Origin: Melioribacter sp.
GTDB taxonomy: Bacteria; Bacteroidota; Ignavibacteria; Ignavibacteriales; Melioribacteraceae
NCBI GenBank assembly: GCA_012026935.1
Contig: VEPI01000053.1
Coordinates: forward strand, 1-49,963
Reading direction: 5' to 3'
Length of the DNA stretch: 49,963 nucleotides
Both the position numbers and the translations under genes were made by a program. Position 1 is the stretch's first letter. Each line of letters starts with the position of its first letter. A model generated the notes under the pieces. That model was not told the origin of the DNA, ran no database searches, and saw only the letters and a program-made list of their open reading frames with translations. This document shows, in pieces, positions 1-49,963 of this stretch.

Positions 1-3
1 TTC

Positions 4-31
4 GTAAATCATAAATCAACAATCATAAATT
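4..31. repeat. Degenerate heptamer array upstream of metG
   Basis: Four consecutive 7-base units follow one another without a phase break; the first two are GTAAATC and ATAAATC, and the later ones keep the AATC/AATT ending. It lies in the short non-coding stretch before metG and may continue to the left of the window. It belongs to the same class of phase-locked intergenic repeats seen at five other places here. Function unknown. Confidence 0.5.
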
Positions 32-111
32 TATTAACCTCTGATTATCTCTCCTATTGAGAGAATTTTCTTATATTTACCCGCAAATAAACCACAATAT
101 TGAGTTAAATC

Positions 112-2154
112 TTGGCTAAGGAAAAAGTTTTAGTTACATCAGCACTGCCGTATGCAAATGGGAATATTCATCTTGGGCACTTAAGCGGTGCATATCTGCC
201 GGCTGATATTTACGTACGGTATAAAAGATTGAACGGCGATGATATCCTTTACATCTGCGGATCAGATGAACATGGTGTACCGATTACAATTACTGCAGAT
301 AAAGAAAAGATTACACCTAAAGAAGTTATAGACCGTTTTCATAATGCCAACAAAACAGCTTTCGAAAGATTTGGAATGAGTTTCGATATTTACTCTCGAA
401 CCAGCTTGCCAATCCACCATGAAACAGCGCAATCTTTTTTCAAATCATTCTATGATCAAGGAATTCTAGTAGAAAAGAAAACGATGCAATTCTACGATGA
501 AAAAGTAAAAATGTTTTTACCCGATCGTTATGTAGAAGGAACTTGTCCGCGTTGCGGAAATGAAGAAGCCCGGAGTGATGAATGTGAAAGATGCGGCTCA
601 CTTTATGATCCATCTGAATTGAAAAATCCAAAGAGTAAGATTAGCGGAGAAACTCCCGTATTGAAAGAAACATCACATTATTTTTTCCCTTTAGGAAAAT
701 ATCAAGACCGGTTAAAAAAATATATTGATGAGATGAATGAAAAATACGGATGGAAAGATAATGTTCTTAATTATTGCCGGGGATGGTTCAACGATGGTTT
801 GAAAGACCGCGCAATAACCCGCGATCTTGATTGGGGTGTTAAAGTTCCGCTTGATGGTGTGGAAAATAAAGTTCTTTATGTTTGGTTTGAAGCGGTTCTT
901 GGTTATATCTCAGCAACAAAAGAATTATCGCATCAGCGAAGTGAACCCGATTTGTGGAAGGAATACTGGCAAGGTAAGGACACGAAGTATATTGCGTTCA
1001 TAGGAAAAGATAATGTAGTATTTCATACAATCATTTTCCCCGCAATACTTATGGCTTGGAACGATGCTAATAAAAATAAATTTATTCTGCCGCAGAATGT
1101 TCCCGCAAACGAATTCCTAAATTTTGAAGGTAAGAAATTTTCAAAATCACGTGGATGGGGAATTGATCTTGATGAATTTTTACAATTATTTCCTGCTGAT
1201 CTTCTTCGTTATACTCTCGCTGCAAATCTTCCGGAAAATAAGGACACGGACTTTTTCTGGAAAGAATTTCAATCGCGTACTAACGGTGAACTAGCGGATA
1301 TTCTCGGAAACTTTGTGAACCGGACTTTTACTTTTGCCCACAAACATTTTGAAGGTAAGGTTCCTGAAAGAAATAAACTGCAAAAAATTGATTTGGAGAT
1401 GCTTGATTACTTGAAATCCCAGCCTCAAAAGATTGCTGATTTAATTGAGCGTTATAAAATTAAAGATGCTGTTTTTGAAATGATGAACCTTGCCCGTGCA
1501 GGGAATAAATATTTTAATGATTCTGAACCCTGGGTAACTTCAAAGAAAAATAAAGAGCAATGTGCAACAACAATAAATATTTGCCTAAATACAATTTATA
1601 CCCTCGGTGTAATCTTTGAACCTGTAATTCCTAATACCGGTGTAAAGATTTTGAAAATGTTGAATGCGCGGCCAACAGAATGGTCAAAATCCGGAAATTC
1701 AATTTTACATTCCGGTCAAAAACTTAATGAAGCAGAAATTTTATTCACAAAAATTGAAGATAAAGTGATTGAAGAACAGATTAATAAACTCGAACCGGCG
1801 GCAGATAAGCCAATAGAATCAATAGAAGAAATTACTATTGATGAATTCAAACGGCTAAAATTAAAAGTGGCAAAAATTATTGCTGCCGAAAATGTCAAGA
1901 AGAGTGATAAACTTCTTAAACTTCAGATTGATTTAGGTAATGAACAGCGCCAATTAGTTGCAGGCATTGCGAAAAGTTATAAACCGGAAGAACTTATTGG
2001 AAAGAAAGTTTTAATTGTTGCTAATCTTAAAGCGGCAAAATTATTTGGGATAGAATCACAAGGAATGATATTAGCTGTAGATACTCAGGAAGAAGGGAAA
2101 GTAAAAGTAATTGAAATTGACGAAGCGATCGAACTAGGCAAGACAGCTAAATAA
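112..2154 (+). CDS. metG: Methionyl-tRNA synthetase
   Basis: Cytoplasmic enzyme that charges tRNA-Met with methionine using ATP. The protein has 680 residues. The class I signature HLGH is at residues 20-23 and the KMSKS-type loop KFSKS at 342-346. Two CxxC pairs (C145/C148 and C158/C161) form the zinc knuckle of the connective domain. An anticodon-binding helical region follows, and the last ~100 residues form an EMAP-II/Trbp111-type tRNA-binding OB fold, as in long bacterial MetG proteins. The start is TTG: the conserved N-terminus (AKEKVLVTSALPYANG) begins directly after it and no ATG fits. It is transcribed in the same direction as the methyltransferase that follows 68 bases later, but nothing shows that they share a function. 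Confidence 0.97.
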   Translation: MAKEKVLVTSALPYANGNIHLGHLSGAYLPADIYVRYKRLNGDDILYICGSDEHGVPITITADKEKITPKEVIDRFHNANKTAFERFGMSFDIYSRTSLPIHHETAQSFFKSFYDQGILVEKKTMQFYDEKVKMFLPDRYVEGTCPRCGNEEARSDECERCGSLYDPSELKNPKSKISGETPVLKETSHYFFPLGKYQDRLKKYIDEMNEKYGWKDNVLNYCRGWFNDGLKDRAITRDLDWGVKVPLDGVENKVLYVWFEAVLGYISATKELSHQRSEPDLWKEYWQGKDTKYIAFIGKDNVVFHTIIFPAILMAWNDANKNKFILPQNVPANEFLNFEGKKFSKSRGWGIDLDEFLQLFPADLLRYTLAANLPENKDTDFFWKEFQSRTNGELADILGNFVNRTFTFAHKHFEGKVPERNKLQKIDLEMLDYLKSQPQKIADLIERYKIKDAVFEMMNLARAGNKYFNDSEPWVTSKKNKEQCATTINICLNTIYTLGVIFEPVIPNTGVKILKMLNARPTEWSKSGNSILHSGQKLNEAEILFTKIEDKVIEEQINKLEPAADKPIESIEEITIDEFKRLKLKVAKIIAAENVKKSDKLLKLQIDLGNEQRQLVAGIAKSYKPEELIGKKVLIVANLKAAKLFGIESQGMILAVDTQEEGKVKVIEIDEAIELGKTAK

Positions 2155-2222
2155 TTTGCAAGATTGATTGGAAGATTATTCCGGTTTAGTATTTTATTAA
2201 TATCTACTTATGAAGAACAACT

Positions 2223-3182
2223 TTGGCAAAACAAAAATCACCGCGAAATAAAACCATCTCATTAAGCCGTAAAGAAATATCCCATTATTTTAAACGATTA
2301 ATAAAATTACATAGCAAGGCTTCATTAACAGAAATTAATAATAAAACAATTAACCAAAATTTATCTGATGTTTTGGATCTGCTGCCTGAAAAATTTATTG
2401 ACTTAATAATAATAGATCCTCCGTATAATCTTACTAAAACTTTTAACAAAACTTCTTTTAAGGAAAAATCAATTCATGAATATGCTGAATGGATAGAAAG
2501 TTTTATATCAAAACTAAAACGGATTTTGAAACCAAATGCTTCAATTTATTTTTGCGGAGACTGGCACACCTCTATTTCTATTCCTCTAGTTCTAGAAAAA
2601 TATTTTATTGTTAGAAACCGGATAACATGGGAAAGAGAAAAAGGAAGAGGAGCTAATAAAAATTGGAAGAACAATTCGGAAGATATTTGGTTCTGCACAA
2701 ACTCAAATAAATATACTTTTAATACTGATGCTGTAAAACTGAACAGAAGAGTTCTTGCACCGTATCGTGATGCAAATGGGAAACCGAAAGATTGGAGTAC
2801 AATTAAGAATGGCGATTATCGTTTAACTTTTCCTTCTAATATTTGGAATGATATTTCAGTTCCGTTCTGGTCTATGGGTGAGAATACCCCTCATCCTACT
2901 CAAAAGCCGGAAAAATTAATTGCTAAATTAATTCTCGCCGGGTCTAACAAAGGTGATTTGGTTTTTGATCCCTTTCTCGGATCAGGCACTACATCTGTTG
3001 TTGCTAAGAAGTTGGACCGTAAATATGTCGGTATCGAATTAGACAAATTTTTTGCTTGTATAGCTGAAAAACGGCTTGAGGCAGCGGAAAAAAATAGATC
3101 AATTCAAGGTTATGAATTCGGAGTTTTCTGGGAACGCAATACTGCACCAATCAGTATAAAAACTCAGCGAAAGAAGCATTAG
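2223..3182 (+). CDS. DNA methyltransferase, beta class (N6-adenine/N4-cytosine type), orphan
   Basis: A 319-residue site-specific DNA methyltransferase that transfers a methyl group from S-adenosylmethionine to an exocyclic amino group. Catalytic motif IV, DPPY, is at residues 65-68 and comes before the SAM-binding FDPFLGSGTT motif near residue 247. That order, with a target-recognition stretch in between, defines the beta class. The HPTQKP segment just before motif I is typical of the YhdJ/CcrM-like group. DPPY is more often found in adenine enzymes, but cytosine-N4 cannot be excluded. The start is TTG. No restriction endonuclease is adjacent, so it looks like a solitary methylase, for regulation or protection, rather than half of a restriction-modification pair. 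The recognition site cannot be read from the sequence. Confidence 0.88.
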   Translation: MAKQKSPRNKTISLSRKEISHYFKRLIKLHSKASLTEINNKTINQNLSDVLDLLPEKFIDLIIIDPPYNLTKTFNKTSFKEKSIHEYAEWIESFISKLKRILKPNASIYFCGDWHTSISIPLVLEKYFIVRNRITWEREKGRGANKNWKNNSEDIWFCTNSNKYTFNTDAVKLNRRVLAPYRDANGKPKDWSTIKNGDYRLTFPSNIWNDISVPFWSMGENTPHPTQKPEKLIAKLILAGSNKGDLVFDPFLGSGTTSVVAKKLDRKYVGIELDKFFACIAEKRLEAAEKNRSIQGYEFGVFWERNTAPISIKTQRKKH

Positions 3183-3273
3183 TACCTGAAGAAACAACAG
3201 CTTCCTTCCTTGATTTTCTAACCATCAATGGGTAAAATAACAAACTAAAATTTACACTAATGGAGGTTTACTA

Positions 3274-5256
3274 ATGTATAAGACAAGAATAATTCTACTT
3301 ATTCTACCGTTAATTATTTTTATTTCTTGTACTCCACAGGGTCAACGCACAATTGTCGGCGAATATGGAGATTATAAAATTTACTTAGATGATTTTGAAA
3401 AAGCTTATGCACGAAATTCGGGCGGAATCGAAAAAGCTAAAACGGATTCGTTAAGTTCTTACCAAAAATTTCTTGATCTCTATCTTAACTATAAATTAAA
3501 ATTACGTGATGCAGAAGTCCGCGGATATACTAAAGACTCCGATATGCAAAAGGAATTGCATGATTATAAGATGAACATTGGTTCTACTCTATATCTAAAT
3601 GATAAATTATACGAACCGAATATGCTTAAGCTTTATGAAAATAGAAAAACCGAGTTTAGAGCAAGTCATATTTTTCTTACCCCCGATTCAACAATGAACG
3701 TGGATAAAGTTAAAGAACTGGGTAATGAGCTGATAAAGCGTATTCAAAACGGAGAAGATTTTGCAACACTCGCTAAACAATATTCCAAAGATCCTTATAC
3801 AAAAAACATAGGCGGAGATGTTTATTATTTTACCGCAGGCTTAGTAAATAATACAAATATAGAAGATGCAGTTTATGCAACTGAATTAGGAAAAATTTAT
3901 CCCGAATTAGTTTATTCAGGTGCAGGGTATCATATTATTAAGATAACCGAGAAACATCCCCGCAGGGTATCTATTTCGGTCGAACATATATTAATTCCCT
4001 TTGCTGATTCAACCGGCAAAGCAGATACTGTGCAAGCATTAAAAACAATTCAAGACATAGAATTAAAAATAAAGAATGGTGCTAACTTTGGTGAAATGGC
4101 GTTTAAATATTCTAAAGATAAAGGGAGCGCCGAGCAACGAGGATTTATCGGGGCAATTACACGTGGCCGTACCGCAAAAGAATTTGATGAAGCCGCTTTT
4201 AAATTAAAAAAAGGAGAAGTCTCGCCAATTGTTAAAACACAATTTGGTTTTCACTTAATAAGATTAGTTGATGAATCCCCTTATCCAACTTACGAACAAG
4301 AGAAAGAAAATCTTAAAGAAATTTACGATAGGATGCGTTATAAAAAAGATTATGATCAACTCGTAGAAAAATTGAGAAAGGAATTGAAGTATTCCTTAAA
4401 CAGTGAAACATTTGCTAAAATAATGGCTAACAGTGATACTACAAAAATTGCCGAGAGTTACTGGAAAAGTAAATTGCAAAAATCTGTAGGAAATCAAAAA
4501 CTTTTTAGTATTAATGATAAATCCTATCCATGTGATAGTTTATTCGCGTATATGATCAGTCATAATATTAGTATAAATATGGTTATCAACTCAGCAATTC
4601 TTGAAGAATCGTTGAAAGCATATTCCGGCGACTTATTAATCAAGGAAAAAGCATTAACATATGATAATGAAAATCCCGAATTTGCAAAGTTGGTTGATGA
4701 ATACGAAAAGGGAATTTATTTATTCCAAATCCTTGAAGAAGAAGTATGGTCTAAAATTTCTATTGATAGTGCAAAAATTTACTCATATTGGGAACAAAAT
4801 AAACAAAACTATAAATGGAATAACCGAGTTGAGTTTAAGGAGATCTATTGCCATACGGATTCTTTAGCTAAAGTATGTTATTCATTAGCGTCTTCAAATT
4901 CCAACTTTGATTCTCTGTTTACAAAATATAATCAAAGAACAGGATATGATAATACGCCGGGTTATCACGGTTTAGTTGATGTTGGCTTTAATGAATTAGC
5001 AAATCAATCTAACTCATTGAAGAACATTGGCGATATTTCTAAACCTTTCGAGTTTGATAAAGGCTGGTCAATTGTGAAGCTAATCAAACGCGATCCGGCT
5101 CGCTTAAAAACTTTTGATGAAGCAAAGGCTGAAGCTAACAGTCAATTACAAGAAAGCGAAAGCAAACGACTGGAAACCGAGTACTTGAATAAACTGAAAA
5201 ATATTTACAAGCCAAAACTCTATTATGATGAACTTAGTAAGGCATATAAGAATTAA
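3274..5256 (+). CDS. Lipoprotein peptidyl-prolyl isomerase with repeated parvulin domains
   Basis: Predicted periplasmic foldase of 660 residues. The N-terminus is a lipoprotein signal with lipobox ISC, giving a lipidated Cys near residue 19. A SurA/PrsA-like helical N-domain is followed by two clear parvulin domains (about 127-232 and 233-340), each with the pattern HI(F/L) ... FATLAKQYSKDP or FGEMAFKYSKD ... GYHIIK or GFHLIR. A third, degenerate parvulin-like segment lies at about 515-620 (WSIVKLIKRDP). A GGAGG ribosome site precedes the ATG. The next gene starts inside its last codons, so the two are probably translationally coupled. The family assists outer-membrane and secreted protein folding, and the cluster of three such genes here supports that role. 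Which protein is the main SurA cannot be decided from sequence. Confidence 0.88.
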   Translation: MYKTRIILLILPLIIFISCTPQGQRTIVGEYGDYKIYLDDFEKAYARNSGGIEKAKTDSLSSYQKFLDLYLNYKLKLRDAEVRGYTKDSDMQKELHDYKMNIGSTLYLNDKLYEPNMLKLYENRKTEFRASHIFLTPDSTMNVDKVKELGNELIKRIQNGEDFATLAKQYSKDPYTKNIGGDVYYFTAGLVNNTNIEDAVYATELGKIYPELVYSGAGYHIIKITEKHPRRVSISVEHILIPFADSTGKADTVQALKTIQDIELKIKNGANFGEMAFKYSKDKGSAEQRGFIGAITRGRTAKEFDEAAFKLKKGEVSPIVKTQFGFHLIRLVDESPYPTYEQEKENLKEIYDRMRYKKDYDQLVEKLRKELKYSLNSETFAKIMANSDTTKIAESYWKSKLQKSVGNQKLFSINDKSYPCDSLFAYMISHNISINMVINSAILEESLKAYSGDLLIKEKALTYDNENPEFAKLVDEYEKGIYLFQILEEEVWSKISIDSAKIYSYWEQNKQNYKWNNRVEFKEIYCHTDSLAKVCYSLASSNSNFDSLFTKYNQRTGYDNTPGYHGLVDVGFNELANQSNSLKNIGDISKPFEFDKGWSIVKLIKRDPARLKTFDEAKAEANSQLQESESKRLETEYLNKLKNIYKPKLYYDELSKAYKN

Positions 5257-6070
5257 CAGTAATTTAATTATAATAATTTTTGCTTTTGCATTAACTCAAT
5301 TTGGTTGTTCAAAAGAAGAGAAACCGTCAAAGTATGTTGCAAAAGTAAATAAGTCTGTTTTAACAGAGGATGATCTTAAATCAGCCTTAAAAGAAGAACG
5401 TAATAAAGGAATTTATAGAGAAGAGTATATCAACAATTGGATAAAATCTGAAGTTTTATACGAAGAAGCAGCTGATGAAGGATTATTAAACGATGCTGAG
5501 TTCAGATCGTTGTTTGACCGTACTAAAAAAGAATTAGCTTCGGCTTTGCTCATGAGAAAAATTGCAGATGAGAATAAAGTTGAACCAACTGATGAAGAAA
5601 TAAAAAAATATTTTGACAGTAATAAAGATGATTTCAAATTGGTTGATGATGCATACATATTTAATGTAATTAATTTTAATGACTATAATAAAGCTGTAGA
5701 ATTTAGAAATTCTTTGCTGGAAACCGAGTGGAATAGAGCCTTAAATCAGTATAGGAATGATCAATCGGTAATCGAATTGCAGTCAAAAAAAATGTTATTG
5801 AAATATCAGATTCAACCGGCTACATTACTTCGCGTTATTACAACTTTAGGCGTAAATGAAATAAGCGTGGTTTTAGAAACGGAACAGAAGAAATTTACTG
5901 TTGTTCAACTTCTAGAAAAATTTGGTAAAGATCTTATCCCTTCGCTTGATATGGTGAAAACAGAAGTAAAGGAACGATTATCAATTATTAAAAGAAATCA
6001 GTATATGAAAGAGTATATAGACAAATTAATTGCAGATCATAATTTGGAAATCGAGAGGTATTCAGAATGA
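5225..6070 (+). CDS. SurA/PrsA-like periplasmic chaperone lipoprotein, parvulin domain degenerate
   Basis: 281-residue lipoprotein (lipobox FGC, Cys at about residue 28). The N-terminal half resembles the SurA_N/PrsA chaperone domain: a start like YVAKVNKSVLTEDDL, then a long helical stretch. Where a parvulin domain should follow, only a weak remnant is seen. It has the final strand-like segment KKFTVVQLLEK but none of the usual HI...GG...GFH motifs, so isomerase activity is doubtful and holdase activity is more likely. It starts 32 bases inside the preceding foldase gene (two adjacent ATG codons) and its stop overlaps the ATG of the next gene (ATGA), which marks a coupled three-gene operon. 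It is an intact frame, not a frameshifted tail of its neighbour. Confidence 0.8.
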   Translation: MMNLVRHIRINSNLIIIIFAFALTQFGCSKEEKPSKYVAKVNKSVLTEDDLKSALKEERNKGIYREEYINNWIKSEVLYEEAADEGLLNDAEFRSLFDRTKKELASALLMRKIADENKVEPTDEEIKKYFDSNKDDFKLVDDAYIFNVINFNDYNKAVEFRNSLLETEWNRALNQYRNDQSVIELQSKKMLLKYQIQPATLLRVITTLGVNEISVVLETEQKKFTVVQLLEKFGKDLIPSLDMVKTEVKERLSIIKRNQYMKEYIDKLIADHNLEIERYSE

Positions 6071-7335
6071 GAAAAATATTTTTAATTGTGCTTGTATTTG
6101 CGGGAATAATAAATGCTCAGCAGGTAATAGATAAAATTGTTGCCGTTGTTGATAATGAAATCATTCTACAATCGGAGCTTGATTTTAGGATTAATATGGA
6201 AGCTGCACAAAAGAATTTAAATCCGGCGGATGTAAATTTACACCGCCAGATTCTAAATTCAATGATTGAGGAAAAACTGCTTTTTGCACAGGCAGAGCTT
6301 GATTCTATAACCGTTACTGATGATCAGGTGAAACAACGTCTGGATGACCAGATGAATTATTTTATTCAGCAGTACGGTTCACGTGACCGTCTTGAACAAA
6401 TTTACGGCATGCCGTATGAAAAAATAAAACGATCACTACAGGAAGATACCCGTAAGGGATTAATGTCTTATATGCTTCAGCAAAAAAAGTTCGGGCAGCT
6501 TGATGCTACAAGAAAAGAAGTTGAAGATTTTTTTGAAACCTTCCGTGATTCTTTACCGGACGTTCAGGAAAAATTTGTTATACAGCATATTTTCCAAAAT
6601 CCTAAAACAGGGGAACGAATAAAAAAGAAAGCAAAGGATTTTGCTTTGTCGTTATTGGATTCACTTAAGAAAGGTGCGGATTTTGCATCACTTGCAAAAA
6701 AATATTCTGATGATACAGGTAACGCATCGCAAGGTGGAGATCTTGGTTCAGTTAAAAGAGGGGCATTAGTGCCCGAGTTTGAAGCGGCAGCATTTGCGTT
6801 AGCACCAAATCAATTATCAGGTGTTGTAGAAACTGTTTTTGGCTTTCATATTATTCAACTGTTAGAAAGACACGGAGAATCAATTCATTGCAGGCATATT
6901 CTTATAAAAGTTAAGAGCGATGAAGAATCGGATCTTAAGGCTATTGAATTTCTAAATGATTTAAGAGACAGTGTTGTTAGAGGTAAAAATACTTTTGAGC
7001 ATTATGCCCGTCTATATAGTGATGATAAAGAATCTGCTAAGTTAGGTGGAGAACTTGGAACATTTGAAGCAAGTCAGCTTGATAAATCTCTTCTTGATGT
7101 GATTTATAAATTAAAAGAAGGAGAAATAAGTTTTCCAAAACGGCTTGAAGTTGATAGAAATGTTTATGGCTATCATATAGTAAAATTGGAGAAGAGAATT
7201 CCTGCTCATAAGGCAAATTTGGATATTGACTACCCGGAAATAAAACGGATTGCAGAGTATTACAAAAAGAAAAAATTGTACGATAAATGGATGAGTGAGA
7301 TAAAAAGTAAAATATATTGGGAAGTAAAAATATAA
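6067..7335 (+). CDS. SurA-like periplasmic peptidyl-prolyl isomerase, two parvulin domains
   Basis: 422 residues with a cleavable Sec signal (MRKIFLIVLVFAGIINAQ). A SurA N-terminal chaperone domain beginning IDKIVAVVDNEIILQSELD is the best match to classical SurA in the window. Two parvulin domains follow: about residues 170-275 (FVIQHIF, FASLAKKYSDD, GGDLG, GFHIIQL) and 277-380 (CRHILIK, FEHYARLYSDD, GGELG, YGYHIVKL). Both keep the substrate-pocket glycines and histidines. Family knowledge: SurA escorts beta-barrel precursors to the BAM complex in the periplasm. It is the last of three coupled foldase genes. The 44-base gap before moxR carries an RBS-like AAGGAAA. Confidence 0.9.
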   Translation: MRKIFLIVLVFAGIINAQQVIDKIVAVVDNEIILQSELDFRINMEAAQKNLNPADVNLHRQILNSMIEEKLLFAQAELDSITVTDDQVKQRLDDQMNYFIQQYGSRDRLEQIYGMPYEKIKRSLQEDTRKGLMSYMLQQKKFGQLDATRKEVEDFFETFRDSLPDVQEKFVIQHIFQNPKTGERIKKKAKDFALSLLDSLKKGADFASLAKKYSDDTGNASQGGDLGSVKRGALVPEFEAAAFALAPNQLSGVVETVFGFHIIQLLERHGESIHCRHILIKVKSDEESDLKAIEFLNDLRDSVVRGKNTFEHYARLYSDDKESAKLGGELGTFEASQLDKSLLDVIYKLKEGEISFPKRLEVDRNVYGYHIVKLEKRIPAHKANLDIDYPEIKRIAEYYKKKKLYDKWMSEIKSKIYWEVKI

Positions 7336-7379
7336 TTTCGAAAACATTTTCGTTCTCTAAAGTATAACAAGGAAATATA

Positions 7380-8366
7380 TTGGCAGATCAGAAAAATACT
7401 AACGATGTACAAACGGTTGAACAGTTAGCACAATCAGTAAAACAGATCAAACAAGAAATTGCAAAAGTGATTATTGGACAGGATCAAGTTGTTAATGATC
7501 TTCTCGTTAGTCTTCTTTCCCGTGGTCATTGTTTGCTAGTCGGCGTGCCGGGCCTGGCTAAAACACTATTAATAAAAACACTTTCGGAAGTTCTCGATCT
7601 AAAATTCAACCGGATTCAGTTTACTCCGGATTTAATGCCAAGCGATATCACCGGCACGGAAATAATTGATGAAGATCCGGTAACTAAGAAACGTATATTT
7701 AGATTTATTCAGGGTCCGGTTTTTGCAAATATTATATTGGCCGATGAGATCAATAGAACTCCGCCAAAAACACAAAGCGCGCTTCTTGAAGCAATGCAGG
7801 AACACAAAGTAACTGCCGCAGGTGTAACCAGAATACTTGAAGAACCGTTCTTTGTTTTAGCAACACAAAATCCAATCGAACAAGAAGGAACATATCCTTT
7901 GCCCGAAGCACAACTTGATCGTTTTATGTTCAATTTGTGGCTGGATTATCCAAGCTTTAAAGAGGAAATTGAAATTATTAAATCAACGACTAGTGATTAC
8001 AAACCGGAATTGAAAAAAGTATTAAGCACAAATGAACTGATCAATTTTCAAAATTTAATTAAAAGAGTTCCTGTTGCTGAAAATGTAATTGAATTCGCTG
8101 TTAATTTTGTAAACAATACACGGCCAACAACAAATAACCAAAACAATTTTATCAAAGAACACGTAGCTTGGGGAGCCGGCCCGCGGGCATCTCAATATTT
8201 AATTCTTGCTGCTAAAACTAAAGCTGTTATGGGAGGACGATTTACTCCTGCAATAGATGATGTTAAAGAATTTCTGATTCCTGTACTCCGCCACAGAATT
8301 ATTCCTAACTTTTCAGCTGAAGCTGAAGGTATTAATTCAGTTGAGATTATTAGGAAATTAACCTAA
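7380..8366 (+). CDS. MoxR-family AAA+ ATPase
   Basis: 328-residue cytoplasmic AAA+ ATPase of the MoxR/RavA branch. The Walker A motif GVPGLAKT is at residues 55-62 and Walker B LADEINR at 120-126. Sensor 1 (LATQNPIEQEGTYPLPEAQ) and the C-terminal lid are both typical. The start is TTG, preceded by AAGGAAA. MoxR proteins act as chaperone-like ATPases that mature partner proteins. The usual partners, a DUF58 protein and von Willebrand A-domain proteins, are not next to it. Its stop overlaps the start of an M23 peptidase gene (TAATG), so the two are translationally coupled. A link to cell-wall work is suggested by context only. Confidence 0.93.
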   Translation: MADQKNTNDVQTVEQLAQSVKQIKQEIAKVIIGQDQVVNDLLVSLLSRGHCLLVGVPGLAKTLLIKTLSEVLDLKFNRIQFTPDLMPSDITGTEIIDEDPVTKKRIFRFIQGPVFANIILADEINRTPPKTQSALLEAMQEHKVTAAGVTRILEEPFFVLATQNPIEQEGTYPLPEAQLDRFMFNLWLDYPSFKEEIEIIKSTTSDYKPELKKVLSTNELINFQNLIKRVPVAENVIEFAVNFVNNTRPTTNNQNNFIKEHVAWGAGPRASQYLILAAKTKAVMGGRFTPAIDDVKEFLIPVLRHRIIPNFSAEAEGINSVEIIRKLT

Positions 8367-9622
8367 TGCCGAAAAAAACACATCATTACATAAATATATT
8401 TTTTTTAATTCCACTTGTTTTATTTTTCACTTCATGTAAAAGTGAAAAGAAAACAACAAAGAGCGAAATAATAAAACCTAATCAGTTTGGATTGAGCGTT
8501 GCAAATCTTATTGAAGTACGTGATACAATAGAGGCAGATCAAACTCTTTCCGATATTTTAATCCCTCATGGAGTAACCCAGCAAAAAATTAATGAAATAG
8601 AAAAAGCGGCACGAAATATATTTCCGCTTCGCAGCTTTAGAGCCGACGACGAATTGTATGTTTATGCTAAGTGGGATTCAGTAGAGACTGTTAAGTATTT
8701 AGTATATGTTCAAGACCCGGTAAACTATGTGGTTTTTGATGTTGCAGATTCTATAAATATTTATAAAAAACAAAAACCGGTTACAATCAGAGAAAGAACA
8801 GTTTCGGGAGTAATCAATAATTCTTTATACGAAACACTTCAAGAAAAAAAGATTGAATCCCAAATCGCAGCAAGACTGGAAGATATTTATGCATGGCAAA
8901 TTGATTTTTTTAGAATTCAGCCGACGGACAGTTTCAAAGTCATATATGAGCAAATATTAGTGGATAGTGTTCCGGTAGATGTCGGAAAAATCTATGCAGC
9001 TAATTTTTATTCCAATAAAGAAAATCATTTTGCATTTTACTTTAATAAAGAAAAAAATGAAAGCTATTTTGATGAGAGAGGAAACAGTCTTAAAAGACTT
9101 TTCTTAAAAGCACCTTTGAAATATTCCCGTATATCGTCAAAATTTTCATTAAGCAGGTATCATCCAATTCTGCATAGAAATAAATCACATCTGGGAACGG
9201 ACTATGCCGCTCCTGCAGGAACACCGATTATGACGGTCGGCAACGGAGTAATTCTTGAAGCAGGTTATTCAAGCGGGAATGGAAATTATGTTAAAGTAAA
9301 ACACAACGCTACTTATACAACACAATATTTGCATATGTCGCGCTTTGCAAAAGGAATACACCGAGGAGTTTCAGTTTCTCAAGGTCAAATTATTGGTTTT
9401 GTAGGAAGTACCGGATTGGCAACCGGTCCGCATGTTTGTTTTCGTTTTTGGAAAAACGGCAGACAGGTAAATCCGTTAAGAGAAAAATATCAATCATCGG
9501 GTCCAGTTGAGAAAAAATATAAACATGATTTTGAGTTAGTTAAGGATGAATGGATGATAAAATTGAACGACACAATCGGGCATGTTGAAGAATTGAATAC
9601 TCAATCAAAAACAAAAAGCTGA
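8366..9622 (+). CDS. M23-family lipoprotein peptidase (LytM fold) with an HxC variant of the zinc motif
   Basis: 418-residue lipoprotein (lipobox TSC, Cys at about residue 24). The middle part, about 40-255, resembles the extended N-region of membrane-anchored M23 proteins. The LytM domain is C-terminal: HxxxD at H275/D279, the catalytic-His motif YLHM at H323, and GPHVC at 354-358. In canonical M23 enzymes the last motif is HxH, whose second His binds zinc; here that residue is Cys358. Cys can ligate zinc, so the enzyme may still be an active DD-endopeptidase, but an inactive EnvC/NlpD-like amidase activator is also possible. It is coupled to moxR by a one-base overlap. The stop codon lies inside a heptamer array. 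Confidence 0.88.
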   Translation: MPKKTHHYINIFFLIPLVLFFTSCKSEKKTTKSEIIKPNQFGLSVANLIEVRDTIEADQTLSDILIPHGVTQQKINEIEKAARNIFPLRSFRADDELYVYAKWDSVETVKYLVYVQDPVNYVVFDVADSINIYKKQKPVTIRERTVSGVINNSLYETLQEKKIESQIAARLEDIYAWQIDFFRIQPTDSFKVIYEQILVDSVPVDVGKIYAANFYSNKENHFAFYFNKEKNESYFDERGNSLKRLFLKAPLKYSRISSKFSLSRYHPILHRNKSHLGTDYAAPAGTPIMTVGNGVILEAGYSSGNGNYVKVKHNATYTTQYLHMSRFAKGIHRGVSVSQGQIIGFVGSTGLATGPHVCFRFWKNGRQVNPLREKYQSSGPVEKKYKHDFELVKDEWMIKLNDTIGHVEELNTQSKTKS

Positions 9623-9658
9623 AAACCTACTGCTGATAGCTGACCTGCATCTTCTTGC
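9617..9658. repeat. Degenerate heptamer array between the M23 gene and lysW
   Basis: Six consecutive 7-base units in one phase, with the words AGCTGAA, TGCTGAT and AGCTGAC recurring. The TGA stop of the M23 peptidase is part of the first unit. The same GCTGA-type word returns in the array at 23330. No function is known to me. Confidence 0.5.
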
Positions 9659-9748
9659 ATCATTATGAATAATTATTCACGGAACTTTTTGCCGTAATTT
9701 ACCACTTAGGCGTCCCGATTAATTTTTTTTAATCTCACGTCAAAATCG

Positions 9749-9779
9749 TTGCATTGAAAAAATTAGTTTCATAGTTTTG
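9749..9779 (+). promoter_or_regulatory. Candidate Bacteroidota-type promoter of the lysine operon
   Basis: TTG at 9749-9751 and TAGTTTTG at 9772-9779 are separated by 20 bases, which fits the -33 TTG and -7 TAnnTTTG elements described for Bacteroidota sigma factors. A start a few bases further on would give a leader of about 20 bases before lysW, whose ATG is preceded by GAAGGA. No lysine riboswitch-like fold was seen in the 185-base gap. Use of this promoter type in this organism is inference. Confidence 0.5.
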
Positions 9780-9807
9780 CAACACTTTATAAATTGAAGG
9801 ATGTAAA

Positions 9808-9975
9808 ATGAAAACAGAATGCCCTGTATGCGGCGCTCAAATAGAACTGGCTTCCGATGCAGTCCAAGGTGAATTAATTGGATGCCCTGATTGCGGCACT
9901 GAATTGGAAATAGTTTCCGTCAATCCCCCTCAAGTGAAAGAAGCACCTCAAGAAGAAGAAGACTGGGGTGAGTAA
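9808..9975 (+). CDS. lysW: LysW amino-group carrier protein
   Basis: 55-residue acidic zinc-ribbon protein. Two CxxC pairs (C5/C8 and C26/C29) bind zinc. The C-terminus is EDWGE, the signature of LysW, whose final glutamate accepts alpha-aminoadipate (or glutamate) through its gamma-carboxyl. LysW carries the intermediate through phosphorylation, reduction and transamination and keeps its amino group protected. GAAGGA lies seven bases before the ATG. The gene overlaps the homocitrate synthase gene by eight bases and heads the operon, which suits a carrier needed in high amounts. The identification rests on size, zinc ribbon, C-terminal tag and neighbours, all in agreement. Confidence 0.96.
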   Translation: MKTECPVCGAQIELASDAVQGELIGCPDCGTELEIVSVNPPQVKEAPQEEEDWGE

Positions 9976-11134
9976 GTTGATCTGGGTATTAGATTCAACC
10001 TTACGCGAAGGCGAACAAACTCCGGGTGTTTATTTTGATAAACATATAAAACTTGCGATTGCAAGTTTACTGGAAGAAATTGGCATTGACATCATAGAAT
10101 CCGGTCATCCTATGGTAACACCGGAGATTCATGCTGCTGTAAAATCAATTGCTCAAAAAGGATACAAAGCTGTTGTTGGTGCTCACTCACGTTCTCTTCA
10201 AACTGATGTTGATCTTGCACTTGAATGCGGTGTTGGATTCCTCGGAATATTTTATTGCGTTTCAGACGAAAGATTATCAACAGTTTTTAAAAAAGATCTT
10301 GATTCTGCCATTAAACAAATTACAGATGTTATTAAATATGCAAAATCACAGAAACCAAATCTGTTAATTCGTTACACTCCTGAGGATACAGTTCGATCTC
10401 AATTTGAAAACGTAGTTAAAGCAGCAGTCGCTGCAGTTGAAGCTGGTGCGGATATTATTAGTGTTGCCGATACAACTGGTTATATGGTTCCCGGAACTTC
10501 AAGAAGCATGTATGATTATATATCACGTTTAATTCAAGAATTAGATAAATTAAATTTGCATCCTAGAATTGCAGTTCATTGCCATAACGATCGCGGCTTG
10601 GCACTTGCAAATGCACTTGATGCATACAGAGCCGGTGCAAGTATAATTGATGCCGCTGCATTAGGTTTAGGTGAAAGAGCCGGCATAGTTGATCTTGCCT
10701 CACTTTTGGTTGTGCTTACTGTTGATTATAATGAAACGAGATGGAACCTTTCAAAATTAGTTGAACTGTATGATTTAGTAAGTAAACACTCCGGGATTCC
10801 AATTCCGGCAAACTTTCCTATCACCGGGAAAAATGCTTTCACTCATTGTGCAGGCGTTCATACACATGCGGCTTCTATTAATCCTATGCATTATGAAAGT
10901 TTAAATCCGGAAATTCTTGGACGGACAAGAACTTTTTCACTTGATCATATGTCGGGAATAGCTTCATTGAGGTATGCGTTAAAATTAATTGATGAAATTT
11001 CATTGGATGAGCCTCATCAAATGGATGTTCTTAAAGAAGTAAAATCTGTTGGTCAACGCGGCCGTACGGTTGATCTTGCCGAACTTAAACATATCGTTGA
11101 TGCAGTTAAACATCACAAGACATTCAATAGCTGA
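9968..11134 (+). CDS. Homocitrate synthase (alpha-aminoadipate lysine pathway)
   Basis: 388-residue enzyme of the DRE-TIM metallolyase family that condenses acetyl-CoA with 2-oxoglutarate, the first step of the aminoadipate route. The motif DSTLREGEQ (D9, R13, E14) and the metal ligands HCH at H204/H206 within VHCHNDRG are present, as is the GLGERAG loop. The start is GTG inside the end of lysW, so the two are coupled. Isopropylmalate and citramalate synthases share the fold, but the length without an allosteric domain and the place between lysW and lysX favour homocitrate. The genes for homoaconitase and homoisocitrate dehydrogenase, which the route also needs, are not in the window. Confidence 0.84.
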   Translation: MSKLIWVLDSTLREGEQTPGVYFDKHIKLAIASLLEEIGIDIIESGHPMVTPEIHAAVKSIAQKGYKAVVGAHSRSLQTDVDLALECGVGFLGIFYCVSDERLSTVFKKDLDSAIKQITDVIKYAKSQKPNLLIRYTPEDTVRSQFENVVKAAVAAVEAGADIISVADTTGYMVPGTSRSMYDYISRLIQELDKLNLHPRIAVHCHNDRGLALANALDAYRAGASIIDAAALGLGERAGIVDLASLLVVLTVDYNETRWNLSKLVELYDLVSKHSGIPIPANFPITGKNAFTHCAGVHTHAASINPMHYESLNPEILGRTRTFSLDHMSGIASLRYALKLIDEISLDEPHQMDVLKEVKSVGQRGRTVDLAELKHIVDAVKHHKTFNS

Positions 11135-11157
11135 GATAATTTTCTCAGCTCTACCTT
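11129..11157 (+). terminator. Hairpin between homocitrate synthase and lysX, weak terminator or attenuator
   Basis: An 8-bp perfect stem (AGCTGAGA at 11129-11136 with TCTCAGCT at 11143-11150) has a 6-base loop and includes the stop codon of the upstream gene. Four bases separate it from TTTTT, so it is a poor terminator; partial termination or mRNA processing inside the operon is plausible. Confidence 0.4.
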
Positions 11158-11185
11158 TTTAAATATATTGAACTAGGAGAGTAAA

Positions 11186-12034
11186 ATGAAAATCGGGCTG
11201 CTTCATTCGTTGATTCGAAAAGATGAAAAATTCCTTATTGATGAATTCAATAAGAAAAAGGGAATTGAATTGGTAATGATTGACGACCGTGAAATCAAAT
11301 TTAATATTGGTAAAGATAAATTTAATCTTGATATTGTTGTTGAGCGGTGTATTAATCACTCAAGAGCATTGCATGGTCTGAAGTTATTTGAAACAGCCGG
11401 AATTAAATGTGTGAATACATATAGCGTAGCAACTATCTGCGGTGATAAGCTTTTGACATCATGTGCATTAGCAGATCATAAAGTACCTCAGCCGGAAGTG
11501 CGAGTAGCTTTCACGGAAGAATCTGCACTTAAAACAATTGAGGAGATGGGTTATCCCGTTGTATTAAAACCTGCGGTAGGTTCTTGGGGAAGATTGCTTT
11601 CAAAAGTAAATGACCGCGATGCAGCCGAAGCGATCCTGGAACATAAAGCGGTTCTTGGCTCATATCATCATTCTATTTTTTATATTCAAAAGTATGTTGA
11701 GAAAAAGGGAAAAGATATTCGTTCGTTTGTAGTGGGCGATAAATGTATAGCTGCCATTTATAGATCTTCTGCTCACTGGATAACAAATACTGCGCGGGGC
11801 GGTGTTGCTACTAATTGTCCTGTTACCGACGAACTAAATGATATCTCGGTACGTGCGGCGAAAGCCGTCGGCGGAGGAATTGTGGCAATAGATGTTTTCG
11901 AGACTACGCAAGGATTGATGGTTAATGAAGTAAACTATACAATGGAATACAAAAACAGTATAACAACAACCGGCGTTAACATTCCGCAGAAGATGGTAGA
12001 ATATATTTTACAAGTTGCCGAAGGTAGAAAATGA
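11186..12034 (+). CDS. lysX: LysX, alpha-aminoadipate-LysW ligase
   Basis: 282-residue ATP-grasp ligase that joins the alpha-amino group of aminoadipate to the gamma-carboxyl of the LysW C-terminal Glu, with ATP. Seen in order: the RimK-like N-domain, the central [10 protein letters not shown] phosphate-binding segment, and the C-terminal metal/ATP motif [13 protein letters not shown]. The last resembles the NEVNHTMEFKN motif that I recall from Thermus LysX rather than the glutamate-specific ArgX form. This supports a lysine role, though a dual lysine/arginine enzyme cannot be excluded. AGGAGAG precedes the ATG. It overlaps lysY by the ATGA coupling. Confidence 0.93.
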
Positions 12035-13074
12035 AATTGAAAGTTTCGATAATTGGCGCATCAGGTTACACAGGAGGAGAATTACTTAGACTTTTGCTTT
12101 TTCATCCCAATGTTGAAGTAAATCAAGTTACATCTGAAAGCTATACCGGAAAATTTGTTTACAAAATTCATCCGAACTTGCGCAAATCAACAATGCTCAA
12201 ATTCAGTTCTGCAAACGAGCTTCAGCCGTGCGATCTTTTATTTTTATGTCTGCCTCACAACAGATCACAGAATAAGATTGATGAATTTAAAAAGTTAGCT
12301 CCGAAGATTATTGATCTCAGTGCCGATTTCCGTTTGAAAGACGTTAACGAATACGAAAAATGGTACGGGCATAAACATGCTAGACCAGATTTGCTGAACG
12401 ATTTTGTTTACGGAATACCGGAACTTCACCGCACGGAAATGAAAAAAACAAATTACATCTCGAGTGCGGGATGTAATGCAACTGCAACTATACTCGGTTT
12501 GTATCCGCTTTATAAAAATAATTTAGTTGAATTAGATAGAACGGTTATTGAAGTTAAAGTTGGATCTAGCGAGGGCGGTAATAAAGGTAACGAAGGATCG
12601 CATCATCCTGAGAGAGCCAATGTTGTACGTTCCTATCAACCAACTCAACACAGACATACTGCAGAGATGCTGCAGGAACTTTCATTCGGACAAAAACTTG
12701 CAATTCATTTTTCAGCAACTGCGATAGATATGGTTCGCGGACTACTCGCCACTTGTCATGTTTTCTTGAAAAATGATCTTCAAGAAAAAGATATTTGGAA
12801 AATTTATCGAGATGCATACGGTAACGAGCCATTCATAAGAATCGTTAAAGAGAGTGAAGGTATTTACCGTTATCCGGAACCAAAATTATTAATCGGCACA
12901 AACTATTGCGATATTGGATTTAAGAAAGATGAATTCTCAAATCGCCTTGTTGTTATTAGTGCAATTGACAATTTAATGAAAGGTGCAGCAGGACAGGCGC
13001 TTCAGGCATTTAATTTAATGAACGGTTTTGATGAACGGACCGGATTAGAATTTCCGGGACTTCATCCAATCTAA
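12031..13074 (+). CDS. lysY: LysY, LysW-aminoadipyl-6-phosphate reductase
   Basis: 347-residue NADPH-dependent semialdehyde dehydrogenase of the ArgC/LysY family, which reduces the acyl phosphate on LysW to the semialdehyde. The Rossmann motif [14 protein letters not shown] is at residues 9-22, the catalytic cysteine C148 sits in [10 protein letters not shown], and the [20 protein letters not shown] loop is typical of this family. The C-terminal [12 protein letters not shown] helix is conserved. It is translationally coupled to lysX. Among the genes here only this one can perform the reduction step. Sequence alone hardly separates LysY from ArgC; the LysW context decides. Confidence 0.92.
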
Positions 13075-13082
13075 AATTATGC

Positions 13083-13148
13083 TCTTGCTCATGATCTTAA
13101 TCTTGATCTGTTAGAGCACGAGCATGAACAAGAGCAAGATCAAGAATA
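13083..13148. repeat. Hexamer array with internal inversion in the lysine operon
   Basis: Eleven 6-base units keep one phase. The first five are of the TCTTGA type (TCTTGC, TCATGA, TCTTAA and so on); the last six are of the reverse-complement type (AGAGCA, AGATCA). The whole could fold back on itself. It fills nearly the entire gap between lysY and the amidotransferase-like gene and ends four bases before the latter's ATG. Confidence 0.5.
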
Positions 13149-13152
13149 AAAA

Positions 13153-13797
13153 ATGTGCAGACTACTTTACGTTAATTCAAAAAATAAATTTTCGTGTGCC
13201 GAATATCTTAATAAATTTGCGGATATATCTAAGAACAGTAAGGAATTTCAAGGACACGGCTGGGGTTGTGCATATTTATTGAGCGGTAAATGGAATTATT
13301 ATAAAAATGTTAATCCAATATGGGAAGATGATCTTTCACAGTTTGGCAATTCGAACCGTTTGATTGCGCACGCAAGAAGCGCTTTCAAAGATGAAGGTGT
13401 TGCTGTTGAAAATAATATGCCGTTCTATGATGAGAAGTACATTTTTATTTTTAACGGTGAGCTTAGAGGCGTAAAAATTAAAGAGGAAGGTAAAATCGGC
13501 GCCGAAAAAATTTTTAATTATATAAAGAGATTTGATAAAGGAAGTATCAAGGATGCTTTACGAAAAGGGACAGAGATTATAAAGAATAAATCTAATTATA
13601 TCCGTGCTATGAATATTATTATGACCGACGAGAAGTCAGCTTATGTTTATTCACATTTCAACGAGGATGAGGATTACTTTACCATGAAGATTAAAGAGAA
13701 CGATAATATGTTAATTGTCTGTTCGGAAAAATTAACCGATGAAATTGGGTGGGCGCCTATTCAAAATAATACGTTGATGGAGTTACAATGCTTTTGA
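13153..13797 (+). CDS. Class II (Ntn) glutamine-amidotransferase-like protein in the LysW cluster
   Basis: 214-residue protein of the N-terminal-nucleophile glutaminase fold, most like the YafJ/EgtC branch. Cys2 follows the initiator Met and would be the nucleophile. GHGWGCAY (34-41), LIAHARSA with H73 and R75, ENNMPF (86-91) and FNGEL with N101-G102 follow the family order. By hand alignment, the position of the family's TDSE motif reads GAEK (116-119), so the Asp that binds the free alpha-amino group of glutamine appears to be missing. It ends 10 bases inside lysZ and lies between lysY and lysZ. I suggest a gamma-glutamyl amide hydrolase that releases lysine from LysW; this is inference. 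A generic glutaminase or regulator is the alternative. Confidence 0.82.
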   Translation: MCRLLYVNSKNKFSCAEYLNKFADISKNSKEFQGHGWGCAYLLSGKWNYYKNVNPIWEDDLSQFGNSNRLIAHARSAFKDEGVAVENNMPFYDEKYIFIFNGELRGVKIKEEGKIGAEKIFNYIKRFDKGSIKDALRKGTEIIKNKSNYIRAMNIIMTDEKSAYVYSHFNEDEDYFTMKIKENDNMLIVCSEKLTDEIGWAPIQNNTLMELQCF

Positions 13798-14579
13798 TCA
13801 AGATCGGCGGCGGAAAAGAACTAAACCTAAATGGAATAGTGAGTGATTTAGCCGCACTAAATGAAAAATTTATTATTGTTCACGGTGCAAATGCTTTGCG
13901 TGATGATCTTGCAAAAAAACTTGGTATTGAAAAGAAAGTCGTTACATCGCTCTCCGGTTATGATTCCGTCTTCAGCGATGAAAATACAATTGATCTCGCT
14001 ATGATGGCTTATGCCGGGCTAAAGAACAAACGTATCGTTGAATTGCTTCAGCAGAATGGCGTTAATGCAGTTGGACTTTCGGGTTTAGATGGAAAAGTAA
14101 TACAAGGTAAACGGAATAGTGGAATTAAAGTCCGGGAAGGTGGTAAGACATTATTGTTAAGAGATTTTTCCGGTAAGCCGAAAGCAATTAACAAACAACT
14201 TTTGGATTTATTACTTGATAACGGTTATACGCCCGTACTTAGCGTACCGTTGATAGATGAGAATAATTTTGCTATCAACTCCGAGAACGATGATATCATA
14301 GCATTGCTTCAAAACGAATTCAAAGCTGAAAAAATTATTTCTCTGATCGAAGCACCGGGATTTTTATTAGATAAAAACGATCCGTCATCACTTGTTTCAA
14401 ACATTTCAAAAGCTGAGTTGGAAGCCATGGAACAAAAAGTTGATGGAAGAATGAAAAGAAAAATTCTTGCATTAAGAAAATTATTTGAGTCCGGAGAAAC
14501 AACTGTTATCCTCTCGGACGGCAGGACAGAAAATCCAATTAAAGATGCTTTAAATGGAAAAGGAACTACAATACAATGA
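13788..14579 (+). CDS. lysZ: LysZ, LysW-aminoadipate kinase
   Basis: 263-residue amino-acid kinase of the ArgB/LysZ family that phosphorylates the side-chain carboxyl of aminoadipate carried on LysW. The N-terminal KIGGGKELN and IVHGANALRD segments bind the phosphates. A central GLSGLDGKVIQGKR stretch and the ATP-site region near AINSENDDIIALL follow, and KVDGRMKRKILAL is the typical C-terminal signature. It begins within the end of the amidotransferase-like gene and overlaps lysJ by ATGA. The length equals that of known LysZ. A role in arginine synthesis through LysW-glutamate is possible if LysX accepts glutamate. Confidence 0.92.
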   Translation: MLLIKIGGGKELNLNGIVSDLAALNEKFIIVHGANALRDDLAKKLGIEKKVVTSLSGYDSVFSDENTIDLAMMAYAGLKNKRIVELLQQNGVNAVGLSGLDGKVIQGKRNSGIKVREGGKTLLLRDFSGKPKAINKQLLDLLLDNGYTPVLSVPLIDENNFAINSENDDIIALLQNEFKAEKIISLIEAPGFLLDKNDPSSLVSNISKAELEAMEQKVDGRMKRKILALRKLFESGETTVILSDGRTENPIKDALNGKGTTIQ

Positions 14580-15730
14580 AAGATTACAAAGCAATCACCC
14601 AGAAATATGAAATTGATGTCTATCCACGCCGCGATGTTGTGTTAGTAAAAGGAAAAGGAGCGCGCGTATGGGACGATCAGGGTAATGAATATATTGACAT
14701 GGCTGCCGGAATCAGCGTTGCAAATGTCGGCCATGCAAACGATAAGGTTGTTGAGGCAATTTCAAAACAAGCGGCAACTCTTATTACCTGTCCAAATACT
14801 TTTTATAATGATACTAAAGCAATTTTTTTGGAAAAGCTCTTCAGTATTGCACCTAAAAATTTAACAAAGGCATTTCTTACAAACAGCGGAACAGAGGCAA
14901 TTGAAGCCGCAATAAAATTTGCTCGGTTGAACACAAAGAAAACAAAATTTATCGCTGCGATGAAAGGTTTTCACGGAAGAACTATGGGCGCGTTAAGTGC
15001 TACATATAAAACAGAATACCGTGAAGGATTTGGTCCGTTAGTTCCGGGATTTACTTTCGTTCCATATAATAATTTTGAAAAACTTTTAGCTGCTGTTGAT
15101 GATGACACTGCTGGAATTATTTTGGAGCCAATCCAGGGTGAAGGCGGAATTAATATCGGGCAGAAAGAATATTTTCAAAAAGTTAGAGAACTTTGTAACG
15201 AAAAAAATATTTTGTTTATTATTGATGAAATCCAAACCGGATTCTGCCGTACCGGAAAAATGTTTGCAATCGAGTATCTTGGAATTGAAGCAGATATGAT
15301 GACGCTTGCAAAATCAATCGCCGGCGGATTTCCGATGGGCGCATTATTATGTTCAGATAAAATTACAGTTGAAAAAAGCAAACATGGTTCAACATTTGGA
15401 GGCAACCCGCTTGCATGTGCTGCAGGAATTGCAGCTATAGATTTTATGCTTGAAAATAAATTGTGGGAACAGGCTGAAGCTAAAGGAAAATATTTCAAAG
15501 AGAAATTGGAAAAGCATCCGCTCTCAAAAGTCCGTGAAATTAGAATTATCGGATTAATGATCGGCATGGAATTAAAAGATAAATCTCAACCTGTAATTAT
15601 TGAATTACTTAATCATAAAATACTTTCTTTACCTGCTGGAGCTACTGTCTTGCGTATGCTTCCGCCATTAGTAATTAGTTACGAGGATTTGGATACGGTT
15701 ATAGAGAAATTAGTTGAAATTCTTGCCTAA
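14576..15730 (+). CDS. lysJ: LysJ, LysW-aminoadipate-semialdehyde aminotransferase
   Basis: 384-residue class III PLP aminotransferase of the ArgD/LysJ family. It converts LysW-bound aminoadipate semialdehyde to LysW-lysine, with glutamate as likely donor. Seen: NSGTEAIEAAIKFAR (cofactor phosphate site), GFHGRTMGALSAT, the Asp motif FIIDEIQTGFCRTGK, and the Schiff-base lysine K246 in TLAKSIAGG. The following STFGGNPLACAA is also conserved. It is coupled to lysZ and is the last gene of the cluster. The usual releasing enzyme LysK (a zinc carboxypeptidase) does not follow; after lysJ comes a repeat array and then nuoA. Confidence 0.92.
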   Translation: MKDYKAITQKYEIDVYPRRDVVLVKGKGARVWDDQGNEYIDMAAGISVANVGHANDKVVEAISKQAATLITCPNTFYNDTKAIFLEKLFSIAPKNLTKAFLTNSGTEAIEAAIKFARLNTKKTKFIAAMKGFHGRTMGALSATYKTEYREGFGPLVPGFTFVPYNNFEKLLAAVDDDTAGIILEPIQGEGGINIGQKEYFQKVRELCNEKNILFIIDEIQTGFCRTGKMFAIEYLGIEADMMTLAKSIAGGFPMGALLCSDKITVEKSKHGSTFGGNPLACAAGIAAIDFMLENKLWEQAEAKGKYFKEKLEKHPLSKVREIRIIGLMIGMELKDKSQPVIIELLNHKILSLPAGATVLRMLPPLVISYEDLDTVIEKLVEILA

Positions 15731-15732
15731 TG

Positions 15733-15823
15733 AACGCAGAATGTAGAATGCAGAATGCTAAAAGCTAATTCTACACACTATGTTCTACATTCATAGTTCT
15801 GCATTCTGCATTCATTCATTTTG
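15733..15823. repeat. Heptamer array with internal inversion between lysJ and nuoA
   Basis: Thirteen 7-base units run in one phase. Early units are AATGTAG and AATGCAG; later ones are GTTCTGC and ATTCTGC, the opposite strand of the same word. The two arms (around 15740-15760 and 15796-15812) can pair into a long imperfect hairpin. It occupies most of the 146-base gap that separates the lysine and complex I operons, so it may also end transcription. Confidence 0.6.
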
Positions 15824-15876
15824 CTTTCTAACCTCAATTCATTTATTTTTCCCGTGCAAAAAATGAAAAAAATCTT

Positions 15877-16245
15877 ATGATTCTTGATTACATACCTATT
15901 ATTCTAGTGATAATTGTAGCTGCAGCTTTTGGCGGAATTGTTGTTTTTTCTTCAACTCTTTTTGGTCCTCAACGCCCAACAAAAGTTAAAACTATGACTT
16001 ACGAAAGCGGCAAAGATCCTGTTGGTTCGACTCATGAAAGAATTTCGATTAAGTATTATCTTGTTACGATGATGTTCATCATTTTTGATATCGAAGTAAT
16101 TTATGTTTATCCATGGGCGGTACAATTCAAAAAATTATTTGCCGATCTTGGGCTTTTTGCTTTTATGCCGATGTTTACTTTTTTAATAGTGCTTGAATTA
16201 GGATTTCTTTATGTCTATATGAAAGGCGGATTAAAATGGGATTAG
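15877..16245 (+). CDS. nuoA: NADH-quinone oxidoreductase subunit A
   Basis: 122-residue inner-membrane subunit of complex I with three predicted transmembrane helices, the usual size for NuoA. The conserved [10 protein letters not shown] loop (with the ND3-type E-S-G) and the motif [15 protein letters not shown] are present. It works next to the quinone channel in the membrane arm. It starts a run of six nuo genes and overlaps nuoB by ten bases. A small in-frame ATG-stop run just upstream is not a gene. Confidence 0.96.
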
Positions 16246-16754
16246 AAGCCGTACTTCAAAAAGATGGATTTCTCACAACAACTATAGATGCAATTGTTGC
16301 ATGGTCGCGCAAGAGTTCCGTTTGGCCTATGCCGATGGGAATTTCCTGCTGTGCAATTGAAATGATAGCTGCCGCAGATCCGAAATATGATATTGCAAGA
16401 TTTGGTTCTGAAGTAATGCGTTTTTCCCCACGCCAATCAGATCTTATGATAGTTGCAGGAACCGTTACATATAAAATGGCTCAAGTTGTTAGAAGAATTT
16501 ATGATCAAATGCCGGAACCCAAATGGGTAATTGCAATGGGCGCTTGTACTTCGTCCGGCGGAATGTACCGTTCATACAGCGTAGTGCAGGGAATAGATCA
16601 ATTTCTTCCGGTTGATGTTTATACCGCCGGCTGTCCGCCGCGTCCGGAAAATTTATTAAATGCATTAATGACAATTCAAGAAAAAATTTCAAAAACAAAA
16701 GCTCGCGATTTCAAGAATAGATCACTTGCTGAACTTGAACATTCTCAAAACTAA
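16236..16754 (+). CDS. nuoB: NADH-quinone oxidoreductase subunit B
   Basis: 172-residue peripheral subunit that holds the terminal 4Fe-4S cluster N2 next to the quinone site. The four expected cysteines are C38 and C39 ([10 protein letters not shown]), C104 (MGACTSSGG) and C133 (AGCPPRP). The tandem-cysteine motif is diagnostic. It overlaps nuoA by ten bases and is followed by nuoC after three bases. Confidence 0.97.
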
Positions 16755-16757
16755 TCC

Positions 16758-17252
16758 ATGAATACCAAAGAACTAATTATTGAAAAAGTAAAAGAAAAAT
16801 TTAGCGAATCCGTTGAAGAGATTTCGGATTTTAGGGACGACCTTAGTATTACGATTAAGAAAGATCAAATTGTAAATCTTGGAAGGTTTCTAAAAGAAAA
16901 TTCCGATCTTCAATTCATTATGTGTAAAGATGTAACAGCAATTGATTGGGCAACCCGCAAAAAAAGATTTACAACTGTTTACCACATTTATTCTTTTAAA
17001 CTGAATTACACACTGAGATTAAAATCAAATATTGATGATGATCCTCCAACAATAGAAACTGTTTCACCAATTTGGCCGAGTGCAAATTGGTACGAACGCG
17101 AAACATGGGATATGTACGGGATCAAATTTATCAATCATCCGGATCTTAGAAGAATGTATATGCCGGAAGGATTTGAACATCATCCGTTGAAAAAAGATTT
17201 TCCGGTTCTTGGAATTCCCGGCTCGTTACCACTTCCAAATAAAGCAGATTAA
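16758..17252 (+). CDS. nuoC: NADH-quinone oxidoreductase subunit C
   Basis: 164-residue 30-kDa-type subunit of the peripheral arm. The signature region NWYERETWDMYGIKF, followed by HPDLRRMYMPEGFEHHPLKK, is that of respiratory complex I NuoC. It is a separate gene and not fused to nuoD, unlike the NuoCD of enterobacteria. The start ATG lies three bases after nuoB; nuoD follows with a one-base gap if the ATG start chosen here for nuoD is right. Confidence 0.95.
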   Translation: MNTKELIIEKVKEKFSESVEEISDFRDDLSITIKKDQIVNLGRFLKENSDLQFIMCKDVTAIDWATRKKRFTTVYHIYSFKLNYTLRLKSNIDDDPPTIETVSPIWPSANWYERETWDMYGIKFINHPDLRRMYMPEGFEHHPLKKDFPVLGIPGSLPLPNKAD

Positions 17253-17253
17253 G

Positions 17254-18504
17254 ATGGATAGAATTAAACAAATATATAACGACGAAAAACTTCTTAAGAA
17301 ACTTCAGGAAGATAGAGACATTAGCATTGAAGATGTTCTGGAAAATGAAATGGTAATCAACATGGGTCCTCAGCATCCGGCAACTCATGGAGTACTTCGT
17401 CTTGTACTACGCCTTGACGGCGAAACTGTTACAGGAATTATTCCGGAGCTTGGTTATCTGCACCGCGGTTATGAGAAGATGGCTGAGAATATGAGCTTCA
17501 TAGAATTTATTCCGCATACTGACCGTTTGGATTATCTTGCTACGATGTGTAACAATGTAGGATATGTTCTTGCAGTAGAAAAATTAGCCGGCATAGAAAC
17601 ACCAAAGAGGGCACAATACATTCGTATGATTGTCGCAGAGCTTTCAAGGATTGCTTCTCACTTAATTGCAATTGGTACTTTTGCAATGGATGTCGGTGCC
17701 GTTACTATGGTTATGTGGACTTTCCGTGAACGTGAAAAAGTTAATAGTATTTTCGATAGAATTGCAGGTGCTAGATTCACAACAAGTTATACACGCATTG
17801 GCGGTGTTGCTTCCGATATAGACGATCAATCAATTGCAGAGATTGCTAAGTTCTTAACAGAATTAGAACCGGCATTAGTTGAAATGGATAAGCTGATGCT
17901 TTCAAATAGAATTTTTATTGACCGTCTTGAAGGAATCGGAATTCTTCCAAAAGAAGATGCAATTGCTCTCGGTGTTACGGGTCCAAACTTACGGGCAAGC
18001 GGAGTAGAATACGATGTTCGCCGCGCCAAGCCCTATTTATTTTATAATGAAATAGATTTTAAGATTCCAACATTTACTCAAGGTGATTGCTTGGCTCGTT
18101 ACTTCCAGAGAGGTGATGAAGTAAGAGAGAGTGTAAAAATATTACGTCAATGTTTGGATAAAATCCCGCAAGGTGAAGTAATTGCCAACAATCCGAAAAA
18201 GGTTCTTCCTCATAAGACAGAAATTTATTCCAAGATGGAAGAGCTAATTCATGATTTTATGATTATAAATTTTGGAATCAATCCGCCGGTTGGCGATACA
18301 TATTTTTCTGTAGAGAATCCAAAAGGCGAATTAGGATTTTATATCGTAAGTAATGGAAGCGGACAACCCTGGAAATTGAAAATTCATTCGCCTTCTTTTT
18401 GTAATCTGCAAGCTGTATCGCAGTTATGCAAAGGCGCTATGATCTCGGATGTTGTTGCAATTATTGGTTCGCTCGATCCTGTAATGGGTGAAGCGGATAA
18501 ATGA
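17254..18504 (+). CDS. nuoD: NADH-quinone oxidoreductase subunit D
   Basis: 416-residue 49-kDa-type subunit that forms the quinone site together with NuoB. Motifs: MGPQHPATHGVLRLVLRLDGE near the N-terminus, the ELGYLHRGYEKMAE segment, the TRIGGVASD stretch and the C-terminal region ending GSLDPVMGEADK. The frame is open 45 bases further upstream to a TTG, but that would run deep into nuoC. The ATG one base after the nuoC stop gives the usual short N-terminus and is chosen. A 95-base gap with an octamer repeat separates it from nuoE. Confidence 0.95.
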   Translation: MDRIKQIYNDEKLLKKLQEDRDISIEDVLENEMVINMGPQHPATHGVLRLVLRLDGETVTGIIPELGYLHRGYEKMAENMSFIEFIPHTDRLDYLATMCNNVGYVLAVEKLAGIETPKRAQYIRMIVAELSRIASHLIAIGTFAMDVGAVTMVMWTFREREKVNSIFDRIAGARFTTSYTRIGGVASDIDDQSIAEIAKFLTELEPALVEMDKLMLSNRIFIDRLEGIGILPKEDAIALGVTGPNLRASGVEYDVRRAKPYLFYNEIDFKIPTFTQGDCLARYFQRGDEVRESVKILRQCLDKIPQGEVIANNPKKVLPHKTEIYSKMEELIHDFMIINFGINPPVGDTYFSVENPKGELGFYIVSNGSGQPWKLKIHSPSFCNLQAVSQLCKGAMISDVVAIIGSLDPVMGEADK

Positions 18505-18505
18505 T

Positions 18506-18545
18506 TTAGTCCCTGAGTTCCTTAGTGCCAAAGTGTCTGAGAGAT
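18506..18545. repeat. Octamer array between nuoD and nuoE
   Basis: Five 8-base units in one phase, for example TTAGTCCC and TTAGTGCC, begin two bases after the nuoD stop. The period is eight, unlike the six or seven of the other arrays, but the layout is the same. It interrupts an otherwise tightly spaced operon. Confidence 0.5.
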
Positions 18546-18599
18546 TAATATAAGACTTTAATCGAATTTTTGAGCAATAACTAAATGAATTAGCAAATT

Positions 18600-19073
18600 A
18601 TGATATTCAAATTCACAGAAGAAAATATTAAGAGAATAGAAACAGCAAGAAAAAAATATCCTACTGCACTTGCTGCTGTTATGGATACAATTTATATCGC
18701 TCAAGAACAGAACGGATTTATTAGTAACGAAGTGATGGAAGAAATTGCAAGTGTTCTTGGTATTGATAAAGTGAATGTTCTAAGTGTTGTGACATTTTAT
18801 ACAATGTATCACACCAAACCAATGGGAAAATACCACGTTCAAGTTTGTACAAATGTATCGTGTATGCTGCGCGGTGCTTATGAAATTTGGGATGGTGTTA
18901 AAGATAAATTGGGACTTGATCACATGAAAGTTTCACCGGATGGAAAATATTCTCTTGAAGAAGTAGAATGCATGGGTGCCTGCGGTTACGCTCCTATGAT
19001 TGCTGTCAATGAAGACTACTTTGAAAATCTAAATAAAGAAAAAGTTTTTGAAATTTTGGACTCGCTTAAATAA
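18600..19073 (+). CDS. nuoE: NADH-quinone oxidoreductase subunit E
   Basis: 157-residue thioredoxin-like subunit with the 2Fe-2S cluster N1a in the NADH-input module. The four ligands are C83 and C88 (CTNVSC) and C124 and C128 (CMGAC). The N-terminal helical region is normal. It shares one base with nuoF (TAATG), so the two are coupled, and they form the NADH-dehydrogenase module with NuoG, which is not in this window. Confidence 0.96.
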   Translation: MIFKFTEENIKRIETARKKYPTALAAVMDTIYIAQEQNGFISNEVMEEIASVLGIDKVNVLSVVTFYTMYHTKPMGKYHVQVCTNVSCMLRGAYEIWDGVKDKLGLDHMKVSPDGKYSLEEVECMGACGYAPMIAVNEDYFENLNKEKVFEILDSLK

Positions 19074-20395
19074 TGGAAAGAATAGTTCTTCCACAAATAG
19101 AAAATTTCAATCAGATAGAAGTCTATCTCGCTAACGGTGGATTTGAATCCGCAAAAAAAACATTTGCAAAAACCCCAGATCAAATTGTTGATGAAGTTAA
19201 AAAATCCGGACTGCGTGGCAGAGGCGGGGCGGCTTTCTCTGCGGGATTGAAGTGGAGTTTCATGCCGAAGACCACGGATAAACCGAAGTATCTCTGCATC
19301 AATGGCGATGAAAGCGAACCCGGTTCTTTTAAGGACAGACAAATTTTTGAAGATAATCCGTTTCAACTTATTGAAGGTGCAATTATAACCTGTTATGCAA
19401 TTGGTGCAAAGGTGGCATATCTATATATCAGAGGTGAGTACAACAAATGGATTAAGTTAATGCAGAAAGCTGTTGATGAAGCTTATGCGCGAGGTTTTGT
19501 TGGCGAAAAAATGAAAGAAACTTTTGGAATAGATTTTAGTTGTGATCTTTTCATTCACAAAGGTGCAGGTGCTTACATCTGCGGCGAAGAATCTTCCTTA
19601 ATGAATTCAATTGAAGGATTGCGCGGTTATCCGCGTGTTAAACCGCCGTTTCCAGCTCAGCGTGGATTGTGGGGTTGTCCTACTACAATCAATAATGTTG
19701 AGACAATTACAAACGTTCCTGCAATTATGAAAAACGGTTGGGAATGGTTTTCAAAAATTGGTGCGCCGAAACATCCCGGTACAATTTTATTTGGTGTAAG
19801 CGGACATGTAAACAAACCCGGAGTTTATGAATTACCTTCCGGAGTTCTTCTAACTGATTTAATTTTTAATGTTGCCGGTGGAGTTCGAGGCAACAAAAGA
19901 ATTAAATGTGTAATTCCCGGCGGATCGTCAATGCCTCCGTTACGTGGTGATCAGCTTGAAGGTGTACGAATGGATGCCGAATCACTGAAGGAAGTTGGTT
20001 CAGCAATCGGTACCGGCGGTGTGATGGTTATGGACGAAGATACAAACTTGTTAAAAGTATTAATTCGTATCGCTCATTTTTATCATCATGAAAGTTGCGG
20101 GCAATGCACTCCTTGCCGCGAAGGTACAGGCTGGATGGAAAAAACTCTGCGCAGAATTGATGAAGGCAATGGTACATCGGCAGATTTGGATTTACTGATA
20201 AGCGTTGCAAATAATATAGAAGGTAATACAATTTGTGCTTTAGGAGATGCAGCTGCGTGGCCGGTAAAATTTATGATAGCACGTTTCCGTGATGAGTTTG
20301 AAAAATATGTAAATAAAAATATTTCCATTCCCGTTCCTAACAAAGTCCACTCAATGAGGGGAACAGCAATCCCTCTGACAGAAATTCAAAAGTAA
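19073..20395 (+). CDS. nuoF: NADH-quinone oxidoreductase subunit F (NADH-binding)
   Basis: 440-residue flavoprotein that takes electrons from NADH via FMN to cluster N3. The nucleotide-binding motif RGRGGAAFSAGLKW is near residues 48-61 and GAGAYICGEESSLMNS near 165-180. Cluster N3 ligands are C342, C345 and C348 in ESCGQCTPC, with a fourth Cys near 388 (NTICALGD). A strong terminator follows directly, so nuoG and the membrane-arm genes nuoH-N must lie elsewhere in the genome. Fusion with a formate or hydrogenase diaphorase is unlikely because nuoABCD are adjacent. Confidence 0.96.
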   Translation: MERIVLPQIENFNQIEVYLANGGFESAKKTFAKTPDQIVDEVKKSGLRGRGGAAFSAGLKWSFMPKTTDKPKYLCINGDESEPGSFKDRQIFEDNPFQLIEGAIITCYAIGAKVAYLYIRGEYNKWIKLMQKAVDEAYARGFVGEKMKETFGIDFSCDLFIHKGAGAYICGEESSLMNSIEGLRGYPRVKPPFPAQRGLWGCPTTINNVETITNVPAIMKNGWEWFSKIGAPKHPGTILFGVSGHVNKPGVYELPSGVLLTDLIFNVAGGVRGNKRIKCVIPGGSSMPPLRGDQLEGVRMDAESLKEVGSAIGTGGVMVMDEDTNLLKVLIRIAHFYHHESCGQCTPCREGTGWMEKTLRRIDEGNGTSADLDLLISVANNIEGNTICALGDAAAWPVKFMIARFRDEFEKYVNKNISIPVPNKVHSMRGTAIPLTEIQK

Positions 20396-20406
20396 TTGAG
20401 AAATGC

Positions 20407-20437
20407 AGGCGAATCTTTGGTTCGCCTTTATTATTTT
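20407..20437 (+). terminator. Rho-independent terminator of the nuoA-F operon
   Basis: A 7-bp stem, AGGCGAA at 20407-20413 with TTCGCCT at 20421-20427, is followed by a T-rich run (TTATTATTTTAT). It lies 12 bases after the nuoF stop and marks the end of the operon. Confidence 0.8.
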
Positions 20438-20467
20438 ATAACAGTATATCAATTACCAACGGTATAG

Positions 20468-21010
20468 ATGACTATAATTAGAAAAATCATGTTTCTTTTT
20501 GTTGCTTTCATATTTGCATTCAATTCGTTTGGATTCATTTTCCATTTTTTGATAGAAAGAGAGTATGCAAAAGAAGAAGCATTTGAAAAAATAGTTTTGT
20601 TAAAATCAAAAGAGAAGATTGAAGTGCTATCTATTTCTAAATCTGTAATCAATGAAGGCAAAGTCTTTCAGCGCATCAATAAAAAAGAGATTAGATATGA
20701 AGGAAAGATGTATGATATTGTAAAAGAAGAAAAACAAACCGACAAAATTATTTTTTATTGCGTTCATGATGAAAAAGAAGATAAGCTGGAGAAAAGATTT
20801 TCAAAAACAGTAAATAAAAATCTTAATCAAAAAGCTATAACCGGTTCTTCAATTAGTTTTAATCATCTGATACAATATGCTGAATATGGGATTAACCGGA
20901 AAAATGATTCACCCATTAGCAAAGTAAAGTATTCAAACTACTCGAATTGTAATTACAATCTAAGCATACCGAAAATATTAACTCCACCCCCGAAGTACTC
21001 ACTCATCTAA
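20468..21010 (+). CDS. Small exported or membrane-anchored protein of unknown function, upstream of a TonB receptor
   Basis: 180-residue protein. A hydrophobic N-terminal segment (about residues 7-28) acts as signal or anchor. The rest is charged and probably periplasmic, with a short segment EIRYEGKMYDIVKEE and a Lys/Glu-rich middle. The C-terminus ends in a PPPKYS stretch. I cannot assign a domain. I recall small proteins of this build next to TonB-dependent receptors in Bacteroidota, but that is memory and not proof. It lies 111 bases before the receptor gene, in the same direction, which suggests shared expression. It contains few cysteines and no metal-binding motif that I can defend. 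Confidence 0.6.
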   Translation: MTIIRKIMFLFVAFIFAFNSFGFIFHFLIEREYAKEEAFEKIVLLKSKEKIEVLSISKSVINEGKVFQRINKKEIRYEGKMYDIVKEEKQTDKIIFYCVHDEKEDKLEKRFSKTVNKNLNQKAITGSSISFNHLIQYAEYGINRKNDSPISKVKYSNYSNCNYNLSIPKILTPPPKYSLI

Positions 21011-21121
21011 TTAAATCGTTTCAATTCTGTTTAACAAGAATGAAGTATATTTTTTACATCTCAACTTGTAAAGCGGATATAATTAAAATCAAAAAATAAT
21101 TTATAGAATGGCGGTGTTCAC

Positions 21122-23254
21122 ATGAAAAGAATTATTCTTTTTATTCTTATCACAATTTCAGCAGTACAGGCGCAGCAAAAAACTCAAACAGACACGTTAA
21201 CTTATGAGATGAAGCAAATTTCAGTTACTGCAACACGCTATGTTGAAAATCTTTTAGAAATTCCTTACGCAGTTACAGTACTTCAATCACAACAATTAAA
21301 AAACTTACGCGGTTACGGATTGGATGAAGCTCTTTTAACTATTCCCGGAGTTTTAGCGCAGTCGAGATCGGGTAACCAGGATGTGCGACTTGTAATTCGA
21401 GGATTTGGAGCGCGTGGTGCCGGTGATAGATCTAATTCAGGGACAACAAGGGGAATACGTGTTATGGTTGATGGAATTCCGGAGACAGAACCTGATGGCA
21501 GAACATCATTCGATCAAATTGATTTAAGTATTGCAGATAATATTGAGGTAATACGTTCTAATGCTTCTGCGGTTTGGGGCAATGCTGCCGGCGGTGTTGT
21601 AAACCTTTCTACAATACCCGCAGGAAATGATCAAGGAATCTTGTTGCGCACTATTGCAGGAAGTTTTGGATTTAATCAGCTTCAAGTTAGGGCTAATTCT
21701 AATTTTCAAAATGGAAAACTTTTTACATCGCTCTCGAATAGTAATTTAGACGGATGGAGGGATCACTCTTCAAGTTTTAGGACATTATTTAATTTAGGAT
21801 TCGTTTCAAAACTTGATGAAACAACAAAGCTTGGGATTTTTCTTTCGGGAGTTTCAAATACATTTCATATTCCGGGACCATTAACGCAAAAACAATTTGG
21901 TGCCGATGCCACACAATCAAACCCAACTTATTTGCAAAGAGATGAGAGAAGATTTAATCGTTTAGGCAAAATTGGAATTACGATGAATCATGAGTTTAAT
22001 AGTTCGAACGGAATTTCGGGAATGGTGTTTGTAAATCCAAAATATCTTCAACGGTCTGAACGCGGAACGTTCCGCGATTTTACCCGGTATCATGTCGGCG
22101 GAAACTTGATGTATAATAACAATTCCGAATTTTCTTCTTCAATTAGTAACAAATTTGTAATTGGTACTGATGAAGCCTACCAAGATGGCACAATTTTATT
22201 TTACAGTTTGTCGCCAACTAATGCTCGAGGAGATATATTAAAAGATAATAAAAGGGAAGGAGCTAATACGTTGGGTGCATTTATCCAGGACGAAATTCTA
22301 TTTAATGAAAAATTTAGTTTGATTGCGGGTGTACGCTACGACAACATTACTTATTACAGTGAAAGTTTCATAACGAGCGGTTACGGATTGCAGAAAAAAA
22401 TCTTTGAGCGTCTTACACCAAAAGCCGGGTTCACATATAGAATTTCTTCTAGCCATAGTATTTACGCAAATTTGGGAGGCGGTATAGAAGTCCCCGCTGG
22501 CAATGAAACAGACCCAGCCGGAACTTACGGGCAAGATCTTGTGTATTTGATAAATCCCTTACTTGATCCGATCATATCAACAACGTATGAAATTGGTACG
22601 AAACAACTAATTGCATTTCAGAAAAACGATCTGTTGAAAAATTTATCGTATGATTTGGCCCTTTACTACATTGATATTAAGAATGATATTATCCCTTACA
22701 GGGGCGGAAGATTTTATTTCACAGCAGGTAAGACCCGGCGTATTGGTGCTGAACTCGGGACTTCAGTTCAATTCACTCATGGATTTTCGGTTAACGCAGC
22801 ATTTACTTTCTCAAATAATAAATATCAAGAATATCTTATAGATTCTGTTCATTACGATTTGAGCAAAGCCGGTAAATTTGCTAATTACAAAGGCAATAAA
22901 GTTGCCGGTATTCCGGATTTCTTTTACAATGTTGGTTTAACTTACGCACCTGTTGAATTGAGTGGAGCTTTTGTTTCTATAAGTATTAATGGAATTGGAA
23001 AATATTTTGTTGACGATGCCAATACTTTATCGGTTCCATCGTTCAACGTTTTAAATGCAACAATGGGATTGAACAAACCCGTGAAGTTAATTGGAAATTT
23101 TTCGTTTACGGGATTCTTGACAGTCAACAATCTATTCGATTTGAAATATGCTGCGTCTGCGTTTATTAATCCGGATATTGTAAACAACGAAGCAGTGTAT
23201 CTTGAACCCGGAATGCCGAGGAATTTTGTGCTGTCAATTTCATTCAGCTATTAA
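21122..23254 (+). CDS. TonB-dependent outer-membrane receptor, FecA-like
   Basis: 710-residue receptor with signal peptide (cleaved near residue 18, VQAQ). A plug domain follows with ISVTATR, IPYAVTVLQ, LDEALLTIPGVL, RGFGARG and VMVDGIPETEPDGRT. The segment VWGNAAGGVVNLST closes the plug. About 500 residues of beta-barrel end in a terminal aromatic strand (FVLSISFSY). The plug resembles FecA-type ferric siderophore/citrate receptors, so iron or another metal complex is the likely cargo; the substrate is not certain. TonB and ExbBD-like genes occur at 42-44 kb. No carboxypeptidase-like N-terminal extension is present, which separates it from SusC. Confidence 0.9.
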   Translation: MKRIILFILITISAVQAQQKTQTDTLTYEMKQISVTATRYVENLLEIPYAVTVLQSQQLKNLRGYGLDEALLTIPGVLAQSRSGNQDVRLVIRGFGARGAGDRSNSGTTRGIRVMVDGIPETEPDGRTSFDQIDLSIADNIEVIRSNASAVWGNAAGGVVNLSTIPAGNDQGILLRTIAGSFGFNQLQVRANSNFQNGKLFTSLSNSNLDGWRDHSSSFRTLFNLGFVSKLDETTKLGIFLSGVSNTFHIPGPLTQKQFGADATQSNPTYLQRDERRFNRLGKIGITMNHEFNSSNGISGMVFVNPKYLQRSERGTFRDFTRYHVGGNLMYNNNSEFSSSISNKFVIGTDEAYQDGTILFYSLSPTNARGDILKDNKREGANTLGAFIQDEILFNEKFSLIAGVRYDNITYYSESFITSGYGLQKKIFERLTPKAGFTYRISSSHSIYANLGGGIEVPAGNETDPAGTYGQDLVYLINPLLDPIISTTYEIGTKQLIAFQKNDLLKNLSYDLALYYIDIKNDIIPYRGGRFYFTAGKTRRIGAELGTSVQFTHGFSVNAAFTFSNNKYQEYLIDSVHYDLSKAGKFANYKGNKVAGIPDFFYNVGLTYAPVELSGAFVSISINGIGKYFVDDANTLSVPSFNVLNATMGLNKPVKLIGNFSFTGFLTVNNLFDLKYAASAFINPDIVNNEAVYLEPGMPRNFVLSISFSY

Positions 23255-23281
23255 TCCTATCTTTAGATGTAATAATAAAAA

Positions 23282-23308
23282 AGGCGAGCCAATTTGGTTC
23301 GCCTTTCA
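23282..23308. terminator. Bidirectional terminator between convergent genes
   Basis: A 9-bp stem (AGGCGAGCC at 23282-23290 with GGTTCGCCT at 23296-23304) has a 5-base loop. It has T-rich sequence on the right for the plus strand and an A-run on the left that becomes a T-run on the minus strand. It can serve both the TonB receptor and the M28 peptidase gene. The stem resembles the terminator after nuoF. Confidence 0.75.
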
Positions 23309-23329
23309 TATTTAAATTATTTTCTAAAA

Positions 23330-23357
23330 GCTGACCGCTAAAGGTTAAGAGCTACTT
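23330..23357. repeat. Degenerate heptamer array at the end of the M28 gene
   Basis: Four 7-base units in one phase (GCTGACC, GCTAAAG and two more starting G(C/T)T). The last unit contains the stop codon of the minus-strand peptidase gene, just as the array at 9617 contains the stop of the M23 gene; the word is also similar. Confidence 0.4.
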
Positions 23358-25157
23358 CGCAATCAACTCTACATTAAATATTATTTCTTTCCCGCCTCTT
23401 TGAACTACAACATCAACTCTATCGCCCGCTTTGTAATCTTGAACGGCATACATAAAATCATAAATATTGCTAACTATTTTAGGACCAAATTTTACTATGA
23501 TATCACCCGTCTTCATACCCGCTTTAGCTGCCGGACTGCCTTCAGTAACACCTGAGAGTTTATAACCTGATCCGTTAAACCCGAATTCCGGAATAGTACC
23601 GACTGTAACGCGAGTTTTTCCGCCGTCTCCGCCTCTTTGTGCAGGCTCCTCAACTTTTACATAATCAGGCTTTTTTTCTAAATTATCAACAACAAGGGCA
23701 ATATCGAAAACGTAGTTTGCAACTTTAGCTTCACCTTCGCAATTTATTTTTTCAGGATCATCAGATGGTTTGTGATAATCCGGATGTGTGCCTGTAAAAA
23801 AGAATAAAACGGGAACGTTTTTATTTGAGAATGCTTGGTGATCACTGCCGCCCGATCCGCCATCGCTCATACCTAATTTAAAACCGTAAATATTTTTTTG
23901 ATTTAACAATTCTTTCCATTTAGAAGAAGTACCGGAACCTATTATGGTTAAACTGTTGTCTTCGTTCATACGTCCGATCATATCCATATTTAACATTGCA
24001 ACAACATTTTTAATATCAACCGGAAAATTATTTGTCATAAATGTTGAACCGAGAATGCCAAGTTCTTCTCCGGAGAAAGCTGCGAAGATTATGCTACGTT
24101 TCAATAATCCTTGCATTGAGGCGAATTTTTCCGCTACTTCCAATAATCCAGTTGTACCCGATGCATTATCATCGGCCCCGTTATGAATTTGTTTGTCTTG
24201 ACCTTTATACATTGAAGATTCTTTTAGCTGATCAATTCCAAGATGATCGTAATGTGCACCGATTACAATAAATTCATTTTTCAAAACCGGATCGCTTCCT
24301 TCAATCATTCCGGCAACATTTCTCCCTTTCTTTTCTATTTCTTTTACTTCGGTTGAAAGGGATACTTTGGCATTCTTAAATACAAAAGATGATGGTTTTT
24401 TAGAAGCATCAATTTGTTTTTGGACTTCAACAAAACTTTGCCCATCAGTCTTAAAAAGTTCGTCAACAAAATTTCTTTTAACATGTTGAACTGAAATATT
24501 TTTCATAGCAGGTGCGCCGTCGTAGTGAAGTTCCATCAACTGATCATCACCATTCTTAGGTGTATATCCGTTGACGAAGATAATTGCAAGAGCGCCTTTC
24601 TCTTTTGCAACAGTTGCTTTGTTTCTGAAAGAAGCATATTTGTCAAACTCTGATTTTGAACTGTCGTGTTCAGGATGATACCGCATAACAACTACGGTTC
24701 TTCCTTTTACATCAATTCCTTCATAGTCATCGTAATTTAATTTAGGTGCGGAAATTCCATATCCGGCAAAAACTAATTCTCCGCTGACTTTTCCTTTTCC
24801 TGAATAGGAAACAGTTGAGTAATCAATTCCGGTTTTAAGATTTTGTTTTTTGCCCTTTACTTCAAAAGAAAGAGAGTTAGCCCTTGTCATTTCAACTCTT
24901 TCTATAAAAGGAAATTCTTGGAACCAATTTCCGTTAAACGCAGGCACTAGTCCGTAAAGTTGAAATTCACTTTTAATATAATCCCCTGCTAATCTTTCTT
25001 CAGGACTTCCCGTAAATCTTCCTTTCATTGCATCTGATGCGAGATAGAATACGTTAGCTTTTACTTCTTCGGCAGTTATTTCTGGTCTGTGAATTTTATT
25101 CTGTGCTTGAATTGAAACGAGAAATAGAATTGTTAATAGAACAGTAATTCTCTTCAT
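23352..25157 (-). CDS. Secreted M28-family zinc peptidase with PA and PDZ domains
   Basis: 601-residue exported aminopeptidase-like enzyme. The signal peptide ends near VSIQAQ. A protease-associated (PA) insert lies at about 110-250. The M28 core shows the two-zinc ligand set: H302/D304 in GAHYDHLG, D329/D330 in GADDNASG, the catalytic pair E364/E365 in FSGEELG, the Asp of NMDMIGR and H462 in YHKPSDD. A C-terminal PDZ domain (about 525-600, with SPAAKAGMKTGDIIVKFG) probably binds substrates or partners. The architecture is common in Bacteroidota. The gene stands alone on the minus strand, convergent with the TonB receptor and separated from it by a shared terminator. Confidence 0.92.
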   Translation of the reverse strand: MKRITVLLTILFLVSIQAQNKIHRPEITAEEVKANVFYLASDAMKGRFTGSPEERLAGDYIKSEFQLYGLVPAFNGNWFQEFPFIERVEMTRANSLSFEVKGKKQNLKTGIDYSTVSYSGKGKVSGELVFAGYGISAPKLNYDDYEGIDVKGRTVVVMRYHPEHDSSKSEFDKYASFRNKATVAKEKGALAIIFVNGYTPKNGDDQLMELHYDGAPAMKNISVQHVKRNFVDELFKTDGQSFVEVQKQIDASKKPSSFVFKNAKVSLSTEVKEIEKKGRNVAGMIEGSDPVLKNEFIVIGAHYDHLGIDQLKESSMYKGQDKQIHNGADDNASGTTGLLEVAEKFASMQGLLKRSIIFAAFSGEELGILGSTFMTNNFPVDIKNVVAMLNMDMIGRMNEDNSLTIIGSGTSSKWKELLNQKNIYGFKLGMSDGGSGGSDHQAFSNKNVPVLFFFTGTHPDYHKPSDDPEKINCEGEAKVANYVFDIALVVDNLEKKPDYVKVEEPAQRGGDGGKTRVTVGTIPEFGFNGSGYKLSGVTEGSPAAKAGMKTGDIIVKFGPKIVSNIYDFMYAVQDYKAGDRVDVVVQRGGKEIIFNVELIAK

Positions 25158-25198
25158 GATTTCCTCATCGGTATAATATTGTGGTTGCCAAAATAATA

Positions 25199-25921
25199 TT
25201 ATTCAGGTACATGAACCAAAAAATATTCCTTGGCAGTTTTCCCAATTTGAGTTGCTTGTTTGATGGTCATGTGAAGATCAGAGATTATATCATCTTTTGC
25301 ACCAGCTTCAATGATTGCCAGATTTGAATCTTTCGCATTTTTGACTAGTGCGTTGCAATAAGCGGTGTCGCCGCCGTAGCAAATTGATTTACCGTCATAG
25401 ATAAATTTAAATCCAAGAGAAGGAATTAATTCTGATGAATTACCATCGTCAGTTGGCTCTCTATGATTAACTTTGAATGGTTTGATCGTAACCGAATCAC
25501 GCTTAAAATTTTTCAGCAGGTCAATCGGTTTTAAATTTATTCGGTAAGAAACTTCTTTGCCATAAACTTTCATAAAAGCACGATAAATACTTTCGATTTC
25601 TTTACAGCCTTTCGGATAAAAAATATTTAAAGGACTTTTCTTCTTCAGGACAGATAAATATGTAAGAAGCGACCAAACACCGCCAACGTGATCGTGATGG
25701 CCATGGCTTATGAATATATCTGAAACTTTAAGAATTGTAACAGCACCAACATCTTTATTTAAATCGCGTAATATTCCATCGCCGGGATCTACGATAAATG
25801 TGGCCCGGTCGGTTGTAATTAGTATTCCTGTTGCAATGTTAGGAATTGAACAATAAATCTTTATGAAAAAATCTTCTTTACGCCATATGATTGGATATTT
25901 TTGGTACTCGTTTTTTTTCAT
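25199..25921 (-). CDS. Metallo-beta-lactamase-fold hydrolase
   Basis: 240-residue protein with the MBL signature HGHHDH (H73, H75, D77, H78). The preceding strand TFIVDPGDG and the later GGDTAYCNALV and DLHMTIKQA segments provide the remaining metal ligands. The layout resembles RNase Z-like and related phosphodiesterase members, but no exosite or tRNA-processing motif is clear, so the substrate is unknown. The start is one base after the feoB stop, so it is probably the last gene of the fur-feoA-feoB transcript. No signal peptide; cytoplasmic. Confidence 0.8.
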   Translation of the reverse strand: MKKNEYQKYPIIWRKEDFFIKIYCSIPNIATGILITTDRATFIVDPGDGILRDLNKDVGAVTILKVSDIFISHGHHDHVGGVWSLLTYLSVLKKKSPLNIFYPKGCKEIESIYRAFMKVYGKEVSYRINLKPIDLLKNFKRDSVTIKPFKVNHREPTDDGNSSELIPSLGFKFIYDGKSICYGGDTAYCNALVKNAKDSNLAIIEAGAKDDIISDLHMTIKQATQIGKTAKEYFLVHVPE

Positions 25922-25922
25922 A

Positions 25923-27956
25923 TTAGATTACTATTTGTGCAACAATTCCACCTACTAAAAAAGCGGCAATCCAAGTTCCAAACCAGATCATCATTCCTTC
26001 TTTCCATCCTCTTTCTTTTAACATAACAACAAACGAAGCAATACACGGGACGAAAAGAGTTATTGTAATAATTGAAACTGTCTTTTGCATTACGGATAAA
26101 TCCATGTGAAAAAGTCCGGCCGCACCAAAATCTCTGCGAACCATTCCCATTACAAAAGCATTTGCTGCTTCTTTAGGAAGTTTTAGCCAAGTTGTTGTGA
26201 ATGGTGCTAAGACATCTTGCCAAACACTTAGCATTCCGCTTATTTCCATAATTCCAACAGCAAGTGCACCGATAAAAAACCAAAAGCTGGCTTCTTTCAT
26301 AAAACCAAAACTTCTAAAAAAAGTTTTCTTGAAAACATTACTCATTCTTGGAAAACGAATCATCGGAAGATCTATTAATAACGGGGAGCTTTCACCAGGA
26401 AGCATTTTATTTAAAGCAGTTGAAAGAACTATCAACACAGTTGAAATCACCGAGATATAAAGCATCATCGGGGCAAATCCGGCTCCGCTCAAAAGAGCAG
26501 CTATTACCGCTAATTGTGCCGAACACGGAATTACAAATTGAAGAATGGCCGTAACAATTGATTTTTCTCTTTCCGATCCAAGCATACGGGTCGTAATATT
26601 CGCCATTGTAATGCACCCGAATCCGAGCATAATAGGAATTACAGCTTTACCATTTAGACCAATTTTGTTAAACGAGCGGTCAAGCATTGTTGCAAGACGC
26701 GGTAAGTAGCCGCTATCTTCTAATAAAGCCATTACAAAATAAAATCCTATTACCAACGGCAGAAGCAGAAACAGTAAGTAAGTTACTGTCATTGTTACAA
26801 CACCAAACTCGCCGAAGAAAAGTTTTACAAAAGGATTTTGAAAATTGAAATTTGATTGCGCACCATTTTGTTTTGATAATTCGGAAAATTCCTTTTGAAG
26901 TATAGGATTAGCACTTATACCGGAAGGGAAGTTGAAGGTTTTATCATTAATCACGCTACCGTTATTATCAAGAATTTTTACTTCTACATTAACGGGGGTA
27001 TAATTGCCTGTAAACGATTTAATATTATACTCAAATAAATCCTTACCGATTTTATTCTCCGTAAAATTTACAACTCTTTGAGAGATCAAATCGCCGATGA
27101 AAAAGTACATAAGAACAAGCATAAAAAGTAAAATGGGTATTCCTGTTACAGGATTCAAACATAGTCTACCGAGCTGATTAAAAATCTCTCCCTTTTTTGA
27201 ATCCTCGTATTCAACAAGGTCAACAATCTCATTTACGCGATTTCTTCTGTTGATGTAAATTCGCTCACGTTCATCTGCAGTGCCGCACAATACATTATTT
27301 TTTTGTGCAATAGCTTCATCGCCTTCTAATATCAATAACGAATCAGATTGTGGAACAGATTTTTCTATAACCTGATTGAGCAAAAAATGAAGATCTAGTT
27401 CTTGCTTACCGATTCTTGCAGATCTAATTGCTTCGCCAATTTTATCAAATCCTAATTTATCAACTGCAGCTGTTTGATAAACCTCAACTCCAAGAAGGTT
27501 GGATAGTTTTTTTGTATCAATTTTAATTTTTCTTTTCTTGAGCTCGTCACTAAAATTTAACAGTACAGAAACTTTTTTCCCCATATCAATTAATTGAAGA
27601 GTGAGGAAAAGATCACGATCTAAATTAAGTGCATTGACCACGTTTAGAATTACGTCAGCAGATAAGATTATATCGCGTGCAACTTTTTCTTCATCATTAA
27701 ATGAACCCACACCGTAAATTCCGGGAGTATCATAAACATCATTACCTTGAAAATGGCTTTTTGTAATAGATACTGTTGTGCCGGGAAAGTTGGAAACATC
27801 AACATACATTCCGCTCATGAAATTAAAGAAACAAGATTTGCCAACATTAGGATTACCAACTAGAACAACTTTTTGGAGTTCCTTTTGTTTAATAAGAGTT
27901 GTATATGAAGTGGCTATATTATCATTATCAAGACTAACTAAATTATCTGTTTTCAT
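25923..27956 (-). CDS. feoB: FeoB ferrous iron transporter
   Basis: 677-residue inner-membrane Fe(II) transporter. The N-terminal G domain has G1 GNPNVGKS (34-41), G3 DTPGIYG and a G4-like NFSDE. A helical domain and the transmembrane gate regions follow, including MLGFGCITMANITTRML and CSAQLAVIAALL, where conserved Cys residues sit in the pore region, and the second gate near VMGMVRRDFGAAGLF. A loop of about 90 residues between the first helix (about 275-290) and the next one is presumably periplasmic. It is preceded by feoA and fur in the same direction. No feoC was seen. Confidence 0.95.
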   Translation of the reverse strand: MKTDNLVSLDNDNIATSYTTLIKQKELQKVVLVGNPNVGKSCFFNFMSGMYVDVSNFPGTTVSITKSHFQGNDVYDTPGIYGVGSFNDEEKVARDIILSADVILNVVNALNLDRDLFLTLQLIDMGKKVSVLLNFSDELKKRKIKIDTKKLSNLLGVEVYQTAAVDKLGFDKIGEAIRSARIGKQELDLHFLLNQVIEKSVPQSDSLLILEGDEAIAQKNNVLCGTADERERIYINRRNRVNEIVDLVEYEDSKKGEIFNQLGRLCLNPVTGIPILLFMLVLMYFFIGDLISQRVVNFTENKIGKDLFEYNIKSFTGNYTPVNVEVKILDNNGSVINDKTFNFPSGISANPILQKEFSELSKQNGAQSNFNFQNPFVKLFFGEFGVVTMTVTYLLFLLLPLVIGFYFVMALLEDSGYLPRLATMLDRSFNKIGLNGKAVIPIMLGFGCITMANITTRMLGSEREKSIVTAILQFVIPCSAQLAVIAALLSGAGFAPMMLYISVISTVLIVLSTALNKMLPGESSPLLIDLPMIRFPRMSNVFKKTFFRSFGFMKEASFWFFIGALAVGIMEISGMLSVWQDVLAPFTTTWLKLPKEAANAFVMGMVRRDFGAAGLFHMDLSVMQKTVSIITITLFVPCIASFVVMLKERGWKEGMMIWFGTWIAAFLVGGIVAQIVI

Positions 27957-27964
27957 AAACCTAC

Positions 27965-28192
27965 TTACTGAATAATTACATGAATTTTTTTTGCAAGATC
28001 AAATCCCACAGCAATTTCTTGCCTATTTTTTTGAACTACAATCGTTCCTCCAGGAAGTCGCTGTATGCATTTCAGTGTATCTCCTTCCACTATTCCCAGT
28101 CGTATAAGTTGAGATTTAATATTTCCCTGGGGTAGTTTAACAACAATAAAAGGATTTCCTTTTTTCGCTTTATCTAATGTGCTATTTGGCAT
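27965..28192 (-). CDS. feoA: FeoA, SH3-like partner of FeoB
   Basis: About 75 residues when the start is taken at the ATG that gives MPNSTLDKAKKGN; the open frame extends 23 codons further but runs into fur. The core shows the FeoA pattern: LIRLGIVEGDTLKCIQRLPGGTIVVQ, then EIAVGFDLAKKIHV. FeoA is a small cytoplasmic protein needed for FeoB function. It overlaps the end of fur by 11 bases and lies 8 bases before feoB. Confidence 0.9.
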   Translation of the reverse strand: MPNSTLDKAKKGNPFIVVKLPQGNIKSQLIRLGIVEGDTLKCIQRLPGGTIVVQKNRQEIAVGFDLAKKIHVIIQ

Positions 28193-28637
28193 TTTTGTTC
28201 TGACCGCAATTAGGATTAGTACATTTTCCGAAAATATTAAACGAATAACCTGTAGAATCAAAACCGATCTCTGAGGAAATTTCCTTAACTATTTTTTGAA
28301 TTTTTGGTTCTGAAAATTCTTTGATAGCCCCGCAATTGGTACAAATTAAATGATCGTGGCTTGTTTTTCCTACGTTAGATTCATAACGGGTTTTATTTTC
28401 TCCAAAATTTCTTTTTGAGAGGAGTTCACATTGCGCTAAAAGTTCAAGTGTATTATAAACAGTTGCTCTTGAAATATTACTGTTGCTACTCTTCATCTTG
28501 ATGTATAATTCATCTGCACCAAAATGTCCATCATATTCCATCACAAAGTCTAAAACTTCAAAGCGTTCTGGTGTAATCCTGTTGTCGCCTCTCTTTAGAA
28601 ATCGTCTGAATTGTTCGTGTGCCTGCTCTCTTTCCAC
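28182..28637 (-). CDS. fur: Fur-family ferric uptake regulator
   Basis: 151-residue winged-helix repressor. The DNA-binding part (about 1-85) contains RATVYNTLELLAQCELL, the recognition-helix region. The dimerisation part has H94-D95-H96, C99/C102 (CTNC) and C139/C144 (CTNPNC), a structural zinc site with unusual C-x4-C spacing in its second half. At the residue equivalent to PerR Asp104 the sequence has a glutamate, E107, which I recall as Fur-like rather than the peroxide-sensing PerR form. It starts with GTG; an in-frame stop lies just upstream. It probably represses feoAB and itself. Peroxiredoxin genes lie divergently, so a PerR role is the alternative. Confidence 0.88.
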   Translation of the reverse strand: MEREQAHEQFRRFLKRGDNRITPERFEVLDFVMEYDGHFGADELYIKMKSSNSNISRATVYNTLELLAQCELLSKRNFGENKTRYESNVGKTSHDHLICTNCGAIKEFSEPKIQKIVKEISSEIGFDSTGYSFNIFGKCTNPNCGQNKNAK

Positions 28638-28654
28638 TTAAAATGACCATTATT

Positions 28655-28667
28655 TAGATTTAGTCTA
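28655..28667. promoter_or_regulatory. Candidate Fur operator upstream of fur-feoAB
   Basis: Imperfect 13-base palindrome TAGATTTAGTCTA, 18 bases before the fur start and on the side facing the divergent dodecin/peroxiredoxin genes. AT-rich palindromes of this kind fit autoregulation by Fur, but the consensus of this lineage is unknown to me. The rest of the 200-base gap shows no other clear element. Confidence 0.3.
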
Positions 28668-28837
28668 CATAAACATAGAAACTCCCATCATAAAAAGCAA
28701 AAAAAAATCATGGTAAAAGGATTGTAATGTTACGAGAATACCATTCTTTAATCTGACTTCTTAATAAGCTATCTTAATTTCAGTAATAATTCACTAATTA
28801 ATGGAATTGAACTTTTTATTTAATAAATGAGGTTAAT

Positions 28838-29041
28838 ATGTCAAAGACATTCGAAGTAGTAGAAAGAGTTGGAATTTCAACTGAAGGGGTTACAGAAGCG
28901 GTTAAAGAAGTTATTCTTGAAGCAAACAATGAAAAAAAAGTTGGTTGGTTTGAGGTTATTGAACAAAGAGGCAGGGTAACTTCAGATGGAAAAGTTGAAT
29001 TCCAAGTTAAAGTTCGAATTGGCAGAAAACTTAAAGAATAA
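28838..29041 (+). CDS. Dodecin, flavin-binding storage protein
   Basis: 67-residue protein that assembles into hollow dodecamers, which bind FMN/FAD (or coenzyme A in some members) between subunits. The pattern EVVERVGISTEGVTEAV, a helix, then GWFEVIEQRGR and DGKVEFQVKVRIG is typical. Trp37 would stack on the flavin isoalloxazine. GAGG lies upstream of the ATG. It sits before two peroxiredoxin genes, a setting that fits buffering of free flavin and oxidant stress. Confidence 0.9.
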   Translation: MSKTFEVVERVGISTEGVTEAVKEVILEANNEKKVGWFEVIEQRGRVTSDGKVEFQVKVRIGRKLKE

Positions 29042-29061
29042 TCTCACGAAAGGAGAATTAT

Positions 29062-29544
29062 ATGTCGTTGAAAATTGGAGACTTGGCTCCAAACTTTACA
29101 CTTAGAAATACAAATAACGAATCTGTTTCATTGTCTGACTTCAAAGGAAAGAAGAATGTTGTAATTCTTTTTTTCCCAGCAGTTGGAAGTTCAGTTTGTG
29201 AAAAAGAGCTTTGCTCTACCAGAGACCGAATGAAAGATTATGAAAATCTTGATGCACAAGTTTTAGCTGTTAGTGTTGATGGCCCATTCGCACAAAAACT
29301 TTGGGCAGAAAAAAATCAATTTAATTTTCCGGTTCTTAGTGATTTCAATAAAGAAGTCTCTCCGGCTTACGGATCATTTTATGATGTGTGGCTCCCCGGC
29401 AAATGGGATTTGAAAGGTGTCTCCAAGAGATCGGCATTCGTTGTTGATAAAAAGGGACTAATTCAATATGCTGAAGTTTTAGAAGTTGCAGGTAATGAAC
29501 CGAACTATGCGGCGATTCAAGATACTCTTAAAAAAATATCTTAA
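29062..29544 (+). CDS. Peroxiredoxin, AhpC/TSA family
   Basis: 160-residue thiol peroxidase that reduces peroxides. The active-site motif PAVGSSVCEKE (P39 to E49) holds the peroxidatic Cys46. C51 may act as resolving Cys. The length and C-terminus are those of the AhpE/Bcp-like group rather than of typical 2-Cys AhpC. AGGAG precedes the ATG. It is 20 bases after dodecin, so probably cotranscribed, and a hairpin terminator follows. Confidence 0.88.
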   Translation: MSLKIGDLAPNFTLRNTNNESVSLSDFKGKKNVVILFFPAVGSSVCEKELCSTRDRMKDYENLDAQVLAVSVDGPFAQKLWAEKNQFNFPVLSDFNKEVSPAYGSFYDVWLPGKWDLKGVSKRSAFVVDKKGLIQYAEVLEVAGNEPNYAAIQDTLKKIS

Positions 29545-29565
29545 TTTTATTTCGATTCTTTTTAT

Positions 29566-29594
29566 GGGACGGAATTAATTCGTCCCTTCTTATT
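29566..29594 (+). terminator. Terminator after the dodecin-peroxiredoxin pair
   Basis: A stem of GGGACG (29566-29571) with CGTCCC (29581-29586), extended by further A/T pairs in the loop, is followed by TTCTTATT. It separates the first peroxiredoxin from bcp. Confidence 0.7.
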
Positions 29595-29645
29595 CAAAAT
29601 GATTTAGAAACATAACTAGCTAATTTTATTTGTGGAGAATCTGAA

Positions 29646-30104
29646 ATGTTAGAAATAGGGAAGAAGGCACCTTCGTTTTTATTAATGGATACAAATGGCG
29701 TAAAGATATCTCTCAATGATTTCAAAGGCTGGAAAGTTGTTCTCTATTTTTATCCAAAAGATATGACATCAGGCTGCACTAAAGAAGCTTGTGATTTTAG
29801 GGATATTTTCCCAAACTTTAAAAAGGTAAAAACAGTTGTAATTGGAATCAGTGCGGATTCTGTTGAATCACACAAAAAGTTTGAGAGTAAGTATAAGCTT
29901 CCTTTTACACTTTTAAGTGATGAGAAAAAAGAAGTTGTTACCAAATATGGAGTATGGAAAGAAAAAAACATGTACGGCAGAAAATATATGGGAATTGAGC
30001 GCACTACATTTATAATTGATGAAGGTGGTTTGATAAAGAAAATATTTCCAAAAGTTAAAGTAGCAGGACATGTTGAAGAAGTGTTAAAAGCTCTTAAAGG
30101 ATAG
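29646..30104 (+). CDS. bcp: Thioredoxin-dependent thiol peroxidase (Bcp/PrxQ)
   Basis: 152-residue PrxQ-type enzyme. YPKDMTSGCTKEACDFRD carries the peroxidatic Cys44 and the close resolving Cys49, the spacing of E. coli Bcp. The family motif continues with VVIGISADSVESHKKF and the T-F-I-I-D strand. Cytoplasmic. Its stop is six bases from the ATG chosen for the PTPS gene, so the peroxidase and pterin genes are probably one transcript. Confidence 0.93.
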   Translation: MLEIGKKAPSFLLMDTNGVKISLNDFKGWKVVLYFYPKDMTSGCTKEACDFRDIFPNFKKVKTVVIGISADSVESHKKFESKYKLPFTLLSDEKKEVVTKYGVWKEKNMYGRKYMGIERTTFIIDEGGLIKKIFPKVKVAGHVEEVLKALKG

Positions 30105-30109
30105 TGAAA

Positions 30110-30526
30110 ATGATTTTAGTTACAAGACGGGAAACTTTTAGTGCATCGCACAGATTATTTAATCCAAATTTTCCCGATGAAGAAAATGAGCGGTTATTTG
30201 GAAAGTGTAATAACCTTAATGGCCATGGACACAATTACATTCTTGAAGTTATAGTTGCCGGCGAAGTAGATTCGCAAACCGGATACGTAATAGATCTGAA
30301 AGTTTTAAAAGAAATAATTCAAAACTATGTAATAAGTAAAGTTGATCATAAAAATTTGAATCTTGATGTTGACTTCTTAAAAGGGAAGATACCAACAGCA
30401 GAGAATATAGCAGTCGGCATTTGGAATCAATTGGTTGATAAATTGCCATCCGGCAAACTTTACTCGATTAAGCTTTATGAAACTGAAAATAATTATGTCG
30501 AATATAAAGGGAAAGATATCAATTGA
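30110..30526 (+). CDS. 6-pyruvoyl-tetrahydropterin synthase, eukaryote-like
   Basis: About 138 residues. It removes triphosphate from dihydroneopterin triphosphate to give 6-pyruvoyl-tetrahydropterin. Zinc ligands are H14 (FSASHRL), H39 and H41 (NGHGHNY), with catalytic C33 in GKCNN. The C-x5-HGH spacing, [17 protein letters not shown] and [12 protein letters not shown] follow the animal PTPS sequence closely. Standard QueD proteins have the shorter C-x3-HGH. The ATG at 30110 is preferred because AAGGA sits eight bases before it; a GTG two codons earlier is possible. The next gene, folE, supplies the substrate. QueD-like activity in queuosine synthesis is the alternative. Confidence 0.86.
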
Positions 30527-31092
30527 ATTATGAATTAATAGAAAAATATGTGAAAAGTCTTCTTAATGAAATCGGAGAAAATTCTGAGAGAGAAGGATTA
30601 AAAAAAACACCGCACCGTGTCGCAAAAGCATATGAATTCTTAACTCAAGGTTATAACAAAGACATTAAAAAAATTCTTAATGGAGCGGTCTTTAATGAAA
30701 AGTATGACGAAATGGTAATTGTTAAGGACATTGATTTTTACAGTATGTGCGAGCATCATTTACTTCCATTTTTCGGGAAGATTCATATTGCCTATATACC
30801 AAATGGCAAGATTCTCGGGCTAAGTAAAATTCCAAGGATTGTTGATGTATTTGCACAACGGCTGCAAGTACAAGAACGAATGACACAGGAAATTGCAGAT
30901 ACTATTGATCAATATCTAAGTCCCCGCGGTGTAGCAGTTGTAGTTGAAGGTTATCATATGTGTATGATGATGCGCGGTGTACAAAAGCAGAATTCCATAA
31001 CAACTACAAGTGCTATGCACGGAATTTTTACTGATGATGCACGAACACGTAGTGAATTTTTGAATTTAATTTCAAAAAGATTTAATGGCTGA
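30523..31092 (+). CDS. folE: GTP cyclohydrolase I
   Basis: 189-residue FolE that converts GTP to dihydroneopterin triphosphate, the entry to folate and tetrahydrobiopterin. Zinc ligands are C76 and His78/79 ([10 protein letters not shown]), with the second Cys C147 in [31 protein letters not shown], the allosteric/active-site stretch, is intact. The start is TTG overlapping the stop of the PTPS gene; the only nearby ATG is out of frame. It overlaps the SDR gene at its end. Confidence 0.96.
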
Positions 31093-31798
31093 TAAAAAGA
31101 ATGCAGTTTGGATTACAGGCACAAGTTCGGGAATCGGCAAAGCACTTGCCGTTGAATTTGCCAGGAATAATATTTTTGTTATAGGTACTGCCAGAAGATT
31201 AGAATTACTATTCAAATTAAAAAAAGATCTGGGTGAGCACGAAAATAATTTTGAACCACATCAATTGGATGTAACAGATTATTCTGCGATAGATCAATTC
31301 TACAAAAAAATTCTTTCGAATTATAAAGTTGATTGCCTGATTAATAATGCCGGGATTACATCATTCAAAAAAGCAATTGATGATTCAATCGAGGAAATTG
31401 AAAATATTTTACGAGTGAATCTATTTGGTGGTATTTACACAATCAAAACTGTTTTACCTGAAATGCTTGAAAAGCAATCCGGAACAATAATTAATATCTT
31501 GTCAATGGTAACTAAAAAAGTATTTACATCAAGCAGTGCATATACAGCATCTAAATCAGGCTTGCTTGGCTATACAACGGTTTTGCGTGAAGAAGTGCGC
31601 GGTAAAAATATTAGAATAATAAATGTGTTACCAGGTGCGACAGTAACTGAGATTTGGTCAAATGAAGTTATTCGCAAGCATAGAGATTCTATGATGGATG
31701 CAGAAGAAATTGCGAAGTTAATATTTAGACTTTACTCTGAGAAAAGTAATATGATAGCGGAGGAAATAATATTACGCCCGCTTAAAGGTGATTTGTGA
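31085..31798 (+). CDS. Short-chain dehydrogenase/reductase, candidate sepiapterin reductase
   Basis: 237-residue classical SDR. The NADP(H) motif TGTSSGIG is at residues 11-18 and NNAG near 87-90. The catalytic set is S140, Y153 and K157 (YTASK), with normal S-to-Y spacing of 13. The family alone does not fix the substrate. Its overlap with folE and the PTPS gene just before suggest it reduces 6-pyruvoyl-tetrahydropterin or sepiapterin to tetrahydrobiopterin. Green sulfur bacteria are known to have such an SDR-type sepiapterin reductase. Other SDR reactions remain possible. Confidence 0.78.
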
Positions 31799-31822
31799 AG
31801 GACAGTTTAATTTTTAAAAAAG

Positions 31823-31851
31823 AAAACCCCGTTTAGAACGGGGTTTTTGTT
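31823..31851. terminator. Bidirectional terminator
   Basis: A strong stem, CCCCGTT at 31827-31833 with AACGGGG at 31837-31843, is flanked by A-rich sequence on the left and TTTTTGTTTT on the right. It serves the SDR gene on the plus strand and the Spy-like gene that ends next to it on the minus strand. Confidence 0.88.
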
Positions 31852-32358
31852 TTAGAACTCGCGATTCATCTGCATTGGTTTTCTATTCATCATGAAATTT
31901 TTAATCTTACCTTGAATTCTACCTTTTACTCTTTCTCTCATTCCCTGAGGACTAGCCATTTGTAGCATGTGCTTTGCCCAAATTTCTTTTTGTTCATCGT
32001 TAAGTATTTTATAAATATCAAACCAATTTTTAACTGCCGAACTTTTCAAATTACCCTGAAGTTTACTATTCTCATCGGTTAATTGGAAAAGTCTTTTCTC
32101 ATCAATCTTATTGTCGTTAACCATTTTTTCCAACTCAAGACGATTTTTTTGTATTTTGGAATGTATATCAACTGCATCTTGTCTGTGCTGATATACAAGA
32201 TCATCGAACTTTTTTTCTTGTTCCACGGTTAATTTTAATAGTTTTTTAATGCCGCCCTGTCGTGGGCCCATTGGCTGACCTTCTTGCATTGGCTGGGAAA
32301 AAAGAGAGAAATTTGTTAGAAGAATTAGACTGAATACTGAAAACAATAGCTTTTTCAT
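31852..32358 (-). CDS. Spy/CpxP-like periplasmic protein
   Basis: 168-residue exported protein with signal peptide (to about residue 21, FSQ). It is rich in Met, Gln and charged helical sequence. LLKLTVEQEKKFDDL and ILNDEQKEIW correspond to the LTxxQ-type repeats of the Spy/CpxP family, which act as periplasmic chaperones or stress sensors. The N-terminus is followed by a Met/Gln/Gly-rich segment and the C-terminus is basic. It is transcribed divergently from an ECF sigma operon that contains a second Spy-like gene. Confidence 0.8.
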   Translation of the reverse strand: MKKLLFSVFSLILLTNFSLFSQPMQEGQPMGPRQGGIKKLLKLTVEQEKKFDDLVYQHRQDAVDIHSKIQKNRLELEKMVNDNKIDEKRLFQLTDENSKLQGNLKSSAVKNWFDIYKILNDEQKEIWAKHMLQMASPQGMRERVKGRIQGKIKNFMMNRKPMQMNREF

Positions 32359-32421
32359 TGTAACCTCTATTTTTGTTATGAATTATTTCTTTTGCAATTT
32401 TGACAGTAGTTTTAGTCATTA

Positions 32422-32445
32422 GGTTTAATAAATTCACATTAAACC
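32422..32445. promoter_or_regulatory. Inverted repeat in the divergent promoter region of the sigma module
   Basis: GGTTTAAT (32422-32429) and ATTAAACC (32438-32445) form a perfect 8-base inverted repeat with an 8-base spacer, in the 124-base gap between the Spy-like gene on the minus strand and the sigma factor on the plus strand. It may be an operator for one or both; no regulator is identified. Confidence 0.35.
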
Positions 32446-32482
32446 ACATTTAAGTAATTGGTGTCTATTATAAGAAACATGT

Positions 32483-33037
32483 GTGGGAACAGTGCAGGAT
32501 AACGACTTTGATTTAATTAAAAGATTTCTGTCCGGAGAAGAAGTCGCATTTAATCTGATAGTTAAAAAGTATCAGAAAAAAATTTATTGGCATGCACGGC
32601 AAATGATGGGCAACCATCTTGATGCAGACGAAGTGACTCAAGAAGTGCTAATTGTTATTTTTAATAAACTAAAAAATTTTAATTTCAATAGTTCTTTATA
32701 TACTTGGATCTATAAAATTGTTACGACGAGAAGCTTAAATCAAATAAGGAAAAAACAGATTAAACGATTTTTCTCGATTGACGATAATGATGGAGATGAA
32801 TTACAAGACAAACATGATATTGTTGAAGAATTAGATTCAAAAGAGAAGTTGGAAAAGGTAAAAAAAGTATTGGAAAAAATTCCGCCAAAGCAAAGACAAA
32901 TATTTATCATGAGAAATTTTGAAGATTTATCTTATGAGGAAATTTCGGAGATAACAGGTAAAAGTGTCGGTGGTTTGAAAGCAAATTATTTTCATGCTTT
33001 GAAAAAAGTATTGGAGTTAACAAATGAAAACAAATGA
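32483..33037 (+). CDS. ECF-type RNA polymerase sigma factor
   Basis: 184-residue sigma-70 family protein with region 2 (about 25-90: FNLIVKKYQKKIYWHARQMMGNHLDADEVTQEV in part) and region 4 (about 125-178: LEKIPPKQRQIFIMRNFEDL, then SYEEISEITGKSVGGLKANYFHALKK). No region 1 or 3, as expected for ECF types. The start is GTG; a second GTG three codons later is also possible. It overlaps the next gene by 14 bases; that gene has the make-up of an anti-sigma factor. The group directs envelope-stress-type responses. Confidence 0.92.
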   Translation: MGTVQDNDFDLIKRFLSGEEVAFNLIVKKYQKKIYWHARQMMGNHLDADEVTQEVLIVIFNKLKNFNFNSSLYTWIYKIVTTRSLNQIRKKQIKRFFSIDDNDGDELQDKHDIVEELDSKEKLEKVKKVLEKIPPKQRQIFIMRNFEDLSYEEISEITGKSVGGLKANYFHALKKVLELTNENK

Positions 33038-33644
33038 AGAGAGAATTCTAAAGTATATTTCCGGTCATCTTACTAAGGAAGATCTGTTCAAATTTGAAGA
33101 AGAACTGAAAAAATCAGATCAGTTGAAGAGAGATTATGATAATATAAAATTACAGCTTGATGATCTTTCAATTGGTAATGAGTTAGAGACCAATGAGATT
33201 TATTTTTCAAATTTACTGCCCAAAGTTTATCAAAAAATTGATCAGAAAAAGAAATTCCGGAAGTTCGTTCCTATTTATTATTTAGTACCGACCGTTTCAG
33301 CAGTTGTGGTTTTATTTCTGTTCTTATTTAACAATAAGACTACTAATGATACAGGGTACAAAGATCTGGCAAATGAAGTAGTCAATAATTTATCTGATCA
33401 GGAGGTATCTGATAAATATTTAACCGAATTAGAAACTGATCCGGCAAATTATGTATCAAACCAGAATAATGATGAGCTTAGCGTTCAAATACCGTCTGAT
33501 TTAGAAGTGAGTAGTGACTCTTATACGAGATTAATAGGCAATCCTTTGGCAAATGAATTTTCAACTCTTAGAAATCTTTCTGATAATGATTTAGAAACTG
33601 TTTATGAAAAATTAAATTCAACAACCTCTCAAAAGGTGCAATAA
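33024..33644 (+). CDS. Putative anti-sigma factor, one transmembrane helix
   Basis: 206 residues: an N-terminal cytoplasmic part (1-80) of charged helices, starting EERILKYISGHLTKEDLFKFEEEL, one transmembrane helix at about 82-103, and an acidic, Asn/Ser-rich periplasmic tail. No zinc-binding HxxxCxxC motif is seen, so it would be a non-zinc anti-sigma of the kind common in Bacteroidota-related phyla. It starts within the sigma gene and shares one base with the next gene. The assignment rests mainly on context and topology. Confidence 0.7.
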   Translation: MKTNEERILKYISGHLTKEDLFKFEEELKKSDQLKRDYDNIKLQLDDLSIGNELETNEIYFSNLLPKVYQKIDQKKKFRKFVPIYYLVPTVSAVVVLFLFLFNNKTTNDTGYKDLANEVVNNLSDQEVSDKYLTELETDPANYVSNQNNDELSVQIPSDLEVSSDSYTRLIGNPLANEFSTLRNLSDNDLETVYEKLNSTTSQKVQ

Positions 33645-34123
33645 TGAAGAAAATGTTTTTACCTGTTATTATAATTTTCATTTTATTTTCCTCAGGCTAT
33701 TCTCAACAAAGAATGAGACAAGGACAAGATCAAAGACCCCTTCAAAGAATTGAACAATGGGAAAGATTGAAATTGATTGATGTATTAAGTCTGAATGAAG
33801 AAACAGCAATTAGATTTTTTGCCAGAAGACACGAGAATCAAAAAAAGATGAAAGAAATTCTTGATCAAAGAGATGATGCAATAAGAGAGCTTGAAGATTA
33901 TATACGGAGTGGAAACCAAAATGACGCTACATTTAAAGATAAACTTAATGCTTTGCTCTCATTAGAAAATAACATTAGCAAAGAAAGAGAAAATTTCCTA
34001 AGGTCATTAAGCGATCTTCTTTCTCCAATGCAAATTGCAAAATTGGTTGTATTTGAAAGTAGATTTAGAAAAGAAGTCCGCGAATCTTTAATGGGAAAAG
34101 GAAAACCACCAAAAGATAATTAA
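33644..34123 (+). CDS. Spy-like periplasmic protein in the sigma operon
   Basis: 159-residue exported protein with a signal peptide ending near YSQ (residue 20). An RQ-rich N-terminal segment is followed by long helices: LIDVLSLNEETAIRFF, KEILDQRDDAIREL, and near the end LLSPMQIAKLVVFESRFRKEV. The last is like the Spy/CpxP LTxxQ region (here LSPMQ). It is coupled to the putative anti-sigma gene. It is probably both target and feedback sensor of the sigma factor; that is inference. Confidence 0.7.
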   Translation: MKKMFLPVIIIFILFSSGYSQQRMRQGQDQRPLQRIEQWERLKLIDVLSLNEETAIRFFARRHENQKKMKEILDQRDDAIRELEDYIRSGNQNDATFKDKLNALLSLENNISKERENFLRSLSDLLSPMQIAKLVVFESRFRKEVRESLMGKGKPPKDN

Positions 34124-34149
34124 TAGAAACTACTTAAAAATTTATTTTA

Positions 34150-34215
34150 TCATTTCGACCGAAGGGAAAAATCTTCGTTTAGACTAGATTTCTCACTCAC
34201 TTCTTCTAAATGACA
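34150..34215. repeat. Imperfect palindromic element before tRNA-Leu
   Basis: The left arm begins TCATTTCGACCGAAGGG. The right arm ends AAATGACA and is its imperfect reverse complement, with AATCT/AGATT near the centre. I recall similar palindromes (CATTTCGA...GAAATGA) dispersed between genes in Bacteroidota-like genomes. Only one copy is in this window. It may be a small mobile or structural RNA-forming element. Confidence 0.5.
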
Positions 34216-34315
34216 TTTCAGAATATTCAGATGTATGTAGTACTATTTATGCAAATCTTCCGCAAATGCTGTTGCGTTTTGTTTTGTTCTCTAATATTTT
34301 TCGCTCGGTTTTTTT

Positions 34316-34399
34316 GCGGAAGTGGTGAAATTGGCAGACACGCTACTTTGAGGGGGTAGTGCCCGTAAGGGCGTAGGGGTTCAAGTCCCCTCTTCCGCA
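34316..34399 (+). tRNA. tRNA-Leu (anticodon GAG)
   Basis: 84 bases, class II tRNA. The acceptor stem GCGGAAG (34316-34322) pairs with CTTCCGC (34392-34398), followed by discriminator A. The anticodon stem CTACT/GGTAG holds a TTGAGGG loop, which gives GAG. The long variable arm GCCC-GTAA-GGGC and a T arm GGGG/CCCC with TTCAAGT are present. The 3' CCA is not encoded and must be added enzymatically. No second tRNA lies nearby. Confidence 0.95.
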
Positions 34400-34558
34400 C
34401 TAAATTCATTTATGCATATCATTTAACTTCTCTTCGTATTATCAATTTATATTTAGCGATTATAAACTTGAGTAATGACCTTTTAGATAAAACACCATTT
34501 GTTTATATTCGTAAAAAATTTCAAGAATTTGTTGTAATTAACAGCAAAGTATTCAAAG

Positions 34559-35380
34559 ATGATAATAAATGAAGGTGTTGTCACGGTTAGTTCTGTGTTA
34601 ATCGGAATTTTATTTGCAGCATTGATTGCCGGCATTTCCTTCCGGGTTAAGTTCTTAACACTTAGCGGATCAATTGCTACTTTTATTTTAGCTAGTTTTA
34701 TTTTTGGGCTAGGCGGAATAAAATGGTCCGTACCAATCTTAACTTTTTTTATTTTATCAAGCATACTTTCTAAGCTTAGAAAAAAGAAAAATGAAAGTGT
34801 TGAAATCTATTTTGAAAAAAGCGGAGTTAGAGATTACTTACAAGTAATTGCAAACGGTGGGCTGGGAGGAGTGCTTGTTATTATTAATGCCATTAACCCT
34901 AATGAAATATATTATATGATTTATTTGGCAACTCTTTCAGCTGTATGTGCAGATACTTGGGCAACCGAAATTGGAACTTGGAAAAAAACTGCTACGTATA
35001 ATATTTTGAATCTCAAACCGGTGGCTCAAGGTGTATCTGGCGGAATTTCTGTACCGGGTACAATCGGTGCAGTGCTTGGATCGCTAGCGATTTTGTTTTC
35101 AGGCATTTTATGGATAGATATTTCTTACATTCATTATGCAATTTTAATTGTTACAACCGGAGTTTTCGGCAGTATGATTGATAGTATTCTCGGAGCTACA
35201 ATACAGGCACAAAATAAATGTTCGGTTTGCAATAAAGTAACTGAAAAAAACGTTCACTGCGGTAATGAGGCAAATCATTTTAGCGGATATAAGTGGATTA
35301 ACAATGATGTTGTTAATTTTTTCTCGGGAATTGCAGGAGCTCTTTTTTTGTTATTTCTGAAAGCAACAATAAAAATTTAA
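34559..35380 (+). CDS. DUF92/TMEM19-family integral membrane protein
   Basis: 273 residues with six or more hydrophobic helices. The conserved region SAVCADTWATEIGTW, then KPVAQGVSGGISVPGTIGAVLGS and DSILGATIQAQNKCSVC, matches the DUF92 family. Plant and cyanobacterial members have been linked to phytyl-phosphate kinase activity in tocopherol synthesis. Whether this bacterial member is a kinase of an isoprenyl phosphate is unknown. It is a stand-alone gene between the tRNA and the TPR operon; a hairpin follows its stop. The 159-base gap upstream of it shows nothing clear. Confidence 0.85.
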   Translation: MIINEGVVTVSSVLIGILFAALIAGISFRVKFLTLSGSIATFILASFIFGLGGIKWSVPILTFFILSSILSKLRKKKNESVEIYFEKSGVRDYLQVIANGGLGGVLVIINAINPNEIYYMIYLATLSAVCADTWATEIGTWKKTATYNILNLKPVAQGVSGGISVPGTIGAVLGSLAILFSGILWIDISYIHYAILIVTTGVFGSMIDSILGATIQAQNKCSVCNKVTEKNVHCGNEANHFSGYKWINNDVVNFFSGIAGALFLLFLKATIKI

Positions 35381-35390
35381 TTAAATATCT

Positions 35391-35423
35391 CTTCCCACCC
35401 GCCAAAGGCGGTAAATTGGGAAG
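35391..35423. other. Hairpin between the DUF92 gene and the TPR operon
   Basis: Nested stems, CTTCCCA (35391-35397) with TGGGAAG (35417-35423) and CCGCC (35399-35403) with GGCGG (35407-35411), close on an AAA loop. No T-run follows, so it is not a classical terminator; it could stabilise mRNA or pause transcription. Confidence 0.5.
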
Positions 35424-35447
35424 GGTAGGGATTGGCTTCAATTTATT

Positions 35448-38414
35448 ATGAAAAAGATTATTCTCTGCTTACTTATATATACTTTCTCTATTTCAGCTCA
35501 AGATCTTCCGGATAATTTTACAAGCGGACTAAATGCATATAACAGCCGTGATTTTGGAACTGCTTACAAACTTTTCAGTACTGCAATCAATCGGAAAGAG
35601 CTTAACAAACTTCAACTTATAACGGCAAAATTTTACTCGGCTAATTGTCTTCTAAATTTGGATCAACTTGACGGTGCTGCATCTGAATTTGAATCTTTTA
35701 TTGATCAATATAAATTTTCTGATTATCGCGAATCTGTTATATATACCCTTGGAACTATTTATTATAAAAAGGGTGAATACAGAAAAGCTCGTGAACGGTT
35801 AACATATCTCATTAATGAATATCCATCAAATGAATTTACCGGTACCTCATATTATTGGCTTGGTGAATCGTACTTAGCTGAAGAGAAATATATTGATGCT
35901 GAAGAAAATTTTAAAAATGCAATAACTCAAAAAAGAACAAATAAATTTATAGTTAACTCTATTTACTCTCTTGCCCAAGTGTATGAAAAATCCAATAATT
36001 ATAAAAAAGCTGTTGAAGAATATGATGAACTGTTAGCTTACTACAAAGATCATGAACTAGGCCCTAAATCACAGATGAGAATAGGAATCTGCTATTTCAT
36101 TCTAAAGGATTATGATAATGCAATTCTTGAATTAAATGATCCGTTAATTAAGCAGCTTCCGAAACAAGAACTGATCGAATCAAAATATTTTTTGGCAAGT
36201 TCATTTGTTAGGTTGAAAGAATATAACGAAGCAACCCAAGTTTACAATGAATTGCTTGCAAATGTCAGTGATAAATCGAATAGAGATAAAATCAGCTATA
36301 GTTTAGCATGGATTAATTTTCAGCAGGAAAAATATGATGATGCATATAAATTATTTAAGGAACTTGCCGATACCGGATTAGATTCGCTAAAATCAGACGC
36401 ATTATTCTGGAGTGGGGAAAGCAAGAGATATTTGGGTGATACAAAAACTGCAAATGATATATTCAAAGATTTTATTTCTAAATATCCCGGTCATCATCTT
36501 GCTTCAAGAGCCCAATTAGGGATTGGTTCAACATTAATTGCTCAGAGCGATGGACCTGATGCTGAGAAAGCTTTGTTAAATGCTACAATTTCAAATGATA
36601 AACAAACACGGGGTAAAGCTTATACATTGCTGGGTGAATCGAGATTAAACAAAAAAAACTATACCGATGCAAAGAAATATTTTTCAGAAGCATTAAAATT
36701 AACACAAGAGCAATCTGAGCTGAAGAATAGATCATTGTTGGGTCTATCGGTCTCTGATTATTATTTAAACAATTATGATCTTTCAATTAAAAATTTAGAA
36801 GAGCTAAGATTGCGTTCTAAAGAATTTGAACCGGATAAAGTAAATTTTTATTTGGCCGAGTCTTATTTTCAACAGGCAAAATTTTCTGCTGCGTTAAAAA
36901 GTTATAATTCCATTAGTCCGAATTCCGAGTCGTTAAAACAGCAAACAATTTTAGGAAAAGCATATACATATTTTAATCTCAAAGACTTTACAAATTCGAT
37001 TTACTATTTCAATGAGTATTTATCGAAGTACAAGAATGATCAGAACACAAACGAATATACTCTCCGCCTTGCCGATAGTTATTTTGGTATGAAAAATTTT
37101 GCAAAGGCAAGTGCTATTTACCGGGAATTATTCTCAAAAGAAAAAACTGTTTTGAACAACGACCTTGCTTATTATCAATACGGGCAATCACTCTTCAAAT
37201 CGGGAAAAGCAAATGAAGCAATGGATGCTTTTGAGAAATTGCAGGAGAAATATCCCAATTCAAAATACACAGATCAATCCCAGTATATAATCGGGTGGAT
37301 TCATTTTCAACAGAATGATTTTAACAACGCAATCTATTCTTACAAATCACTGCTTAACAAATATCCGCGGTCCTCAATGAGGCCAATCGTATATAATTCA
37401 ATTGGCGACTCATACTATAATTCCGGTCAATACGATTCTTCAATTGTTTTTTATTCAAAAGTTTTATCTGAATTTCCTGCTACACAATATATTTTTGATG
37501 CTGTCAGCGGGATTCAATACTCCTACGTTGCAAAAGAACAACCCGATGAAGCGATTAAATTTATTGATCAGTTCATATCATCAAATCCTAATTCGAAATA
37601 CAGCGATCAAATATTTTTTAAGAAGGGTGATCTTTACTATAGCATACAGGATTATAATTCTGCAATAAGATCATACAAGGAATTCATAACCAACTATCCC
37701 AACAGCTCACTTATACCCAACGCATATTATTGGATTGGTAAAAGTGCAGCTAATATGAAGGATGAAACAGAAGCTATTAATAATTTTAATTTTGCTAAAA
37801 GCCGCTCGTTAAAATCAGAAATTGGTATTTCTTCTGTTTTAGAATTGGCTCGAATTTATTCTGATAAAAAACAATACTCATCTGCAGTGAACGTATTGAA
37901 AGAAGCTTCAGACGCGGTTCCAACTTCAAATCGTGTACCCGAGTTATTATATCAACAAGGTGTTAATCAAGTAAAGGATAATAAAATTGATGAAGCATCT
38001 TCCACTTTCGATCAGATCATAAATTATTATGAGGGATCAATCTTTGTCTCCAAAGCAAAAGTAGAATTAGGCGTAATTGAATTGCAGAAGAATAATTATG
38101 AAAATGCACAAGCGTTGTTCAAGGAAGTCAGTGAGAAAAGAACTGATGATATTGGTGCAGAGGCTCAATATTATTACGGAGTATTATTGTACAATCAGAA
38201 TAAAATTGAAGATGCAATTACTTCACTTGTTCGTGTACGTTCTGTTTTTGCCGCTTACGATGAATGGTACACAAAATCATTATTAAAGTTGGGTGATTGT
38301 TATATAAAGTTAAAAGATAAAAAGCAGGCCCGGGAAATGTACCGCGCAGTTCTTAGCAGACACGATTCCGGAGAATTTGCAGATGAAGCAAAAAAGAAAA
38401 TCAAACAATTATGA
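35448..38414 (+). CDS. Large periplasmic TPR protein
   Basis: 988 residues with a signal peptide (MKKIILCLLIYTFSISAQ). The rest is nearly all tetratricopeptide-like helical repeats with recurring endings such as YPSNEF, YPGHHL, YPNSKY, YPRSSM and NPNSKY. These resemble the YbgF/CpoB and BamD-type TPRs of the periplasm. About 25 repeats are estimated from the recurring motif. It is the first gene of a tight six-gene operon, overlapping the barrel gene by ATGA. Periplasmic TPR scaffolds often organise envelope complexes; the partner here would be the barrel and the TolQR-TonB motor. The protein is not a short CpoB. Confidence 0.86.
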   Translation: MKKIILCLLIYTFSISAQDLPDNFTSGLNAYNSRDFGTAYKLFSTAINRKELNKLQLITAKFYSANCLLNLDQLDGAASEFESFIDQYKFSDYRESVIYTLGTIYYKKGEYRKARERLTYLINEYPSNEFTGTSYYWLGESYLAEEKYIDAEENFKNAITQKRTNKFIVNSIYSLAQVYEKSNNYKKAVEEYDELLAYYKDHELGPKSQMRIGICYFILKDYDNAILELNDPLIKQLPKQELIESKYFLASSFVRLKEYNEATQVYNELLANVSDKSNRDKISYSLAWINFQQEKYDDAYKLFKELADTGLDSLKSDALFWSGESKRYLGDTKTANDIFKDFISKYPGHHLASRAQLGIGSTLIAQSDGPDAEKALLNATISNDKQTRGKAYTLLGESRLNKKNYTDAKKYFSEALKLTQEQSELKNRSLLGLSVSDYYLNNYDLSIKNLEELRLRSKEFEPDKVNFYLAESYFQQAKFSAALKSYNSISPNSESLKQQTILGKAYTYFNLKDFTNSIYYFNEYLSKYKNDQNTNEYTLRLADSYFGMKNFAKASAIYRELFSKEKTVLNNDLAYYQYGQSLFKSGKANEAMDAFEKLQEKYPNSKYTDQSQYIIGWIHFQQNDFNNAIYSYKSLLNKYPRSSMRPIVYNSIGDSYYNSGQYDSSIVFYSKVLSEFPATQYIFDAVSGIQYSYVAKEQPDEAIKFIDQFISSNPNSKYSDQIFFKKGDLYYSIQDYNSAIRSYKEFITNYPNSSLIPNAYYWIGKSAANMKDETEAINNFNFAKSRSLKSEIGISSVLELARIYSDKKQYSSAVNVLKEASDAVPTSNRVPELLYQQGVNQVKDNKIDEASSTFDQIINYYEGSIFVSKAKVELGVIELQKNNYENAQALFKEVSEKRTDDIGAEAQYYYGVLLYNQNKIEDAITSLVRVRSVFAAYDEWYTKSLLKLGDCYIKLKDKKQAREMYRAVLSRHDSGEFADEAKKKIKQL

Positions 38415-40000
38415 AAAAATATTTTATTCTAATAATATTATTCTTTAGTACATCTCTGTTTGCCCAAACAGAACAGCAAAGTATTGAACTGCCGGATTTT
38501 GTAATTACCGGGAAACAAAATATTGATATGCCGTTTGCAGCAAAAAAGAAACCGGAATTAGTTTCAACCATTTCTAAAGATTTCTTAACGCCGCAAATTT
38601 CACCGGAAGAATTTCCATTATTATTTTCTTCTACTCCGGTTCAGATTCAACCCGGTATTAAACCTTTTGATGATTATTATAATGGGACTCTAAAAATTCA
38701 AGCAGGCAGATATTCACTTCCAACGGGTCTGCTAAGTCTCAATCAAAATTTTGATAACTATCTTTTCAATGCAAATGTCTGGGGAACAAATATACGTGAG
38801 TACATTTCAAACTCAAATTATAATAATATTGGTTTTTCATTAAGCAATGAATTATTCTTGAGCACCAGATCAGATTTTCTGCCAGGTTCAAAAATTAAAT
38901 TTGGTGCCGATTACTTCCGCGATTCGTATCATTTATTTGCAACAAAAGATCCGTCTTTTTTACGAGAGAGAAATAACGGTTCGGCAAATATTTCTATAGA
39001 GAGTTCATACAATCGTTGGATTAGTTATGATTTTGGTTTTGTCGGAAATATTTATACTTTGAGCGAGAGCGGATTGAAAGAAACAAACTTGAATGCTAAC
39101 GGTTTATTCGAGTTCAAACAAAATAATTTTTCAATAGGTGCAGTAGGAAGTTATAGAAAGCAGTCGCTAGAAAATAATATCAGCGGCAATAATGGTAATA
39201 GTTTTTATTCTGCAGAGAGCTATGTAAAAATATTTCCGATGAAATCTTTACTTCTAAATGTGGGATTTGATTATGCATCTAATTCTTCCAACTCTTTCTT
39301 CGCACCGTTCGGTTCGGTTGAGTATAATTTTGAAAAAGGATTTACTCTTACATGCGCATACAAACCTGGTGTAGAATACTTCAATGCAACGGACATTTTT
39401 TACATAAATCCTTACTATAATCCCGGTACAATTGATAATATATTTCTTAAATATAAATCAAATTTAAGCCTTGGATTGAAGTTCGAGTATAATAAAATAT
39501 ATTCAGTTTCATTCCGCAGCGGATATTCGAAAGCTGAGAATTATTTTTATTTTGAGGATGCAGTTGACAAAGGCAAGTTTGATCTATTTGTACTGCCCGA
39601 AGCTTCTATCTTTTCTGCTGTTATAGAGTTTGTTCTTAACCCGACTTACTACGGTAGCTTTTTTGCCAATGTTAAATTCCAGGATGTAAAAGATAATTTT
39701 GATAAGATTGTTCCATACGAACCGAAGTTTACTTCAACGCTTGCATATGGATACAATTTCAGTCCGGATTTCGGATTCAATGCTAAATATTTATTGAAAC
39801 TAAATACTTATACTGATATTATTAATTCGGATAAAATAGATAGTTACCACAATATTTCTTTTTCGTTGTTTTATGAATTATTAAAAGGATTTAAGCTGAC
39901 GGCAGACTTTCAAAATATTTTGAATCGAAGTAACTTTGCGTGGAAACAATATCAAGAAAAACCTTTTGATGTACTTTTTGGTGTTGAATACAGATGGTAA
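38411..40000 (+). CDS. Outer-membrane beta-barrel protein
   Basis: 529 residues with a signal peptide ending LFAQ (about residue 19). The first mature part ELPDFVITGKQ recalls the start of plug or TonB-contact regions. Most of the rest is alternating polar/aromatic strands, and the last residues, FGVEYRW, form a C-terminal strand with terminal aromatic as required by BAM. No complete plug domain is evident, so it is not a normal TonB receptor. It lies between the TPR gene and the HU-SPOR gene. Function unknown; a channel or scaffold linked to the operon's motor is plausible. Confidence 0.75.
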   Translation: MKKYFILIILFFSTSLFAQTEQQSIELPDFVITGKQNIDMPFAAKKKPELVSTISKDFLTPQISPEEFPLLFSSTPVQIQPGIKPFDDYYNGTLKIQAGRYSLPTGLLSLNQNFDNYLFNANVWGTNIREYISNSNYNNIGFSLSNELFLSTRSDFLPGSKIKFGADYFRDSYHLFATKDPSFLRERNNGSANISIESSYNRWISYDFGFVGNIYTLSESGLKETNLNANGLFEFKQNNFSIGAVGSYRKQSLENNISGNNGNSFYSAESYVKIFPMKSLLLNVGFDYASNSSNSFFAPFGSVEYNFEKGFTLTCAYKPGVEYFNATDIFYINPYYNPGTIDNIFLKYKSNLSLGLKFEYNKIYSVSFRSGYSKAENYFYFEDAVDKGKFDLFVLPEASIFSAVIEFVLNPTYYGSFFANVKFQDVKDNFDKIVPYEPKFTSTLAYGYNFSPDFGFNAKYLLKLNTYTDIINSDKIDSYHNISFSLFYELLKGFKLTADFQNILNRSNFAWKQYQEKPFDVLFGVEYRW

Positions 40001-40018
40001 ATGAGTAAGAATTAAAAA

Positions 40019-42253
40019 ATGAAACTAGCCGAACTGCAAAAAAAAGTAACCGATATACTCGGAGTTTCCGTATCTCAAAAGGAATTATCATTTGAGATAT
40101 TTATAGAAAATGTTTCCGAGGTTCTTACTGAGGGAATTACTTTAAAAGTTCCCCGTATTGGCTTTTTTCAACAAAAAGTTGTTCCATCGGGTAATGATGT
40201 TAGCCAGTTGATATTTTCACCGCTTCCGGAAGATTTTTCTCATGAAGACCGTAATTTATATTTAACCATTGATGTTCTTCCTAAAGTAAAAACCCAACTC
40301 GAATTTGATGCTACTGTATTCAGTATAGGTGTTGGAAAACCTTTGTTGCCTCTAGCAATAGATGAGATGCCAGATACGGAAACCTCTTATGCTATGTTGA
40401 GGAAATCAATCGAAGAAAGAGTGAAAGAATTAATCGCTGAGTCGGATCAAATCCCAAACTTTAATATCTGGGATGATTATTATAAATCACCGGAAGAATA
40501 TGAAACAGAGAAACTTGATGACTTGCAATCGCAACTGGCTGAGTTGACCGCCGATATAAATTATAAAGATCAGGAAGAGCCGGAGAATATACCTGATAAA
40601 TTTTTTGAAGAGGATGTTTCAAAAACAATTGACGATGTACTGCTCAATACAGTTGATAATAAAACACCGGACGAAATCCCAATTCAAACAAATGAAGAAG
40701 ACAAATTTTCTGACCTTGAAAAAATTATTAAAGAAGAAGAAGCAAAAATAAACTCAGAAGAATTTGGTACAACCGATGAAAACGATATAAAGGAAGCAAC
40801 GGATGAAGAGCCGGCTGATTATTCCTCACTCGAAACAATGGAGATCTCAACAGGAACATTGACTGTTGCAGATTTACTGGATGATTCAACAACTATCCGC
40901 AAAGAGGATTTTAATATTCCCCCAAATGTGGTTGAGCCGGAAATTCTGAGTACTCCTGAAATACCAATAGATAAACAAGAAGAGATAGAAACACAAAAAG
41001 TAAATATAGATCTTGAAGAAAAAGACAAAACAGAAACAATTACCGACAACAAAGAAAATGTTGATGTTGAAACTGAAGATGAAAAATTAGAAAGAGAACA
41101 ACCGGATATTGACGAAAAGATTGAATGGAATTGGGGCGACGAATTAAAAGATGAATTCGGTGAAATTATTGATGAAGAGGAAGTTGACTTTGAGATGATT
41201 GATCAATTTAATGATGATGATAATTTGGAATTAATTGATGAAAAAGTCGGCACGGATAAAAAATTTACAAGGGATTTATTTAAAGAATTGGAGACAACAC
41301 TAGAACGTGAAATCTATGAGGAAGGTAAAAGGTTAGAGGAAGACAAACAAAAATACAGCAGGCGAATAACTAATGAAAAATCATTCAGATTTAAGAAACC
41401 AACTGATGAATATTCTGATAATAATAAAAAAGTTGTGTTAGAGTTCTCTGGCCCTCCGGCAAAATATGAATTTATTGAGGACCGGAGAATTGTCAAAGAA
41501 AAGAATAAAGCAATAACACTTATTGATGAAGATGAGAGAAGATATGATGATTATAATAAACTTAGGATAAAACCAGTTGTACATGAGAAAGATAATTATT
41601 TTAATAAAACATTTATCCTGATCTTTTCTGCATTTGTTTTAGTAACCTCGATAATAATTTATCTTATTATGAAGGGAAATAGTCCTAATGAACCTCAACA
41701 GGCTAAAATTGATACAAATAATTCTCAGCAGTTAAATCAAAATGCAATTGATTCGCAAAAGTCATTAATATCAGATCAAACAATTAATCAACAAAATAAT
41801 CTTACACAGAATAATTCTACTCAGAATAAAATTATTTCTTCACAACCGGTAAATGATGAGTTAAGCGACTTCCCAATTACACCAACTTCTCCTGTTCCAA
41901 TTAAACAAGGGAATACTCTTCCAAATTTAGATGCAAAAAGCTCTTCAAGTAATTTGAAAACAGAAGCAAAAACAAAACAAGAGAATAATGATTTATATAG
42001 AACTCCTGTTACAGATACGCGTATAAACAAATCAGTTTATTTTGATGGGAAAAGTTATAGCTATCAAACTTCGTCATGGCCCCGGAAACTTAGAGCCGAA
42101 CAAGAAGTTAAACGATTACGTGCTCTCGGCATTAATGCTTTTATTGTTGAAGCTTATCTTCCTCAAAAAGGAGGAACGTGGTACCGTGTACGGGTAGGTT
42201 CTTTTAATTCAGAACAAGAAGCACAAGATTATATTAATAAAAATAAATTTTAA
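40019..42253 (+). CDS. HU-like, single-TM, SPOR-domain protein
   Basis: 744 residues in four parts. Residues 1-95 look like an HU/IHF fold: LAELQKKVTDILGV, EIFIENVSEVL, LKVPRIGFFQQK, followed by arm-like strands. A very acidic Glu/Asp-rich linker runs to about 520. One transmembrane helix lies near 531-553. After an Asn/Gln-rich stretch comes a C-terminal SPOR domain (about 668-744, with SSWPRKLRAEQEVKRLRAL, GINAFIVEAYLP and WYRVRVGSF). The HU part would be cytoplasmic and the SPOR part periplasmic, binding denuded peptidoglycan at division sites. I recall HU-SPOR fusions from Bacteroidota comparative work. The gene follows the barrel by 18 bases. Confidence 0.82.
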   Translation: MKLAELQKKVTDILGVSVSQKELSFEIFIENVSEVLTEGITLKVPRIGFFQQKVVPSGNDVSQLIFSPLPEDFSHEDRNLYLTIDVLPKVKTQLEFDATVFSIGVGKPLLPLAIDEMPDTETSYAMLRKSIEERVKELIAESDQIPNFNIWDDYYKSPEEYETEKLDDLQSQLAELTADINYKDQEEPENIPDKFFEEDVSKTIDDVLLNTVDNKTPDEIPIQTNEEDKFSDLEKIIKEEEAKINSEEFGTTDENDIKEATDEEPADYSSLETMEISTGTLTVADLLDDSTTIRKEDFNIPPNVVEPEILSTPEIPIDKQEEIETQKVNIDLEEKDKTETITDNKENVDVETEDEKLEREQPDIDEKIEWNWGDELKDEFGEIIDEEEVDFEMIDQFNDDDNLELIDEKVGTDKKFTRDLFKELETTLEREIYEEGKRLEEDKQKYSRRITNEKSFRFKKPTDEYSDNNKKVVLEFSGPPAKYEFIEDRRIVKEKNKAITLIDEDERRYDDYNKLRIKPVVHEKDNYFNKTFILIFSAFVLVTSIIIYLIMKGNSPNEPQQAKIDTNNSQQLNQNAIDSQKSLISDQTINQQNNLTQNNSTQNKIISSQPVNDELSDFPITPTSPVPIKQGNTLPNLDAKSSSSNLKTEAKTKQENNDLYRTPVTDTRINKSVYFDGKSYSYQTSSWPRKLRAEQEVKRLRALGINAFIVEAYLPQKGGTWYRVRVGSFNSEQEAQDYINKNKF

Positions 42254-42273
42254 AATATTCCTGAAGGCAGAAT

Positions 42274-42921
42274 ATGAACTTAATTCAGATGTTTTTGAAA
42301 GGCGGATTAGTAATGTGGCCGATACTTGCGTGTTCAATTATCGGTTTGGCCATTGTAATTGAAAAGTTTTTGGTAATTAAAAAAGCTAAAATAAATGTAC
42401 CGGCATTTTCCATAAAGATTAGAGGAATACTAAAAAGAAAAGATCTTTCAGGGGCTATTAATTATTGCATGGAAGAGAGATCTCCAATATCAAATATTAT
42501 CCGCCGCGGATTAAAGAAACATAAATTTGGACGCAAAAGAGTGATTGAATCAATTGAATCAGCCGGTAAACAGGAAATAAGTAAACTCGAAAAAGGATTG
42601 GCAACTTTAGCTACAATAGCGGGAGCCGCACCGATGCTCGGCTTTCTTGGAACTGTTACGGGAATGATTGCAGCATTTATGAAAATTCAAGAACTGCAAG
42701 GAAGCGCAAGTCCGGCGGATCTTGCATCCGGTATTTGGGAAGCGTTACTAACAACAGCGTTCGGTCTGTTCGTAGGAATACCTGCACTTGCTATATATAA
42801 TTATTTTGTCAGTTTGATAAGTAAAATCGTTTTAGATATGGAAAGAGTTGCAACGGATATTTTTGATGTCTTAGATGAAACTGATAAAGATTTTTCTGAT
42901 GATGACGAATCGGAAATATAG
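42274..42921 (+). CDS. TolQ/ExbB/MotA-family proton channel
   Basis: 215 residues with three predicted transmembrane helices. The pattern is MWPILACSIIGLAIVIEKF (first helix), then IAGAAPMLGFLGTVTGMI and TAFGLFVGIPALAIYNYF, the conserved MotA/ExbB signature. It would use the proton motive force with the TolR-like neighbour. TolQ and ExbB cannot be separated by sequence here. It is 20 bases after the HU-SPOR gene and 8 bases before the TolR-like gene. Confidence 0.93.
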   Translation: MNLIQMFLKGGLVMWPILACSIIGLAIVIEKFLVIKKAKINVPAFSIKIRGILKRKDLSGAINYCMEERSPISNIIRRGLKKHKFGRKRVIESIESAGKQEISKLEKGLATLATIAGAAPMLGFLGTVTGMIAAFMKIQELQGSASPADLASGIWEALLTTAFGLFVGIPALAIYNYFVSLISKIVLDMERVATDIFDVLDETDKDFSDDDESEI

Positions 42922-42929
42922 GTGAAGAA

Positions 42930-43331
42930 ATGAAATTTGAATCTCCAAATAAATTAATAAGTGCTTTCAATTTTTCTTCTTTGACAGATATTGTGATGCT
43001 GTTATTAATATTTTTTCTATTGTCATCACAGTTTGTTCTTCAAACTGGTGTTAAAGTAAAATTACCCGGCGCAAAAAATAACGAGCAAGCTCAAGCGACA
43101 AATTTTTCAGTTACCATCACCGATCAAGGCAGAATCTATGTCGGGTCTGATGAAGTTGGTATAAATGCTCTGGCAGGAAAACTTTCCGAAATAAAAAAAA
43201 ATCAGAGTGAAAATCTTACAATACGAGCCGATAAATCCGTAAAGATTGATATCATTATTAAAGTAATTGATGCAGCAAAAGGAATTGGAATTGATAAATT
43301 CACAATTCAAACCGAAAAAGTTTCTTTCTAA
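42930..43331 (+). CDS. TolR/ExbD-family protein
   Basis: 133 residues. One transmembrane helix near residues 18-36 begins with the proton-carrying Asp (LTDIVMLLLIFFLLSSQF), as in ExbD Asp25/TolR Asp23. A periplasmic domain follows with TIRADKSVKIDIIIKVIDAAKGIGIDKF. Partner of the preceding channel. It shares one base with the TonB-like gene. Confidence 0.93.
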   Translation: MKFESPNKLISAFNFSSLTDIVMLLLIFFLLSSQFVLQTGVKVKLPGAKNNEQAQATNFSVTITDQGRIYVGSDEVGINALAGKLSEIKKNQSENLTIRADKSVKIDIIIKVIDAAKGIGIDKFTIQTEKVSF

Positions 43332-44017
43332 TGTCTACAAAAAAACCTCGAAATATTTCATATTTGGTTTCAATCTCATTTCATTTGATTCTTGCATTAA
43401 TTTTTCTTTTTGTAAAAATGTCGGGTGAATCTGATCTTCAGGAATATTTGCTGGTTGGATTTGGTTCCGGAAGCGGATCGGGAAGCCCGGTCTCTCAATT
43501 TCAAAAAACTGATGTTGATGAAAATAAAGCTCCCGAAGAAAAATCAATTAAAAAGAAAGAGGAGCTTAAAAAAGTAGAATTACCGAAATCCAAACAAACA
43601 GATGAAAATAATTTAATTGCATCCGATAAGAAAAAAGAGAAAGATGAATTAAAAAATACTAAGGTTAAACCTTTGGTATCTGGAGATGCAAAAAAAGAAG
43701 GGAATGAATTAGGGGGAGAAGGAACAGGCGGTTTTGGTTTTGAGTTAGATTTTGGCGGTAAAGGAATGAGACGTATTTATAGTTATAATTTGCCTGAATA
43801 TCCCGAAGGTGTTGCAAAAGAAATTGATGTTAAAATAAGATTTACAATTTTACCGGATGGGACAGTTAGTAAAATATTTCCGCTAATTAAAGCAGATGCG
43901 CGTTTGGAATTTGCTGCAATTAATTCCCTAAAAAATTGGCGCTTTGAACCTTTGCCTAAAAATGCAAAACAAATTGATCAAACTGTGGTAATTACTTTCC
44001 CGTACCGGCTTCAGTAG
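43331..44017 (+). CDS. TonB-family protein
   Basis: 228 residues: an N-terminal helix (about 10-28), a Gly/Ser run (GSGSGSGS), a Lys/Glu-rich extended linker (about 60-125), and a C-terminal TonB domain (about 145-228) with YNLPEYPEGVAKEIDVKIRF, LPDGTV and NSLKNWRFEPLP. It transmits energy from the TolQR-like motor to outer-membrane partners. The linker is Lys-rich rather than Pro-rich. It ends the operon, and its last 26 bases overlap the end of a gene on the minus strand. Confidence 0.9.
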   Translation: MSTKKPRNISYLVSISFHLILALIFLFVKMSGESDLQEYLLVGFGSGSGSGSPVSQFQKTDVDENKAPEEKSIKKKEELKKVELPKSKQTDENNLIASDKKKEKDELKNTKVKPLVSGDAKKEGNELGGEGTGGFGFELDFGGKGMRRIYSYNLPEYPEGVAKEIDVKIRFTILPDGTVSKIFPLIKADARLEFAAINSLKNWRFEPLPKNAKQIDQTVVITFPYRLQ

Positions 44018-44294
44018 CCGGTTTGTCTTCCTTATAATAAAATCTATAAAAGAAAAATTCCGCAATTGAAAGAAGAGTTAATGAAATTGCATCGGAATCG
44101 AATTGAATGCCAAACCCTCTGCTGTCAATAAATATTTTTACAACAGAAGTTGAAATTGACCATCCGACTGCAAACAAAATTATTACCAGTGCCAAATTTG
44201 TAAATGCCGAGCTTAAAGATTCATCCTGCCACTTTTTTGTAAAGATGACCAGCGTAAAAACTAAATGTGCACTAAAAATTAATGCGGTTATCAT
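43992..44294 (-). CDS. Small membrane protein of unknown function
   Basis: 100 residues with three likely hydrophobic helices (about 1-18, 30-50 and 65-85) and a polar tail. It starts directly before the next lower-strand gene's stop (no gap), so it is the last of a three- or four-gene minus-strand unit. No family recognised. Its end overlaps the end of the tonB-like gene by 26 bases. Confidence 0.6.
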   Translation of the reverse strand: MITALIFSAHLVFTLVIFTKKWQDESLSSAFTNLALVIILFAVGWSISTSVVKIFIDSRGFGIQFDSDAISLTLLSIAEFFFYRFYYKEDKPATEAGTGK

Positions 44295-44810
44295 TTATCT
44301 GCCGTTTGATTGATTACTGAGCCTGCTGTTAATTATTTGTGCCCCTACTAAACCGCCGACCGATCCAAAGATTGAGTTAACGATAAAATTATTTAATATA
44401 ACGGAGAACGTATAAAGAATTGAAAATCCGCTTTTTAGAATATCTTCTCTTACTGATTGAAAGATACCTAGTACTTCTTTTTTTATTTCTTCACTAAGAG
44501 GAAGATTTTGAACGATGCGTTGAAGATCTGTAAAGGAAGCTATTACATCATTATTTTTTGTTATGAAAGTAATCAGCAGTTCAAAGACTGATCCGAACAA
44601 AGCAGCAAATAATCCCGTGAATAAACCGAACAGCAGAGCTTTCTTCATCGGTATCTTTTCAAAATTTCTGGTTGCACGTTGATCTAATAACAAAGAAATA
44701 AAAGCAGCAAGTGGTAAAATCATGCAGCATGAAAAGCTTTTAACAAAAGGAACAATCTGTAAAACCCCTGCCCCAAAACCACAAATAAGTGCTGCTAAAT
44801 ATTTTCTCAA
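44295..44810 (-). CDS. DUF4199-like integral membrane protein
   Basis: 171 residues with four predicted transmembrane helices; the pattern (Gly-rich first helix, a central soluble loop of about 50 residues with LPLSEEIKKEVLGIFQ, then a final Gly-rich helix) resembles the DUF4199 group, but I am not certain. The start is TTG (an ATG is lacking), 7 bases after the DUF2085 gene stop. Function unknown. Confidence 0.6.
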   Translation of the reverse strand: MRKYLAALICGFGAGVLQIVPFVKSFSCCMILPLAAFISLLLDQRATRNFEKIPMKKALLFGLFTGLFAALFGSVFELLITFITKNNDVIASFTDLQRIVQNLPLSEEIKKEVLGIFQSVREDILKSGFSILYTFSVILNNFIVNSIFGSVGGLVGAQIINSRLSNQSNGR

Positions 44811-44817
44811 TTCAATC

Positions 44818-45270
44818 TCATCTTTTTAGTTCAAGAATTAGATTATTCAAGCCGGCGTAAAGATAAAAAAATCCTATTGAACCTAAAAATAATCCAGTAG
44901 AAAACGCAAGTAATTTAGAATAGGTATAAATTTTTAATGAGCCGAGTAATACATCAATGATCATTGGCAGAGCGGCAGCCAGCAAAATATTAATCCGGAA
45001 TTTAATTTTTGGCAATTTAAATAATACAAGTAGCGAGGAAACCAATAGCCCTAAATAAATTCCGGTACAGCGGGCACAAGCTAAAGTTCCGACGCCGTCG
45101 AAGAACAGTAATTTGTTTTTTTCTTGATGGCAGACTAAAGAATAAGTTTTTTGCAGAAATGGTAAAGCAAAAACAAAATGTTCGTCTATTTTAATAAGCC
45201 ATTCCGAAAAAATTCCTAAGCACCAAAACAGTAATAGAAAAAATAAAACCAAACTATAACTACGTTTCAT
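44818..45270 (-). CDS. DUF2085 family membrane protein
   Basis: 150 residues, about four transmembrane helices. The region CHQEKNKLLFFDGVGTLACARCTGIYLG has the Cys-His and C-x-x-C-T-G-I-Y signature of DUF2085. Role unknown; a metal or disulfide site is possible from the Cys set. It lies 8 bases after the end of the NHL-repeat gene, in one likely operon with the next two membrane proteins. Confidence 0.85.
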   Translation of the reverse strand: MKRSYSLVLFFLLLFWCLGIFSEWLIKIDEHFVFALPFLQKTYSLVCHQEKNKLLFFDGVGTLACARCTGIYLGLLVSSLLVLFKLPKIKFRINILLAAALPMIIDVLLGSLKIYTYSKLLAFSTGLFLGSIGFFYLYAGLNNLILELKR

Positions 45271-45278
45271 TGGATGGA

Positions 45279-46139
45279 TTAATTAGATTGAACAATTTTG
45301 TAAATAAGGATTGTGCTCTTTGTGAGAAGATACAATTTTGAATTGTATATGATTGAATCTTCAATATCATCGTCTGATTTCGGTTTGAATATTGTCGGAT
45401 TAAAATTCGTTGATTCAAAATCGGAATCAGTAAAAAAGGAAATTTGTGATTTATCATTTATACTAATGATCCTAAAAGCCGAATTAATATTTTCCGGCTC
45501 GAATGGTAATTGAATTTTTTTTATACCATTACCAAATTGATCAAATTGAAAAAGATATTTGGAATCTACGACTAATATTTTTGCATCATTAGTAATTATA
45601 AAGTGTTTGGGATTTACAAGTGCAAAAGAACCGGCATCATAACTTCCTATTGAAGTTTGATATTCCCACCTGGAGTTAAATTTCAAAATTCTTCTGTTGT
45701 CGGAATCTAGAATAAATACATCCCCTTGTGAAGATACACCTGAACTTAACGGATATCTGAATTTAATCCGGTCATCATCTGAATCCTGAGTTGAGAAGGT
45801 GGAAATAAAATTTAGATCTTTATCAAATAATTGAATTCGATTATTATTTTTGTCAGCTACGTAAATATTTAATGGCGTTGCAAAAACATCAACCGGATAA
45901 TCAAAAGAAGATTCATTCCAGCCGTATCCTCCAATTGATTTTATTACCTTTCCAAGTGTATCTAATTTTGTTATTTCATTGGAAGAAATATCAGAAACAT
46001 AAATGTAACCTAAAGAATTGATCGAGAAAGATTTTGCAGAAGTGAATAACCCAATTTGTCCGGAATAAATTATTGATTGTGGTAATATGTAGTTTACAGT
46101 TGTAAAAAGTAAAATTGACAGGTAATGTTTAATTTTCAT
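45279..46139 (-). CDS. NHL/beta-propeller repeat protein, exported
   Basis: About 286 residues from the preferred start (MKIKHYLSILLFTTVNYIL), which gives a proper signal peptide; the frame stays open 16 codons further upstream. The mature part has repeated four-stranded units of the NHL type: GYIYVSDISSNEITKLD, NIYVADKNNNRIQLFD, DVFILDSDNRRILKFN and AKILVVDSKYLFQFD. These resemble six-bladed propellers that bind proteins, RNA or sugars. It is divergent to the repeat lipoprotein gene with a 139-base gap. Confidence 0.82.
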   Translation of the reverse strand: MKIKHYLSILLFTTVNYILPQSIIYSGQIGLFTSAKSFSINSLGYIYVSDISSNEITKLDTLGKVIKSIGGYGWNESSFDYPVDVFATPLNIYVADKNNNRIQLFDKDLNFISTFSTQDSDDDRIKFRYPLSSGVSSQGDVFILDSDNRRILKFNSRWEYQTSIGSYDAGSFALVNPKHFIITNDAKILVVDSKYLFQFDQFGNGIKKIQLPFEPENINSAFRIISINDKSQISFFTDSDFESTNFNPTIFKPKSDDDIEDSIIYNSKLYLLTKSTILIYKIVQSN

Positions 46140-46278
46140 CTCTTTTTGCCTTTGAACTAACCTAATTTCGGGTACAAAGTTAGGCATACTTTCTGAAAGA
46201 AATTTCTTAATTAAAATAGTGAAATTTATTAAATTACTACAGACAGAAAGTCTGCTAAATCATAACATCGAGGAAGCG

Positions 46279-49200
46279 ATGCGAAAACTAATAATATTAT
46301 CATTTGCTTTACTAATAATTCTTTCCTCATGTAAGCTGAAAGATCCTACTTCATCAACTAACCCGGTAGAACCTGGTACTGGTGATGTAACTATAAAAGT
46401 TGTTGCACCGAATGGTGGTGAAATATTATCTGAGGGATCAGCATTTGAAATTCAATGGACTGGTACCGGGACCTTGTTAGTTCGAATTCAATATTCAATT
46501 GATAACGGTACAAGTTGGGGCTTGGTAGTTGATAGCTTGAAAAACACAGGTATATATAATTGGTTCCCTGTACCCAACTCAATTTCCAATCAGTGCAGAA
46601 TTATGATAACAAGCCTAAATGGAGTTAGTACAGATCAAAGCGATAAAGTTTTTTCAATTGTCAGAAATTCGAATAAAAGTTTGAAAATAAATTCTCCGAA
46701 CGGAGGAGAATCTTGGGAAGCTGGTTCAGCTAAACAAATTAAATGGTACAGTTCAGGTCTAGATTCAGTAAAACTTCAATATACTACTGACAATGGCCAA
46801 CATTGGAATTTGATTGCCGTAGATAAAAAGAATACCGGAATCTACTATTGGGATCCAATACCAAATACCCCTTCTACTTTAGCCAAAGTAAGAATAATGG
46901 ATGCGAAAGATGGAACAATATCCACCGAAAGCACAAATCCTTTTACGATTCTTCCGGAACCGGTAATAAAAGTTTTATCCCCAAACGGCGGTGAAACAAT
47001 TCTTGCAGGAACGAATAGAAAAATAGAATGGATTTCAGAAAACATTGAGAATGTAAAAATTGCATACTCAACAAATAATGGTTTTGATTGGAAAACAATT
47101 GTTGCATCTACGCCTGCAACTGGGTTTTATATTTGGTCACCGGTACCAAATTTAAATTCTCAATTATGTAAAATAAGGGTCTATGATGCTTCGGACGGAG
47201 AGCCTTCGGATGTATCAGATAGTGTTTTCACAATAACAAATCAAATTTCTCAGACGATTGGAATTACAAGTCCTAACGGCGGTGAAAAATGGCAGGCAGG
47301 TACTTCACAAAATATTACATGGAGTTCGAGCGGTGTAACAAATGTTAAATTAGAATTTACTTCTAATAATGGTTTGACTTGGAATACACTTGTTGATAAT
47401 CTTGCAAACACAGGCGCTTATGGATGGAGTATTCCAAATTCATTATCAACACAATGTTTAATTAAAGTAAGCGATGCTGCAGATGGTGAACCTGCAGATC
47501 AGAGCAATGCTAATTTTAGTATTACACCAAAACCAGAGCTGAAAATATTATATCCGATCGGGGGAGAGACCTGGACTGCGGGAATTGTTGACACTATAAG
47601 ATGGAGTTCTATTGGTGTAGATAACGTATTTATTGATTATACTCCTGACAATGGAATAACTTGGACAACAATTGTTGAAAAAACACCGTCGAATGGCAAA
47701 TACGGATTTAGTTTTTCTACACCCGGTTCTCTTTTCAAGGTTAGGATAATTGATGCTGATAATAAATCGCCCGTATCATTGAGTAACGGAACGTTTACAG
47801 TATTACCTGAACCGAAGATCACAGTTCTGGCACCAAATGGGAATGAAGAATGGTATGCAGGATCAAGCGATAATATTAAATGGACTTCAACAAATATTGA
47901 AAATGTTAAAATTGAATACACAACTAATAATGGGGCAACCTGGGTAGTAATAACCAATAGTACACCAAGTACAGGCGCTTACAGTTGGAATCCTATTCCT
48001 AATGTTAGTTCACTTCAATGTAGAATCAGGGTAAGTGAAGCCACACGCGGAATTCCATCAGATATTTCTGATAATAATTTTACAATTACTTTTCCTGGAA
48101 CTCAGTTAGTTAGAGTAACAAGTCCTAACGGCGGAGAGAAATGGACTGCAGGATCTTCACAAAAAATTACCTGGGATGCAGCAGGAATTTCCAACGTTAA
48201 AATTGAATACACACTTAACAATGGAATAAGCTGGAATACAATTACTGCCAGTACACCTAGTAATGGTTTCTATACTTGGAGCCAAGTACCGAACACTCTT
48301 TCGACAAATTGTAAAATTAGAATTAGCGACGCATTAGACGGGGCGCCATCCGATGACAGTGACCAGTTTTTTACTATCCAAGAAGCACCGGCAATAACAG
48401 TGCTATCACCAAATGGCGGCGAAACATTACAAAGCGGTACGAGTCAGGAAATAAGATGGACATCTCAAAATGTAGAAAATGTTAAGATAGAGTATACAAC
48501 TAATGCAGGTGGTACTTGGAATACGATTATTAATTCTTGGGAAAGTAAAGGCGCATATACCTGGTCGAATATTCCTGATTTAAGTTCTTATCAATGCAGA
48601 ATAAAAATTAGTGATGCTGCTAATGGCAGTCCGTTTGATATATCCGATAATAATTTTACTATTTCCAATACTACAGTTCAATCCATAAGAGTTATATTAC
48701 CAAATGGTGGTGATAAATGGAGGGAGAAACAAACTAAGACAATTACCTGGGATTCTAGGGCTATTGCAAATGTTAAAATTGACTTCACTACAAACAACGG
48801 TATTACATGGACAAATATTGTGAATAATCTTCCGAGTTCAGGTTCTTATGATTGGACTATCCCCGCCGGATTAAATTCAACACAATGCAAAATTAGAATA
48901 AGCGATGCTTCTGACAACGATCCAATTGATGAAAGCGATGCACCATTTTCTATATTACTAACTCCGGAAATTCAACAGATAACATTTCCAACAAATGGTA
49001 GTGAAGTTATAGCAGGTCAACCGGTAAATATTCAATGGGTATCAACAGGTATTACTGCGGTTAAGATCGAATATAATTATATCAATCCAACTGTACCATC
49101 TGACTGGATTACATTGGTAGATAGTGTTCAAAATAGTGGAAGTTATCAGACCAGTTTTTCTGTAGTCTCTGATAATTATGTTATTCGAATTACCGCTACA

Positions 49201-49872
49201 GATAGAACTGCTTCTATGAATAGTGGCGTCTTTAAAGTTACAAAAGCACCAACAATAACTATTATTCGACCGAATGGCGGCGAGCAGTGGCTCTCTAATA
49301 ATTCTCAAGAGATAAGCTGGTCTTCCAACAATATTGTAAATGTTAAAATTGAGTATTCAACAAACGGTGGTGGCTCATGGAAAACAATTTCTGCCAGCAC
49401 TCCTAACGACGGTACGTATAATTGGGTACCGACCGATAACGATAGTTCGGATAACAGTGTGGTAAGAATTAGTGAAGCAGTTACTGGAACGCCAACAGGA
49501 TTATCCGCCAATGTTTTCTCGATTCATAAATACAAAAAAGTTAGAGTGGTTTATCCAAATGGTGGAGAGACTATTAAAGATTCTGTTAATGTTATCTGGA
49601 CAACATTTGCAGTTTCTAATATTAATTTGTACTACTCGGTAGATAATGGTGTTTCTTGGGTTCAACTATTAACAAATAGCCAGTCAACAGGTGCTTATCA
49701 TTGGGTTTTCCCGGCAGGATTATTCTCTGGTCAGGCGAGAATCAAAGTTGAAGATGCCTCAAATCCGGCTTTGTATGATATAAGTGATGGATTCTTCTAC
49801 TTAAATGTTGATAAACCTGTGGGCAACGTTATTCCAAAGGCAGAAATAAAAAAATTGCCGAAGAAAAAGTAG
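46279..49872 (+). CDS. Surface lipoprotein with twelve SPNGGE repeats
   Basis: 1197 residues from the ATG at 46279, which has GAGGAAG six bases upstream and a clean lipoprotein signal with lipobox SSC (MRKLIILSFALLIILSSC). A GTG 60 bases earlier would add an unlikely leader. The mature protein is twelve tandem domains of about 95 residues. Each starts near SPNGGE.W.AG and has I.W.S, NVKIEYTTNNG..W, an S-T-P-S-x-G-x-Y-W strand, then CKIRISDA and D.SDN.FTI. The fold is probably an Ig-like beta-sandwich (Kre9/KNH-like). The last repeat is followed by a basic tail, with no sorting signal. A surface adhesin or matrix protein is likely; no catalytic domain. Confidence 0.9.
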   Translation: MRKLIILSFALLIILSSCKLKDPTSSTNPVEPGTGDVTIKVVAPNGGEILSEGSAFEIQWTGTGTLLVRIQYSIDNGTSWGLVVDSLKNTGIYNWFPVPNSISNQCRIMITSLNGVSTDQSDKVFSIVRNSNKSLKINSPNGGESWEAGSAKQIKWYSSGLDSVKLQYTTDNGQHWNLIAVDKKNTGIYYWDPIPNTPSTLAKVRIMDAKDGTISTESTNPFTILPEPVIKVLSPNGGETILAGTNRKIEWISENIENVKIAYSTNNGFDWKTIVASTPATGFYIWSPVPNLNSQLCKIRVYDASDGEPSDVSDSVFTITNQISQTIGITSPNGGEKWQAGTSQNITWSSSGVTNVKLEFTSNNGLTWNTLVDNLANTGAYGWSIPNSLSTQCLIKVSDAADGEPADQSNANFSITPKPELKILYPIGGETWTAGIVDTIRWSSIGVDNVFIDYTPDNGITWTTIVEKTPSNGKYGFSFSTPGSLFKVRIIDADNKSPVSLSNGTFTVLPEPKITVLAPNGNEEWYAGSSDNIKWTSTNIENVKIEYTTNNGATWVVITNSTPSTGAYSWNPIPNVSSLQCRIRVSEATRGIPSDISDNNFTITFPGTQLVRVTSPNGGEKWTAGSSQKITWDAAGISNVKIEYTLNNGISWNTITASTPSNGFYTWSQVPNTLSTNCKIRISDALDGAPSDDSDQFFTIQEAPAITVLSPNGGETLQSGTSQEIRWTSQNVENVKIEYTTNAGGTWNTIINSWESKGAYTWSNIPDLSSYQCRIKISDAANGSPFDISDNNFTISNTTVQSIRVILPNGGDKWREKQTKTITWDSRAIANVKIDFTTNNGITWTNIVNNLPSSGSYDWTIPAGLNSTQCKIRISDASDNDPIDESDAPFSILLTPEIQQITFPTNGSEVIAGQPVNIQWVSTGITAVKIEYNYINPTVPSDWITLVDSVQNSGSYQTSFSVVSDNYVIRITATDRTASMNSGVFKVTKAPTITIIRPNGGEQWLSNNSQEISWSSNNIVNVKIEYSTNGGGSWKTISASTPNDGTYNWVPTDNDSSDNSVVRISEAVTGTPTGLSANVFSIHKYKKVRVVYPNGGETIKDSVNVIWTTFAVSNINLYYSVDNGVSWVQLLTNSQSTGAYHWVFPAGLFSGQARIKVEDASNPALYDISDGFFYLNVDKPVGNVIPKAEIKKLPKKK

Positions 49873-49886
49873 AATCTTTTTCTTTT
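49861..49886 (+). terminator. AT-rich hairpin at the end of the repeat lipoprotein gene
   Basis: AAGAAAAAG (49861-49869) and CTTTTTCTT (49876-49884) pair perfectly with a 6-base loop that contains the end of the stop codon region; two further T follow. A weak terminator because the stem has few G-C pairs. Confidence 0.35.
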
Positions 49887-49899
49887 AATGCGATAGTTC

Positions 49900-49907
49900 T
49901 ATATTTG
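49900..49907 (+). promoter_or_regulatory. Candidate -7 element of tRNA-Gln
   Basis: TATATTTG fits the TAnnTTTG -7 box and ends 14 bases before the tRNA. No matching TTG is seen about 20 bases further upstream, so the -33 element is missing or weak. Confidence 0.4.
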
Positions 49908-49921
49908 CTTTGAAGATTAAC

Positions 49922-49963
49922 TGCCCCGTAGTGTAATTGGCAACACGTCTGACTCTGGATCAG
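49922..49963 (+). tRNA. tRNA-Gln (anticodon CTG), 5' part, cut by window end
   Basis: Begins TGCCCCG (5' acceptor half; the T at position 1 is usual for tRNA-Gln), then TA, a D arm with GTGT/ACAC stem, and the anticodon arm TCTGA-CTCTGGA-TCAG. The loop gives anticodon CTG. The window ends in the anticodon stem, so the variable and T arms are not visible. Confidence 0.85.

Follow-up and report, generated by a model that had tools for sequence, protein, structure and literature searches.

The window, a 49,963-nucleotide stretch of DNA from Melioribacter sp. (contig VEPI01000053.1), is contig 55 of a genome (G000) that is 99.95% complete, and it carries a single run of genes on the forward strand at 9808–15730. 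The run begins with lysW (9808–9975), which encodes a 55-residue amino-group carrier protein with the C-terminus EEEDWGE (TIGR01206, 77.4 bits against a cut-off of 53.2; PF21344). It continues with a homocitrate-synthase-like gene (9968–11134) containing HMGL and HCS_D2 domains, which scores 336.9 bits with TIGR02146, under the cut-off of 413.6; with lysX (11186–12034), for the ligase that loads alpha-aminoadipate, which has GSWGR among its motifs (TIGR02144, 354 bits, cut-off 275.6); and with lysY (12031–13074), for the ArgC-like LysW-aminoadipyl-phosphate reductase (TIGR01850, 411.4 bits). The gene of principal interest here follows at 13153–13797, and the run closes with lysZ (13788–14579), for the LysW-aminoadipate kinase (NF010659, 256.9 bits, cut-off 223), and lysJ (14576–15730), for the LysW-aminoadipate-semialdehyde transaminase (TIGR00707, 433.5, cut-off 410; the top model, NF042418, gives 466.8 bits, under its cut-off of 700). 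Pfam and NCBIfam profiles therefore find LysW, LysX, LysY, LysZ and LysJ all together in this cluster. The first-pass annotation, made from the sequence, had described an amidotransferase-like gene with a cysteine at position 2 lying between lysY and lysZ, overlapping lysZ, in a cluster without lysK; this description was borne out, the overlap being 10 nt. The intergenic stretch between lysY and this gene (13075–13152) contains an imperfect 30-nt inverted repeat (13080–13109 and 13113–13142) whose arms are 73% complementary and separated by a 3-nt loop; no Rfam match was found at the site of this repeat (13080–13142).

The protein encoded at 13153–13797, for which we propose the role of a Cys2 Ntn hydrolase acting on LysW-gamma-lysine, is 214 residues long and starts MCRLL. 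It matches Pfam GATase_4 with 29.4 bits, over the cut-off of 23, and the only Pfam matches of its family are GATase_4/6, the M20 metallopeptidase domain not being among them. With the EgtC model TIGR03442 the window protein scores 48 bits, far under the cut-off of 218.65. As EgtC is the sole NCBIfam match for all 56 family members aligned (top E 2.6e-17), NCBIfam holds no curated model for the family, and PHROGs gave no match for it. An AlphaFold model of the protein (mean pLDDT 93.6), compared with the PDB, has the alpha-beta-beta-alpha Ntn fold, and the cysteine that follows Met1 is N-terminal once Met1 is removed. The top PDB match of the model is EgtC (Z 25.7, 1.9 Å over 201 residues, 18% identity), with GlmS and PurF behind it at Z scores from about 22 down to 19.

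Five positions of the active site, Cys2 (codon 13156–13158), Arg75 (13375–13377), Asn101-Gly102 (13453–13458) and Gly116 (13498–13500), all on the forward strand, are invariant in a multiple alignment of the 56 homologs, in agreement with the earlier reading that Cys2, Arg75 and Asn101-Gly102 are kept. Cys2 would be the nucleophile after removal of Met1; in this fold, Arg75 corresponds to the binder of the substrate alpha-carboxylate, and Asn101-Gly102 to the oxyanion hole. A joint alignment shows that Arg75, Asn101 and Gly102 are common to YafJ, PurF and GlmS, with Arg75 aligned to PurF Arg73. YafJ is 27% identical to the window protein, and alignment with it by hhalign gave an E-value of 1.4e-11; with PurF alone hhalign gave no useful alignment, whereas YafJ and the joint alignment did. 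In these alignments IGAE (115–118) stands opposite TDSE of YafJ, SDSE of PurF and TDTE of GlmS, so that Gly116 occupies the position of the Asp of glutamine-using relatives. The first-pass annotation had placed GAEK (116–119) opposite TDSE, which is one residue off, but its point that the Asp is lost stands and its argument is unaffected. It had also named a structural alignment restoring the Asp as grounds for abandoning the idea; profile and multiple alignments instead put Gly116 there, in a GAE context.

The Asp of this motif holds glutamine by its free alpha-amino group in GlmS and PurF. The class II amidotransferase fold would in itself allow the window protein to be a conventional glutaminase or glutamine amidotransferase placed in the cluster by accident. 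The Asp for free glutamine is, however, gone in 56 of 56 members, there is no synthase domain, the pathway has no ammonia-using step and the position of the gene is kept across phyla, and we regard this explanation as scarcely credible. In simulations of PurF, its Arg73 holds DON, a glutamine analogue, by the carboxylate (PMC7953260). In the C-terminal Glu of LysW the alpha-carboxylate is free, the alpha-nitrogen sits in a peptide bond and the cargo is held on the gamma-carboxyl (PMC10433800). Judged from its residues, a site in which the Arg is kept and the Asp is replaced by Gly fits the C-terminal Glu of LysW as substrate.

No LysK passed the cut-off in the window genome when it was searched with TIGR01902 and NF003367. 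The M20-like genes of this genome are three, YgeY, a PepD-like dipeptidase and a PRK08201 dipeptidase. YgeY (L001) was considered as a stand-in for LysK and rejected: it exceeds the cut-off of its own NCBIfam model, its gene neighbours that of a carbamoyltransferase and it scores 116.6 against 363 for LysK, and several LysW genomes have no such match. With TIGR01902, 4 of 14 control genomes and 19 Acidobacteriota did give a match over the cut-off, and we therefore conclude that the LysK search works. No LysK over cut-off was found in the 149 genomes of the class Ignavibacteria or in the 44 genomes searched among carriers of the best 80 loci described below, nor did tblastn find a LysK or M20 gene within those loci. 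An active lysK elsewhere in the same genome, named earlier as an observation that would undo the proposal, thus did not appear among the genomes searched. Furthermore, M20 searches gave no match at an E-value of 0.001 in three DPANN genomes, the closed AR15 chromosome among them, and only weak matches (top E 1.8e-6 or worse) in 5 of the 15 class carriers (G019, G084, G140, G146 and G148). A peptidase unrelated to LysK could nonetheless carry out the release unseen.

The first-pass annotation had suggested surveying genomes with lysW for this protein and had counted a lack of co-occurrence against its idea; the outcome agrees with its expectation. Among the 149 genomes of the class, the 214-residue protein occurs in 15, from four families, and these 15 are also precisely the ones with LysW (p 7e-21 on the assumption of independent genomes, which genomes of one class are not). 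In the DPANN phylum of AR15 (236 genomes), LysW exceeded the cut-off in five, all five of which have the protein near lysW and lysX (two of them, G161 and G179, correspond to loci L092 and L123). A scan of 84,980 species yielded 237 relatives, of which the best 80 were taken on. All of these 80 lie inside lys clusters, with lysZ as the next gene downstream in 77 and lysY as the next one upstream in 74; of the three that lack lysZ there, two stop at a contig edge, and several of the other exceptions are also at contig ends. Direct neighbours in the loci examined are lys genes, not egtB or egtD. The best 80 span Ignavibacteria, Calditrichota, KSB1, former Deltaproteobacteria, Gammaproteobacteria, Binatia, Acidobacteria, SAR324 and archaea, and in the closed archaeal chromosome AR15 (CP010425) the genes for LysW, homocitrate synthase, the large and small subunits of homoaconitase, HICDH, LysX, LysY, the hydrolase, LysZ and LysJ form one run. 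The link between the 214-residue protein and LysW is not due to chance.

Several further features of these searches may be recorded here. Split lys clusters occur at L110, L121 and L133, in which the order is hydrolase-lysZ-lysJ and lysY is absent from more than 6 kb upstream. Paired LysX-like genes were seen in the DPANN lys clusters L174 (2196, 3044) and L176 (8635, 9560), each of which may be a LysX and an ArgX served by a single LysW. No homolog of the 214-residue protein was found on plasmids; a Staphylococcus epidermidis plasmid (NZ_CP043848.1, 33368–33535) has an annotated LysW-type carrier protein, at 44.6% identity.

The Acidobacteriota contain both enzymes. In a sample of the 40 genomes of this phylum with the best LysW matches, LysK was found in 19, the hydrolase in 6 and both in none (Fisher p 9e-5 over the 27 genomes with either enzyme or a clear LysW). 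Two genomes have LysW over the cut-off and neither enzyme: G556, which has a fragment of LysK where a contig ends, and G499, in which no lysZ follows lysY and the contig ends soon after; in the remaining 13 genomes the LysW-like matches fall under the cut-off. A seventh carrier in this phylum, G623, has the same gene order; the LysK search left out G623, G210, G242 and G296. The LysX proteins of LysK-type clusters group as a single clade in the LysX tree, and the exclusion therefore reflects few independent events; it is to be read more as two inherited cassettes set against each other than as a tally of numerous replacements. G489 has a divergent copy of the hydrolase gene (L264, 3916–4623) after lysJ, where the Deinococcus cluster has its lysK; this copy has 27% identity, bears an insert and reads GTIGSQK where the family has GRIGAEK, again without the Asp.

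These distributions also bear on whether the protein might be an editing or housekeeping amidase that clears wrong or stuck cargo from LysW while another hydrolase releases lysine. Its fold and active site would serve that purpose equally well, and the window genome does have other M20 enzymes, YgeY and the dipeptidases, that might effect release. An editing enzyme should, however, also accompany LysK, which it does in none of the 19 LysK genomes of the Acidobacteriota sample, and M20 matches are weak in the five class carriers and absent from the three DPANN genomes mentioned above. We consider an editing role unlikely.

The absence of LysK, the co-occurrence with LysW and the residue at position 116 instead support the proposal of the first-pass annotation, from which we infer the activity: the 214-residue protein very probably hydrolyses LysW-gamma-lysine in place of LysK, performing the release step in an alternative form of the LysW pathway. 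Once Met1 has been removed, Cys2 would attack the gamma-carbonyl of the C-terminal Glu of LysW; lysine, bound by its alpha-amino group to that gamma-carboxyl, would leave as the amine, and water would resolve the thioester to give free LysW. Arg75 would grip the free C-terminal alpha-carboxylate of LysW and Asn101-Gly102 would form the oxyanion hole. Since the alpha-nitrogen of LysW is tied up in a peptide bond, an Asp to hold a free alpha-amino group would not be needed, and Gly116 would take its position.

A release enzyme of this kind might have LysW-gamma-ornithine, of the arginine route, as its main cargo. The window genome encodes diaminopimelate decarboxylase, LysA, over cut-off (G000:C116:76630–77817), as do nine others of the 15 class carriers, with a further three below the cut-off. 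Since LysA is present, lysine may not depend on LysW in those genomes, and the window organism, by its gene content, may have two lysine routes. Moreover, a homocitrate synthase gene is absent from the cluster in 23 of the best 80 loci, all with enough upstream DNA, and these clusters could also serve ornithine; in Sulfolobus, a single LysW is used in both the lysine and the arginine routes (PMC10433800). Against ornithine as main cargo, the HWITNT-type site, typical of LysX, was found in nearly all clusters read; the window cluster has its homocitrate-synthase-like gene, and apart from LeuB and Idh the window genome encodes a third member of the isocitrate dehydrogenase family, with a separate LeuA in a leucine operon elsewhere. 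LysA is absent from two of the 15 class carriers, G019 and G140, and AR15 has a full lysine operon, with a homocitrate synthase over its cut-off and homoaconitase and homoisocitrate-dehydrogenase-family genes all present. Given the LysX site, the homocitrate-synthase-like gene in most Ignavibacteria clusters and the full route of AR15, lysine is the likely cargo, and we judge it very unlikely that ornithine is the main one. The C-terminus of the AR15 homocitrate synthase (L123, 987–2375, residues 375–455) matches LysM, a regulator that senses lysine, with 53.7 bits, perhaps reflecting feedback control by lysine.

The C-terminus of LysW itself varies among these clusters. In 18 of the 72 clusters with a readable lysW the protein ends in EDWGQ, the last codon being CAA or CAG (L087, L088, L094, L105, L107, L109, L112, L116, L122, L127, L130, L131, L135, L137, L142, L143, L026 and L033), whereas 54, the window's included, encode a C-terminal Glu. 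Further EDWGQ loci, Acidobacteriota and DPANN cases among them, are L195, L197, L198, L167, L169 and L269. A C-terminal Gln was seen only in clusters with the Ntn hydrolase, in none of the 19 LysK-type LysW proteins and in no LysW chain from a solved structure. Mapped on the LysX tree, the residue switches between Glu and Gln about 10 times, always outside the LysK-type clade, in which 4.5 changes would be expected at that rate and the chance of none is about 0.01 to 0.02 (the comparison leaves out L167 and L123, which have long branches). LysX loads its substrate through the gamma-carboxyl, which is impossible for Gln unless the amide is removed. The C-terminal Gln thus suggests, as a sign independent of the rest and read from gene sequences, that the hydrolase acts on the end of LysW.

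This raises the alternative that the protein is mainly a maturation deamidase, converting the C-terminal Gln of LysW to the Glu needed by LysX, in keeping with the restriction of EDWGQ to hydrolase clusters. The Gln does not by itself explain the hydrolase, because most clusters encode Glu: the gene is kept in the 54 that already do so, and the missing LysK would be left unexplained. We find a mainly maturational role highly improbable, yet the release enzyme may well carry out deamidation as an additional task. It would be the same reaction as release, with ammonia in place of lysine as the leaving group, and we see a serious possibility, if somewhat short of an even chance, that the hydrolase, in lineages whose lysW encodes a C-terminal Gln, first deamidates Gln to Glu before LysX loads the carrier and finally frees lysine. 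In that case one enzyme would both activate a carrier protein after translation and unload it, and once LysK was lost the last residue of LysW would have been at liberty to vary between Glu and Gln. The C-terminal Gln of LysW offers a simple, directly testable prediction.

An open-access literature search for LysW together with an amidotransferase found no paper proposing such an enzyme. The genome paper of Caldithrix abyssi placed LysWXZYJ and Hcs in one locus, left the lysine route for further work and raised the possibility of non-orthologous displacement (PMC5317091). The hydrolase is a candidate for filling such gaps in Ignavibacteria, Calditrichota, KSB1, Myxococcota, other former Deltaproteobacteria, Gammaproteobacteria, Acidobacteriota and DPANN archaea. 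If our proposal is correct, a non-homologous enzyme would be added to a core amino-acid pathway, a function would be given to a protein without an NCBIfam model, the Ntn hydrolases of this fold would extend to a protein-bound gamma-glutamyl substrate, and pathway annotators could score lysine prototrophy correctly.

Among known enzymes, EgtC of ergothioneine biosynthesis (PDB 4ZFJ, 4ZFK and 4ZFL) is likewise a stand-alone Cys2 Ntn hydrolase of the same fold that hydrolyses a substituted gamma-glutamyl amide. The window protein differs from it in being only 18% identical, in its weak match to the EgtC model and in having Gly for the alpha-amino-binding Asp of the superfamily, and its family lies in lys rather than egt clusters, with a protein C-terminus as the proposed substrate. 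E. coli YafJ, of GATase_4 (PF13230), is an ordinary sequence relative with the same catalytic residues, but reads GETDSE where the 214-residue family reads GRIGAE. LysK, the [LysW]-lysine hydrolase of the M20 metallopeptidase family, shares with the window protein the proposed reaction and place in the pathway, and in Acidobacteriota one or the other is found; its fold is unrelated, it uses metal chemistry rather than a cysteine, and its gene usually follows lysJ rather than lying between lysY and lysZ. We therefore propose that the 214-residue protein works like LysK, not that it is a LysK. With the Thermus/Deinococcus LysW pathway the present one has LysW, LysX, LysY, LysZ, LysJ and homocitrate synthase in common, whereas the last enzyme differs and the LysW of the hydrolase type may end in Gln.
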